Part shown: positions 1-51,436 of the stretch, one piece after another
Numbering within the stretch: the first letter of the stretch is position 1
Layout of the letters: each line of letters opens with the position of its first letter
Origin: Trueperaceae bacterium
GTDB lineage: Bacteria; Deinococcota; Deinococci; Deinococcales; Trueperaceae
DNA length: 51,436 nt
Assembly (NCBI GenBank): GCA_019454765.1
Contig: JACFNR010000015.1
Location: 3,213 to 54,648, forward strand
Direction: 5' to 3'
Made by a program: the position numbers and the translations under genes
Notes under the pieces: generated by a model
The model's input: only the letters and a program-made list of their open reading frames with translations
What the model was told of the DNA's origin: nothing
Database searches by the model: none

Positions 1-706
<706 letters not shown>

Positions 707-710
<4 letters not shown>

Positions 711-1750
711 GAGCCGCCCTCCTCGCTCCGGGGAGCGTCCTCGGAGGCGGGCCGGCGCCTGAACGGCCTCCCGAGCAGGCCCACGAGGCCGCGCGGCATG
801 AAGAGGATGCTCGCCACCAACACGATGCCGTAACCGATCAGGTAGCCCTCCGAGAACGTGCGCTTGAGGGTCTCCTCGAGGCCCGCCAGCACGGTGGCGC
901 CGAGGATGGGACCGAGCGTGGTGTAGAGGCCCCCGAAGATCGGCGTGACCAGGGCGAGGACGGTCGTGTGGATGGAGAAGGCGCCGTCGGGGCTGACGCT
1001 GCCCAGGCGGTGCGCCTCGACCGCCCCGAGCAGGCCGGCGATGGCGCTGGAGAGCACGAAGGCGAGGAGCTTCATGCGGGCCGGGTCGACCCCCATGACG
1101 CCCGCCACCTGCTCGTTGGTGCGGATGGCGGTGAACGCCGAGCGGAGGCGCGAGCGCTGGACGAGCGCCGACACCACCACGGCGAGGACCAGCAGGGCGG
1201 CGTAGACCCAGAAGTAGCTCTGGTTGCGGAGGAACGCCACCTCCCAACGCTCCATGGCGCCGGCCACGAAGGTCGGCCGGAACAGGGCGGGCACGTTGAT
1301 GCCGGCGGCGCCGCCGGCCACCGGCGTCGGCAGGCGCTGCACGGCGGCCTTGAGCACCTCGGTGAAGGCCAGGGTGGCGATGGCGAAGTAGATCCCGAAC
1401 AGCCGCAGCGTCACCGAGCCGAGGCCGAGCGCCAGCAGGGCCGCCACGACCCCGCCGAGCGGGATGCCGAGCCACAGTGGCGCGCCCGTGAGCTTGAAGA
1501 GGACGGCGGTGGTGTAGGCGCCCGCGCCCGTGAAGGCCGCGTGCGCGAGCGAGAGCTGGCCCGTGCGGGCGAGCAGGTCCCAGGAGAGCGCCAGGGTGGC
1601 GAGGACGAGGGCGTTCGTGGCGAGCGAGAGGTAGCTGACGGACGCCCGTCCGAACAGCTCCCGCAGCGCCGCGGGCAGCAGGACGAGGAGGAGGGCGAAG
1701 AGAGCGGTCACGACGAGGTCGCGGCGCAGGCCGCCGCGCGGGCCCCTCAC
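707..1750 (-). CDS. livM: Branched-chain amino acid-type ABC transporter permease LivM
   Basis: Inner-membrane permease of the LIV-type importer, 347 residues, the usual family size. It is strongly hydrophobic with about eight to ten membrane segments. The internal LARTGQLSLAHAAFTGAGAY stretch is the hallmark GQxSxGHAxF-like motif of LivM. The open frame runs much further upstream, but that part only shadows livH. The GTG at 1750 overlaps the livH stop as GTGA, so translation is probably coupled. The arginine-rich hydrophilic C-terminus ends in the GTGA overlap with livG. Confidence 0.9.
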
Positions 1751-2613
1751 GCCGTCCTCCGCGAGCGCCACACTAAGACGATGAAGATGATGGCGAAGAA
1801 CACCATGTTCCTCAGCGCGTCGCCGTTGGGCACGAGCGTGGCGACGAGAGACTCGGCGAGCGCCACGGTCAGGGACGCCGCCACGATGCCGCGGATGTTG
1901 CCGAGGCCGGCAAGCACCACGATGGCGAAGGCCTTGAGCGTGAACGCGAGGCCCACCGTGGGGGTCGGCGACTGTATGACGGCTATCATCACCCCGCCCA
2001 TGCCCGCGAGCAGGGCCGACAACGCGAACGCCACGAGGTAGACGCGGTTCACCTCGAGGCCGACCAGGCCCGCGCCGATGCGGTTCTGGGCCACCGCGCG
2101 CATGGCGCGGCCGAGCGGGGTGGCCGCCAGGACCCAGTAGAGGGCCAGGACGAGCACGAGCGAGATCACGAAGCTGCCGAGCGGCACGGCGCCCACGCTG
2201 ACGCCACCGAACTGGAACCCGAGCGAGCGGTACGGCACGTTGGCGATGGTGCGCGGGTCGCCGCCCCAGATGAGGAGCGCCAAGTTCTGCAAGATGATGC
2301 CCAGGCCGAAGGTCAGGAGCATCTGGTTGAGCTCGGGCGCCTTCAGCACGAAGCGGATGGAAGATAGGTAGATCAACGCGCCGATGACCGCGAGGGCGGG
2401 CGCCACGAAGAGGAGCGAGAGCAACGGGTCGAAGCCGAAGCTCACGAAGAGCTGGTAGGCGAGGAACGCTCCCACCATGAAGAACTCGCCGTGGGCGAAG
2501 TTGACGATGCCGATCACGCCGATGGCGAGCGCCAACCCGACCGACACGAGCGCGTACAGGCCGGAGGCGAGCACGCCCGAGACGATGGCTTGCGGTAGGA
2601 GTGCGAGGTCCAT
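1747..2613 (-). CDS. livH: Branched-chain amino acid-type ABC transporter permease LivH
   Basis: Second membrane subunit of the LIV-type importer, 288 residues and full length. It has about eight hydrophobic segments and the conserved N-terminal pattern LYALVSVGLALAIGVIGIVN followed by FAHGEF, typical of LivH. It starts with ATG at 2613, 76 bases after the substrate-binding-protein stop. A hairpin lies in that gap, so the permeases may be expressed less than the binding protein. It is coupled to livM by a GTGA overlap. Confidence 0.92.
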   Translation of the reverse strand: MDLALLPQAIVSGVLASGLYALVSVGLALAIGVIGIVNFAHGEFFMVGAFLAYQLFVSFGFDPLLSLLFVAPALAVIGALIYLSSIRFVLKAPELNQMLLTFGLGIILQNLALLIWGGDPRTIANVPYRSLGFQFGGVSVGAVPLGSFVISLVLVLALYWVLAATPLGRAMRAVAQNRIGAGLVGLEVNRVYLVAFALSALLAGMGGVMIAVIQSPTPTVGLAFTLKAFAIVVLAGLGNIRGIVAASLTVALAESLVATLVPNGDALRNMVFFAIIFIVLVWRSRRTA

Positions 2614-2639
2614 GGTGGTCTCGTGCCGTGAGGGCGGTC

Positions 2640-2669
2640 GGGGGGCCGCGCATGCTCGCGCAGCCCCCC
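2640..2669 (-). terminator. Intercistronic hairpin between the binding protein and livH
   Basis: GGGGGGC (2640-2646) pairs with GCCCCCC (2663-2669), and an inner CGCG/CGCG pairing extends the stem. No T-run follows, so it is more likely an mRNA stabiliser or partial attenuator than a full terminator. Such hairpins after a binding-protein gene commonly let it outproduce the permeases. Confidence 0.5.
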
Positions 2670-2689
2670 GGCGCCTTCGGGCTAGCTGC

Positions 2690-3880
2690 TCAGCGGCAGC
2701 TCACGAGGGGGGCGGTGGCTCGCGCGGCGGGCCAGACGAGCTCGCGGACGCCGTCCTGGAACTGGAAGACGTTCCACATCTCGGCGCCGAAGCCCTGGTG
2801 TAGGGCGATGACGGACGGCTTGAAGCTCCACTCGCCCATGGGGGAGGGGAAGGTGCCCGACTGCAGGGCCGCGATGACGGCGGCCTGATCGGTGGTGCCG
2901 GCCGCGTTGATGGCGTCGGCGTAGCTCCACAGCTGGGCGTAGGCGAGGGCGGCCATGTAGTTGTCCGGCGCCTTGCCGTGCATGGCGACGTACTCGTTCA
3001 GGAACGTCTTCGCCTCGGGGTTGGGGAGGTTGGGGAGGTAGCCGATGAGGCCCGTCACGCACTGCGCCTCGGGGGCGGCGTCGAACTCGCTGGGCCAGCC
3101 CGGAGGGGCGCCGAAGATGTACTGCGGGACGTAGTTCATCTCGCGGATCTGGCTGGTGAGGGGGACCACGTCGGAGTCGTAGCCGATCCAGAAGAGAGCG
3201 TCGGCGCCGCTGGCGGCCGCCTTGGCGATGGCGGCGCGGAAGTCGCCGTTGCCGCCAGTGAGGGTCGACTTGAACGCCTCGACGAGGGGCACGTCGATGC
3301 CCGCGTCTTCCAGGAGACCGGCAGCCGCGGCCGCGCCGGGCCCGCCGAAGGCGGAGTCCTCGTGCAGGAGCGCCACGCTCTTCACGCCCGTGCTGGCCAT
3401 GAACCCGGTGGACGCCTCGGTGTTCTGGTAGTCCCACGGGTGCACGTGGAAGAACCACTCCTCCTTGCCGAGGAGCTCCTCGATGCCGTCGAAGCCGTCG
3501 ATGCCGATGCCCGACACGGCCCCGCCGATCCACGACACGATCGGCTGGAAGGTGCGGAACGACTCGACCAGCGCGAGCGTGACGCCGGAGGAGTAGCCGC
3601 CGGCGATGAACTCAACGTTGTCCTCCGTCATCAGCTTCTCGAAGGCGGCGACCGCCGTGGCGGGGTCGGCCTTGGTGTCCTCGATGACGAGCTTGAGGGG
3701 CTGGCCGAGCACGCCGCCGGCCGCGTTGATCTGGGCGAGGGCGAGCTCGAAGCCCGCCTTCTGGGCCTGACCGGTGCCGGCCGCGCCCCCGGAGAGGGGC
3801 GACAGGATGCCGATGGTCACGCCCTGCGCGGCCGCGACGGCCAGGAGGGCCACGACCAGGGTTGCGAGTATGCGCTTCAT
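2690..3880 (-). CDS. livK: LIV-type ABC transporter substrate-binding protein
   Basis: Periplasmic binding protein of 396 residues, in the usual range. A signal peptide (MKRILATLVVALLAVAAAQG) precedes the type-I fold opening VTIGILSPLSGGAAGTG. INAAGGVLGQPLKLVIEDTK is the family's signature region. The start at 3880 is fixed by the Shine-Dalgarno AAGGAGG a few bases upstream; the longer open frame upstream is rejected. It lies between an alpha/beta hydrolase and livH in the same operon as an acyl-CoA ligase, so its ligand may be an organic acid or aromatic acid rather than an amino acid. This substrate idea is inference. Confidence 0.9.
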   Translation of the reverse strand: MKRILATLVVALLAVAAAQGVTIGILSPLSGGAAGTGQAQKAGFELALAQINAAGGVLGQPLKLVIEDTKADPATAVAAFEKLMTEDNVEFIAGGYSSGVTLALVESFRTFQPIVSWIGGAVSGIGIDGFDGIEELLGKEEWFFHVHPWDYQNTEASTGFMASTGVKSVALLHEDSAFGGPGAAAAAGLLEDAGIDVPLVEAFKSTLTGGNGDFRAAIAKAAASGADALFWIGYDSDVVPLTSQIREMNYVPQYIFGAPPGWPSEFDAAPEAQCVTGLIGYLPNLPNPEAKTFLNEYVAMHGKAPDNYMAALAYAQLWSYADAINAAGTTDQAAVIAALQSGTFPSPMGEWSFKPSVIALHQGFGAEMWNVFQFQDGVRELVWPAARATAPLVSCR

Positions 3881-3983
3881 TCTTCCTCCTTCTGTTGCTT
3901 GCGGTCCCGCGCGGTGGCGGGTCTCCGGCTGCGCCGGCTGGGGGTCTTGGGTGGGCGTCTGCGGGAGGGGCGCCGGGTTCATG

Positions 3984-4823
3984 TCATGCGGTCCCCCCTG
4001 ACTCGGGGCCCCGTCCGAACGTCTGGGCCAGGAGGGCGCGGAACCGCGCGGGCGCTTCGAGGGGCGGTGCGTGCCCCACGTCTTGCCAGGTGATCAACTC
4101 AGCGTCCCGGTAGGCCCCGGCCGTCACGGCGGCGGCCTCCGCGTCGATGAGGGCGTCCTTGGCGCCGTGCAGCACCACGACCGGGACGGTCACGGCGGTC
4201 GTGGCGGCGCCGAGGTCGTACGCGGCGAGCGCGCGGGAGTTGCCCTCGTAGGCGGCTGGAGCCATGGCGAGGGCGTCGTCGACCAGCGCCGGGAAGTAGG
4301 CGGGGAGGCGCGTGGGTGTGACGGCCGCCAGCGAATCGTGCAGGAGCCGGCGGTCGGTGCGCATGGCCGCGAGGGCCAGGTAGTGCTCCTCCGGGGTCAC
4401 GTAGCCGAACGGGGGTGCGGCGTCCACGAGCAGGAGCGCGGTCACGAGCTCGGGGTGGCGCACGGCCAGCGCCTGCGCCACCGCGCCGCCGAGGCTATGC
4501 CCCACCACGCCCGCGCGGCTCACGCCGAGGCCGCCCAGGAAGGCCGCCATGGCGTCGGCCCAGGCGTAGACCCACTCGCCAGTGGGCCACCCCGCCGGCA
4601 GCGGGCTCGAGCGCCTGAAGTTGGGCAGGTCGGGCGCGAGCAGGAGGAGCCCCTCGGGCGGCTCCTCGAGCTGCTCCTTCCACCACAGGTGTGAGGCGAA
4701 GTTCCCGTGGATGAGGAGCACCGGCGCGCCCGCGCCGGCGCGGGCGTAGCCGAGCGTCAGCTCCGCCGCGTGGCCCGGCCGACCGGGCCTGTCCACGTTG
4801 ACCGTGAGGTTCGCCGTGGTCAC
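3984..4823 (-). CDS. Alpha/beta hydrolase
   Basis: Cytoplasmic alpha/beta-hydrolase of 279 residues. The oxyanion region LLIHGNFASHLWW is near residue 37, the nucleophile elbow GHSLGG puts Ser110 at the active site, an acid is likely in HGAKDALID (about 222), and the histidine is in VGHAPPLEAP (His251). No signal peptide is seen. The GTG start at 4823 overlaps the ligase stop as GTGA. Partner genes suggest hydrolysis of an ester, lactone or CoA thioester in the same catabolic route, but the substrate is unknown. Confidence 0.85.
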   Translation of the reverse strand: MTTANLTVNVDRPGRPGHAAELTLGYARAGAGAPVLLIHGNFASHLWWKEQLEEPPEGLLLLAPDLPNFRRSSPLPAGWPTGEWVYAWADAMAAFLGGLGVSRAGVVGHSLGGAVAQALAVRHPELVTALLLVDAAPPFGYVTPEEHYLALAAMRTDRRLLHDSLAAVTPTRLPAYFPALVDDALAMAPAAYEGNSRALAAYDLGAATTAVTVPVVVLHGAKDALIDAEAAAVTAGAYRDAELITWQDVGHAPPLEAPARFRALLAQTFGRGPESGGTA

Positions 4824-6361
4824 GCGTCACCTCCCGCGGCCTTCGCGCCGTGCTCTGCCTCGAACCGCTGCCTGAGAGCGGTCTTGAGGATCTTGCCCGC
4901 GCCGCTCTTGGGCAGCTCGGTCGCCACCTCCACGTGCTTGGGCACCTTGTAGCGCGCCAGCCGCTCGCGCATGTGCCGCGACAGCTCCTCGGGGGTGGCG
5001 ACGAGTCCGGGGCGCAGCACCACGACCGCCAACCCCACCTCGCCCCAGCGCTCGTCCTCCACGCCGAGCACGGCGCACTCGGCCACGGCGGGGTGGTCGT
5101 AGAGGCAGCTCTCGACCTCGCTCGGGAACACGTTCTCGCCCCCCGAGATGAACATCTCTTTGCGCCGCCCCCTGATGGTGAAGAAGCCGTCCTCGTCGGT
5201 GGCCGCCAGGTCGCCGGTCCACAGCCAGCCGCCCCTCAGGGCGTCGGCGGTGGCCTCGGGCCGTTCGAAGTAGCCGCTGAACACGTGGGGCCCTCGCAGG
5301 GTGAGTTCGCCGACCTCGCCCGGCGCGCAGGGCGTGCCGTCCTCGCGCCTCACGGCGGCCTCGGCGTGCAGGAGGGGCTTGCCGACGGACTCGGGCCGCG
5401 CCTCCGCCTGCTCGAGCGTGATGGAGAAGCAGTTGACGCCCGCCTCGGTCAGCCCGTAGCCCTGCCTGAAGCGCACGCCGCGCCCGGCGAAGGCGCGCCG
5501 CACGGGCTCGGGGCAGGCGGCGCCGCCCGAGATGGCCCAGCGCACGCGCGAGAGGTCGCGCTCGGCGAAGCTCGGGTCGGCGGCCAGCATGGCGTACATG
5601 GTCGGCACGAGGAAGAGGATGGTCACGCCGAGCTCCTCCACCAGCCGCAGGTACTCGACCGGGTCGAACCTGCTCTGGAGGATGGTCCGGCCGCCCAGCT
5701 GGTAGAGGGGCGTGGTGAGGACGTTGACGGCGGCGTGGTAGCAGGGGGTGGCCTGCACCGCCACGTCGGCGTCCGTGAGGCCCCAGGAGAACACGGTGTT
5801 GACGGCGTTGTAGAAGACCTGCCGGTACGGCAGCATGGCCCCCTTGGGCAGTCCGGTGGTGCCACCCGTGAGGAGGATCATCTGCGGGTCCTCGGGGCTC
5901 AGCCTCGGCGGGGCGAGCCGCGGGGCGGCTTTCCCGCGGGCGGTCACGCTCTCGTCCCAGGCGGCCAGGTCGATGAGGGCCGGGCCGCTCGCGCCCTCGG
6001 CGAGAGCGGCCCCCTCGGCGGTCGCGGCCGCAGCCGCCGCGTTCTCCGCATCGTGGAGCACCGCGCTGGGCCGCAGGTAGGCGCCCAGCTCGCGCAGCTC
6101 GCGCTGTGCGAGACGCACGTTGAGCGGCGTGTAGACGAAGCCGAGCTTGGCGGTGGCGAGGATGAGGTCCAAGTGGCCCAAGTGGTTGTTGGCAGCGATG
6201 GCCACGCGGTCGCCCTTGCCGACCCCAAGCTCGGCGAGGTGAGCCGCGGCGCGGTCGGCCCGCTCGTTCAGCTCGGCGTACGTGTACCAGCGACCCCGCC
6301 ACCAGAGGGCGTCGCGCTGCGGCGTGAGGTCCGCGCGGCGGGCGGCGACGTCGAGGATCAC
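4820..6361 (-). CDS. AMP-forming acyl-CoA ligase (long-chain or aromatic acid type)
   Basis: ANL-superfamily enzyme of 513 residues that adenylates a carboxylic acid and joins it to CoA. The P-loop TGGTTGLPKG is at 165-174, followed by GYGLTEAG, the hinge region GRRKEMFISGGENVFPSEVE and the C-terminal catalytic lysine in KSGAGKILK (about 490). The full domain set is present and there is no signal peptide. The GTG start at 6361 overlaps the preceding stop as GTGA; a longer open frame upstream shadows the KAS III-like gene. Substrate chain length cannot be inferred. Confidence 0.9.
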   Translation of the reverse strand: MILDVAARRADLTPQRDALWWRGRWYTYAELNERADRAAAHLAELGVGKGDRVAIAANNHLGHLDLILATAKLGFVYTPLNVRLAQRELRELGAYLRPSAVLHDAENAAAAAATAEGAALAEGASGPALIDLAAWDESVTARGKAAPRLAPPRLSPEDPQMILLTGGTTGLPKGAMLPYRQVFYNAVNTVFSWGLTDADVAVQATPCYHAAVNVLTTPLYQLGGRTILQSRFDPVEYLRLVEELGVTILFLVPTMYAMLAADPSFAERDLSRVRWAISGGAACPEPVRRAFAGRGVRFRQGYGLTEAGVNCFSITLEQAEARPESVGKPLLHAEAAVRREDGTPCAPGEVGELTLRGPHVFSGYFERPEATADALRGGWLWTGDLAATDEDGFFTIRGRRKEMFISGGENVFPSEVESCLYDHPAVAECAVLGVEDERWGEVGLAVVVLRPGLVATPEELSRHMRERLARYKVPKHVEVATELPKSGAGKILKTALRQRFEAEHGAKAAGGDA

Positions 6362-7386
6362 GCCGCGCCCTCCTCGCTCCAGCGGAGCGCCACGGCGTTC
6401 CACACGTAGCCCACGCCCGCGGCAACGGCCACGGCCAGGTCGCCGGGCCGCAGGCGGCCGCTCGCGCGGGCCAGCTCGAGCGACAGGATCTGGTCCACCT
6501 GTCCGAGGTGGCCGTAGCGGCTCAGGTAGGTGCTCTGCTCTGGCGCCAGGCCCAACTCGCGCAACAGGTAGTCGTGAGCGCTGCGTTTCACGTGGAGCAT
6601 GGCGAGGTAGGCGAGGTCCGCCGGCTCGGCGCCGCTGCGCTCCAGCGCCTCCCTGACCACGCGCACGAAGTTGGCCAGGCTGGCGTGCTCCAGGCGCTCC
6701 TTCATGCCGGCGGGGTCGGGGACGCGCAGACGGTAGTCGCTCACGTTGGCGGGAGTGAGGGGCGCCTTCGTGCCGCCCACGGGCACGAGCACGTCGAGCG
6801 AGAAGCTGCCGTCCGTGATGATGCTCGAGCCCAGCAGGCGGTGCCCGGCGCCGTGCTGCACGACGGCCGCCCCGGCGCCGGCGCCCAGGTTGTACATGAA
6901 GCGCACGTCGGGGTCGGTCAGGTCGATCAGGTCGGAGTTGCGGTAGCCGCCGGCCACCAGCACCACGTTCACGCTCTCGTCGGCCAGCAGGAGGTCCTTG
7001 GCCTGCTTGAGGGCGAGGACCGCCGTGCCGCACTTCTGCCCGACGTCGTAGGCGTAGGCGTTGCGGGCGCCCACGTCGTAGGCGAGCTTGATGCCGGCCG
7101 TCCAGACCGGGTACTCCTTGTACTCCTCCGTCATGGAGATGACGACGTCCACGTCCTCGGGCCGCACGCCCGCGTCGGCCAGGGCGCGCTCGCCGGCGGT
7201 GACCCCCATGGCCACGGGATGGTCGTCCGGTCCTGGCAGCACGCGCTCCTCGATGCCGAGCTTGTCGCGCACCACCCACTCGGGGAGGCCGGTGGCGGTG
7301 GCGAGGTCGGCGGCGCTGAGGCGGCCCGCCGGCACGTAGGTGGCGAGACCGGTGACCCCGACGCTCGTCCGCGAGGGAGCGCTCAC
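6358..7386 (-). CDS. 3-oxoacyl-ACP synthase III-like (thiolase-fold) enzyme
   Basis: 342 residues, the size of KAS III/FabH. The putative nucleophile Cys119 lies in DVGQKCGTAVLALKQ. His265 (in MLHVKRS) matches the second catalytic residue. The third position, normally Asn in a YGNTSAA-type motif, appears as His293 in RYGHLGQVDQ. The C-terminal RLRPGDLAVAVAAGVGYVWN is typical of the fold. Family members condense, transfer or hydrolyse acyl thioesters. Between a TetR gene and an acyl-CoA ligase, a role in acyl-CoA metabolism rather than bulk fatty-acid synthesis is likely. GTG at 7386 overlaps the tetR stop as GTGA. Confidence 0.82.
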   Translation of the reverse strand: MSAPSRTSVGVTGLATYVPAGRLSAADLATATGLPEWVVRDKLGIEERVLPGPDDHPVAMGVTAGERALADAGVRPEDVDVVISMTEEYKEYPVWTAGIKLAYDVGARNAYAYDVGQKCGTAVLALKQAKDLLLADESVNVVLVAGGYRNSDLIDLTDPDVRFMYNLGAGAGAAVVQHGAGHRLLGSSIITDGSFSLDVLVPVGGTKAPLTPANVSDYRLRVPDPAGMKERLEHASLANFVRVVREALERSGAEPADLAYLAMLHVKRSAHDYLLRELGLAPEQSTYLSRYGHLGQVDQILSLELARASGRLRPGDLAVAVAAGVGYVWNAVALRWSEEGAA

Positions 7387-7991
7387 GGCGCCGCCTCCGG
7401 CTCGGGCGCCAGCCCGTGCGCGACGAGCTCGAACGTGGCGGCCAGGACCTCGGCGGGCGGCGCCTCGCGGCGCCAGATGGCGTACCTGAGGCCGAGGAAG
7501 TGCGCCACGCCCATGAGCGCCCACGCCTGGGCGCCGGCGTCGGAGCGCCTCACCTCGCCGGTCGCCTGGGCGCGCTGGAGGTTGACCGTGTAGGCGTCGG
7601 CGAGCGTCTGGTAGTACTCGCGGTAGATGGTCTCGTCGACGAACTGCGACTCCATGACGACCCGGTAGAGGTTCTGGTGCGTCAGGGCGAAGCGGATGAA
7701 CGCCTCGAGGCCCAGGCGCTCCACCTCGAGGCGGTCGGCGGCACCGGCCGTGGCCTCGCTGAGGGCGTGCCTGAGCTGCCTGCCCATGTCGAGGACGAGC
7801 TCGCGCAGGGCGTCGACCTTGGCGGGGAAGTAGAGGTAGAAGGTGCCCTGCGCCACGCCCGCCCGCCGCGTGATGTCGGAGACGGAGGTGGCCACGTAGC
7901 CGTTCTGACCGAACTCCGTCTCGGCGGCGTCGAGCAGCTTGCGGCGGGTCGCTTCGCCGCGCGCTGTGGTCGGGCGGGGGAGTGCGCTCAA
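7383..7991 (-). CDS. TetR/AcrR-family transcriptional regulator
   Basis: 202 residues. The N-terminal helix-turn-helix (about residues 14-60) carries SVSDITRRAGVAQGTFYLYF, the classic TetR recognition region, followed by a helical ligand-binding domain. The start is TTG at 7991 with AGGAAGG about eight bases upstream. The gene heads the acyl-CoA/LIV operon, and an inverted-repeat operator sits just downstream of a strong promoter in front of it. Autoregulation with release by an acyl-CoA or acid ligand is therefore the likely mode; the ligand is inferred only from context. Confidence 0.9.
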   Translation of the reverse strand: MSALPRPTTARGEATRRKLLDAAETEFGQNGYVATSVSDITRRAGVAQGTFYLYFPAKVDALRELVLDMGRQLRHALSEATAGAADRLEVERLGLEAFIRFALTHQNLYRVVMESQFVDETIYREYYQTLADAYTVNLQRAQATGEVRRSDAGAQAWALMGVAHFLGLRYAIWRREAPPAEVLAATFELVAHGLAPEPEAAP

Positions 7992-8045
7992 CTAGGTGCC
8001 TTCCTGCCGGCGTCCACGCCGCACGGTCGGTGCGCGGCGCGGAAC

Positions 8046-8070
8046 CTGACTACTGATTCAGTTGTCAGTA
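8046..8070. promoter_or_regulatory. Probable TetR operator
   Basis: An AT-rich patch holds nested inverted repeats: ACTGA-T-TCAGT (8052-8062), TACTGA/TCAGTA (8051-8056 and 8065-8070) and CTGAC/GTCAG (8046-8050 and 8064-8068). It covers the expected transcription start of the tetR operon, the standard position for a TetR-family repressor site. Confidence 0.7.
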
Positions 8071-8099
8071 AGTAAAGCGCTTGCCGCGGCGGCTGTCAA
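8071..8099 (-). promoter_or_regulatory. Sigma-70-type promoter of the tetR-acyl-CoA-liv operon
   Basis: Reading the minus strand, TTGACA (8099-8094, a perfect -35) is followed by exactly 17 bases and TTTACT (8076-8071, 4/6 match to TATAAT). The operator lies immediately downstream and the tetR start is about 80 bases further. Confidence 0.75.
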
Positions 8100-8186
8100 G
8101 GCCACCCCAGCCCCGGTCGGATCTGCCTCTGAGATGACTCGGGCCGCCGCCCCGAGGGTCGACGCCCGGCCGGCAACGCCGGCGCC

Positions 8187-9917
8187 TCAGAGGTCGCCGG
8201 CCACCACGGTCACGACCAGGTCGGTGCCGCTCCCGTCGAAGAGGTAGGCGCTGCCGTCATGCACGAAGGGGTCGTCGGACCGGGCGAGCCTCACGGCGCC
8301 CGCGGCGCCGAGAGGGGTCGGCGCCGTGAGGAGCCTCCCGGCCTTGTCGACCAGCGCGAACCAGGTCCCCGTGTAGGTCGTGGGCGTCCACGTCTCCCAC
8401 AGGAGCAGACCCGCGTCGTCACCGGCCCGCACCGCCTTCAGGCGCGAAGCGTTCCCGGCGTCGACGTCCGGGTAGCTGGTCAGCCAGCGCAGCCCCGCGT
8501 TGCGTTGCGGCGCCCAGCCGCCGTTGAAGTCGTAGAACCCGCCGCTCTCGGTGACGCTCCCCGGCCCGCCCGAGAGGACGAGGTCGTCGGTCACCACGTT
8601 CGCCTCGCCGTAGGGGGCGGCCTGGAAGTCGGCGCGGACCTTCACGTTCCCTATGTCGCGGGGGTCCGTCAGGTAGCCGGCGGCCCGCTCGTTGCGGAGT
8701 GCCCGCCCGTCAGGGTCCGGCTCGCCCACGAAGACGACGAGCAGCCCGTCGTCGAACTCGAGCACCGCGCCGAGCTCGCCGTAGACGTTGTTGTCGTTCG
8801 ACCACCGGTAGTACGTCGTGCCGCCCCCGCTGATCTCCTCGTACACGGGGTAGGAGACGCCGGCGGGGCTGGTCGCGGTGGTGCCGTGCTCGGTCTTGAA
8901 GGTGTACACGACGCGAGAGGTCTTGCTGCCGACCGCGATCCGGTGGAGGTTCACGCCGCGGGGGTAGTTGTCGCCGTGGTCGATCGCGAGGAAACCACCG
9001 CCCTCCGCCGCCGTGAGGTAGGTGCCGAACGAGTGGCCGGACGTCTGCCCCAAGAGGCTGGTCTGCGTGAGCGTGTCGGCGTCGAAGGTCGCGGCCACCC
9101 CGCCCTGGTGGTTGAGTCCGTCGCTCGAGCGGTGCATGAGGCGCGAGAGCACGAGCGCGAGCTGGCCGCGAGAGTAGGCCAGGGCCGAGTGGCCCTCCCA
9201 CGGCCTGACGTCACCGGAGGCGATCATGTTGAGGCCTTGCCGGCTCGTGTCGAGGGAGACGGCCGCGGCGGCCGACTCGGCCGGGGCGCCGAACGTGTAG
9301 GCGCGCAGCGTGAGCGTGGCCGCGACCTCCTCCTCCGTGGTCCCGCCGGGCGCCAGGGTCAGGTAGTAGAGCCGCCCGGCGCCGAAGGTGGCGGCGAGCA
9401 GCCGCTCGCCCCCGCCGGGAAGGCTCCAGGAGCTGCCGCGCGCCAGGTCGGCGCTGAAGAGCGCGACCATGACCTCCCCGGCTGAGGCCGACTGCCACAC
9501 GGCGCCGACGAGTCCGTCGCACGCGAAACCGAAGTAGGTGCGTGGGGCGGGGTAGCGGTTCTGCCACTCGCCGGGCCCCGCGGGGGAGGTGCCCGCGGCG
9601 GCGGGAGCGGCGGCGGCGACGGGGAGGCGCACCTGGCTGGCGACCAGTTCCCCGCTCGGCAGGCCGGGGGCGGCCCAGGTGCCGAGCGGCACGGCCGCGG
9701 CCCCGGACGGCGTCAGCGGCAGGTCCCGGCAGCTGCCGCCTGGCAGGGGCTCGGGTGGCGATTTGGGCGGCGGCACCAGGTCCTCGAGGAACCCGCACGC
9801 CGCCAGGGCGAGCACCAGCGCCCCCGCGACGGGCGCCAAGCGCCACGCGCGCCTCGCGGCGCCGACGGCCCGGTGCGCGGTGCGCACGGCCCGGCACCCT
9901 GTTCGGTGACCGACCAC
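8187..9917 (-). CDS. Hypothetical lipoprotein, large secreted domain
   Basis: 576 residues; family not recognised. A positively charged N-terminus leads into a hydrophobic stretch ending in the lipobox LALAAC, with Cys41 as the lipidation site. The rest is a soluble domain rich in beta-strand, Gly, Thr and Tyr, with many short hydrophobic runs separated by turns, as in beta-propeller or sandwich proteins; no repeat could be aligned with confidence. The GTG start at 9917 lies 12 bases from the yhaN stop and has TAAGCT nine bases before it. Other GTG codons inside the signal region could also serve. Function unknown. Confidence 0.75.
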   Translation of the reverse strand: MVGHRTGCRAVRTAHRAVGAARRAWRLAPVAGALVLALAACGFLEDLVPPPKSPPEPLPGGSCRDLPLTPSGAAAVPLGTWAAPGLPSGELVASQVRLPVAAAAPAAAGTSPAGPGEWQNRYPAPRTYFGFACDGLVGAVWQSASAGEVMVALFSADLARGSSWSLPGGGERLLAATFGAGRLYYLTLAPGGTTEEEVAATLTLRAYTFGAPAESAAAAVSLDTSRQGLNMIASGDVRPWEGHSALAYSRGQLALVLSRLMHRSSDGLNHQGGVAATFDADTLTQTSLLGQTSGHSFGTYLTAAEGGGFLAIDHGDNYPRGVNLHRIAVGSKTSRVVYTFKTEHGTTATSPAGVSYPVYEEISGGGTTYYRWSNDNNVYGELGAVLEFDDGLLVVFVGEPDPDGRALRNERAAGYLTDPRDIGNVKVRADFQAAPYGEANVVTDDLVLSGGPGSVTESGGFYDFNGGWAPQRNAGLRWLTSYPDVDAGNASRLKAVRAGDDAGLLLWETWTPTTYTGTWFALVDKAGRLLTAPTPLGAAGAVRLARSDDPFVHDGSAYLFDGSGTDLVVTVVAGDL

Positions 9918-9926
9918 GGTTGCCTA

Positions 9927-9932
9927 AGCTTA
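9927..9932 (-). promoter_or_regulatory. Candidate leaderless -10 box (TAAGCT)
   Basis: TAAGCT on the minus strand, nine bases before the GTG of the lipoprotein gene and overlapping the end of yhaN. No -35 is visible. It fits the TANNNT pattern seen before several other starts here. Confidence 0.35.
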
Positions 9933-12881
9933 CTCGCCGGGTCCCGCCCAGGGAGCGACGGCCGTCGCCGGGAGCGCAGCGTCGCGGCCCCGCCACTCCC
10001 CGACCGGAGCCTCCCGCGGAGGTCCGGCCAGGCGAAGGTGCGTGGCGGCGTCCGCCCGCTCGGCGAGCAGCCGCGCGACGTGCGGGTGGCAGGTGAGGAA
10101 GAGGACCTGGTGCGCGAGCGCCACGTCCGCGATGACGTCGGCGAGGCGCGCGGCGCGCTCCGGGTCGGCGTTCACCAACACGTCGTCGAGCACGAGGGGC
10201 AGCGGGCCGTGGCTCTCCGAGAACGACGCGACCAGCGCGAAGCGCACCGCCAGGTAGAGCTGCTCCTTGGTGCCGCGGCTCAGCTCCTCCGTCTCGCGCG
10301 GTTCGTCGGTGGCCGTGAACACCCTCAGGGCGCGCCCCTCCTGCAGGTGGACGCGCGTGTAGCGGCCCGCCGTCATCGACGCCAGGTGAGCGCCGGCGCG
10401 TCGCAGCACCGCGGGCACCTTAGTGCGCTCGTACTCGCCGAGCGTCTCGTCGATCAGACCCTTGGCGAGGCTGGTCACCAGCCAGCGCCGCGCCTGCGCT
10501 CGCGCCTCGGCGGCGGCGAGGTTGGCCGCCAGCTGGTGCGTGGCGAGGTCGGCGGAGTGCGTCAGGTCGTCGAGGCGCTGCTTGAGCCCCCCGACCCGCT
10601 CGTCGAGCCCCCTGACCTCCTGTCCGAGGCGCTCGGCCGCCTCCTCCCGCACCTTCACGTCGGCCTCCCAGCCGCGAGGGTCGGCCGCCGCCAGGTCGCG
10701 CCGCGCCGCGTCCTGACGCGCACCGAACCGGGTCGCGAGCTCGCGCTCGGCGTCGCGGACCACGGCCTCGTGGCGCTTTCGTTCCAGCTCCCTCTCGGCG
10801 CGGCGGGCCTCAGCGCCGGCCAACGCCTCGACCCACCCCCGCACGGCGCTCGCCACGCCGCCCTCGCCCACCGTCTCGCCCAGCGCCCCCGCCAGGCGCT
10901 CCGCTCGCGCGCGGTAGTCGTCGTTTCGCAGGGTGGCCGGGCGCACCCAGGCGTAGGCCTCGCGGTAGGCAGACTGCGCTGCCCGCCCGCGCTCGATGGC
11001 GTTCAGCAGGTGCGGGACGACGGACGGGCCGCTGCCGGCCGGTAGGCCGTTGCGTTCGCACCACGCCTCCCACTCCCGGCGCGCGTCGGCCTCGACCGCC
11101 TTGCCGGAGGCGACCTCCTGCCTGAGGGCCTCGAGCGCCTCTCCCGCCGCCCGCAGCGCAGCGACCGTCGAGTCGTGGGCGGCGCGAGCTCGGCGGGCCT
11201 CGCGCAAGGCGTCCGACCGGAGGGCGAGGGCACGCAGCGCGGCGCGGAGGTCGGCCGCGAGCGTCGCGCCGCCATCCAGACCCAACCGCGCGGCGGCGGT
11301 CCTCGATTCCGCCGCCAGCTCGCCGACCACCAGCTCGAGCCTCGCCGCCTCCTCCGCGAGCGCCGCCATGGCATCTCGCCCCCGCGCGCGCTGCCGTGCA
11401 GGGGCCAACAGGGCGGTCGCGGCGAGCCCCAGCGCCAGCGCCAAGGCGCCGTAGCCCGGGCCCGCCCCCCAGGCCAACCAGGTGGCGCCCGCGGCGAGGG
11501 CGATCAGCAGGCCCCAACCGACCCAGCGGGCGGTCCGGCCGGACGCCGCCCGGGTCGAGGCGGCCTGGAGCCGCTCCAGGGCGCCCGCGCGCTCGTTCTC
11601 GGCGCGGCTCAGGGCGACGCTCAGGTCCTCCAGGCGCTCGAGCTCCGCGCGGCGCGCCTCGACGGCTCGCAGGTCGGCGACGTCGTCGACCGGCGCGGCG
11701 CCGCCCTGACCCGCGCCCGCGGGCGCCGGCCGGACGGCCTCCGCCAGCAGCCCCTCGCGCCTGGCGCGGGCGGAGGCCTCGGCCGCGGTCGCTTCGGCGA
11801 GCCTGTGCTCGGCCGCCTCGACGGCGCCGGCGAGCCTGGCGCGCGCCGCCATGGCCTGCTGCGCCTCGGCCTGAGCGGCCTCCGCCCGTTCGCGCCAGGC
11901 GGCGGCGCCGTCGAACGCCGCCAGGCGCGCGGCGCTCCAGGCGGGGCCTAGCTCGCGGAGGCAGTCTCGCAGCGCGTCGACGCGAGCCTGCATCGCCGTG
12001 AGCCGCCGAGCCACCTCGTCGAGCGTCTGCTCGTACCGTTCGAGGCCGGCGCCCAACTCGGTGATGGTCGCAGCGTGCCGCAGCCAGCGCTCGTCGGCGC
12101 CCTGCGCGCCACCCTCCGAGGCGGCCGCGCCAAGGCGTCGCAGGGCGGCGAGCGACTCGGCGCGCGCCTGCCACGCCGGCCACAGCGCCAGGAGGTTCGC
12201 CTGCCAGTCGCGCTGCGCCAGCGTCCGCCCCAACTCGTCGGCCCGGGTCCGGGCCAGGGTCGCGGCGTCGTCGCGCTCGCGCTCGAGCCTCTCGAAGGCG
12301 CGCGCCTCGTCGCGAGCCTGCGTGGCGGCCGCCTGCAGGCGCCGCAGCTCTTCGGCCGGTCTGCCGAGGGCCGTCTCCTTGCTGCGCGGCCTCAGCAGTT
12401 CACCGAGCCGCGACTCCAGGTCACGGGAGGCGCGACCAGCGTTCTCGCCCGCTCCCGCCACCGCGGCGGAGAAGAGGCGCTCCTTCACGGCCGCGTCCGT
12501 GAGGCCGTCGAACTCCTGGAGCTCCCCGAGGCCGAAGGCGAAGACGTTGCGGTAGGTGCTCGCGTCGAGCGAGCCGGTCAGCGCCGCCAGGCGGGACAAA
12601 TCGAGCTGGTCGCCGCTCGCGAGGTCCAGGAGGCGGTGGGTGGCGCGCGCGCCGCTGCGGATCACGCGGTAGGCGCGGTCGGCGTCGTGGAGGTCCAGGC
12701 TCCCCACCACCCGGGTGGCGGCCGCGAGCGCCGTGGGGAAGAGGAGCGCCTGGATGAAGGCCAACAGGGTGCTCTTGCCCGCCTCGTTCGGGCCCTCCAC
12801 GACCACCAGGCCCGGTCCGAGCTCGAGCTCCGTGCCCTCTAACGCGCGGAAGCGACCGATGGAGACGCGGCCCAGTCGCAC
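9930..12881 (-). CDS. yhaN: YhaN-like AAA ATPase with coiled coils and a membrane hairpin
   Basis: 983 residues of the SMC/Rad50-like YhaN family. The N-terminal Walker A GPNEAGKST is at 30-38. Long alanine/glutamate/arginine-rich coiled coils follow, interrupted near residues 470-520 by two hydrophobic segments (around WVGWGLLIALAAGATWLAW). The C-terminal ABC signature ELSRGTKEQLYL (about 866) and Walker B LPLVLDDVLVNAD (about 895) complete the ATPase. The GTG start lies three bases after the yhaO stop, so the two form an operon. By analogy with SbcCD/Rad50-Mre11, the pair probably processes DNA ends; the membrane hairpin is a known feature of YhaN rather than SbcC. Confidence 0.88.
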   Translation of the reverse strand: MRLGRVSIGRFRALEGTELELGPGLVVVEGPNEAGKSTLLAFIQALLFPTALAAATRVVGSLDLHDADRAYRVIRSGARATHRLLDLASGDQLDLSRLAALTGSLDASTYRNVFAFGLGELQEFDGLTDAAVKERLFSAAVAGAGENAGRASRDLESRLGELLRPRSKETALGRPAEELRRLQAAATQARDEARAFERLERERDDAATLARTRADELGRTLAQRDWQANLLALWPAWQARAESLAALRRLGAAASEGGAQGADERWLRHAATITELGAGLERYEQTLDEVARRLTAMQARVDALRDCLRELGPAWSAARLAAFDGAAAWRERAEAAQAEAQQAMAARARLAGAVEAAEHRLAEATAAEASARARREGLLAEAVRPAPAGAGQGGAAPVDDVADLRAVEARRAELERLEDLSVALSRAENERAGALERLQAASTRAASGRTARWVGWGLLIALAAGATWLAWGAGPGYGALALALGLAATALLAPARQRARGRDAMAALAEEAARLELVVGELAAESRTAAARLGLDGGATLAADLRAALRALALRSDALREARRARAAHDSTVAALRAAGEALEALRQEVASGKAVEADARREWEAWCERNGLPAGSGPSVVPHLLNAIERGRAAQSAYREAYAWVRPATLRNDDYRARAERLAGALGETVGEGGVASAVRGWVEALAGAEARRAERELERKRHEAVVRDAERELATRFGARQDAARRDLAAADPRGWEADVKVREEAAERLGQEVRGLDERVGGLKQRLDDLTHSADLATHQLAANLAAAEARAQARRWLVTSLAKGLIDETLGEYERTKVPAVLRRAGAHLASMTAGRYTRVHLQEGRALRVFTATDEPRETEELSRGTKEQLYLAVRFALVASFSESHGPLPLVLDDVLVNADPERAARLADVIADVALAHQVLFLTCHPHVARLLAERADAATHLRLAGPPREAPVGEWRGRDAALPATAVAPWAGPGE

Positions 12882-12884
12882 GGC

Positions 12885-14141
12885 TCAGGCCTCCCGGTAG
12901 CCGACGTCCAGCAGGTCGAGAGCGAGGGCCTCGGCCTCGTCCCAGATGGCCCCGGCGTCCGCCTCGAACGAGGCCAGGTCGAGGAGCGCCGCGACGGGGC
13001 GCAGGTGCGGGTGATCGTTCAGTTGCCGGGCGAGCGCCGCGACCGCTCGCGCGGCCTCCGGCCGGCCCGCGTCGCTGCGGCGCAGCAGGTCCGCCACGAA
13101 GTCGCCGGCGGCGAGGCGAGCCGCGCGGTCCATGGGCGGCCTGGTGCTGAGGCGCACCTCCTCCCACCAGACGTTGGGGGGCGCCGTGTCGCGAAGGTAG
13201 TCGGTGAGCCCTTGCTCCCCGCCGGCGCGGAGCGCGGCGTTGGCGGGTCCGGCACCGCGCAGCTCGGCGCGCAGGACGTGAGTGTGCGCGGCGCCCGCCG
13301 GACCCACGGCCGCGGCCAGCGCGGCGTGCACCGCGTCGACATCGGCCAGGCCGGCGATGTCTATCGTGACGTCATCGAAGCGCACCAACCCCACGTCGAC
13401 GAACTCGAGCGTCGCGCGTCCGTCCTCGACGTGCACCAGGTAGAAGCCGCGTTCGCCGCGCTCGCCGGCGTGACGGGCCTGCAGGTTGCCAGGGTAGACG
13501 ACCACGGGGTCCCGCTCCTGCAGGACGGCGCGCGTGTGGACGTGCCCCAACGCCCAGTAGTCGAGGCCGGCGGCGCGCAGGTCGGCCATGGTCGTCGGCG
13601 CGTAGTTGTCGTGCCCGCCCAACCCAGCGACGTTGGCGTGCAGCAGGCCGACCTGGAACCCCGCGAAGCCCGGGTCGCGCGCGAAGCGCAGCGCGAGGTT
13701 CTCGCTGACCTCCGGTTCAGCGAAGGAGAGGCCGTGCACGAGCGCCAGCGTCTCGGCGCCACGCACGACCGGCGCGGCGCGGACCGCGTCGTGGCCGAAC
13801 AGGGTGACGAGGGGCGGCCACTCGCTCACGGCCGGCCAGCGACCCCCGCGGGGGTCGTGGTTGCCGTGCACCACGAAGCTCGCCACGCCGGCCGCCGACA
13901 GGCGCGCGAGCCCGTCGCGGAACCGCAGTTGGGCCCGCACGCCCGCCACCTCGCTGTCGTAGACGTCGCCGGCGACCACCACGAAGTCGACGCCGGCCGC
14001 GAGGCAGGCGTCCACCGCGGCGTCCCACGCCGCGAGCGAGGCGTCGCGCAACGTGTCGGCCAGTCCCTTGTTCACGTCGCGCAGCCCGTGGAACGGGGTG
14101 TCGAGGTGGAGGTCGGCCAGGTGAGCGAAGCTGAAGCGCAT
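12885..14141 (-). CDS. yhaO: YhaO-like metallophosphoesterase (SbcD/Mre11 family nuclease)
   Basis: 418 residues. Metal-binding motifs appear in order: DLHLD (10-14), GDVYD (58-62), GNHDP (93-97) and GHVHTR (about 195). This is a complete calcineurin-like phosphoesterase set of the SbcD/Mre11 type, followed by a C-terminal domain. The ATG at 14141 has a GGAGG-like Shine-Dalgarno. The gene sits immediately upstream of yhaN, its expected partner. Likely a DNA repair exo/endonuclease; the substrate is inferred from family. Confidence 0.9.
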   Translation of the reverse strand: MRFSFAHLADLHLDTPFHGLRDVNKGLADTLRDASLAAWDAAVDACLAAGVDFVVVAGDVYDSEVAGVRAQLRFRDGLARLSAAGVASFVVHGNHDPRGGRWPAVSEWPPLVTLFGHDAVRAAPVVRGAETLALVHGLSFAEPEVSENLALRFARDPGFAGFQVGLLHANVAGLGGHDNYAPTTMADLRAAGLDYWALGHVHTRAVLQERDPVVVYPGNLQARHAGERGERGFYLVHVEDGRATLEFVDVGLVRFDDVTIDIAGLADVDAVHAALAAAVGPAGAAHTHVLRAELRGAGPANAALRAGGEQGLTDYLRDTAPPNVWWEEVRLSTRPPMDRAARLAAGDFVADLLRRSDAGRPEAARAVAALARQLNDHPHLRPVAALLDLASFEADAGAIWDEAEALALDLLDVGYREA

Positions 14142-14250
14142 GAGCCTCCTTCCCCGTGACGGCGATGGCGCCGCGCCTGCGCGGACCCGGCCCGGAAGAT
14201 AACGCGCTCTGCGTGCCCCCCGCTATGAAGGAACGCCTAGCGGGAAGGGG

Positions 14251-14309
14251 CAAGGAGAGGGGCCGCAGGCGGCGTTCGCCCCGCCTGCGGCCCCTCCCTA
14301 CGCTCCTTG
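14251..14309 (-). terminator. Long GC-rich hairpin between the EAL gene and yhaO
   Basis: The perfect 15-bp stem AGGGGCCGCAGGCGG (14258-14272) pairs with 14281-14295. An outer CAAGGAG/CTCCTTG stem (14251-14257, 14303-14309) is separated by a bulge. On the minus strand it lies downstream of the EAL gene, so it probably ends that transcript. Beyond it, 14142-14250 holds nothing else recognisable. Confidence 0.6.
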
Positions 14310-14409
14310 GGCCCCCGGCCCCTCCAGCGCCCCCGCGCTCCCTCTTTGACCCCGGCGAGGTGGTGTTGGGCGCTCCCGTTGGCGCGCCCTCCAGCCTCTC
14401 CGTGCCGCC

Positions 14410-15198
14410 TCAGCTCGACGGCCGGGCGCTCTTCTCGGCGTTCGCTCCAGCGGCGCCGAGCGCCAGCATCCCGCCTGCCGCCCTGCCGGGCGCCAGCCCG
14501 GCCTCCGTCGTCCGCAGCTCGGCCGCGGGCTTACCGATCCCGAAGCCTTGCACGTGGCTCGCGCCAAGTGCCTTCAACTCCTCGCATGCGGACGCGTCCT
14601 CCACCCCCTCGGCGACAACCACCGCGTAGCGCGCGCTCGCGCCGAGCACGAAGTCGCGCGCGGCGGCGCGCTCCTCGCCGCGACCGTGAAGCGCGGCCTG
14701 CACCACGCTGCGGTCCACCTTGACGCCGTCCACGGGCGCGTCGAGGCGGGCGCGGTGGCCGAGGTCCTCTCGCGTGACGTCGTCGAGGTAGATGCCGCCG
14801 CACAGCTCCCGCAACAGCCGAAGCTGACGTGACAGCGTCGACGACTCCGGCGCCGCGCCCTCTACGACCTCGATGTAGAGGCGCTCGGTGACGCTGGGCA
14901 ACATGCCCTCGAGCGCCAGCAAGGTGCCCGGGAGCTGGAGTTGAGCGGGAGTCAGGTTGACGGACAAGCGGACCTCGGGGTGCGCGGCGAGCACCTTGGC
15001 GCCCTTCAGCAGGGTGAAACGCGTGAAGGTGTCGATCCTGGCGGGCGCGAGCCAGTGAGGCAGGATGTCGAGCGGCCCGCGGATGGTGCCGTCGGGCAAC
15101 CGCCACCGGATCAGTGCTTCCGACCAGTGGGCGTGGCCAGCGGCCAGCCGGACGATCGGTTGGAACATGAACGTGAGGTCTTCTAGTGGCGACTGCAT
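14410..15198 (-). CDS. EAL-domain cyclic-di-GMP phosphodiesterase
   Basis: 262 residues, essentially a lone EAL domain. The motif SEALIRW places Glu27 at the metal site. The other expected positions are present: NLTPAQL (Asn), LYIEVVEG (Glu), IYLDDVT (Asp-Asp), VDGVKVDRS (Lys), VVVAEGVED (Glu) and QGFGIGKP. The enzyme is therefore probably active, hydrolysing c-di-GMP to pGpG in the cytoplasm. No sensor, GGDEF or membrane segment is attached, so control must come from expression or a partner. The alanine-rich tail after about residue 225 looks disordered. It lies downstream of a small exported-peptide gene on the same strand. Confidence 0.87.
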   Translation of the reverse strand: MQSPLEDLTFMFQPIVRLAAGHAHWSEALIRWRLPDGTIRGPLDILPHWLAPARIDTFTRFTLLKGAKVLAAHPEVRLSVNLTPAQLQLPGTLLALEGMLPSVTERLYIEVVEGAAPESSTLSRQLRLLRELCGGIYLDDVTREDLGHRARLDAPVDGVKVDRSVVQAALHGRGEERAAARDFVLGASARYAVVVAEGVEDASACEELKALGASHVQGFGIGKPAAELRTTEAGLAPGRAAGGMLALGAAGANAEKSARPSS

Positions 15199-15259
15199 TC
15201 GGGGGGATGGAGTCTTTCTGGTTGGAGCAGGGGCGACCCGCGGTAGGGGGCAGCCGCCG

Positions 15260-15280
15260 CGCTGCCTACGCTAGGCAGCG
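15260..15280 (-). terminator. Small hairpin between the exported-peptide gene and the EAL gene
   Basis: CGCTGCC (15260-15266) and GGCAGCG (15274-15280) form a 7-bp stem with a 7-base loop, 17 bases after the peptide stop. There is no T-run. It may attenuate read-through from the peptide gene into the EAL gene. Confidence 0.45.
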
Positions 15281-15296
15281 GTGGGGGCGGTCGACC

Positions 15297-15443
15297 TCAG
15301 CCGACGTCCCACTCGCCGGGCAGGTTGCTGCCACCGGCGATGACCGTGGCCGCGGGCGCGAAAGCGGCGAGGCTACCGACGGCGAGGCCGCTGATGGCGA
15401 GGGTGACGAGCAGGGCGGTGGCGATCTTCTTGAGGTTGCGCAT
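15297..15443 (-). CDS. Small exported peptide (48 residues)
   Basis: A 49-codon gene, missed by usual length limits. It has a strong Shine-Dalgarno GGAGGT about eight bases before ATG. The product opens MRNLKKIATALLVTLAISGL, a textbook signal peptide with a lysine/arginine n-region and a hydrophobic core, and continues through small residues (possible cleavage after SLAAFA or nearby). It ends in the short polar tail GGSNLPGEWDVG. Export would leave a peptide of about 12-20 residues. The gene is followed by a hairpin and then the EAL gene on the same strand. The family is not recognised; signalling, cell-envelope or toxin roles are all possible. Confidence 0.7.
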   Translation of the reverse strand: MRNLKKIATALLVTLAISGLAVGSLAAFAPAATVIAGGSNLPGEWDVG

Positions 15444-15490
15444 GGGGGATTACCTCCGGTGGCGTGTTGACATGAAGGTAGTTCGCGGGG

Positions 15491-15543
15491 CGCTTCAAAG
15501 GCGCTTCATCGAGGCCGCCTCCGCCCGAAGCGGCGCTGAAGCG
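15491..15543. repeat. Imperfect inverted repeat in a divergent promoter region
   Basis: CGCTTCAAAGGCGCTTC (15491-15507) and GAAGCGGCGCTGAAGCG (15527-15543) are inverted copies matching at about 12 of 17 positions; each arm is itself a doubled CGCTTC/GAAGCG. They lie between the exported-peptide gene (minus) and the small plus-strand ORF, where a shared regulator could bind. The rest of 15444-15607 shows only the peptide gene's ribosome-binding site. Confidence 0.4.
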
Positions 15544-15599
15544 ACGCGTCGACTAGCCTCGGGGCATCTCCGGGCCGAGGTCCGAACCGGAAGAAGGCT

Positions 15600-15644
15600 G
15601 AGTCGCTATGGATAGAGTCGCTTTGGACAGAGTCGCATTGGACA
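15600..15644 (+). repeat. Three tandem 15-bp repeats at the start of a small ORF
   Basis: Three successive units beginning GAGTCGC and ending ATGGATA, TTGGACA and TTGGACA occupy 15600-15614, 15615-15629 and 15630-15644. They encode a repeating DRVAL pentapeptide. Because 15 is a multiple of three, copy-number change would not shift the frame. Confidence 0.7.
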
Positions 15645-15835
15645 GAGAAGAAGCCCTGCGTCAACTGAAGGCCACCACCCAGTTCACGTTCGTGGGCGAC
15701 AAGGTCCTGCTCAGGCAGGCGAGCGTCCTGCGAGCCGCCGCCGAGGTGCAGCTCGATGCCGCCCGCGCCGCCCACGTCCCCGGCGAGATGCTGCGCGGCG
15801 GCGTCAGGGCGCCGGTGGCGCGCCCCACGGCCTGA
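15608..15835 (+). CDS. Small hypothetical protein with N-terminal DRVAL repeats
   Basis: 75 residues, no recognised family and no membrane segment or signal peptide. It begins MDRVALDRVALDREEAL, encoded by 15-bp tandem repeats, then has a short amphipathic, alanine-rich stretch. A GGAAGAAGG purine run lies about ten bases before the ATG. The next feature downstream is a large double hairpin. The coding call rests on length, start context and the frame-preserving repeats, so it remains tentative. Confidence 0.4.
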   Translation: MDRVALDRVALDREEALRQLKATTQFTFVGDKVLLRQASVLRAAAEVQLDAARAAHVPGEMLRGGVRAPVARPTA

Positions 15836-15862
15836 GCGGCGCCTAGGCGGCGCCCGAGCCCG

Positions 15863-15912
15863 ACGCCCGTACCTGGCGCGCCCGTAACTGGCGCGCCAGG
15901 TACGGGCGCGCT
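15863..15912 (+). repeat. Tandem-plus-inverted 15-bp unit forming two competing hairpins
   Basis: The unit CGCCCGTACCTGGCG (15864-15878) is followed at once by a near copy, CGCCCGTAACTGGCG (15879-15893), and then by its inverse. An 18-bp perfect stem forms between 15865-15882 and 15890-15907 (7-base loop). Alternatively GCGCGCCCGTA (15877-15887) pairs with TACGGGCGCGC (15902-15912), enclosing a palindromic GGCGCGCC. The two folds are mutually exclusive. It lies between two plus-strand genes and may terminate the first. Confidence 0.75.
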
Positions 15913-16027
15913 ATGTGCGGGCGCGCCAGGCCCCGCTGCGTCGCACTCGCACGCGCCACGGCCGGGCACCCCACGCTACGCACGCACGGTCACTCGGCCG
16001 CGCCCGGCCGGCCGAGCCTCGGGCGGC

Positions 16028-16033
16028 TATCCT
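16028..16033 (+). promoter_or_regulatory. Candidate leaderless -10 box (TATCCT)
   Basis: TATCCT lies six bases before the ATG of the 817-residue regulator and no Shine-Dalgarno is present, so transcription probably starts at or next to the start codon. No -35 is visible. Confidence 0.45.
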
Positions 16034-16039
16034 TAGGCG

Positions 16040-18493
16040 ATGTGGCTCGAGCGGCTCCTCGGAGTCATAACGGGGTCGGATCTGCCGGTGGTCGTGACCG
16101 GTGGCGAGCCGTACGGCGTCCCGTTCCTGATCGAGGCGATGCGCGCCAGGACGCCCCTGGCCTGGTTCGAGGTCGGCGCCGACGCCCGCGGTGACGCCGT
16201 CGCGCAGGGCAACGCGCTGGCCCGCGCCGTCGACGGCGCCATCGGCACCCGCCTGCTGGGCTCGGCGCTGCCGTACCAGGCTCAGCTCGCCTCGTTGCGC
16301 CACCACGGCGCCGACCTGCGGCCCCTCTGGCTCGCGCTGACCACCGAGCTGACGAGCGAGCCGCTCCTCGCCGACCTCCTCGACCTCCACCGCCACGGCT
16401 TCGGCGTCCTGCTCGACCTGCGGGGCGCGGAGGCGCCCCCCGCGTGGGCGCGGGGCGGGGCGGCGACCCTGCTCGGCCCCGCCGAGCTGCGCCTCCCCCG
16501 CGACGAGGCCGAGCTGTTGCTGCCGCGCGCCGTGCCCGCCGACGGCCTGGAGGCCCTCTGGCGCGCAGCCGACGGCCGCTTCACGGACCTGTTGAGGCGC
16601 GCCAACCGCGTGGCCGGGATCCCGGCCCTGAGCGTGCCCGGCCCGAGCGGGGCGCTGGTGGACGCCGAGGAGGCGCAACTGGTCGACGTGGCCGTGGCGG
16701 TCCAGGCGCTGCGGCGCGAGGGAGAACTGGTCGCGGCGCTCGAGCTGGCGACACTCAAGGCGCCCGAACTGGTCGACGACCTCCTCAAGCAGGCCGGTCC
16801 GCGCTACCAGGAGGAGGGCCTGCTCAAGCGCCTCCACCTGCTCCTCTCCGCCCTCCCGGAGGAGCACGCGCACGGCGAGCGGGTGCTCGAGTGGCGCCTC
16901 GTGGCGGGCTTCGCCGCCGGCGACGTCACGACGGTCCTGCCGGACGTGGACGCCTACCTGGCCGTCCACCTCGCGCCGGAGTTGCGGGCGCGCCGCGCCG
17001 GCGCGCTGCCGCCGGAGAAGGGGTTCGCGCTGGCCGAGCAGGCGTTGGCCGCGCGCCGCACGCCGCTCACGCTGTGGCAGTACGGACGCCTCCACCCCGA
17101 TCCGGAGGTGGCGCTGCAGACGCTCAGGGAGGCGGTGCAGTTGGCCGACGACGTCGGCGGGCCGTTCGACCTGGTTCGCAACGCCGGCATGCTCGTGGCG
17201 CAGCTCTTCCGGGTCGGCGACTACGAGCAGGCCGCGCGCTGGGCGCGCTGGACGCTCGACGTCTTCGATCGCGGCGACGTGAGGGACGGCGCCAGGCGCC
17301 TGCAGGTCGTCAACGACCTCGCCATGGCCAGCATCATGAGCGGCGACCTGGTCGGGGTGCGCGGCAGCCTCGAGAGCGCCCAGGCGATAGCCGAAGGGAA
17401 CCTCCCGCAGCTGGCCGTGCTGCTGCGCGGGACGTTGGCCGGCCTCGAACTGGTCGAGGGCGCGCCGGAAGCGGCCCTCGAGCTCGCCCTCGCGAACTAC
17501 CACACGAGCACGAGGCGCTCGCGGGCGGTGCACGGCCAGTTCCTGGTGCGCGTCCTGCTCGAGCTGGGCAGGCGCGGCGAGGCGCGCCGCGTGGCCGACG
17601 ACGTCGTCGCGTTGGCGGACGAGGGGCGGGGGTTCGAGTGGCGCATGGCGCAGCTCGCCGCCGGCATGGTCGACGCCGTCGAGGGGAAGGGCGGCGCCGC
17701 CGAGCGGCTGCTCGACGTGGCGCTGGCGCGCGACCTGTCGGCGGAGCACCGCCTCGCCGCCGCCCTCCACTACCTCGTTGCCGCCGGTGACGGCGCGGTC
17801 CTACCCGACGACGTCGCGGCGCTCGTGGCGGGCGCCAGCAAGGCCGGCCTCCGCGTGGCCAGCGGTCCGGAGGAGACGTTCCGAGGCGTGTGGGGCGTCG
17901 TGGTCGCCCCGCCGGCGGGCCTGCGCCTCACCCTCCTCGGCGACCCGACGGCGCGCTTCCGCGGTCACGCCCACGCCCTCCCGCAGCGCCTGGCCGAGGT
18001 GGCGACGGCGCTGGCGCACCACCCGGACGGCATAGAGCTCGACGCGCTCAACGTCTACCTGGTGCCGGACGGCCAAGCGCCCCTGACCAAGAGCGGCATG
18101 CGGGCCATGCTCACGAGGCTGCGCAAGCTCCTCCCCGTGAGCGACGCCCCCTACCGCTTCGAGGTGCCGTTCGACTGCGACCTGCTCGAGCTGCGCGCCC
18201 ACCTCGCCAAGGGAGAGGTGCGCCAGGCCGTGGCCCTCTACCGCAGCCAGCTGCTGCCGCAGAGCGAGGCGCCCGGCGTCGTGGAGGAACGCCTCGACCT
18301 GGAGGAGGAGCTGCGCCAGGCGGCCCTCGGTGCGGGCGACCCGGACGCGCTCTTCGACCTGGCGCAGCGCCTCGGCGACGACCTGGAGTGTTGGGAGGCC
18401 GCCGCCGCCGCGCTGCTCGCCGGCGACCCGCGCCTGACGGTCGCCCGCGCGCGCGTCAGGCGACTCGCCGAGGCTTACGCGCCGCCCAGCTGA
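16040..18493 (+). CDS. TPR-type transcriptional regulator with C-terminal winged helix and degraded N-terminal ATPase
   Basis: 817 residues. The middle (about 200-600) is a chain of helical TPR-like repeats, as in MalT/SARP regulators. Near 630-710 a winged-helix-like section (LRLTLLGDPTARFRG through SGMRAMLTRLRKLLP) is followed by a helical BTAD-like tail. In classical SARPs this module is N-terminal. The N-terminus resembles a STAND ATPase, but the P-loop region reads VVVTGGEPYGVPFLIEAM, without the Lys-Ser/Thr needed for ATP binding. It may work as a scaffold or peptide- or protein-responsive regulator. No target is evident; the neighbouring peptide and EAL genes are candidates only by position. 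Confidence 0.7.
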   Translation: MWLERLLGVITGSDLPVVVTGGEPYGVPFLIEAMRARTPLAWFEVGADARGDAVAQGNALARAVDGAIGTRLLGSALPYQAQLASLRHHGADLRPLWLALTTELTSEPLLADLLDLHRHGFGVLLDLRGAEAPPAWARGGAATLLGPAELRLPRDEAELLLPRAVPADGLEALWRAADGRFTDLLRRANRVAGIPALSVPGPSGALVDAEEAQLVDVAVAVQALRREGELVAALELATLKAPELVDDLLKQAGPRYQEEGLLKRLHLLLSALPEEHAHGERVLEWRLVAGFAAGDVTTVLPDVDAYLAVHLAPELRARRAGALPPEKGFALAEQALAARRTPLTLWQYGRLHPDPEVALQTLREAVQLADDVGGPFDLVRNAGMLVAQLFRVGDYEQAARWARWTLDVFDRGDVRDGARRLQVVNDLAMASIMSGDLVGVRGSLESAQAIAEGNLPQLAVLLRGTLAGLELVEGAPEAALELALANYHTSTRRSRAVHGQFLVRVLLELGRRGEARRVADDVVALADEGRGFEWRMAQLAAGMVDAVEGKGGAAERLLDVALARDLSAEHRLAAALHYLVAAGDGAVLPDDVAALVAGASKAGLRVASGPEETFRGVWGVVVAPPAGLRLTLLGDPTARFRGHAHALPQRLAEVATALAHHPDGIELDALNVYLVPDGQAPLTKSGMRAMLTRLRKLLPVSDAPYRFEVPFDCDLLELRAHLAKGEVRQAVALYRSQLLPQSEAPGVVEERLDLEEELRQAALGAGDPDALFDLAQRLGDDLECWEAAAAALLAGDPRLTVARARVRRLAEAYAPPS

Positions 18494-18544
18494 GGCCGCC
18501 TGCTCCAAGTCAGGTCACCGCTGGCAGCGGACGGCCTGCCACCC

Positions 18545-20272
18545 TCACACGCTCTGCGCGCGGTGCAGCAGGCGGTAGGTGCCCGGCCGCGCCAGCAGCT
18601 CCTCGTGGGTGCCCTGCTCCTCGATGCCGTCCTCGTCGACGACCACGATCCTGTTGGCGTCCTTCACAGTCGCCAGGCGGTGCGCGATCACCAGCGTGGT
18701 GCGCCCCTCCGCCAGCTCCGTTAGCGACTGCTGGATGGCTCGCTCCGTCTGGGTGTCGAGGGCCGAGGTGGCCTCGTCGAGGATGAGGATGGGCGGGTTC
18801 TTGAGGAATATGCGCGCGATGGCGAGGCGCTGCTTCTGCCCGCCGGACAGCTTCACCCCGCGCTCGCCGATGACGGTGTCGAGCCCGTTCGGGAGCTCCT
18901 CGACGAGCCGGTCGAGGCGCGCGCGGCGCGCCGCCTCGAGGATCTCCGCTTCCGTCGCGCCTATCCTGCCGTAGGCGATGTTGTCCCTGATCGTGCCGGC
19001 GAAGAGGAAGACGTCCTGCTGCACGATCCCGATCTGGCGCCTGAGGCTCGCCAGCGTCATGTCGCGCACGTCCATCCCGTCGATGGTGATGCGGCCGCGG
19101 CTCGGCTCGTAGAAGCGCGGCAGGAGCGAGCAGATGGTCGTCTTGCCCGCCCCCGACGGGCCCACGAACGCCACCGTCTCGCCGGCCGCGACGCGCAGGT
19201 CCACGTTCCGCAACACCTCGCGGCTGCGCTCGTAACCGAAGCTCACGCCCTCGAAGGCGATGTCGCCCCGCAGGTTGCTCACCTCCACCGCCCCCGGCCG
19301 GTCGGCGATGTCGGGCCTCGTGTCGATCAGCTCCGTGTAGCGCCTGAAGCCGGCGATGCCCTTCGGGTACGTCTCGATAACGGCGTTGATCTTCTCGAGG
19401 GGCCTGAAGAAGACGCCCACGAGGAGGATGAACGCCACGAAGCCGCCGTTGCTCAGGCCGCCCGTGATCACGAAGTAGCTGCCCGCCACCATGACGATCA
19501 GTTGGGTGAAGCGCATGCTGAGGTAGGAGAAGGCGTTGGTGGCCGCCATGATGCGGTACGCCTCCAGCTTGGTGGTGCGGTACGCCTGGTTGTCGCGCGC
19601 GAACAGCTCGCGCTCGTGATCCTCGTTGGCGAACGCCTGCACCACGCGCATGCCGCCCACGTTCTCCTCGATGCGGCCGTTGAAGGCGCCCACGCGGTCG
19701 TAGATGGCGCGCCAGTTCTGCGTCATGCGCCCGCCGTAACGCACGGTGAACCAGCCCGTGAACGGCACGACGGCCAGGGTGATGAGGGCCAGCGGGACGT
19801 TGACCGTGAACATCAGGACGAACGCGCCCAGCAGCGTCATGACCGCGATGAACAGGTCCTCCGGGCCGTGGTGCGCCACCTCGCCGATCTCCTCGAGGTC
19901 CTTGGTCAGGCGCGCCACGAGGTGACCGGTCTTCTGCTCGTCGTAGTAGCCGAACGACAACTTCTGAAGGTGGTCGAAGGCGTTGCGCCGCATGTCGGTC
20001 TCGATGTTGATGCCGAGCATGTGGCCCCAGTAGGTGACGGTCGCCATGAGGCCCGTGTTCAGCAGGTAGACGAGGGCGAGGGCCACCGCGGCCATCGCGA
20101 TCGACGCCCAGTGGCCGGTGGGGAGGAGCCTGTCGATGAAGACCTGCACGGCGAGCGGGAACGCCAGCTCCAGGACCCCCGACACGACGGCGCTAGTGAA
20201 ATCGAGCGCGAAGAGGCCCCGGTAGGGTGCGTAATGGGAGAAGAAGCGCCGCAGCACCCGCAGATGGTACAT
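18545..20272 (-). CDS. ABC exporter, fused membrane and ATPase domains (MsbA/multidrug type)
   Basis: 575-residue half-transporter that would work as a homodimer. The N-terminal six-helix membrane domain (about 1-310) includes the coupling-region sequence FGYYDEQKTGHLVARLTKDL. The ATPase has Walker A GPSGAGKTT, the Q-loop region GIVQQDVFLFAGTIRDNIAYG, signature LSGGQKQRLAIARI, Walker B ILILDEATSAL and the H-loop LVIAHRL. All catalytic residues are intact. It runs convergent to the regulator at 16040-18493 and divergent from azlC. The substrate (lipid, drug or peptide) is not determinable. Confidence 0.9.
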   Translation of the reverse strand: MYHLRVLRRFFSHYAPYRGLFALDFTSAVVSGVLELAFPLAVQVFIDRLLPTGHWASIAMAAVALALVYLLNTGLMATVTYWGHMLGINIETDMRRNAFDHLQKLSFGYYDEQKTGHLVARLTKDLEEIGEVAHHGPEDLFIAVMTLLGAFVLMFTVNVPLALITLAVVPFTGWFTVRYGGRMTQNWRAIYDRVGAFNGRIEENVGGMRVVQAFANEDHERELFARDNQAYRTTKLEAYRIMAATNAFSYLSMRFTQLIVMVAGSYFVITGGLSNGGFVAFILLVGVFFRPLEKINAVIETYPKGIAGFRRYTELIDTRPDIADRPGAVEVSNLRGDIAFEGVSFGYERSREVLRNVDLRVAAGETVAFVGPSGAGKTTICSLLPRFYEPSRGRITIDGMDVRDMTLASLRRQIGIVQQDVFLFAGTIRDNIAYGRIGATEAEILEAARRARLDRLVEELPNGLDTVIGERGVKLSGGQKQRLAIARIFLKNPPILILDEATSALDTQTERAIQQSLTELAEGRTTLVIAHRLATVKDANRIVVVDEDGIEEQGTHEELLARPGTYRLLHRAQSV

Positions 20273-20395
20273 GAGGCAGGCCGCGGCCCCTGTTCGCGGG
20301 GTGGTGGCCGCGGTCGCGCGTCCGAGCCCCAGAGGGTCGGTCGCGTAAGCCCGGTCGTGCGGGCCCGTCCGTGGCGGCGACCTGCCCGTTCGGGC

Positions 20396-20401
20396 TAGGC
20401 T
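20396..20401 (+). promoter_or_regulatory. Candidate leaderless -10 box (TAGGCT)
   Basis: TAGGCT lies eight bases before the azlC ATG, with no Shine-Dalgarno between them. It supports the ATG at 20410 over an earlier in-frame one at 20371. Confidence 0.4.
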
Positions 20402-20409
20402 TGGCGGCC

Positions 20410-21144
20410 ATGAGCACGCCCGCAGAGCGACCGCGCGTAGGCGACGGCCTCGTCGCCAGCCTGCCCATCGCGCTGGCCTACTTCCCCGTGGCGGTCTCGT
20501 TCGGGGTGGCCGCGGCGAAGGCGGGCTTCAGCCTGGCCGAGGCCACGTTCATGTCGGTAATCATCTTCGCGGGCGCCAGCCAGTTCCTCGCCCTCGCCCT
20601 CCTGGCCGGCGGCGCGGCGCCCCTGCTGGCGGTCCTGTCGCTGCTGGCGATGAACGCTCGCCACCTCCTCTACGCCCCGGCGCTCCTCGAACAGGTGAAG
20701 CGCCGCGCCGGCGCCGCGCCCCGGACCAGGTGGGCGTGGCTGTGGGCCTGGGGCCTCAGCGACGAGGTCTTCGCCAGCGCCATCGGCCGCGTGGCCGCGG
20801 GTTCGCTCGCCTGGCGCGAGGGCTGGCAGGCGGGCATCGGCCTGGGGGCCTACCTGGCGTGGACGTCCGGCACGGTCGTCGGCGCCGTGCTGGGCGGCGG
20901 CGCGTTCGAGCGCTGGCCCGCCGTCGACGCCGCCCTCGGTTTCCTTATGCCGGCGCTGTTCGTGTCGCTGCTCCTCGCCATGTTCGAGCGGCGTCACCTC
21001 CCGGCCGTGGCGGCGGCCGTGGTCGGTTTCGGCGTCGGCGCCGCGTTGACCACGCCCAGCACGGGCCTCCTCGTGGGGATGCTGGCAGGCGGCCTGGCCG
21101 GCGCGGTCGGCGGCGCCGGCCCGCAGGAGGGAGGGGCCGAGTGA
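20410..21144 (+). CDS. azlC: AzlC-family branched-chain amino acid exporter, large subunit
   Basis: 244 residues, normal family size, with about seven membrane segments. Family features include the N-terminal SLPIALAYFPVAVSFGVAAA, then FAGASQFLAL and SLLAMNARHLLYAPAL. With AzlD it forms an exporter of branched-chain amino acids or analogues. The ATG at 20410 is chosen because the putative -10 box sits eight bases upstream. The stop overlaps the azlD start as GTGA. Confidence 0.9.
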   Translation: MSTPAERPRVGDGLVASLPIALAYFPVAVSFGVAAAKAGFSLAEATFMSVIIFAGASQFLALALLAGGAAPLLAVLSLLAMNARHLLYAPALLEQVKRRAGAAPRTRWAWLWAWGLSDEVFASAIGRVAAGSLAWREGWQAGIGLGAYLAWTSGTVVGAVLGGGAFERWPAVDAALGFLMPALFVSLLLAMFERRHLPAVAAAVVGFGVGAALTTPSTGLLVGMLAGGLAGAVGGAGPQEGGAE

Positions 21145-21506
21145 CCGCCACCTTCGTGATCGTCTGCGTGAGCGTGGGGCTCGGCACCTACCTCTTCAGG
21201 TACCTGCCGGCCCGCCTGCGCGGCGGCGAGCGGTGGGGCGCCGCGCGCGGGCCCCTGGGTCGCTACCTAGGCGCGTTCCTCGGCAGCGTCGGGGTGGCGG
21301 CGGTCGCGGCGCTCCTGGCCGCGTCGCTCGCTCCCTACCTGCCGGTGACCCTGGCGGGCGGGCTCGGCGGAGGCGCGCCGCGCGACGCCCTCGCGGCCCT
21401 GGCCGGCCTGGCGGCCACCGCCGCCGCCTTCCGGTGGCGCCGCGACGTGGCGGTCAGCACCCTCGTCGGAGCGGTGGCCTTCGGGGTGGCGTGGTGGCTC
21501 GCGTGA
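21141..21506 (+). CDS. azlD: AzlD-family branched-chain amino acid exporter, small subunit
   Basis: 121 residues with about four membrane helices; small partner of AzlC. The GTG start at 21141 overlaps the azlC stop (GTGA), giving coupled translation. RYLPARL near the N-terminus is a usual AzlD motif. A longer open frame upstream shadows azlC and is not part of the gene. Confidence 0.88.
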   Translation: MTATFVIVCVSVGLGTYLFRYLPARLRGGERWGAARGPLGRYLGAFLGSVGVAAVAALLAASLAPYLPVTLAGGLGGGAPRDALAALAGLAATAAAFRWRRDVAVSTLVGAVAFGVAWWLA

Positions 21507-21541
21507 AGGGCGACGCACGCCACGGGCGGCGCCGGAACGTT

Positions 21542-21565
21542 GGGGCCGCGGCGCGGACCGGCCCC
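21542..21565. terminator. Hairpin between convergent azlD and TRIC genes
   Basis: GGGGCC (21542-21547) and GGCCCC (21560-21565) form a short GC stem between two convergent genes. It would serve either direction; it is weak evidence on its own. Confidence 0.35.
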
Positions 21566-21566
21566 G

Positions 21567-22208
21567 TTACCGCCGGGGCGATCCCGGCGGCGGCTCGCCC
21601 CCGCCCGAGCGCGGCACCGGCAGGCGCAGCTTGAGCGCGCGGCTCCCGACTCGCACGACCAGCGTCACGATCACGGCCACCACGAGCGCGAGGCGCGGGT
21701 CGACGGCGAACACCAGGTAGTAGGCCAGGGCGCCGAGGGCCGCCGCCGAGGCGTAGAAGTCGCCGAAGCGGTAGAAGATGCCGGGGACCTGCCCCACGAG
21801 CACGTCGCGCAACACCCCGCCCCCCACCCCCGACACCGCCCCGGCGAAGACGGTGCCCCACGGACCCATGCCGTAGGCCATGCCCCGCTCCGCCCCCAGG
21901 GCGGCGAACAGCGCGAGGCCGAAGGTGTCGAGGGCGTAGAGGAGCCGGCTGTCCTCCCTCACGCGCCGGTGGACGAAGAACACGACGATCGCCGTGGCGG
22001 CCACGCCCCAGAGGAGCGCCTCGTTGGAGAGCGCGGCCGGCGGCAGGGCGCCCACCATGACGTCGCGGATGGAGCCGCCGCCGATGGCGGTGACGGTCGC
22101 CAGCACCAACACCCCGATGATGTCGAAGCGCCGGTGCACCGCGACCAACGCCCCCGAGGCGGCGAAGGTGAGCGTGCCGACCCAGACGAGACCGTCGACC
22201 CAACTCAC
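21567..22208 (-). CDS. TRIC/UPF0126-family membrane channel protein
   Basis: 213 residues with about seven membrane helices and an internal duplication. The signature GGGSIRDVMVG in the first half recurs as GGGVLRDVLVG in the second. Prokaryotic homologues of this family form trimeric cation channels. The GTG at 22208 is preferred over upstream frame extension because the protein then begins at the first helix (WVDGLVWVGTLTF). Convergent with azlD. Confidence 0.85.
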   Translation of the reverse strand: MSWVDGLVWVGTLTFAASGALVAVHRRFDIIGVLVLATVTAIGGGSIRDVMVGALPPAALSNEALLWGVAATAIVVFFVHRRVREDSRLLYALDTFGLALFAALGAERGMAYGMGPWGTVFAGAVSGVGGGVLRDVLVGQVPGIFYRFGDFYASAAALGALAYYLVFAVDPRLALVVAVIVTLVVRVGSRALKLRLPVPRSGGGEPPPGSPRR

Positions 22209-22297
22209 GCGGACCTGCTCACGTGGCGCAGCATAACGAGGACGCCGCCCGCGCGGGCGGCAGACCTGGGTCAAGGCGGGACGCGCGCGGGGGTGGG

Positions 22298-22642
22298 ATG
22301 CTGACACCGATGAACGCCAAGCGACACGACCTCACGGCCGCCATGCGGCCCGAGCCGACGAGCGCGGGGAAGAGCTTCCTCGTCAGGGAGCCGGGCCTCA
22401 CGCAGGTACTCCTCACCATGGCCCCCGGACAGGGCATGCCGGTGCACGACCACCCGGGCGCCACCGTCAGCATCCTCGGGCTCGTGGGTCAGGCCACCGT
22501 CTACCTCGAAGGGGTCCCGAACCCCGTCAAGGAGCGAGAGCTCATCTCCTTCCCGGGCGAGCACCAGGTGAGCCCGCGCAACGACTCGGACGCGCTCGCC
22601 GTGGTGCTGATCACCTTGGCGGAACGGGTGCCGTCGGCCTGA
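22298..22642 (+). CDS. Small cupin-domain protein
   Basis: 114 residues. A single cupin barrel is indicated by PVHDHPGATVSILGLVGQAT (cupin motif 1 with two histidines) and a later GEHQVSPRN (motif 2 with a further histidine). It probably binds a metal. Starts at 22298 or 22310 are both possible. It resembles cysteine-dioxygenase or dioxygenase-like small cupins only generally; no substrate is inferred. It is convergent with the UbiB gene, with a hairpin between them. Confidence 0.75.
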   Translation: MLTPMNAKRHDLTAAMRPEPTSAGKSFLVREPGLTQVLLTMAPGQGMPVHDHPGATVSILGLVGQATVYLEGVPNPVKERELISFPGEHQVSPRNDSDALAVVLITLAERVPSA

Positions 22643-22674
22643 GGACGGGGCGGGCGCGGCGCGCCCTCAGTCCT
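22642..22674. terminator. Bidirectional hairpin between cupin and UbiB genes
   Basis: GGGCGC-GGC-GCGCCC (22652-22666) is flanked by an outer AGGAC/GTCCT pairing (22642-22646, 22670-22674). It sits between and partly within two convergent coding ends. Confidence 0.45.
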
Positions 22675-24841
22675 GGCCCTCGCGGCGTCGCGGCAGTACC
22701 ACGCCGGCCAGCACGAGCACGGTCGACACCGAACTGACGCTCACCCCCACCACGGCCGCCACCCGGATGATGATGCGCTCCGCCGGGGCGGTGATGTCGG
22801 CCAGGGGCGCCGCCAGCACGAGCGCCGAGGCCAGCATCAACCCCACGAGCGAGATGCTGAGCACCATGCGCCTGAAGCCGCGCTCGAAGCCGCGCTCGAC
22901 CGACTCGAGCCGCTGCGACAGGGAACTCGCGTCGACCTGCAGCGCCGTGCGGCCCCCCTCGAACGCCTCCAGGAGCCCGAGGGCGGCGCCCACCACGTTC
23001 GGCGCCCGCCCCGCCAGTTCCCGCGCGAACGGCGCCGCCACCTCCGGCACCAACCGGGTGGGGTCGAGGCGCTTGACCAGCAGCTCGCGCAAGGTGTGGA
23101 AGGCGATGTCGACCACCTCGTCGGCCCCCTCGGAGCCCATCAGTGTGCGCATGATCGCCTCGCCCTGACCGATCGACTTGAACGCCAGCGTGAACGAGCG
23201 ACGCAGCTTGAGGCCGTTGCGCACGAGCAGGGTCATCAGCTCCGCCAGCAGCGCGCCGACGTCCGGGTCGGCGGCGTGCAGCACGAGGTGGTGGTTGAGG
23301 AGACGCCTCACGTCGCGCTCGAGGGCGGCCCGGTCCACGCCGGGGTGCGGCTGGCAGAGGGCCAGCAGCTGCTGCGCCGTCGCGCCCGGGGCGCGGTCGT
23401 GCAGCGCCCAGATCAGCTGGGCGAGGCGCACCCGGTCGGCGCGCGTCAGTTGACCAACCTGCCCCATGTCGAGGAAGACGATCTGACGCCGCTCCCGGTC
23501 GTACCAGACGTTGCCGCCGTGCAGATCGGCGTGGAAGAAGCCGTCCAGCACCACCTGCTCCAGTAGCGCCCGGAAGAACTTCAGGGCAAGGGCCCTGCGC
23601 CCGCGCTCGCTCAGGCCGAGCGCCGCCACGTCCGTGATCTTCACGCCCGTCACGCGCTCGAGCGTCAGGACGCGGCGGCCCGACCAGCCTGGGTAGACGG
23701 CCGGCACGTGCACGAACGGGAACTCCCGCATGTTGTGCTTGAGCTGCTCCGCCTGGTACGCCTCGTTGTCGAAGTCGAGCTCGGCCACGACCATGTCGGC
23801 GAACTCGTCGAAGAGGGGCGACAGGCCGAGGCGCCGCACCACGCGTAGGCGCGCCTCGAGCGTGGCGATGAGGTCGCGCAGGACGTTGAGGTCGGCGCGC
23901 ACAAGCAACTCGATGTTCGGCCGTTGGACCTTCACGACCACCCTCGTGCCGTCGGGCAGCGTAGCGGCGTGGACCTGGCCCATCGAGGCGGCCGCCAGGG
24001 GCGTCTCCTCGAAGGTCGCGAAGGCGACGGCGAGCGGGCGCTTCAGCTCGCGCTGCACCTGCGCCGCCGCCTCGAGGAAGGTGAACGGCCTGACGTGGTC
24101 CTGCAGTTGCTCCAGCTCCTGGCGCCAGGTGGGCGGCAAGACCTCGCTGCGGCTCGCCACCAACTGCCCGAACTTCACGAAGGTGGGACCCAGCTCCTGC
24201 AGCATCAGGCGGAGCTTGACGGCGGGGTCCTCCTCGCTCAACCTCGGCCGCACGCGGTAGAGGAGGCGCTTCATGAAGTTGCGCACCGGCGCCAGGAAGG
24301 TGTAACCCACGGCGATGTCGACCAGGTAGGAGCGCAGCATGGCGATCAGTTGGACGGTGCGCAAGCTCTCCGCCAGGCGGTTGCGCTCGCCGCCCGGGAG
24401 CCGCTCCAGCCAGCGCCAGTAGGCCGGCGTCGAGCGCTCGTCGCCGGGCAGCCGCGGGCTATCGAACCCGACGACCGCGTCGAACGCGGCCACCAGCACG
24501 CCCATGAGCACGGCCCCGAGGGCGGCCGTGACGAGGCGCCGCGCCGGGTCGGCCCACCCCTCCTGACCGAGGTAGCTGAGGCCCAGGAAGATGAGCACGT
24601 CGATGACCATCGCCACCAGGCCCAACGACCAGATGTAGAGCCGGCCGCTGAAGAAGAGCATCACGGGGCGCACGAAGGAGTGGAGCGCCCCGAACACGAG
24701 CCCGACCACAACGTAGGCGAGCACGGGCGGCAGCAGCGCCGCCGGCGCATCGGAGCCGTGCGCCAGGAGGCCGGGCACGACGTTCAGCACCACCGCGGCC
24801 GCCGTCGTGTAGACGAGCAACCTGACGAGGAAGTAGATCAT
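22667..24841 (-). CDS. ABC1/UbiB-family atypical kinase fused to an N-terminal holin-like membrane domain
   Basis: 724 residues. The first ~115 form four membrane helices resembling the phage-holin superfamily-4 domain. The UbiB core follows, with KxGQ-type motif LGPTFVKFGQLVASRSEVLP, the alanine-rich loop AAASMGQVHAA, catalytic-loop HADLHGGN and the metal motif FLDMGQ. Two C-terminal hydrophobic helices end the protein. UbiB proteins support quinone synthesis and lipid handling at the membrane; the ATPase core here is complete. The ATG at 24841 starts just before the first helix. There is no quinone-biosynthesis gene nearby. Confidence 0.87.
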   Translation of the reverse strand: MIYFLVRLLVYTTAAAVVLNVVPGLLAHGSDAPAALLPPVLAYVVVGLVFGALHSFVRPVMLFFSGRLYIWSLGLVAMVIDVLIFLGLSYLGQEGWADPARRLVTAALGAVLMGVLVAAFDAVVGFDSPRLPGDERSTPAYWRWLERLPGGERNRLAESLRTVQLIAMLRSYLVDIAVGYTFLAPVRNFMKRLLYRVRPRLSEEDPAVKLRLMLQELGPTFVKFGQLVASRSEVLPPTWRQELEQLQDHVRPFTFLEAAAQVQRELKRPLAVAFATFEETPLAAASMGQVHAATLPDGTRVVVKVQRPNIELLVRADLNVLRDLIATLEARLRVVRRLGLSPLFDEFADMVVAELDFDNEAYQAEQLKHNMREFPFVHVPAVYPGWSGRRVLTLERVTGVKITDVAALGLSERGRRALALKFFRALLEQVVLDGFFHADLHGGNVWYDRERRQIVFLDMGQVGQLTRADRVRLAQLIWALHDRAPGATAQQLLALCQPHPGVDRAALERDVRRLLNHHLVLHAADPDVGALLAELMTLLVRNGLKLRRSFTLAFKSIGQGEAIMRTLMGSEGADEVVDIAFHTLRELLVKRLDPTRLVPEVAAPFARELAGRAPNVVGAALGLLEAFEGGRTALQVDASSLSQRLESVERGFERGFRRMVLSISLVGLMLASALVLAAPLADITAPAERIIIRVAAVVGVSVSSVSTVLVLAGVVLPRRREGQD

Positions 24842-24984
24842 CGGCCCGTCACGCTCATGCCCAATCTTGCCACCTCCCGCGCCGCGCGGGGCGGCCGGTC
24901 CCACCGGCGGGGGGCGGCGTCATCCTAAGGGCGGATGCGGGCCCGGTCCGCGGCCGACTAACTTGGGGGCATAAGGAGGTCGCC

Positions 24985-25362
24985 ATGAACGACACCGAGG
25001 GTGAAACGAGGAACGAACGGGAGGGCGCGGCCGCCACTGGCGCCGCCACTGGCGCCGCCACGGGCGCCGCCGCCGGTGCGCAGACCAGCAGGGGCGGAAG
25101 GACCACCACGGAGGAGTTCCGCGTCTCCGGGGAGGCCGTGGTAGCCAAGGTCAAGGAGCTCGTCCACGAGGGGAACGTGCGCCGCATCGCCGTGAAGAAC
25201 GACGACGGCAAGACCCTCATCGAGATCCCCTTGACGCTCGGGGTGATCGGCACGGTGCTGCTGCCCGTGTGGGCGGCCCTCGGCGCCATCGCGGCCATGG
25301 TGGCCAACCTGACCATCACCGTCGAGCGCGTCGTCAAGGACGACGAGGAGAAGCCCGCCTGA
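24985..25362 (+). CDS. DUF4342-type small protein
   Basis: 125 residues with perfect Shine-Dalgarno AAGGAGGT seven bases before ATG. After a low-complexity Gly/Ala/Thr N-terminus (about 15-35), encoded by near-identical 12-bp units, comes a conserved-looking domain. EEFRVSGEAVVAKVKELVHE and RRIAVKNDDGKTLIEIPLTL are followed by a hydrophobic helix, as in DUF4342. Function is unknown for the family. The strong ribosome-binding site suggests high expression. A hairpin terminator follows directly. Confidence 0.82.
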   Translation: MNDTEGETRNEREGAAATGAATGAATGAAAGAQTSRGGRTTTEEFRVSGEAVVAKVKELVHEGNVRRIAVKNDDGKTLIEIPLTLGVIGTVLLPVWAALGAIAAMVANLTITVERVVKDDEEKPA

Positions 25363-25368
25363 AGACGG

Positions 25369-25404
25369 CGCGGCGCCCACCCCTGGCCGGCGGTGGGCGC
25401 CGCG
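25369..25404 (+). terminator. Rho-independent-like hairpin after the DUF4342 gene
   Basis: A 13-bp perfect stem (CGCGGCGCCCACC at 25369-25381 with 25392-25404) encloses a 10-base loop, seven bases after the stop codon. There is no T-run, as is common at this GC content. Confidence 0.6.
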
Positions 25405-25429
25405 TGACGGCGCCGTGACAGGGGGCGAG

Positions 25430-25435
25430 TAGACT
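25430..25435 (+). promoter_or_regulatory. Candidate leaderless -10 box (TAGACT)
   Basis: TAGACT lies six bases before the GTG of the GGDEF protein, with no Shine-Dalgarno. The same hexamer stands five bases before the trans-sulfuration enzyme ATG at 29778. Confidence 0.45.
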
Positions 25436-25441
25436 GGCCGC

Positions 25442-28400
25442 GTGACGGTTTCCCGCGTGCTGGACGACCTGACCGGCGCCGCCGCCCGATCGGAGTTGGC
25501 GCCGGCGCTGGCCGAGTTCGCCGCCCGGCGCGACGCCGCCGGCGAGCACCACGCACTCGCCGTCATGGACGTCGACAACCTGAAGTCCCTCAACGACGTC
25601 TACGGTCACGCCACCGGCGACGCCGCCCTCCGTGCCGTGGCGGCGCGCGCGCTCGGCGCCCTCCGAAGCGGCGACCGGCTGTTCCGGTACGGCGGCGACG
25701 AGTTCGTGATCCTCCTGCCCGACACCGACCGCGCGGGCGCGGAGGCGATACTGCGCCGCGTTCACCAGCACGTTACGGCAGACCCGGTGCAGGCGGCGGT
25801 GTGGGTGTCCGTCGGCGTGAGCGTGGGCGTGGCCGCCACGGACGAAAGGGACGGGCGCGACCTGTTCACGCGCGCCGACGACCGCGCGCGCCGGGCCAAG
25901 CGCACGGGCCGCAACGCCGTGCTCGCCGACGACGGGGAGGCCGCGCCGCCCGCCGACCCGCTGAGCGGATCGCGCCTGCAGGGGCGGGACCCGCAGCTCG
26001 CCGCCTTCAGCGCCTTCCTGGCGACGCCGGGGCTCGCGGTGCTCCGGGTGGACGCCCCCGCCGGGGCGGGCGTGACGCGCTTCCTCGACGAGCTGGCCGT
26101 CAGGGCTCGGCAGGCGGGCCGGGCGGTCAGGCGCCTGGATGGGCGGGCGTCCCGCAGCGGACTCCACCTCTGGGCGCTCGACTCCGCCTACGCCGGTGTG
26201 GCGCACCACGAGGGCGTGGAGCGCGACCTCGCCGGGCTGATGGCCAACGACGCGGAGGCGCGCGGCCTGGTGCTCCTCGTCACGGCCGGGCCGTCGCTCG
26301 ACCTGGGCAGCGTGAGGCTGGTGGAGGCCCGGCTCGGCGCCGGCGGCGCGAAGCTGGTGGAGGTCGTGGCCCCCGGCGCTCACGGCGCCTTCGCTCCCGA
26401 TGAGCGGCTCCAGCTGACGCCGCTTGCGCCCGCCGAGGTCGGCGCGTGGCTCGGCGCGGCGCTGGGAGGGCCGCTCGACGGGCCGCTCGTGGCGGCGTTG
26501 ACGGCGGCGGGGGAGGGGCTGCCCGGCCGGGTGGCGCGCCTCGTCGGGCGGCTCGTGGCGAGCGGGGCGCTCGTGCGGCGTGGCGGCGTGTGGAGCGCCG
26601 AGCCGAGCGCCGTGGCGCGCGAGGCGGCGCGGCTCGCGGCGGAAGGCGAGGCGGGGGAGTCCGGAGGTCGCGCCGCCCCCCGCGTCACGCTGCCCGCGTG
26701 GGAGACGCCGCTCGTCGGCCGGGCGCCGTGGCTCAGGAGCGCCGGCGCCACCGCGCGCGAGCACCGCCTCGTCACCCTGGTGGGCGCCGGCGGCGCGGGC
26801 AAGTCCCGGCTGGCCGCGCAGCTCGCGCTGGAGCTGGCCCACGACCCGGCGGGCGGCGCGGCCGACGGCACCCACTGGGTGGATCTGAGAAGCGTCGGCG
26901 GCGCCGGGGCGCTGCCCGGCGCCCTCGCCGAGGCGGCCGGACTCGAGGGCGTCGAGGACGCCGAGGACCTGGCGGCGCGCCTGGGCACGCGGGAGCTGCG
27001 GCTGGTTCTGGACAACGCCGACGCGGTCGCCGAGTGGGCCGGCGGCCTGCCGCGCCTGCTGGCGCGCGCCCCCGGTCTGAGCCTGTTGGTCACCTCGCGC
27101 ATGCCGTTGCGCCTGCCGGGGGAGGTCGTGCTGGCCGTGCCCGCCCTGACGCATGTCGCGGCGCGCGAACTGTTCCGCCACGGGATGCGCCGCGTCGGCG
27201 TTCAAGACGAACCAGACGAGCGCCTCCTCGACGAGGTGCTCCTGCGCGTCGGCCGCGAGCCGCTCGCGCTGGAGCTCGCGGCCGCCTGGACGCGGATCCT
27301 GAGCGGCCCAGAGCTGCTGGCGAGGCTGGACGAGCAACCGGGATCGCTCGTGGCGGTGCCGGGCATGCAGCCACTCACCACGCGCTTCATCGACGTGGCG
27401 CGGCGGCTCATGAGCGAGGAGGAGCAGGCGGCCCTCGGGACGCTCGCCCTCATCCCCGGCGGCTTCACCGCCGAGGACGGCCGCGAGGCCAGCGGCGCCT
27501 CGGCGTTCTTCCTGCTGGCTCTGCTCGAGCGCTCCCTGCTGCGCCGCGACGGGGAGCGTTACTCGGTCCACTCCGCCATCGCCGAGCGTTTCCGAGCCGC
27601 GCTCGCGGACGTGGAGGCCGCGGAGGGGCGGGTGGCGCGCACCTACTCCGGACTGGCGCGGCGCCTGGGCGAGCTCCCCGGGCGCGAGCGGACGGAGCGG
27701 GGGTTCAAGCGGGTCGACGCGGAGCGCGCCAACCTCGAGAGCGCGCTGACCTGGCTGGCGAAGCGACGGGACGTCGCCGGGGTGTGGCCGCTCGTGCGGC
27801 TGCTGCGCGGCTACTACGACGTGCGGGGCAGGTCGCGTCGCGGGCTCGCCGTCTTCCGGCAGGTCGACGAGGCGCTCGCCGGTGCGGTGGACGCGGAGCT
27901 CCTGGCGTGGGTGAGGGAGGCGCGCGGGCTCTTCCATTGGCAGCGCGGCGAGGTCGACGCGGCCAGGGAGTGCGTGGCCGACGCGCTCGCGCTGCTCGCG
28001 CCGGGTGGACCGAACGCCACCTTCGGCATGGTGCTTAACACGGCCGGGATCGTCATGGACGGTGACTTCGACGAGCAGGTGGGTTACTTCGACGCCTCGG
28101 CGCGCATGCGCGCCTCGCTGGGCGACGAGTTCGGGGAGGCGCAGGCGCGCGGCAACGTGGCGTTGCTGCTGGCGTCGCGCGGGAGGCACGAGGAGGCGTA
28201 CGCGGCCCTGCAGGTGGCGCGCCGCAACTACGTGGCGGTGCGGCACGACAGCGGGCTGGCGTTGACCTTGGCCAGCATGGCGCAGCAGGCTCACGCGGGC
28301 CGGTTGCCGGCGGCCGGGGCCTTGGCGCTGGCGCGCGAGGGGCTCGAGCTGGCGGAGCGCATCGGCTACCCCTACGGCGCACGCCTCGCCGCGACCGCCA

Positions 28401-28579
28401 TGGCGGAGGTGTTGGCCGCCGGCGGCCGGGGCGAGGAGGCCGCCGCCGCGTTCGCGCGCGCCGCGCGCTGGGCCCACGAGGAGGAGCGCCCGGCCCTCGA
28501 GCACGACCTCCACGAGCGCGCCGCCGCGGCGCGCCTGGCCGGGCAGGCGGCCCTGGCGGCCGACCCGGAGAGCGCCTAG
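25442..28579 (+). CDS. GGDEF diguanylate cyclase fused to two ATPase-like domains and TPR repeats
   Basis: 1,045 residues. The GGDEF domain opens almost at the N-terminus (DDLTG at 8-12). It has an intact active-site GGDEF (84-88) and an inhibitory-site RSGD (75-78) exactly five residues upstream, so c-di-GMP synthesis with product inhibition is likely. A first ATPase-like region (about 180-400) has a degraded P-loop, APAGAGVTR. A second, STAND/NB-ARC-like region (about 415-700) has an intact Walker A GAGGAGKSR (Lys454) and Walker B LRLVLDNAD. Residues 720-1045 are helical TPR-like repeats. GTG at 25442 is preferred because a -10 box stands six bases before it. Confidence 0.85.
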   Translation: MTVSRVLDDLTGAAARSELAPALAEFAARRDAAGEHHALAVMDVDNLKSLNDVYGHATGDAALRAVAARALGALRSGDRLFRYGGDEFVILLPDTDRAGAEAILRRVHQHVTADPVQAAVWVSVGVSVGVAATDERDGRDLFTRADDRARRAKRTGRNAVLADDGEAAPPADPLSGSRLQGRDPQLAAFSAFLATPGLAVLRVDAPAGAGVTRFLDELAVRARQAGRAVRRLDGRASRSGLHLWALDSAYAGVAHHEGVERDLAGLMANDAEARGLVLLVTAGPSLDLGSVRLVEARLGAGGAKLVEVVAPGAHGAFAPDERLQLTPLAPAEVGAWLGAALGGPLDGPLVAALTAAGEGLPGRVARLVGRLVASGALVRRGGVWSAEPSAVAREAARLAAEGEAGESGGRAAPRVTLPAWETPLVGRAPWLRSAGATAREHRLVTLVGAGGAGKSRLAAQLALELAHDPAGGAADGTHWVDLRSVGGAGALPGALAEAAGLEGVEDAEDLAARLGTRELRLVLDNADAVAEWAGGLPRLLARAPGLSLLVTSRMPLRLPGEVVLAVPALTHVAARELFRHGMRRVGVQDEPDERLLDEVLLRVGREPLALELAAAWTRILSGPELLARLDEQPGSLVAVPGMQPLTTRFIDVARRLMSEEEQAALGTLALIPGGFTAEDGREASGASAFFLLALLERSLLRRDGERYSVHSAIAERFRAALADVEAAEGRVARTYSGLARRLGELPGRERTERGFKRVDAERANLESALTWLAKRRDVAGVWPLVRLLRGYYDVRGRSRRGLAVFRQVDEALAGAVDAELLAWVREARGLFHWQRGEVDAARECVADALALLAPGGPNATFGMVLNTAGIVMDGDFDEQVGYFDASARMRASLGDEFGEAQARGNVALLLASRGRHEEAYAALQVARRNYVAVRHDSGLALTLASMAQQAHAGRLPAAGALALAREGLELAERIGYPYGARLAATAMAEVLAAGGRGEEAAAAFARAARWAHEEERPALEHDLHERAAAARLAGQAALAADPESA

Positions 28580-29778
28580 GCCGGCACGCCCACGCGCGCC
28601 GCGGCGGCCGCGGCCTGCACCACGTCGGCGACCAGGTCGTCCGTCGCCTCGACGCCCACCGACAGCCGCACGAGCCCGTCGACCACGCCCTCCGCCGCCA
28701 GCAGTTCCCGCGGCAGGAGCTGGTGGGTGGTCGAGGCGGGGTGGCAGGCAAGCGACGCCACGTCGCCGAGGGACACGGCGTGGTCGAAGAGGCGCAGCGC
28801 CTCGAGGAAGGCCGCCGCCGCGGGCAGCCCGCCGGCCAGCTCGAGCGACACCATCCCGCCGAAGTCGCTCATCTGCCGCGCCGCCACGGCGTGACCCGGG
28901 TGCTCCTCCAGGCCCGGGTAGTGAACGCGCGCCACGCCCGGTAGGCCGCGCAGGGCTAGCGCCACCGCCCTGGCGTTGCGGCAGTGCGCCGCCATGCGCA
29001 GGTGCAGGGTGCGCATGCCGCGCAGCAGCAGGTGCGCCGCGAACGGGTCGAGGGTGGCGCCGAGGTGACGCAGCCCCTCCATGCGGATGGGTCCGGTCAG
29101 CTCGACCGGTCCCGCCACGACGCCTCCCAGGAGGTCGCCGTGGCCGCTCAAGTACTTGGTCGCCGAGTGCACCACGAGGTCGATGCCGTGTTCGCGGGGA
29201 CGCGTCAGGTACGGCGTGGCGAAGGTGTTGTCGCACACGCTGATCAGTCCGTGCGCCCGCGCCACCCGGCCCACTAGCGCCAGGTCGTGCACCCGCAGGT
29301 CGGGGTTGGTCGGCGTCTCCACGTAGAGCATGCGGCTGTGCGGACCCACGGCCCCCGCGAGCTCGTGGTCGGCCACGGCGCGCGCCGTCACGCCGAAGCG
29401 CGGCAGGAGGTCCTCCAGCAGGCCGCGCGTGCCGCCGTAGAGCGGCCCGAGGAGCAGCACCTCGTCGCCCTGGCGCAGCAGGCTCATGAACACGGCGGCG
29501 ATGGCGCCCATGCCCGACGCGAACGCCACCCCGTCCTCCGCGCCCTCCAGCGACGCCACCTTCTCCTCGACCGCCCTGACGGTGGGGTTGCCGACGCGCG
29601 AGTAGACGTTGCCCGCCGACTCGCCGGCGAACAGGGCGGCGCCCTGCGCCATGCTGCCGAGCACGAACGTGCTCGTCTGGTAGATGGGCGTGACGTGCGC
29701 CATGGTCAGCGGGTCGTGATGCTGCCCGGCGCGGACGGCACGCGTGGCGAAGGCTCGCCCCTGCCTGTCTTGTTCCAT
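28576..29778 (-). CDS. Cys/Met-metabolism PLP enzyme (cystathionine or methionine gamma-lyase type)
   Basis: 400 residues, full length. PLP-phosphate-binding YSRVGNP (Tyr59, Arg61), SATKYLSGHGD with the Schiff-base lysine Lys208, and VETPTNP identify the trans-sulfuration family. At the position where methionine gamma-lyases often carry Cys, the sequence is GPLYGGTRG, closer to cystathionine gamma-lyase or synthase, so the exact reaction is open. The enzyme is cytosolic. The start is ATG at 29778, five bases after a TAGACT box. The stop overlaps the opposite-strand stop of the GGDEF gene inside CTAG. Divergent from mmsA. Confidence 0.87.
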   Translation of the reverse strand: MEQDRQGRAFATRAVRAGQHHDPLTMAHVTPIYQTSTFVLGSMAQGAALFAGESAGNVYSRVGNPTVRAVEEKVASLEGAEDGVAFASGMGAIAAVFMSLLRQGDEVLLLGPLYGGTRGLLEDLLPRFGVTARAVADHELAGAVGPHSRMLYVETPTNPDLRVHDLALVGRVARAHGLISVCDNTFATPYLTRPREHGIDLVVHSATKYLSGHGDLLGGVVAGPVELTGPIRMEGLRHLGATLDPFAAHLLLRGMRTLHLRMAAHCRNARAVALALRGLPGVARVHYPGLEEHPGHAVAARQMSDFGGMVSLELAGGLPAAAAFLEALRLFDHAVSLGDVASLACHPASTTHQLLPRELLAAEGVVDGLVRLSVGVEATDDLVADVVQAAAAAARVGVPA

Positions 29779-29783
29779 GCCCG

Positions 29784-29789
29784 AGTCTA
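29784..29789 (-). promoter_or_regulatory. Candidate leaderless -10 box (TAGACT)
   Basis: On the minus strand TAGACT lies five bases before the ATG at 29778. There is no Shine-Dalgarno, so the transcript is probably leaderless. Confidence 0.5.
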
Positions 29790-29870
29790 CCCGCGCGGCT
29801 GGGGCGGGGTCGGTGCCGGGCCGACCGGCGGTGCGCGCGTCGGGGCCGAGGACCCTCCCTGACGCGTTCT

Positions 29871-29909
29871 TTGCCAACCGTCGCGCGGTAGGCGTACAAT
29901 GCGCCTACC
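29871..29909 (+). promoter_or_regulatory. Promoter of the pyrimidine-catabolism cluster with a palindrome around the -10
   Basis: TTGCCA (29871-29876, 5/6 match to the -35) is 18 bases from TACAAT (29895-29900, 5/6 match to the -10). The -10 box sits between perfect inverted arms GGTAGGCG (29887-29894) and CGCCTACC (29902-29909). A repressor bound there would block RNA polymerase directly. mmsA starts about 65 bases downstream of the predicted start point. Confidence 0.72.
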
Positions 29910-29972
29910 CAAAACCGGGCGCGGCGCAGGCCGCACACCTTCATATCTACCAGCAGGGATGGTGGCTCGAAG

Positions 29973-31454
29973 ATGATCGAAACGGCTCAAGACCTCCTCA
30001 ACTACGTGGGTGGCAAGTGGCAGCCCTCACGCTCCAGCGCGCGGCAGGACGTGCGCAACCCCGCCACGGGCGCGACCATCGCTCGCGTGCCCCTCAGCCC
30101 CAAGGACGAGGTCGACGAGGCCGTCAAGGTCGGCGTCCAGGCCTTCAAGGCGTGGCGCGAGACCCCGGTGGTCGACCGCATCAAGCCGCTCTTCAAGCTG
30201 CGTGAGCTGCTGACCGCCAACCAGGACGAGCTGGCGCGCACCATCACCAACGAGGCCGGCAAGACGTACGGCGAGTCGTTCGCCGAGATGGCCCGCGGCA
30301 TCGAGAACGTCGAGGTCGCCTGCGGCGCGCCCTACATGATGCAGGGCACCAACAACGAGGACATCGCGCACGGCATCGACGAGCACATGATCAGGCAGCC
30401 GCTCGGGGTGGTGGCGGCCATCACGCCGTTCAACTTCCCCGGCATGATCCCGCTCTGGTTCCTGCCGTACGCGGTCGCCACCGGCAACTGCTTCCTGCTC
30501 AAGCCGAGCGAGAAGGTGCCGATGACCACGCAGCTCCTGTTCCGCCTGCTAGAGGAGGCCGGCTTCCCCGCCGGTGTCGTCGGGCTCGTCAACGGCGGCA
30601 AGGAGACGGTCGACGCCATCCTGGATCACCCGGACGTCAAGGCGGTGTCGTTCGTCGGCTCCACCTCGGTGGCCAAGTACATCTACTCGCGCGCCGCGGC
30701 CAACGGCAAGCGCGCGCAGTGCCAGGGCGGCGCCAAGAACCCGGCCGTCATCCTGCCTGACGCCGACATGGAGATGGCCACGCGCATCGTGACCGACTCG
30801 GCCTTCGGCTGCGCCGGCCAGCGCTGCCTCGCCACGTCCGTCGCCATCACGGTGGGCGACGCGCGCAAGGAGTTCACGGAGCGCATGGTCGCGGCCGCGC
30901 AGGCGCGCAAGGTGGGTTACGGCCTCGAGAAGGGCGTCGACATGGGCCCCGTCATCTCGGCCGAGTCGAAGGCCCGCATCGCCGGCCTGATCGACAAGGG
31001 CCTCAGCGAGGGCGCGCGCCTGCTCACGGGCGGCGCCGACGCGGACATCGACGGCTTCAGCAACGGCTACTTCGTGCACCCCACGCTGCTCGACGACGTG
31101 AACCCCGGTTCGAGCATCGCCAAGACCGAGGTCTTCGGGCCGGTCCTGTCGATGATGCACGCCTCCAGCCTCGACGAGGCCATCGACTGGGTCAACGACC
31201 GCGCGTACGGCAACCAGGCCTCCATCTTCACGACCTCCGGCAGCGCCGCGAGGCAGTTCCGCCACCAGGCCGTCGCGGGCAACATCGGCATCAACCTCGG
31301 CGTGGCCGCTCCCATGGCCTTCTTCCCGTTCAGTGGCTGGAGCGAGAGCTTCTTCGGCGACTTGCACGCGCAGGGCGCGCACGGTATAGAGTTCTACACG
31401 CAGACGAAGATCGTCATCGAGCGGTGGCCCCAGACCTGGAGCCGCACGTTCTGA
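29973..31454 (+). CDS. mmsA: CoA-acylating methylmalonate-semialdehyde dehydrogenase
   Basis: 493 residues, the usual size. It oxidises methylmalonate semialdehyde to propionyl-CoA and malonate semialdehyde to acetyl-CoA with NAD and CoA. The nucleophile is Cys285 in FGCAGQRCLATS. The base position that is Glu in most aldehyde dehydrogenases is replaced in QGGAKNPAV, as in MMSDH. NAD-binding residues lie in ITPFNFPGMIPLWFLPYA. It precedes the reductive pyrimidine genes, where thymine breakdown yields methylmalonate semialdehyde and uracil malonate semialdehyde, so the context fits. It could also serve valine or inositol catabolism. Confidence 0.9.
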   Translation: MIETAQDLLNYVGGKWQPSRSSARQDVRNPATGATIARVPLSPKDEVDEAVKVGVQAFKAWRETPVVDRIKPLFKLRELLTANQDELARTITNEAGKTYGESFAEMARGIENVEVACGAPYMMQGTNNEDIAHGIDEHMIRQPLGVVAAITPFNFPGMIPLWFLPYAVATGNCFLLKPSEKVPMTTQLLFRLLEEAGFPAGVVGLVNGGKETVDAILDHPDVKAVSFVGSTSVAKYIYSRAAANGKRAQCQGGAKNPAVILPDADMEMATRIVTDSAFGCAGQRCLATSVAITVGDARKEFTERMVAAAQARKVGYGLEKGVDMGPVISAESKARIAGLIDKGLSEGARLLTGGADADIDGFSNGYFVHPTLLDDVNPGSSIAKTEVFGPVLSMMHASSLDEAIDWVNDRAYGNQASIFTTSGSAARQFRHQAVAGNIGINLGVAAPMAFFPFSGWSESFFGDLHAQGAHGIEFYTQTKIVIERWPQTWSRTF

Positions 31455-31476
31455 GCTAGGCCGCTTCAGGCCCCCA

Positions 31477-31511
31477 CGCTCGCGGTCGCCGTAGGGAGGT
31501 GGCCGCGAGCG
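31477..31511 (+). terminator. Hairpin between mmsA and preT
   Basis: A 9-bp perfect stem CGCTCGCGG/CCGCGAGCG is extended by five pairs including two G-T wobbles, closing a 7-base loop (31491-31497). It begins 22 bases after the mmsA stop. There is no T-run. A 127-base gap follows mmsA before preT, so it may be partial termination or RNA processing. Confidence 0.5.
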
Positions 31512-31581
31512 CGACGTACCCAGAGTCGGCCCCGTCAGCGCCCGCGAACCCCCTACGTAGTAGCGGAGTCCCAGGAGGAGC

Positions 31582-33009
31582 ATGGAGCACAGTGAGCTGT
31601 CCTTGGCGCAGTTGCAGGACTCGTTCTCCGAGACCTACCCGCGCTACACAGAGAACGAGGCGAGAGTCGAGGCCGACCGCTGCCTCTACTGCTTCGACGC
31701 GCCCTGCATAAAGGCCTGTCCGACCAGCATCGACATCCCCACCTTCATCAGGCAGATCGCCAACGACAACCTGACGGGCGCGGGCACCACCATCCTCGAA
31801 TCGAACATGATGGGGCACTCGTGCGGCCGCGTCTGCCCGGTCGAGGAACTCTGCGTCGGGGCGTGCGTGCTCGGCCGCGAGCACCGCCCGATCGCCATCG
31901 GCAGGCTGCAGCGCTACGCCACCGACCACATCTTCGACAACGACATCCAGCCGTTCGACCTCGTTCCCGACACGGGCAAGCGCGTGGCCGTCATCGGCGG
32001 CGGCCCGGCGGGCCTCAGCGCCGCCGGCGAGTTGGCGCGGCGCGGGATCCGGGCGACCGTGTTCGAGAAGGACGAGTTCGCCGGAGGCCTCTCCACCTAC
32101 GGCATCGTGACCCTGCGCGAGCCGACGCAGGTGGCGCTCGACGAGGCCGCCTTCGTCGAGAAGCTGGGCGTCGAGATCCGCACGGGAGTCGAGGTCGGCA
32201 AGGACGTCGGCATCGACCACCTCTTGAACGACTACGACGCCGTCGTGTTCGCTGCGGGCACCGGCCGCGTGCCCGACCTCGGCGTACCGGGCGAGGAACT
32301 CGGCGGCGTCGTGGAGGCGCTGCCCATGGTGCGGGCCAGCAAGCTCGCCTACCTGGACGGTTTGGATGGCTTGCGCGACATCGAGGTGGGCGACGAGGTG
32401 ATCGTGGTGGGCGCGGGCAACACGGCCATCGACGCCGCCACCATCGCCAAGCGCCTCGGCGCCGAGCGCGTCACGATGCTCTACCGCCGCAGCCGCGCCG
32501 AGATGAGCGCCTACGATCACGAGGTCGACTTCGTGCGCAACGAGGGCGTCGACATCCGCTTCCTCACCCAGCCCGTCGAGATCCTGGGCGAGGGGGGGCG
32601 CGTGACCGGCGTGCGCTGCGTGCGCATGAAGCTCGGCGAACCCGACGCCAAGGGCCGGCGCTCGCCGCAGCCCGTGCCGGGCACCGAGTTCGTGCTGCCG
32701 GCCGACCAGGTCATCAAGGCCATCGGGCAGGAGAAGCTCGTCGCGCTGTACGACGCGGTCGGGGTGGCTCACCGCAACGGTTACGTGACCACCGACGCCG
32801 AACTCAGGACCAGCAACCCGAAGGTGTTCGCGGCGGGCGACTGCATCCGCGCCACCGGCCACGCCATCACGGTACAGGCCGCCGAGGACGGCAAGATCGT
32901 CGCCAGGGCCATCGCCAAGCAGCTGGGAGTGGCCGACGTCGAGCCGAACCCCACCCGCGGCCGTTTCCTTCACGCCACGGCGAACGACATCGCGAGGATC
33001 CATGGCTGA
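31582..33009 (+). CDS. preT: NAD-dependent dihydropyrimidine dehydrogenase, FAD/Fe-S subunit
   Basis: 475 residues. It passes electrons between NADH and the PreA subunit during reduction of uracil and thymine. The N-terminal iron-sulfur region has CLYCFDAPCIKACP (about 34-47) and CGRVCPVEELCVGAC (about 81-95). The FAD-binding GGGPAGLSAAGELARRG and NAD-binding VVGAGNTAIDAA motifs follow, as in the N-terminal half of mammalian DPD. The start is ATG at 31582 with AGGAGGAG just upstream. It overlaps preA by eight bases, so the two are coupled. Confidence 0.93.
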   Translation: MEHSELSLAQLQDSFSETYPRYTENEARVEADRCLYCFDAPCIKACPTSIDIPTFIRQIANDNLTGAGTTILESNMMGHSCGRVCPVEELCVGACVLGREHRPIAIGRLQRYATDHIFDNDIQPFDLVPDTGKRVAVIGGGPAGLSAAGELARRGIRATVFEKDEFAGGLSTYGIVTLREPTQVALDEAAFVEKLGVEIRTGVEVGKDVGIDHLLNDYDAVVFAAGTGRVPDLGVPGEELGGVVEALPMVRASKLAYLDGLDGLRDIEVGDEVIVVGAGNTAIDAATIAKRLGAERVTMLYRRSRAEMSAYDHEVDFVRNEGVDIRFLTQPVEILGEGGRVTGVRCVRMKLGEPDAKGRRSPQPVPGTEFVLPADQVIKAIGQEKLVALYDAVGVAHRNGYVTTDAELRTSNPKVFAAGDCIRATGHAITVQAAEDGKIVARAIAKQLGVADVEPNPTRGRFLHATANDIARIHG

Positions 33010-34357
33010 CCTCACCACCAACTTCGCGGGAATCACCAGTCCCAACCCGTTCTGGCTCGCTTCCGCACCCCCCACCAACTCCGCCTACCAGATCAACAAG
33101 GCCTTCGAGTACGGCTGGGGCGGCGCCGTCTGGAAGACAATCGGCGATCCGGTCCTCAACGTCGTCAACCGCTACGGCCAGTTCCAGTACAACAAGAACC
33201 GGCTCATCGGTATCAACAACGTGGAGCTCATCTCCGACAGGCCCATCGAGGTCAACCTGAAGGAGATCCGCGAGATCAAGAAGCTCTGGCCCGACCGCGC
33301 CGTGATCGTGTCGGCCATGGTCTCCAGCAACGAGGCGGCCTGGAAGAAGGTGGTCCAGCAGATCGAGGACACCGGGGCCGATGGCATCGAGCTCAACTAC
33401 GGCTGCCCGCACGGCATGAGCGAGCGCGGCATGGGCGCGGCGGTCGGGCAGGTGCCCGAGTACTGCGAGATGATCACGAACTGGGTCACCTCGGCCGCCA
33501 GCATCCCCGTCATCGTCAAGCTGACGCCCAACGTCACCAACATCATCCCGCCGGCTCACGCCGCCATCAACGCCGGCGCCGACGGCATCTCCCTCATCAA
33601 CACCATCAACTCCATCACGGGCGTCAACCTCGACACCTTCGAGATGACCCCCAACATCGGCGGCAAGGGCGGCCACGGCGGGTACGCCGGGCCGGCCGCG
33701 CGCCCCATCGCGCTGCACATGCTGTCGCAGGTAGCGTCCGACCCGAAGTTCCAGGCGGCCGGCATCCCCATCTCCGGCATGGGCGGCATCGAGACGTGGC
33801 GCGACGCGGCGGAGTTCCTGCTCCTCGGCTCCACCAGCATGCAGGTCTGCACGGCCGTCATGCATTACGGCTTCCGCATCATCCACGAGCTGTGCGACGG
33901 CCTCTCGAACTGGCTCGACGAGAAGGGCAAGTCGTCCATCGAGGAGTTGCGCGGCGCCTCGGTGCACCGCATCTCCGACTTCGGCGACTTCGACCTCTCC
34001 TACCGCACCGTCGCCCTCATCGACGAGGACAAGTGCATCCAGTGCAACCTCTGCTACGTCGCCTGCGACGAGGGCGCGCACCAGTGCATCGACCTCACCA
34101 AGGACGGCAAGGTCGTCGACCCCGAGACGTACACGGGCGCCGAGCTCCTCCAGCCGGTGGTGCGCGAGGACGACTGCGTCGGCTGCGACCTCTGCAGCCT
34201 GGTGTGCCCGGTCGACGACTGCATAACGATGGTCGAGCGGCCCCCGAAGTTCGAGTCGGTCACCTGGAACGAGCTCCTGCGCACGCGACCGGAGGTGACC
34301 ACGGACTGGGACGCCATGGTGGCGTTCCGCGAGGAGAAGGGTATCGAGATCCACTGA
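33002..34357 (+). CDS. preA: NAD-dependent dihydropyrimidine dehydrogenase, FMN subunit
   Basis: 451 residues; catalytic subunit that reduces uracil/thymine to the 5,6-dihydro forms (reversible in vitro). The FMN TIM-barrel carries the active-site loop NYGCPHGMSERGMGAAVGQ, and IPISGMGGIETWRDA near the phosphate site. Two C-terminal 4Fe-4S motifs (CIQCNLCYVAC and CVGCDLCSLVCP) link it to PreT. Position and motif order match PreA of enteric bacteria. The start lies inside the preT end; the stop is followed by a perfect hairpin before hydA. Confidence 0.94.
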   Translation: MADLTTNFAGITSPNPFWLASAPPTNSAYQINKAFEYGWGGAVWKTIGDPVLNVVNRYGQFQYNKNRLIGINNVELISDRPIEVNLKEIREIKKLWPDRAVIVSAMVSSNEAAWKKVVQQIEDTGADGIELNYGCPHGMSERGMGAAVGQVPEYCEMITNWVTSAASIPVIVKLTPNVTNIIPPAHAAINAGADGISLINTINSITGVNLDTFEMTPNIGGKGGHGGYAGPAARPIALHMLSQVASDPKFQAAGIPISGMGGIETWRDAAEFLLLGSTSMQVCTAVMHYGFRIIHELCDGLSNWLDEKGKSSIEELRGASVHRISDFGDFDLSYRTVALIDEDKCIQCNLCYVACDEGAHQCIDLTKDGKVVDPETYTGAELLQPVVREDDCVGCDLCSLVCPVDDCITMVERPPKFESVTWNELLRTRPEVTTDWDAMVAFREEKGIEIH

Positions 34358-34367
34358 GCGTGACGCG

Positions 34368-34396
34368 GCGGGCGCCCGGCCGTACCGGGCGCCCGC
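34368..34396 (+). terminator. Hairpin between preA and hydA
   Basis: Perfect 12-bp stem GCGGGCGCCCGG (34368-34379) / CCGGGCGCCCGC (34385-34396) with a 5-base loop, 11 bases after the preA stop. The following sequence TCACTAT lacks a T-run, so it may attenuate rather than stop transcription into hydA. Confidence 0.6.
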
Positions 34397-34421
34397 TCAC
34401 TATCGGCACGAAAGGACGAAC

Positions 34422-35801
34422 GTGAGCCTGCTCATCAAGAACGGCGAGATCGTCACGGCCGCCTCCCGGATGCGGGGGGATATCTTCTGCGAGGACGAGA
34501 CCATCACGGCCATCGGCCAGGGGCTGACGGCCCCCGCCGGCGCCGAGGTCATAGACGCGAGCGGCAAGTACGTGTTCCCCGGTTTCATCGACCCGCACGT
34601 GCACATCCACCTGCCGTTCATGGGCACCGTCACCAAGGACACCCACGGCACCGGCAGTCGGGCGGCCCTGGTGGGCGGGACCACCACCTACATCGAGATG
34701 CTGGCGCCGGCCAGGCAGGAAGACCTCATGCAGGGCTGGCGTCACTGGAACGAACTGGCCGCCGGCAACAGCGCCTGCGACTACACCTTCCACATCGGGG
34801 TCAGCAAGTTCGACGCCACCACCGAGGCGCAACTGCGCGAGATCGTGCAGCAGGGCATGACCTCCTTCAAGGTCTTCCTCTCCTACAAGGGCTTCTTCGG
34901 CGTCAACGACGAGGAGCTCTTCCGCACCCTCACCCTCGCCAAGGAGCTTGGCGTCAGGGTCACGGCGCACTGCGAGAACGACGAGCTGGTGGCCCAGCTG
35001 CAGGCGCAGCTGCTCGCCGCGGGCAAGACCGGGCCGGAGTGGCACGAGCCCTCGCGGCCCGAGCGGGTCGAGGCCGACGGCACGGGTCACTTCGCCACCT
35101 TCCTCGAGATAACGGGCGCCAAGGGCTACGTCGTGCACCTGAGCTGCGAGCCCGCCCTGGAGGCGGCGCTCGCCGCCAAGGCGCGCGGCGTCGACCTGGC
35201 CATCGAGTGCGTGGTGCCGCACCTCGTGCTCGACAAGACGTACGCCGAGCGGCCCGACTTCCAGGGCGCCAAGTGGGTCATGTCGCCGCCACTACGCGAC
35301 AAGCGCAACCAGAAGCCCCTATGGGACGCGCTTGCCGCCGGGCTGATCGACACGGTCGCCACGGACCACGCCCCCTTCGACTTCGCGGGGCAGAAGGAGA
35401 TGGGGCGCGGCGACTTCACCAAGATCCCCAACGGCATCCCCACCATCGAGGACCGGGTGAACCTCCTCTACACCTACGGGGTGAGCCGCGGCAGCCTGTC
35501 GCTCGAGCGCTTCGTGAGCGCGGCCAGCACCCGCGCCGCCCAGCTCTTCGACCTCTACCCGAGGAAGGGCACCATCGCCGTCGGCTCCGACGCGGACCTG
35601 GTCGTCTACGACCCCGGCTACCGGGGCCGCATCAGCGCCTCCACCCACAGCATGAACGTCGACTACTCAGGCTTCGAAGGCGTCGAGATCGACGGGCGCC
35701 CCAGCGTGGTGACGGTCCGCGGTCAGGTGGCCGTGAGGGACGGCAAGTTCGTCGGCGACCCGGGGCGCGGCAAGCTGCTGAGGCGAACCGCCGGTAGGTA
35801 G
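34422..35801 (+). CDS. hydA: Dihydropyrimidinase
   Basis: 459 residues, normal length. It opens the ring of dihydrouracil or dihydrothymine to N-carbamoyl-beta-amino acids. All metal ligands are present: His59 and His61 in DPHVHIH, carboxylated Lys150 in TSFKVFLSYKG, His183 in TAHCEND, His239 in VVHLSC and Asp315 in ATDHAPF. The start is GTG at 34422 with an AAAGGAC-type ribosome-binding site. It follows preTA; the next enzyme, beta-ureidopropionase, is not in the window. Confidence 0.93.
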   Translation: MSLLIKNGEIVTAASRMRGDIFCEDETITAIGQGLTAPAGAEVIDASGKYVFPGFIDPHVHIHLPFMGTVTKDTHGTGSRAALVGGTTTYIEMLAPARQEDLMQGWRHWNELAAGNSACDYTFHIGVSKFDATTEAQLREIVQQGMTSFKVFLSYKGFFGVNDEELFRTLTLAKELGVRVTAHCENDELVAQLQAQLLAAGKTGPEWHEPSRPERVEADGTGHFATFLEITGAKGYVVHLSCEPALEAALAAKARGVDLAIECVVPHLVLDKTYAERPDFQGAKWVMSPPLRDKRNQKPLWDALAAGLIDTVATDHAPFDFAGQKEMGRGDFTKIPNGIPTIEDRVNLLYTYGVSRGSLSLERFVSAASTRAAQLFDLYPRKGTIAVGSDADLVVYDPGYRGRISASTHSMNVDYSGFEGVEIDGRPSVVTVRGQVAVRDGKFVGDPGRGKLLRRTAGR

Positions 35802-35809
35802 AGACCCCC

Positions 35810-36646
35810 GTGACAGAGGCCCCCGTGATAATCGACGTCCAGGACGTCTCGAAGCTCTTCCGCGTCGGCAAGTCGGAAGCGGTGGCGCTGCAAGACGCCA
35901 GCCTGCAGGTCAGTGACGGGCAGTTCGTGAGCCTGATCGGCCCGTCCGGCTGCGGCAAGACCACGCTCATGCGCCTCGTCGCCGACCTCATCGAGCCCAC
36001 CACGGGGCGCATCACGGTGGCGGGCAAGACCCCGAAGGAGGCGCGCGCCTCCCGCGAGTACGGCTACGTCTTCCAGGCGCCCGCCCTCTACGACTGGCGC
36101 AACGTCGTCAACAACGTGACCCTCCCCCTCGAGATCATGGGTTGGTCCAAGAGCGAGCGCCGCGCCCGCGCCGAGCAGATGCTCGAGCTCGTCGGGCTCG
36201 AGGGGTTCCACCGCTCCTACCCATGGCAGTTGTCGGGGGGCATGCAGCAGCGCGTGTCCATCGCGCGGGCCCTCGCCTTCGACCCGAAGCTGCTCCTCAT
36301 GGACGAGCCGTTCGGTGCGCTCGACGAGATCACCCGCGAGGCGATGAACTTCGAGCTCCTGCGCCTGTGGCGGCAGACGAAGAAGACCATCGTCTTCGTC
36401 ACCCACTCCATCGCGGAGGCCGTGTTCCTCTCCTCGCACATCGTGGTGATGACGGCGCGGCCGGGACGCATCCGCGAGATCATCGAGGTCGACCTGCCCT
36501 ACCCGCGCGACGCCGAGACGCGCGAGACGGCGCGCTTCTTCGAGCTCACCACCCAGGTGCGCGAGGCGTTGCGGGTCGGCAAGGAGGGCGAGAGCGGCGC
36601 CGCCCGCGCCGCTAACGGTCGCTCCCTGGCCCAGGTCGGGTACTGA
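35810..36646 (+). CDS. NitT/TauT-type ABC transporter ATPase
   Basis: 278 residues. Walker A GPSGCGKTT, signature LSGGMQQRVSIARAL, Walker B LLLMDEPFGALDEITREAM and H-loop VFVTHSI are intact and typical of the nitrate/taurine/pyrimidine family. GTG at 35810 lies nine bases after hydA. It is followed directly by two permease genes and a binding-protein gene. With dihydropyrimidinase upstream, pyrimidine or hydroxymethylpyrimidine uptake is likely; this is inference. Confidence 0.9.
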   Translation: MTEAPVIIDVQDVSKLFRVGKSEAVALQDASLQVSDGQFVSLIGPSGCGKTTLMRLVADLIEPTTGRITVAGKTPKEARASREYGYVFQAPALYDWRNVVNNVTLPLEIMGWSKSERRARAEQMLELVGLEGFHRSYPWQLSGGMQQRVSIARALAFDPKLLLMDEPFGALDEITREAMNFELLRLWRQTKKTIVFVTHSIAEAVFLSSHIVVMTARPGRIREIIEVDLPYPRDAETRETARFFELTTQVREALRVGKEGESGAARAANGRSLAQVGY

Positions 36647-38581
36647 ATGGCGGGTGCCGGCCCCTTGCTCGGCAAGGCCACGAGGCGCCGCTTGGCCGCC
36701 GCCGTGCCGGTCGCCGTCGTGGTCACGATCGTCGTCCTGCTCATGTACCCCGTCGCGCTGTGGCTTGGCCTCCCGCTCGCCAAGCTGCGCATGGAGAACG
36801 TCGCCAACTGGGTGCGCGAGACCACCGCGCCGCACCCGCTCGCCGAGGCGCCCGCCGACCCGGCGGCGCCGGTCCCCGCCGGCACGCGCCTCGAGTTCGG
36901 ACGGGTCGGGCCGGCCGTCACCACCGACCGGTCGGTCCTCGTCTTCGCCGGTGAGCCCCTCGACGCGCGCTTCGAGGTCACGGGCGACGTCGTCACCCTC
37001 GCCGACCCCGTCGCGGGACCGTTGCTGGAGTGGGGCGAGGCGCTCACGGCCGTCGATGCCGACGGGCGCGTCTACCGGTTGCCCAGCGGCGCCGGGGCCG
37101 GCACGGCCCTCTACGCCGGCGGGCGGCTCCTCACGCCCGACGCGGTGGCGGCGGTCGAGCGGCCCGACGGGGCGCTCGCGACCTTCACTTTCCCGGGCGC
37201 CGGCGCAGGCGCCGGCCCGGTGCTCGTCAACGACGTCGTGCTGCTGGAGGGCGAGGGGTTCGAGGCCGATGGCACCGTCGTGAAGCTCGCGGCGCCCGCG
37301 CCCTTCAACGCCACCGTGAGGCGCGTCACGGGCGATTACGCCCTCCTGGACGCGGCGGGCACCATGATCGCGTTGGCGGACCCCGGCGCGGCGCCGCCGC
37401 GCGCGGCCCGCGCGGTACTCGGCCTGGCGGAACTGCTCGACGGCGCGGTGGACGGCAGCAACCGCGTCTTCCAGCTCCAACACGCCCCCCTGGTCGAGTC
37501 CGACGCGGAGCGCCGCATCATGCTCGACGGCGACGAGCTCTCCCCGGCGGCCGAGCGGCCGCAAGAACGCGTCGATGGCCAGCGCGCCACCTTCACCTTC
37601 GCCAGCGAGCGGGGGGTCGTCACGGTCGGCGGCGTCGAGGCGCTGGAGGGGAGCGACTACACGCGCGACGGCGCCACGGTCACGTTCGCCAAGCCGCCCG
37701 TGCGCAACGCGCCCCTCAGGCAGTACCCCGACTACCTCATCCTCGACCCCGCCAAGGGGATCATCGAGCTGGGGACGGCGCCCCAACCGGGCAGCCGGGT
37801 GTGGGCGGCGTCATACACCTACTACGACCACCCGTCCTGCGGTACCACCCCGCTCGAGTGCTTCTTCAGCATGCCGCAGCACCCCATGCCGTTCCCGCAC
37901 TGGATAGCGGCGCGCCTCGGGCCGTTCTTCGGGGCGTACCCGCTCAGCGACCCGCGCAACGTGATCCGCGCCACCATCTACACGGCCGGCGGCACGCTCG
38001 CCGCGCTCCTCTTCGGCGGCGCCTTCGGGGTCCTGCTCGCCATCGTCTTCGTCGCGATCCGGCCGCTCGAACGGGCGCTGCTCCCGTGGGTCATCGCCTC
38101 CCAGACGGTTCCCATCATCGCGCTCGTCCCCGTGCTGATCCTGCTCCTCGGCAACGCGGGCATCGTCGTGCAGACGAGCATGGTGCCGGCCGCCATCATC
38201 GGGGCGTACATAGCCTTCTTCCCGGTCACGGTCGGCACCGTCACGGGCCTGCGTGCCGTCGACCCGCTCTCCATCGACCTCATGAAGAGCTACGCGGCCA
38301 CGCCCTTCCAGCTCTTCTGGAAGGTGCGCTTCCCGGCCGCCGTGCCCTACCTGTTCGTCAGCCTCAAGCTGGGCGCCGCCGCCGCGCTGGTCGGCGCGCT
38401 CGTGGCCGAGACGGAGTCGAACAACCGGCTGGGGCTCGGCTACGCCATCGTGGGCCAGGTCCAGGCCGGCAACGTGTCGGACGTCTGGATCCTCCTGCTC
38501 ATCTCCGCCTTCGTGGGCATCGGCCTCGTGGCGCTCGTGGGCCTGTTCCAGCGCTTCATCGCCCCGTGGGAGCGCAGATGA
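36647..38581 (+). CDS. ABC permease with a large duplicated extracytoplasmic insertion
   Basis: 644 residues against about 250-280 usual for TauC/SsuC-like permeases. The first helix is at about 17-42. Residues 43-440 then form a soluble, beta-rich insertion before the remaining core (443-640), whose coupling loop GLRAVDPLSIDLMKSYAATP is normal. Inside the insertion two segments (about 132-246 and 265-380) align: both have AVD...RV..L, ...DG..ATFTF, V..LEG, DG, A.P...NA..R and DY..LD.A...I.L in the same order. A cysteine pair (398, 405) closes it. The fold recalls beta-sandwich modules of phage tail fibres. The gene begins right after the ATPase stop and overlaps permease 2 by ATGA. Confidence 0.88.
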   Translation: MAGAGPLLGKATRRRLAAAVPVAVVVTIVVLLMYPVALWLGLPLAKLRMENVANWVRETTAPHPLAEAPADPAAPVPAGTRLEFGRVGPAVTTDRSVLVFAGEPLDARFEVTGDVVTLADPVAGPLLEWGEALTAVDADGRVYRLPSGAGAGTALYAGGRLLTPDAVAAVERPDGALATFTFPGAGAGAGPVLVNDVVLLEGEGFEADGTVVKLAAPAPFNATVRRVTGDYALLDAAGTMIALADPGAAPPRAARAVLGLAELLDGAVDGSNRVFQLQHAPLVESDAERRIMLDGDELSPAAERPQERVDGQRATFTFASERGVVTVGGVEALEGSDYTRDGATVTFAKPPVRNAPLRQYPDYLILDPAKGIIELGTAPQPGSRVWAASYTYYDHPSCGTTPLECFFSMPQHPMPFPHWIAARLGPFFGAYPLSDPRNVIRATIYTAGGTLAALLFGGAFGVLLAIVFVAIRPLERALLPWVIASQTVPIIALVPVLILLLGNAGIVVQTSMVPAAIIGAYIAFFPVTVGTVTGLRAVDPLSIDLMKSYAATPFQLFWKVRFPAAVPYLFVSLKLGAAAALVGALVAETESNNRLGLGYAIVGQVQAGNVSDVWILLLISAFVGIGLVALVGLFQRFIAPWERR

Positions 38582-39777
38582 TGACCGACGTCGAACCGGA
38601 CCTCGCCGTGATCGGCCCCGCCGAGGCGGCCAGGGCCGCCTGGCGGCCGCACTGGCCCACCCTGCTCCTCCTCGTCGCGGCCCTCGCGGGCCTGGCAGGC
38701 CCGTTCGAGGCCGGGGCGCGGGCGTACCTCCTCGAGGGGGGCGGCAACCCGCTCACCTCCGGGCTCGCGCTCCTCCTCGTGCTCGGCGCCGCCGTGGTGC
38801 CCGCCGCCTGGGGCGGGCCGTGGACCGTCCCCATCGCCACGCCGCTGGCGCTCGCCGCCGCCCTGCTCGCCCTCCTCGGGCAGCGCGCCCTGCCGGGTCC
38901 GGCCGGCTGGGGCTACTGGCTCGTCCTCCTTGGCGGCCTCGCCGCCGCCGCCACCGCGGCCGGCCGCGTGAGCGTCATAGAGCTCGAGAGCGACGCCCCG
39001 CGCTGGCAGCACCGCGTGCAGGAACTCGTGCCCGCCGGCACCGTGGCGTTCCTCGTGCTCCTCGCCTGGGAAGGGCTGGTCGTCGGCTCGCGCGTGCCGA
39101 AGGGCATCTTCCCGCGCGCCTCCGACATCTGGACGGCGTTCCTCGGCTCGTGGCGGGTGCTGCTTGCCGACGCCTACCTCACGTTCGTCAAGGAGGTACT
39201 GTTCGGCTTCGCCGTCGGCCTGACTACCGGCTTCCTCGTCGGTAGCGCCATCGCGTTCAGCCGCTTCCTGCAGCGCGGCTTCCTGCCGCTCGCCACCGCC
39301 TTCGGGGCCGTGCCGATCGTGGGCCTCGCGCCCGTCCTCGGGCGCGCCCTCGGCGTCGACTGGGAATCCAAGGCCGCAGTGGTCGTGATAGTCACCTTCT
39401 TCCCGGTCGTCCTCAACACGGTGCAGGGGCTCACGCTGGTCGACCCGCTCAAGCTCGAGCTGCTGCGCTCCTACGCCGCCAGGCCGCTGACCGTGTTCTT
39501 CTCCCTGCGGGTGCCCAACGCCCTGCCCTACCTCTTCAACGCGCTCAAGGTCGCCGTGGTCGTCGGGATCGTCAGCGTCATCGTGGCGGAGTTCCTGATC
39601 CCCGGGCCGCCCAACGGGCTGGGTCAGCGCATCAGCCTCTCCGCCCACCGCGGCGCGTTCGACATCGTCTTCGCCGCGATCCTCGTCTCGAGCCTCATCT
39701 CCATGGCGCTCTACGCCGCCATCACCTTCCTGGAGCGCAAGCTGACTGCTTGGCACCCCTCGACGAGGGGGTCGTGA
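38578..39777 (+). CDS. ABC permease, second subunit with extra N-terminal helices
   Basis: 399 residues. The C-terminal ~250 form the usual TauC/SsuC-like permease, with coupling loop GLTLVDPLKLELLRSYAARP. The first ~130 residues add about four hydrophobic helices not found in the standard family. The start ATG at 38578 overlaps the preceding stop as ATGA, so it is co-translated with the insertion-bearing permease; the two presumably form a heterodimer. The open frame extends much further upstream only as a shadow of that gene. Confidence 0.87.
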   Translation: MMTDVEPDLAVIGPAEAARAAWRPHWPTLLLLVAALAGLAGPFEAGARAYLLEGGGNPLTSGLALLLVLGAAVVPAAWGGPWTVPIATPLALAAALLALLGQRALPGPAGWGYWLVLLGGLAAAATAAGRVSVIELESDAPRWQHRVQELVPAGTVAFLVLLAWEGLVVGSRVPKGIFPRASDIWTAFLGSWRVLLADAYLTFVKEVLFGFAVGLTTGFLVGSAIAFSRFLQRGFLPLATAFGAVPIVGLAPVLGRALGVDWESKAAVVVIVTFFPVVLNTVQGLTLVDPLKLELLRSYAARPLTVFFSLRVPNALPYLFNALKVAVVVGIVSVIVAEFLIPGPPNGLGQRISLSAHRGAFDIVFAAILVSSLISMALYAAITFLERKLTAWHPSTRGS

Positions 39778-39826
39778 GTATGTGAACGCTCCGTCCGCAC
39801 CTCGTGATCGATCGGCAGCACAGTCG

Positions 39827-39839
39827 CAAGTCCGACTTG
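39827..39839 (+). promoter_or_regulatory. Short palindrome abutting the binding-protein ribosome site
   Basis: CAAGTCCGACTTG folds as a 5-bp stem with a 3-base loop ending one base into the Shine-Dalgarno GGAGG (39839-39843). It could modulate ribosome access; the effect is unproven. Confidence 0.3.
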
Positions 39840-39849
39840 GAGGTAAGGA

Positions 39850-40899
39850 ATGAAACGCACGCTGGTAAGCCTGTTCGCCCTAGTCATGCTCGGCCTGCCC
39901 GTCGGGATGGCGCAGAACCTCATCCCCATCAACTTCCAGTCCAAGTGGTTCCCGCAGGCGCAGTTCGCGGGTTACTTCGTGGCCCAGGACAAGGGGTTCT
40001 ACGCCGAGGAGGGGCTCGACGTCACCGTGCTCGACGGCGGCAACGTCAACCCGGCCGTGGCGGTGGCCTCCGGCAACGCGGACTTCGGCACCGACTGGCT
40101 GGCCAACATCCTCGTCCAGCGCGACCAGGACCTGAAGACCGTCTACATCGGTCAGATGTACCAGCGCGCCGGCTACCGTCTCGTGGCCCTCAAGAGCTCG
40201 GGCATCGAGACGTTCGACGACATGGCCGGCCGCAAGGTCGGCGTGTGGGCCTTCGGTAACGAGTTCGCGACCGAGGTCGTCTTCGCCAAGGCGGGTCTCA
40301 CGTCCAACCTCGACCCGACCGTAGCCAACCCCGACGTCGACGCCGTCGTCTACGCCTTCGACCCGTCGCTCGTCTTCCCCAACGAGGTCGACGTGGCCAG
40401 CGCCATGACGTACAACGAACTCGACCAGATCGTCGGGCTGGGCTACGACCTGAGCACCCTCAACGTGCTCGACCCCGCCACCATCGGCGCCGACATCCTC
40501 GAGGACAGCGTGTTCGCCAACCCCGAGGTGCTCGCCAGCACGAACTTCAAGGGCTCGGGCCTGAGCGGTCGCGAGGTCGCCGAGCGCTTCCTGCGCGCGT
40601 CCATCCGCGGCTGGGAGTACGCCGTGGCCAACCAGGACGAGGCCGTCGGCATCGTCCTCAAGTTCTGCGGCGACACCTGCGCCGGCTCCGGCAGCCGCCA
40701 GAGCCCCCTCATCCACCAGACCTGGCAGATGGCCGAGGTCGCCAAGCTGGTCAAGCCCACGCCCGACACCGCCGTCGGCTCCCTCGACCGCGACGCGTTC
40801 GAGCGCTCCGTGGCGCTGCTCGTGGACGTCGGCCTCATCAACAACGCCTACACCTGGGACGAAGTCGTCGATCCCAGCATCTACGACGCCATCAAGTAG
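39850..40899 (+). CDS. NMT1/THI5-like ABC transporter substrate-binding protein
   Basis: 349 residues with a signal peptide (MKRTLVSLFALVMLGLPVGM, cleavage near MAQ). The NMT1/THI5-like domain is shown by NFQSKWFPQAQFAGYFVAQD and KGFYAEEGLDVTVLDGG, followed by NADFGTDW. Such proteins bind pyrimidines, riboflavin precursors or thiamine precursors. It is the last gene of the transporter, has a good GGAGG site six bases before ATG, and is followed by a strong hairpin. The enzyme genes upstream point to a pyrimidine ligand. Confidence 0.9.
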   Translation: MKRTLVSLFALVMLGLPVGMAQNLIPINFQSKWFPQAQFAGYFVAQDKGFYAEEGLDVTVLDGGNVNPAVAVASGNADFGTDWLANILVQRDQDLKTVYIGQMYQRAGYRLVALKSSGIETFDDMAGRKVGVWAFGNEFATEVVFAKAGLTSNLDPTVANPDVDAVVYAFDPSLVFPNEVDVASAMTYNELDQIVGLGYDLSTLNVLDPATIGADILEDSVFANPEVLASTNFKGSGLSGREVAERFLRASIRGWEYAVANQDEAVGIVLKFCGDTCAGSGSRQSPLIHQTWQMAEVAKLVKPTPDTAVGSLDRDAFERSVALLVDVGLINNAYTWDEVVDPSIYDAIK

Positions 40900-40920
40900 G
40901 CGCTAGCCTCGCTGCGCGTT

Positions 40921-40952
40921 CGGGCCGGTCGCCGCCTCTGGCGACCGGCCCG
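40921..40952 (+). terminator. Terminator-like hairpin ending the pyrimidine cluster
   Basis: 13-bp perfect stem (40921-40933 with 40940-40952), core GGGCCGGTCGCC/GGCGACCGGCCC and a 6-base loop, about 20 bases after the binding-protein stop. It marks the likely transcript end. The rest of 40953-41169 holds only the next gene's promoter area. Confidence 0.68.
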
Positions 40953-41110
40953 CGTCGTGGCTAATGCTCGCGGCCCGACGGGCCGGCTCCGGTCGTAAGG
41001 CCGCGGCGACGCGGGCGCTTCGGGGCGATGGCGCCCCGGTTCGCGCGGGTCATCTCGTGAGTGAACCCTACCGGGGCCTGGGTGCGACGCCGGGATCATA
41101 GGCGGCGCGC

Positions 41111-41116
41111 TATAAT
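41111..41116 (+). promoter_or_regulatory. Candidate -10 box (TATAAT) for the MFS gene
   Basis: A perfect TATAAT, rare at this GC content, lies 54 bases before the MFS start. No convincing -35 was found at 16-19 bases upstream. Confidence 0.45.
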
Positions 41117-41169
41117 CCTCCCCTTGCGCCGCCGCCGCGACCCGCGGCCGGGCGGCGCCCCGGAGGACC

Positions 41170-43053
41170 GTGAACCAGACCACCACCGCGCCGCTACCGG
41201 CCAGCCCGCGCCCCGCCGCCCGGAAGGGCGCCGGCTTCACGGCGCGCGAGCGGAACCTGACGTTCGCGGCGCTGCTCGTCGTGTTCCTGCTCGGGGCGCT
41301 CGACCAGACCATCGTCTCGACCGCCATGCCCCGCATCATCGAGCACCTCGGCGGCCTCAACCTCTACACGTGGGTGACCACCGCCTACCTGCTGGCGTCG
41401 ACGGTGATGGTGCCCATCTACGGCAAGCTCTCCGACGACTTCGGACGCAAGCCCATCCTCGTCGTCGGCGTCGTCATCTTCCTGCTCGGCTCGGCGCTGA
41501 GCGGGCTGGCGGGCGAGTTCGGCGACCTCCCCCTCCTCGGCGGCGGCATGACGCAGCTCGTGGCGTTCCGGGCCCTGCAGGGGCTGGGAGGAGCGGCGCT
41601 CTTCTCCAGCGCCTTCGCCATCATCGCCGACATGATCCCGGCGGCCGAGAGGGGCAAGTACCAGGGGCTGTTCGGCGGCGTCTTCGGCCTCGCCGCTGTG
41701 CTTGGCCCGCTGGTCGGCGGCTTCTTCACGGACATGGGCGAGACCAGCCTCCTCGGCATGAGCATCGCCGGCTGGCGCTGGGTGTTCTACGTCAACCTGC
41801 CCGTCGGCCTGCTGGCGCTCTTCATGATCGCGCGCATCATGCCCGCTCTGCCCGCGGCCGGGCGCAAGGGGAGGCTGGACCTGATGGGGGCGGCGCTCAT
41901 CGTCACCACCTTCGTGCCCATGCTCCTCGCCCTCACGTGGGCTGGCACCACCTACCCGTGGGGGTCGCCCGTCATCGTCGCCATGCTCGCCTTCTCGGCG
42001 CTGTCGCTCCTGGCGTTCGTGCTGGTGGAGGCCCGCGTGAGCGACCCGATGCTGCCGCTCGACCTCTTCCGCATCCGCGTGTTCACCACCGCCAACCTCG
42101 CGTCGTTCGTCATCAACGTGGCGTTCCTTGGGATCGTGATGTTCCTGCCGCTCTTCATGCAGCTCGTGCTGGGCGTGTCGGCCACCAACTCCGGGTTCAC
42201 GCTGCTGCCGCTCATGAGCGGCATGATCGTGAGCTCGTTCCTGGCGGGGCTGCTCGTCACGAGGACCGGCCGCTACAAGCCGATCATGCTGGGTGGCTCC
42301 GTCATCCTGCTCGTGGGCGCGCTGCTCCTCACCGACATCAGCCTGGACTCCACGCTCTTCGGCCTCGGCTGGCGCATGGTGATCGTGGGCGTCGGCCTGG
42401 GGCCGGCGCAGAGCCTCTTCACCCTCGCCGTGCAGAACTCCGTGCCGTTCGCGCGGATGGGCGTGGCCACCAGCGCCAGCCAGTTCTTCAGGCAGATCGG
42501 CTCGGTCATCGGCCTCGCCGTGTTCGGCACGCTCCTCACCATGGGGGTGCAGCGCGAGGTCCCGAAGTACGTGCCTACCGTGCCCGGCATCGACCACGCC
42601 TTCGACCTCAACTCCCTCGTCGGCGCCGGCGGCGAGGTCGGCGGCGCGGCCTCCGGCGCGGTCGACCTGCAGGCCGAACTGCGGGCGGCCTTCGAGGCGG
42701 TGGCCGGACGCGTCCAGGCCGCCGCGGGGGGCGACGTCGCCGCGGCGGAGTCGCTGGCGGCCGACGCCACGCTACCGGCCGCGGTGCGCGAGTTCGCGGA
42801 GCGAGCGCCGCACCTGGGTCCCGCCGAGCGCGCCGCGCAGCTGCCGCCGGTCATGAGCGCCCTGCAGGGCCACCTCCAGGCGGTCGGGGAGGGCTTCAAG
42901 CGCGGCATCGACCAAGGGTTCGCGGTGGCCATCAGGCTGCTCTTCCAGGTCAGCTTCGCCATCTTGCTGCTCGGCTCCGCGCTCATCGTCTTCGTACCGG
43001 GGCTGCCCCTGCGCAAGGTGGCGGCGATGGACGTCGCTCGCGGCGAGGCCTGA
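41170..43053 (+). CDS. MFS multidrug exporter, DHA2/EmrB-QacA type
   Basis: 627 residues with about 14 membrane helices. [20 protein letters not shown] (helix 1, with the family Asp) and [12 protein letters not shown] (motif A) identify the DHA2 group. Residues ~455-585 form a hydrophilic, alanine-rich loop before the last helix, longer than in EmrB. GTG at 41170 has GGAGGA just upstream. No regulator is adjacent. It probably exports drugs or metabolites using the proton gradient. Confidence 0.9.
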
Positions 43054-43265
43054 GCGCGGCGGGTTCACCGACGGTTCTCAGCCGACACTCACGTTGACCC
43101 GGCGCTTGGCTTAGAGTGGAGCGTCCAGAGCGTTAGTCGATCGTGGTGGGTCCACCGTTATGCGGGCGGCGCCACCGATCGACCGCAGCCTGGCGCCAGG
43201 GATCCCGCCGAGCGGCGCGCTAGCGCGTCGATCCGCCGGCGGCGTCCCCCTCGGAGGTGGACGAG

Positions 43266-43550
43266 ATGGAAACGTGGCTCCCCGTGATCATCCAGGTAGT
43301 GGCGGGTCTGGTCGGCGGTAACCTCGCGGGCGCCGGCGCCAAGAAGGGGTCGCTCGGGCCGACCCTCAACTCCGTGGTCGGCGCGCTTGGCGGCCTGGGC
43401 GGCGGTCAGCTCCTCGGGGTGCTCGGCGTCGGCGGCAGCAGCGGCACCGACCTCATGGGCATCATCAGCAGCATCGTCGGGGGCGGCGCGGGCGGAGCGA
43501 TCCTCACGGCCATCCTGGGGGCCTTGAGGGGCGGCGCGACCAAGGCCTGA
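43266..43550 (+). CDS. Glycine-rich small membrane protein
   Basis: 94 residues. After a short N-terminal helix (WLPVIIQVVAGLVGGNLAG) come glycine-zipper-like runs (GALGGLGGGQLLGVLGVGG) and a final hydrophobic helix. I recall similar short proteins in other bacteria without a known function. ATG at 43266 is chosen over GTG at 43257, which would lie too close to the GGAGG Shine-Dalgarno. Convergent with glpD. Confidence 0.72.
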   Translation: METWLPVIIQVVAGLVGGNLAGAGAKKGSLGPTLNSVVGALGGLGGGQLLGVLGVGGSSGTDLMGIISSIVGGGAGGAILTAILGALRGGATKA

Positions 43551-43569
43551 CGCTCGTCCGTACCGGCCG

Positions 43570-45174
43570 TCAGGGGCGGAGGAGTTCCTCCACCCGTCCC
43601 CTGGCGGCCTCGGCGGCGGCCTCGTCGAGGAAACCGAGACGCGTCCGCCGCCGCAACACGTCGTCCGCCGTGTGCGCGAACTCGTGGTCGCGCGCGTGCA
43701 CGACCTCCGCCTCGACATACGGGTGCGCCGGCGCGAGGCGCGCGCCCAAGCCGTCGGCGGCCAGGCGTGCCACCGCGGGCGCCCGGTCGCCGTACGCCCG
43801 CGCCAGGTGGGCGGCCACGTCTGGCGCCAGGCCGAACTCCTTAGCCAACGGCGCGCCCCCGTCCTCCACGAAGCCGGCGGCGCCGACGAGCTCGAGGTGA
43901 GCCGTCACGCTCTCGCGAGACGGCGTCAGTTCGGCGTGGCTCACGACCACGGCGACGGCGTCCTCCGCCATGCGCCGGTACGTCGTCCACTTGCCGCCGG
44001 TGACGGTCACCAGCCCGCTGGCGCTCACCAAGATCGTGTGATCGCGCGAGATGCGCGCCGTCCCGCCCCCCTGGGGGCGCTTGGCGCCGTGATGGGTGAC
44101 GTCCTCCCCGCCGACCCTGCCGACCGCGTCCTGCTGCACGAGGGGGCGCAACCCCGACCAGGCCGCCGACACGTCCGCGCGCTCCACCGGCAGGTCGAAG
44201 TAGTTGCGCACGTGCCTCAGGATGTACTCGACGTCCGCTTCGGACGCGGGCGGGTCCTCTTCGACCGGCGCGGGGTTGTCGGTGGTGCCAACCAACGTGT
44301 GCCCGAGCCACGGGAGGAGGAACAGCACGCGGCCGTCCTCGGTCTTGGGGATGAGTAGGCCCGTGCCGGGCGGGCTGAAGCGGGACGGCAGCACGATGTG
44401 GATGCCCGAGCTCGTCTCCAGGATGGGATCGGTGCCGGGCTCGTCGAGGCGGCGCAGCTCGTCGACGAACGGCCCGGTCGCGTTCACCACCACGCGGGCC
44501 CGCACCTCGAGCGGCCCCGGGTCGCCGTCGAGCGCCCCCTGCGCCACGACCCCCGTCACGCGCCCCTCGGCCTTCGTCAGCTCCGTCACGCCCACGTAGT
44601 TGAGGACGAGTGCGCCCTCGCGCGCCGCCGTCAGGGCGAGCGTGACGTTCATGCGGGCGTCGTCGAACTGGCCGTCGTGGTACTCGACGGCACCCTTCAG
44701 GCCCGTCTGTTTGAGCATCGGGAACCGCTCCATCGCCTGGTCGCGGTTGACGAGGCGGCTCGGTTGGAGGTTGGCGCGGCCCGCCAGCATGTCGTAGAGC
44801 TTCAGGCCCGTGAAGTAGTAGGGCAGCTCGAGCGCCCCGTAGATGGGCGTGAGGAGCGCCAGCGGGTGTGCGAGGTGCGGGGCGTTGCGCAGGAGGATGG
44901 CGCGCTCCCGCAGCGCTTCGCGCACCAGGTGGAACTGCGAGCGGTCGGCGTGCTTCACGGCCTGCTCGAGGTAGCGCACGCCGCCGTGCACGAGCTTGGT
45001 GCTGCGGCTGCTGGTGCCCGACGAGAAGTCGTGCCGCTCCAGCAGCGCCGTCTTCAGGCCGCGCGAGGCGGCCTCCAACGCGATGCCCGTGCCGGTGGCT
45101 CCCCCGCCGACCACCAGGACGTCGAAACCGTCCCGGCTCAGCCGGGCGAACCTCTCGCTGCGCTCACTGCTCAT
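43570..45174 (-). CDS. glpD: FAD-dependent glycerol-3-phosphate dehydrogenase
   Basis: 534 residues, the usual size for respiratory GlpD, which oxidises glycerol-3-phosphate to dihydroxyacetone phosphate and feeds quinone. The FAD motif VLVVGGGATGTGIALEA is near the N-terminus, followed by SSRSTKLVHGGVRYLEQ and ATGPFVDELRR. VTVTGGKWTTYRRMAEDAV precedes the C-terminal domain. ATG at 45174 has GGAGGG about ten bases upstream. No glpK or glpF lies next to it. Confidence 0.93.
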   Translation of the reverse strand: MSSERSERFARLSRDGFDVLVVGGGATGTGIALEAASRGLKTALLERHDFSSGTSSRSTKLVHGGVRYLEQAVKHADRSQFHLVREALRERAILLRNAPHLAHPLALLTPIYGALELPYYFTGLKLYDMLAGRANLQPSRLVNRDQAMERFPMLKQTGLKGAVEYHDGQFDDARMNVTLALTAAREGALVLNYVGVTELTKAEGRVTGVVAQGALDGDPGPLEVRARVVVNATGPFVDELRRLDEPGTDPILETSSGIHIVLPSRFSPPGTGLLIPKTEDGRVLFLLPWLGHTLVGTTDNPAPVEEDPPASEADVEYILRHVRNYFDLPVERADVSAAWSGLRPLVQQDAVGRVGGEDVTHHGAKRPQGGGTARISRDHTILVSASGLVTVTGGKWTTYRRMAEDAVAVVVSHAELTPSRESVTAHLELVGAAGFVEDGGAPLAKEFGLAPDVAAHLARAYGDRAPAVARLAADGLGARLAPAHPYVEAEVVHARDHEFAHTADDVLRRRTRLGFLDEAAAEAARGRVEELLRP

Positions 45175-45519
45175 GGCGGACCCGCCCTCCCCAAGGTCGG
45201 TCTGCGACGACCATGCCGCCCCGGTGCGGTCGCGGTTGGGCGGCCCCGCACGTCGCGGCCCGCCGCGGCGGATGCGTTGGATGGCAGAGTAGCAGAGTGG
45301 CGCGGCGGGGTGCCACTCGAGGGCACCGCGTGCCGCGCCGCCTGCGCGAAGTGACGACCGCCACAGGCGGGCGCCGGGAGCGGGCATAGGTTTGGGGAAT
45401 CATCGGCGTGCCGACGGGCGGTCCGCGTGGCACGCGGCGTGTGGGGGCGCCTCGCCGGCGCCGCCGTCCCGATCACGCGGTGGCCGCCAGTTCGTCGAGC
45501 GCACGCGAGGAGGAGCACG
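45175..45519. other. Intergenic region without a convincing gene
   Basis: 345 bases between divergent glpD and a small membrane-protein gene. No supported ORF, tRNA or hairpin was found. A lone TACTCT on the minus strand (45291-45286) could be a -10 for glpD, but no -35 accompanies it. Two CAGAGT copies (45285-45297) overlap it. Confidence 0.5.
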
Positions 45520-45753
45520 ATGGGCACCATCATCTTGATCTTCGGCGCGGGCCTGCTCGTTGGGTCGGGCCTCCTTCTCTACTTCTTCTTCGCGGCTCGG
45601 GGCGTGAACCCGCCCGCCGGCGTCAGTCGCCTCGAGGCGGCCGATTTCCCGCGCGTGGCGAGCCTCTTCGAGGGGATGATGATGTTCGCCTTCGGCTCTT
45701 TCCTGTTCATCTTCGGCCTGGCCTGGCGCCTGTCGGGCGGCGCAGGGGGCTGA
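45520..45753 (+). CDS. Small membrane protein with two helices
   Basis: 77 residues with GAGGAGGAG just before the ATG. Two hydrophobic segments (about 3-26 and 52-70) flank a short polar loop. Family not recognised. It lies upstream of a repeat patch and a TlpA-like gene; no link in function can be shown. Confidence 0.68.
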   Translation: MGTIILIFGAGLLVGSGLLLYFFFAARGVNPPAGVSRLEAADFPRVASLFEGMMMFAFGSFLFIFGLAWRLSGGAGG

Positions 45754-45759
45754 GGGGCG

Positions 45760-45823
45760 GCGCGGGTGTCCCGCTAGCGCGGGCGTCCCGCTGGCGCGGG
45801 CGTCCGCTGGCGCCGGCGCCAGC
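45760..45823. repeat. Three 17-bp tandem repeats ending in an 18-bp palindrome
   Basis: Units GCGCGGGTGTCCCGCTA (45760-45776), GCGCGGGCGTCCCGCTG (45777-45793) and a 16-bp version (45794-45809) run head to tail. They are followed by, and partly overlap, the perfect palindrome GCTGGCGCCGGCGCCAGC (45806-45823). The patch lies just past the small membrane-protein gene and may act as a terminator. Confidence 0.7.
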
Positions 45824-45881
45824 GCTGGCGCGTGTGCCGCGGCCGGAGCGAGCCGGTTCGCGCCCGGCCGGCGGTCGCCGG

Positions 45882-45887
45882 TAAGAT
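45882..45887 (+). promoter_or_regulatory. Candidate leaderless -10 box (TAAGAT)
   Basis: TAAGAT lies five bases before the GTG of the TlpA-like gene, with no Shine-Dalgarno. No -35 was seen. Confidence 0.45.
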
Positions 45888-45892
45888 GCGGC

Positions 45893-46417
45893 GTGGCGGT
45901 TCCCAAGCGACGTGACCGGCGACTGGTGTGGGCTCTCGTGGTGGGCTGCCTTGCCGCCACCACCGCCTGGTTCCTGCTGCGGCCCGCGCCGGGTCACGCC
46001 AAGTACCTGCCGGACCTCACGCTCGAGCGCCTCGAGGGGGGCGAGGTGGCGCTCGGCGCGGCGGCCGGGCAACCCACCGTCATCAACCTGTGGGCCACCT
46101 GGTGCCCGCCCTGCAGGCGCGAGCTGCCCATGTTGGCGGCAGCCGCCCGCGCCAACCCCGGCGTACGCTTCTACTTCGCCGACCAGGGCGAGGACAGGGG
46201 CACGGTGCAGGCCTACCTCGACGAGCGGCCCGAGCTCGAGATCGGCGGCGTCCTGCTGGACGCGAGCAGCCGGCTCTCGGAGGAGTTCGAGGCGATGGGG
46301 TTGCCGGTGACGCTGTTCTTCGACGCGGCCGGCGGGCACGTCCTGACTCACGTTGGCGAGGTCACCGAGGTGGACATGCTCAACTACCTGACCGACCTCA
46401 AGCGGGGCAAGCTCTGA
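45893..46417 (+). CDS. TlpA-like membrane-anchored thioredoxin
   Basis: 174 residues. An N-terminal anchor (about 11-29) precedes a thioredoxin fold with redox motif WCPPC (Cys71, Cys74) in INLWATWCPPCRREL, and a cis-proline region GLPVTLFFD. It would act outside the membrane, reducing disulfides such as apocytochrome c or copper-site cysteines. A link to the nearby nos genes, whose products need reduced copper centres, is possible but only positional. The GTG start follows a -10-like box. Confidence 0.87.
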   Translation: MAVPKRRDRRLVWALVVGCLAATTAWFLLRPAPGHAKYLPDLTLERLEGGEVALGAAAGQPTVINLWATWCPPCRRELPMLAAAARANPGVRFYFADQGEDRGTVQAYLDERPELEIGGVLLDASSRLSEEFEAMGLPVTLFFDAAGGHVLTHVGEVTEVDMLNYLTDLKRGKL

Positions 46418-46448
46418 TGCGCCTGCCGGTCCGGGGCGGTCCCGCCAG

Positions 46449-47252
46449 GTGACGGTGGCGCCCGAGGTCGATCCCGCCGCCTACTTCGTGCGGGAGTCCG
46501 CCACGCGCTTCCGCCCCACCGTCCACGTGGGCGGGGGCTGGGATCCGAACGAGCAGCACATCGCGCCCGCCATCGGCCTCCTGGCCCACCTGGTGGAGGC
46601 CGATCACGCGGCCAGACGCGGCGACGAGCTTGGGCTGACGCGCCTGTCGTGCGACATCCTCGGCACCATGCCTATGACGAGCGTGGACGTCGAGGTCGCG
46701 GTGCTGCGGCCCGGTAAGACGATCGAGTTGGTCGAGGCCAGGTTGAGCCAGGGCGGCCGCGCGGCCGTCGTGGCGCGCGCCTGGCTGGCGGCGCGTTACG
46801 ACACGGCGAACGTGGCCGGTTCGGCGTTCGCGGCAATGCCGCCCCGCGACGAGATGCGGAGCTGGGGCATGGCCGCCGCCTGGCCGGGCGGCTTCGTGCG
46901 CTCGGCGCAGATCTGGCGCCGCGACCTCGGCAAGGGGCGGGTGCAGTTCTGGCTGCGCGGCGACGTGGCGTTGCTGGAAGGGGAGAGCGTGAGCGCGACG
47001 GCGCACATGCTCAGGCTCGTCGACGTCGCCAACGGCATCGCGGCGCGCGAGGCGCCCGAGGAGGTCCTCTTCCCCAACCTCGACCTCACGGCTCACCTCT
47101 TCAGGCGACCGGTCGGCGAGCTCACGGGCCTCGACACGACCGCGTCGTTCGGGCCCACCGGTGCCGGACTGACGCAGAGCGTCATCCACGACGAGGCCGG
47201 CCCGCTCGGTACCTTCGCTCAGACGCTGACGGTGAGGCCCCGCCGGCCTTGA
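46449..47252 (+). CDS. Thioesterase-like (double hot-dog) protein
   Basis: 267 residues, resembling the TesB/acyl-CoA thioesterase-like family. It has two related halves: HIAPAIGLLAHLVEADHAAR with LSCDILGTMPM near the N-terminus, and FWLRGDVALLEGES in the second half. Its substrate is unknown. The GTG at 46449 lies 32 bases after the TlpA-like stop. It is convergent with nosY, 12 bases apart. Confidence 0.75.
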   Translation: MTVAPEVDPAAYFVRESATRFRPTVHVGGGWDPNEQHIAPAIGLLAHLVEADHAARRGDELGLTRLSCDILGTMPMTSVDVEVAVLRPGKTIELVEARLSQGGRAAVVARAWLAARYDTANVAGSAFAAMPPRDEMRSWGMAAAWPGGFVRSAQIWRRDLGKGRVQFWLRGDVALLEGESVSATAHMLRLVDVANGIAAREAPEEVLFPNLDLTAHLFRRPVGELTGLDTTASFGPTGAGLTQSVIHDEAGPLGTFAQTLTVRPRRP

Positions 47253-47264
47253 GCGCCCTCGCGG

Positions 47265-48056
47265 CTAGAAGTTCTTTCGCCTGAAGGCCAGCAGCCCCAG
47301 CGCTACGGGCGCCGCCACCCACGCGAGAAGCGCGCCGATCGCCACGAGCGCGCCCGTGGCGCTCCCGAGGAACGTTCGGAAGAGCGCCCCCGTGTAGCCC
47401 ATGAGCGCGGCCGTGTCGAGCTGCAGCAGGACGAGGATGCGCGAGAGGTCGATGGGGTTGAGGAGGCTCAGCGCGATGACGGCGCCCTCGATCGGGTAGG
47501 CCTGCGCCACCACGATGAAGTAGAGGACGAGCCCGTCGTAGACGACGGTGAGCGCCAACCAGATGGCGAGCGCCAGGCCGAGCGCGCGGGCGCGCTCCTC
47601 GTTGGCCAGGCCGAGCCAGAAGGCCAGCGCCGTGAACACGAGGCTGATGAGGGCGCCGGCGCCGAGGAGGCTCGCCACCATGGGGGTGTCGAGGCGGTTG
47701 CTCAGGCCGTAGACGAGGAACGGCACGCCCGTGCCGAGCACGAAGGCGCCCGCCAGCGGCAGAGCCACGCCCGCGTACTGGCCCACGAACACGCTGGGGC
47801 GCGACACGGGTTGCGTGAGGATCAGCTGCACGAAGTCGCGCGTGTAGTAGTAGTGGTTCATGCCGAGCATGAGCGACACGAGCGGGATGACGAGCAGCAC
47901 CAGGTTGAGCGAGCTGAGGGCCGCCTGGGCGGCGTCGTCGCCGAAGTAGAGGAGGCCGCCCGTCGCCGCCAGGAAGAACAGGGTATAGATGAGCATCCAG
48001 CGGCTGCGCAGCAGGTCGAAGAAGGCGTACTTCATGACCTTCACGGTCGTGTTCAT
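47265..48056 (-). CDS. nosY: ABC permease of nitrous oxide reductase maturation
   Basis: 263 residues with about six membrane helices (e.g. SSLNLVLLVIPLVSLMLGMN, ALISLVFTALAFWLGLA). MNHYYYTRDFVQLILTQPVS is typical of NosY. It works with NosF and NosD to supply sulfur, probably for the CuZ cluster of NosZ. ATG at 48056 overlaps the nosF stop as ATGA. Confidence 0.88.
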   Translation of the reverse strand: MNTTVKVMKYAFFDLLRSRWMLIYTLFFLAATGGLLYFGDDAAQAALSSLNLVLLVIPLVSLMLGMNHYYYTRDFVQLILTQPVSRPSVFVGQYAGVALPLAGAFVLGTGVPFLVYGLSNRLDTPMVASLLGAGALISLVFTALAFWLGLANEERARALGLALAIWLALTVVYDGLVLYFIVVAQAYPIEGAVIALSLLNPIDLSRILVLLQLDTAALMGYTGALFRTFLGSATGALVAIGALLAWVAAPVALGLLAFRRKNF

Positions 48057-48805
48057 GCGGCGTGCTCCTCGGCGCGGGGCGCCTGCTCTGGACTCAGCTC
48101 GACCTCGCCCGTCATCACCTTGGCGATGGCGCGCTCCAGGCGGCGTTCCCCGGTGGCCTCGCGGATGGCCTCGAGGCTGCCGCGGTAGCGCACGGTGCCC
48201 TCGAGCAGGAAGAGGACCTCGTCGGTGAGCTCCTCCAGCTCGCTCATGACGTGCGAGGTGAGGATGATGGCCACGCCGCGCTCGCGTTCCTCGAGGATGA
48301 GGTCCTTGAGGCGGCTGCTGGCCACCGGGTCGAGGCCGGCGCTCGGTTCGTCCAGGAGGAGGACGTCGGGCGAGAACAGGAAGGTGAGGACGGCGCTGGC
48401 CTTCTGCTTGGTGCCGCCCGACAGGACCCGCAGCCTCTTGTTGAGGTGGGGCCTGAGCTCGAAGCGGTCGATGAGGGCCGCCAGGCCGGCGGGCTGCTCG
48501 CCGCGCAGGTCCTGCACGAACGCGAACAGCTCGCTGACCTTGAGGTTGTCGGGGAAGCGCGGCTCCTGCGGCATGTAACCGACGCGCCTGCGGGAGGCGG
48601 GGTTGTTGCGGACGTCCTCCCCGCCTATCGTGACGGTGCCGGCGTCAGGCAACACCAGCCCGAGGATCGACTTCATGAGGGTGGTCTTGCCGGAGGCGTT
48701 CGGGCCGATGACGGCCGTGACGCGTCCCGGTTCGAACCTGGCGCTGACCCCCTTGAGCACTCGGAGCTTGCCGAAGCTCTTGTTCAGGGCGTCGACGGTG
48801 ACCAT
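48053..48805 (-). CDS. nosF: ABC ATPase of nitrous oxide reductase maturation
   Basis: 250 residues. Walker A GPNASGKTT, signature LSGGTKQKASAVLTFLF, Walker B LLLDEPSAGLDP and H-loop ILTSHVM are intact. Gene order D-F-Y identifies NosF. The start overlaps the nosD end by 22 bases, suggesting tight coupling. The hydrophilic C-terminal tail is typical. Confidence 0.9.
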   Translation of the reverse strand: MVTVDALNKSFGKLRVLKGVSARFEPGRVTAVIGPNASGKTTLMKSILGLVLPDAGTVTIGGEDVRNNPASRRRVGYMPQEPRFPDNLKVSELFAFVQDLRGEQPAGLAALIDRFELRPHLNKRLRVLSGGTKQKASAVLTFLFSPDVLLLDEPSAGLDPVASSRLKDLILEERERGVAIILTSHVMSELEELTDEVLFLLEGTVRYRGSLEAIREATGERRLERAIAKVMTGEVELSPEQAPRAEEHAA

Positions 48806-50082
48806 CTGAGCCTCCCCATGAGCGGCCTATCGTCCTCGATGGCCTTCGGTGTGATGATGGGCAGTAGCCTCTCGGCGTAGTCCATGACCTGCGAGAGCGG
48901 GCTCCGCAGCAGGATCATCGACTGCGGGAACGACTGCACGGTCATCGAGAAGAGGCGCACCGGCCGGAACGGCACGTCGCCGACCCCGTCGCGGTTCAGG
49001 TCGTAGCCCTCGTAGGCGTCCCAGTAGTTCTCGAGGAACGAGTTGTACGAGCGGTTGGCGTTCGTGATGACGTCGAAGGTGTTGCCGATGAAGTTGTTGT
49101 ACATCACGCGCATGCCCATCGAGTTGGAGAGCACCCGCAGGGCGTAACCGTTCCTGACGAAGTCGTTGCGCGTCAGGTCGGTACGGTTGGAGCCGTCGAT
49201 GTAGACGGCGGCCGAGTTCCGCTCGAACAGGTTCCCCGTCACGACCGAGTCGTCTATCTCCTTGAGGAGGAGGCCGTAGGCGGCGGCGCCCCAGTTCTCC
49301 AGGAAGCGGTTGCCGCTCATGTCGATCTTCTTCGAGTACATGACGGCCACGCCGGCGCCGTTCTCCCTGAAGGTGTTGTCCTCGAAGCGCGACTCGTGGG
49401 AGAACATGAAGTGCAGGCCGTAGCGGAGGTTCTTCTCGCTGACGTTACCGGTCACGTGGGCGCCGCGGGCGAACTCGAGGTAGATGCCGTCGCGGTGGCC
49501 GCTTACATAGTTGTTCTCGATCGTCAGATAGGTGGCGTTCCAGCCCTGGATGGCGTTGCCCGTGTACGCCTCGAGCTCGCCGTGGCCGATCACGCTGTTT
49601 CCACGCACCGTGCAGCCGATGGACTTGGCGAAGTAGATGCCGAAGAAGGCGTCCTCCACCCGGTTGTCCTCGATCAGGCAGCGCTCCACCTCCTCGACAC
49701 GAAGCGCCGCCACGTCGGTCACGTGCGAGCGACCTGAGTCGCGCAGCACCAGGCCGCGCACGACGACGTCGTCGGCGTCGACGGTGAGGATGGCGTGCGT
49801 CAGCTCGCCGTCCAGCACCGGCCAGTCCTCGCCAACGAGGGTGATGCTCTTGGTGATGGCAAGCGGGCCCTCGCGGTAGGTGCCCGCCTTGACGACGACC
49901 GTGTCGCCGTCGTCGGCGGCCGCCAGGGCGCCCGCCACGGTCGGGTAGGCGCAACTCGCGCACACCTCGAGCGTCCGCGCCTGCGCCTGACCCAGCGCCA
50001 GCGCCACGAGGACCGCGCCCAGGAGCGCCGGCGGCAGGCCGGCGGCCCTGCGCGCCCGCGAGCGCCGGACCCGGGTCGTCAA
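48784..50082 (-). CDS. nosD: Periplasmic copper-processing protein NosD
   Basis: 432 residues. Signal peptide (LPPALLGAVLVALALGQAQA) is followed by a right-handed beta-helix made of CASH-type repeats rich in Asn/Gly turns, such as GNAIQGWNATYLTIENNYVS and RYGLHFMFSHESRFEDN. NosD is needed for copper-sulfur cluster assembly of nitrous oxide reductase. The TTG at 50082 overlaps the nosL stop (TTGA). The C-terminus runs 22 bases into nosF. Confidence 0.92.
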   Translation of the reverse strand: MTTRVRRSRARRAAGLPPALLGAVLVALALGQAQARTLEVCASCAYPTVAGALAAADDGDTVVVKAGTYREGPLAITKSITLVGEDWPVLDGELTHAILTVDADDVVVRGLVLRDSGRSHVTDVAALRVEEVERCLIEDNRVEDAFFGIYFAKSIGCTVRGNSVIGHGELEAYTGNAIQGWNATYLTIENNYVSGHRDGIYLEFARGAHVTGNVSEKNLRYGLHFMFSHESRFEDNTFRENGAGVAVMYSKKIDMSGNRFLENWGAAAYGLLLKEIDDSVVTGNLFERNSAAVYIDGSNRTDLTRNDFVRNGYALRVLSNSMGMRVMYNNFIGNTFDVITNANRSYNSFLENYWDAYEGYDLNRDGVGDVPFRPVRLFSMTVQSFPQSMILLRSPLSQVMDYAERLLPIITPKAIEDDRPLMGRLRWSPSTP

Positions 50083-51200
50083 GGGTGGGCGCCCTCGACC
50101 GCGGGCGCCTCGTCCATGCCGGCCGGCGCCATGTGACCGTGGCCGCTGCCCGCCAGCCGCTCCAGGAAGCCGGCTTCCATCAGGATGGCGGGCAGGTCCG
50201 CGTAGCGCCGCTCGATGCCGTTGGCGTCGGCGCGCACGTTCTCGAGGTCGCCAAGGGTCTTGTACGCCGACAGGTTGAGGCCCATGGGGCTGCGGACCTT
50301 CACGCTCTGCAGGTAGCGCGCCTCCTCTGCCTTGAGCCAGGTGCCGGGCCTGAGGTAGTCGGTCACCCAGGTGGAGTGGACCTGATCCTTGGCCACGTGG
50401 CCCTCCATGAGGAACGCCACCATGCATTCGACCGAGTCGAACTTGTAGACCTTGCCGGTCGTGGTCACCACCTGCGAGGTGAAGCGGGCGTCGGACACGA
50501 CCATGTTGCAGGCGGCGCACATGTCCTGGCCGAGGACGACGGCGGCGGGTTTGGGCGCCGAGCAGCCGGCGAGGAGCAGCGCCCCGGCCACCGCGGCCGC
50601 CGCGACGGCGCGCCGCGCCTTGATGCGGTCGCGCCACCACATGACGGCCAACAGGGCGACGGCGGCGACGAGCCCGCCCGCCAACGCCACGCCGCCCCAA
50701 CCCGGCCAGGCGGTGATGTAGAAGTTCATGAAGATGCTGGTGCCCAGCATGGGCGGGGTGTAGCCCTCCATGGTGATGGCGGCCTTCGGGTCGACGGTGT
50801 GACCGAACTTGTAGAGCCAGCGCGCGAAGTCGGCGAGGGCGAGCACGGCGAAGAGAGCGTAGTAGGCCACCCACGCCTGGAAGACGCGCTTGCGGCCCAC
50901 GATGGCGGCGGCCAGGCCGAACGCCGTGACCAACGAGATCAGGATGGGTAGGGCCTTGAGCTCCCAGAAGTCGGCCGCGTCGAGGGTCATGAAGCCGACG
51001 TAGTGGTTGAGGCCGTTGATGAGGTCGACCCGGCCGGTGAGGGCGTTGGCCCAGATCTGCATGGGCAAGCCCTCGGGGTACTGTGGCGCCTCGAAGTAGT
51101 AGTGCCACAGGGGCGACACGAACGTGAAGATCGGGACGAGGGCGATCAGGGCGATCAGCACGCTGACCGGCCACGAGAGCTGGCGTCGGCGTGAACGCAT
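50079..51200 (-). CDS. nosL: Membrane protein fused to NosL copper chaperone
   Basis: 373 residues. The first ~190 form about five membrane helices with YFEAPQYPEGLPMQIW and LNHYVGF, a pattern I associate from memory with clade-II nos clusters. Residues 200-373 are NosL: a lipobox-like AGALLLAGC (Cys213), a copper-binding DMCAACNM (Cys228, Cys231) and RFTSQVVTTTGKVYKFDSVE. The retained lipobox suggests fusion of once separate genes. An internal ATG at 50642 precedes a charged, signal-like stretch but has no Shine-Dalgarno. NosL delivers copper to NosZ; nosZ is presumably to the right of the window. AAGGAA lies before the ATG. Confidence 0.87.
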   Translation of the reverse strand: MRSRRRQLSWPVSVLIALIALVPIFTFVSPLWHYYFEAPQYPEGLPMQIWANALTGRVDLINGLNHYVGFMTLDAADFWELKALPILISLVTAFGLAAAIVGRKRVFQAWVAYYALFAVLALADFARWLYKFGHTVDPKAAITMEGYTPPMLGTSIFMNFYITAWPGWGGVALAGGLVAAVALLAVMWWRDRIKARRAVAAAAVAGALLLAGCSAPKPAAVVLGQDMCAACNMVVSDARFTSQVVTTTGKVYKFDSVECMVAFLMEGHVAKDQVHSTWVTDYLRPGTWLKAEEARYLQSVKVRSPMGLNLSAYKTLGDLENVRADANGIERRYADLPAILMEAGFLERLAGSGHGHMAPAGMDEAPAVEGAHP

Positions 51201-51246
51201 GAGGTTCCTTCCTTGTGGCCTGCCGCCGGCGGGTGGCGGCGTCGGT

Positions 51247-51280
51247 GGGCCCGGTCGGGCCGTGAGACCGGACCGGGCCC
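51247..51280 (-). terminator. Hairpin upstream of nosL
   Basis: GGGCCCGGT (51247-51255) pairs with ACCGGGCCC (51272-51280); an inner GG/CC adds to it. On the minus strand it would follow the expected nosZ and precede nosL. The remaining bases 51201-51246 show only the ribosome-binding site. Confidence 0.5.
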
Positions 51281-51332
51281 GAGGTGTCCGGCTGCGATTA
51301 CGCGTCAGGATGGACGGCAGCCGGCGAGAGTG

Positions 51333-51436
51333 GCGGGGGGGGGCGGGGGTGCGGGGGCCCCGGGGGGGGGGGGAGGGCGAAGGGCCCCCGGGGGGGGGCC
51401 GCCCCCGACCCCGGGGGCCCCCGCCCCGAGACCCGC
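51333..51436. other. Low-complexity poly-G/C tail, probable contig-end artefact
   Basis: Nearly every base is G or C with runs of 8-14 identical bases, unlike any other stretch in the window, and no reading frame is supported. It looks like unreliable sequence at the end of an assembly rather than biology. Confidence 0.6.

Follow-up and report, generated by a model that had tools for sequence, protein, structure and literature searches.

An ABC importer permease encoded in the window, the whole 51,436-nucleotide stretch of Trueperaceae DNA analysed here, carries about 346 extra residues between its first and second transmembrane helices (TM1 and TM2). The insertion is predicted to be an all-beta stack of small modules, contains a tandem duplication and was found in Trueperaceae only. 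Its borders were set against nine insert-free orthologs of 284–307 aa, which come from other families of the same order. The coordinates of the permease (permease 1), of its parts and of the surrounding operon are collected in Table 1. No relevant literature was found on such an insertion or on this transporter.

Table 1. Features of the transporter operon and of the insertion-bearing permease (window positions).
Feature	Position	Strand	Remarks
Methylmalonate-semialdehyde dehydrogenase family gene	29973..31454	+	Upstream of preT; TIGR01722 above cut-off
preT-like subunit of dihydropyrimidine dehydrogenase	31582..33009	+	Family matches; syntenic
preA	33002..34357	+	NCBIfam PreA equivalog, above cut-off
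Dihydropyrimidinase (hydA)	34422..35801	+	NCBIfam TIGR02033, above cut-off
ABC ATPase of the transporter	35810..36646	+	Domain matches; synteny
ABC permease 1 with insertion	36647..38581	+	Intact ORF, 644 aa; best PDB fold matches of full model CmpB/NrtB
First helix, including TM1	36668..36796	+	Model helix, residues 8–50; aligns with TM1 of short orthologs
Insertion, all-beta (predicted)	36797..37834	+	Residues 51–396; missing from sister-family orthologs
Probable degenerate half-unit U0	36881..37024	+	Residues 79–126; profile-profile probability 62
Repeat unit U1	37040..37438	+	Residues 132–264; self-alignment, profile-profile
Repeat unit U2	37439..37837	+	Residues 265–397; membrane-proximal in sequence, best-conserved part of insert
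U2 motif E303-R-P-x-E-R-V-x-G311	37553..37579	+	Mostly invariant (17 orthologs); candidate interface
U2 motif R353-N-A-x-x-R358	37703..37720	+	Invariant (17 orthologs); candidate interface
Invariant Cys398...Cys405 pair	37838..37861	+	After insertion; kept in insert-free orthologs
BPD_transp_1 transmembrane domain and cytoplasmic coupling (EAA-type) region	38018..38575	+	Residues 458–643; Pfam E 1.1e-18
ABC permease 2	38581..39777	+	398 aa; four extra N-terminal hydrophobic segments
NMT1/THI5-like binding protein	39850..40899	+	Signal-peptide-like N-terminus; no lipobox seen

Permease 1 is a type I ABC importer permease of the NrtB/CmpB/TauC type. Its Pfam match to BPD_transp_1 (PF00528) scored 68 bits against a curated cut-off of 26.4; no other Pfam family, MalF-P2 included, matched at E <= 1. 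The whole chain was modelled by AlphaFold2 with a pLDDT of 90.5 and a pTM of 0.72, and a Foldseek search of the PDB with the full model returned CmpB and NrtB first (E 4e-8 to 3e-6; TMt 0.71 for the best match, at E 4.1e-8). The scores for the NCBIfam equivalogs SsuC, TauC and NtrB (39.8, 19.3 and 33.6 bits) lay below the respective cut-offs of 347, 342 and 209 bits. Permeases of the NrtB/CmpB/TauC/SsuC type have the same transmembrane domain and also share the partner ATPase and an NMT1-type binding protein, but their chains are about 250–300 residues long and have no such domain after TM1. The TM1–TM2 loop is usually short in NrtB/TauC-like permeases, although this is not strictly defining, and permease 1 departs from that pattern. 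Type I importers have the coupling segment of their transmembrane domain on the cytoplasmic side. Since this EAA-type segment lies near residues 535–560 of permease 1 and the N-terminus is basic, TM1 would end outside the membrane, and the insert should be extracytoplasmic.

The first-pass annotation had placed an insertion after TM1 at residues 43–440. Its presence there was borne out, but these borders were slightly too wide, because the short forms also have the Cys398–Cys405 loop and the helix that precedes TM2 (about residues 398–438). On this alignment, both cysteines and the pre-TM2 helix are part of the ancestral loop. In the model, the insert leaves from the long TM1 helix and comes back via a long strand at residues 385–396. 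Base composition gave no sign of foreign origin, GC3 being 0.95–0.97 throughout and GC 0.70–0.78. On the minus strand, an open frame of 687 aa (35723–37786) spans the insert region; it is probably a by-product of the high G+C content and not a gene.

Modelled alone, the insert reached a pLDDT of 93.9 and a pTM of 0.86. The all-beta model and the short insert-free orthologs agree with its original description as a beta-rich, duplicated insertion in a family with short loops. The proposed duplication, two segments of about 115 residues (132–246 and 265–380) sharing AVD..RV..L, DG..ATFTF, LEG, NA..R and DY..LD.A in the same order, proved strongly significant on self-alignment, with a repeat unit of about 130 residues. 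U1 and U2 aligned with a local score of 130, compared with 29.6 +/- 5.7 and a maximum of 57 in 1,000 shuffles. Profiles of the two units built from 15 orthologs matched each other with a probability of 99.5 (E 4.6e-23), while 60 column-shuffled controls did not exceed a probability of 2.8. Upstream of U1, residues 79–126 matched the second half of U2 (score 27.5, shuffled maximum 13.6; shuffled maximum of the probability 0.9), which is suggestive of a third, half-length degenerate unit (U0).

Within one protein, U1 and U2 are 25–38% identical, whereas the mean identity between proteins is 42.6% for U1 with U1 and 50.2% for U2 with U2. The duplication therefore probably predates the sampled genera, and the two copies appear not to have been homogenized. 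No further copy of the unit was found in the same genome outside the permease 1 gene.

The insert diverges much faster than the transmembrane domain, with mean identities of 32.5% (residues 47–131), 41.2% (U1) and 49.9% (U2), or 32–50% overall, against 76.9%. Invariant positions number 21 at residues 255–397 (17 orthologs) and six at residues 47–254 (15 orthologs). Those in U2 include E303, R304, P305, E307, R308, R353, N354 and R358 (17 orthologs). The distal units thus vary fast, and the conserved part is the membrane-proximal U2 rather than the distal tip.

The insert was found in 18 of 39 Trueperaceae genomes, and all 18 in which permease 1 was found carry it. This count is that of 19 matches less one, and the genera number 12, less any counted for the rejected genome, G035. 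There, a weak match (locus L082, E 1.1e-4) was spurious, as it overlies an ATPase gene and its frame has an internal stop. No insert-free ortholog of permease 1 was found in Trueperaceae, the remaining genomes giving either no match or weak matches to the permease domain (G061 and G062 were outside the search). In a 111-genome search of the phylum, the insert was found in none of the 72 non-Trueperaceae genomes. Similarly, tblastn at E <= 10 yielded no match in phage and plasmid collections, and two scans of viral contigs returned pattern matches and no relative. A scan of genome contigs, whose reach is close relatives, returned seven loci titled Trueperaceae, Truepera, Deinococcales or Deinococcota.

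Two units are present in 16 of the 18 genomes (in G012 split over two contig ends). The other two (G006 and G022, loci L024 and L025) belong to genus g2 and encode one-unit forms of 433 and 431 aa, whose lone unit is nearer to U2 (49% and 46% identity) than to U1 (28%). In the tree, in which the base of Trueperaceae is poorly resolved, the one-unit forms are sister to the two-unit form of G012 with support of 100/97. This placement disfavours a single-unit ancestral state and makes loss the simpler reading; the one-unit genus has probably lost the distal part.

Searched against curated families and PDB sequences, the insert of the window protein gave chance-level matches only. No PDB entry or curated family covers it. 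Among PDB folds nothing matched under E 1e-3; the weak matches included the N-terminal part of the CBA120 tailspike TSP4 (E 0.019, probability 0.90). Another weak match, over 63 columns, was to Gp48/49 of phage B2 (TMt 0.65). Predicted viral proteins yielded 28 fold matches at E <= 1e-3 with low overall TM-scores. Among those with a name, phage tail and structural proteins predominate; the library is viral only, so that cellular proteins may match better. PHROGs gave weak virion and tail-fibre matches. A profile of the unit matched four XD2/XD3 domains of CBA120 over 40 columns with a probability of 53 (shuffled maximum 1.3) and a score of 27.1 (maximum 14.7 in 100 shuffles), and its XD-type match in a PDB-wide hmmsearch had an E of 1.2. 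In addition, CBM_X2 (PF03442) and DUF2460 (PF09343) each matched 6 of 18 homologs locally (best E 9.4e-8 and 1.4e-4), in both cases over parts of the profile only. The CBM_X2 cut-off of 28.9 bits was passed by one ortholog (L019, 32.5 bits, profile positions 15–56 of 83). The best DUF2460 match (L020) reached 21.8 bits, below the cut-off of 30.4. The window protein itself matched neither family.

The XD2/XD3 modules of CBA120 TSP4 and T4 gp10 are likewise tandem small beta modules with a similar V-x-V-x-G / dY-x-x-d-g-x-x-V-x-F hairpin, but they belong to virions and the insert to an ABC permease. In phages, these modules mediate protein-protein contacts (PMC8825819). The similarity is a resemblance and not proven descent; it is mostly confined to a beta-hairpin about 40 residues long, and convergence may account for it. 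It is conceivable, but in our view doubtful, that XD-like connector modules of phage-tail type were captured by the permease in one bacterial lineage, duplicated and now form a docking tower on the importer, to which either the binding protein or some envelope partner would attach. Should the units really derive from such connectors, a viral assembly module would have been reused in an unusual way by a membrane transporter.

Other type I importers are already known to carry large additional domains on their permeases, namely MalF-P2 and the fused binding domains of GlnPQ and OpuA. MalF-P2 sits between TM3 and TM4. Like it, the insert is a large, presumably extracytoplasmic domain within such a permease, but it comes after TM1, has about double the length of P2 and contains a tandem duplication. 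In the maltose importer MalFGK2, P2 (MalF residues 91–271) is periplasmic and touches the binding protein (PMC3150292). GlnPQ carries substrate-binding domains fused in tandem to the permease chain (PMC8025302). Importers of the GlnPQ/OpuA type resemble permease 1 in having extra extracytoplasmic domains on this chain, but theirs adopt substrate-binding folds and take the place of a separate binding protein, neither of which is true of the insert. Permease 1 is unusual in combining an insert placed after TM1 with a tandem duplication, this type of module and an apparent restriction to one bacterial family.

By analogy with MalF-P2, which sets a precedent for a permease domain that touches the binding protein, the insert could serve outside the membrane as a platform for docking or gating at the transporter's periplasmic mouth, with a similar role at another loop; we give this about an even chance of being right. 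The conserved, membrane-proximal U2 would pack on the permease and offer a protein-protein interface, with the operon's own binding protein as the likeliest partner, and the variable distal units would lengthen the platform. U2 is read as the interface-bearing base because it is the most conserved unit and the sole one kept in the one-unit genus. The retention of the insert in all 18 Trueperaceae genomes found with the permease, together with the confident model, counts in favour of docking, and so does the weak likeness of the modules to the contact-making XD2/XD3 modules of phages. Against it, the sister-family orthologs, whose operon matches and includes the same kind of binding protein, do without the insert, and its divergence relative to the transmembrane domain would be unusual for an obligatory interface.

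Contact with the envelope is the next reading to be weighed. Here the insert would reach into the periplasm, bind glycans or proteins of the cell wall or outer envelope and so anchor the importer. The likeness to phage tail modules, the local CBM_X2 similarity and the fast variation of the distal units, as is often seen in surface-contact parts, would all fit. However, the CBM_X2 match that passed the cut-off is essentially the hairpin motif, the operon shows no evident envelope partner, and conservation lies in the membrane-proximal unit and not at the tip, so that we regard this role as unlikely, though worth keeping in mind. We rate as more improbable again a lineage-specific stabilizer or largely neutral ornament that shields or stiffens the permease and has no partner of its own. 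The insert-free transporters of sister families, the probable loss of distal units in one genus and the rapid divergence are consistent with it, but a confidently folded block kept in 18 of 18 genomes, with its 21 invariant positions, is not what it would lead one to expect. The first-pass suggestion that the insert captures substrate fared poorly. An additional fused substrate-binding domain, like those of GlnPQ, would accord with the extracytoplasmic position and tandem organization, yet the modules are small and all-beta, and no binding protein appeared among matches in Pfam, NCBIfam and PDB sequences or in the top 50 of the PDB fold matches. A separate NMT1/THI5-type protein is moreover retained in the operons of both long and short forms, and this reading is therefore very improbable. 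The high G+C content and the long antisense ORFs of the region could raise the suspicion of a wrong reading frame or an assembly error. Such an artefact is hardly credible given homologs in 18 genomes in frames free of internal stops (apart from the split gene of G012), the presence of the insert in G017, a genome assembled as one contig of 3,260,398 bases, the conserved residues and the confident fold.

How type I importers acquire extracytoplasmic parts can be studied here as in a natural experiment. Related genomes have the same operon with zero, one or two units, which allows a direct comparison of what each step does to docking and transport.

The first-pass annotation had also asked whether the insertion always lies next to preTA/hydA. 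Within the reach of their contigs, the long-form loci share the gene order preT-preA-hydA-ATPase-permease 1-permease 2-binding protein, but the insert-free orthologs are likewise linked. Among the seven insert-free loci examined (L050–L054, L061 and L063), hydA lies upstream in six, five of which also have preT and preA; the other, L054, ends after hydA. Around the transporter of L052 (G040), neither preTA nor hydA lies within the 19 kb fetched. Since insert-free orthologs adjoin the same genes, the preTA/hydA linkage does not explain the insert. The presence of preTA and hydA in the operon suggests a pyrimidine, dihydropyrimidine or hydantoin as the cargo.

In both the long- and the short-form groups, the N-terminus of the binding protein resembles a signal peptide and shows no evident lipobox. 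Permease 2 has about 150 extra N-terminal residues containing its four additional hydrophobic segments, and in short-form operons there are about two. A close homologue of the dehydrogenase-family gene upstream of preT occupies the same place only in the same genus and in G009 among the loci compared. Upstream of the operon, a gene of the methionine gamma-lyase/sulfhydrylase family lies on the minus strand (28576–29877), with no equivalog cut-off reached among the matches listed. It is preceded on the plus strand (25442–28579) by an ORF of 1,045 aa that has a GGDEF diguanylate cyclase domain in its N-terminal part.
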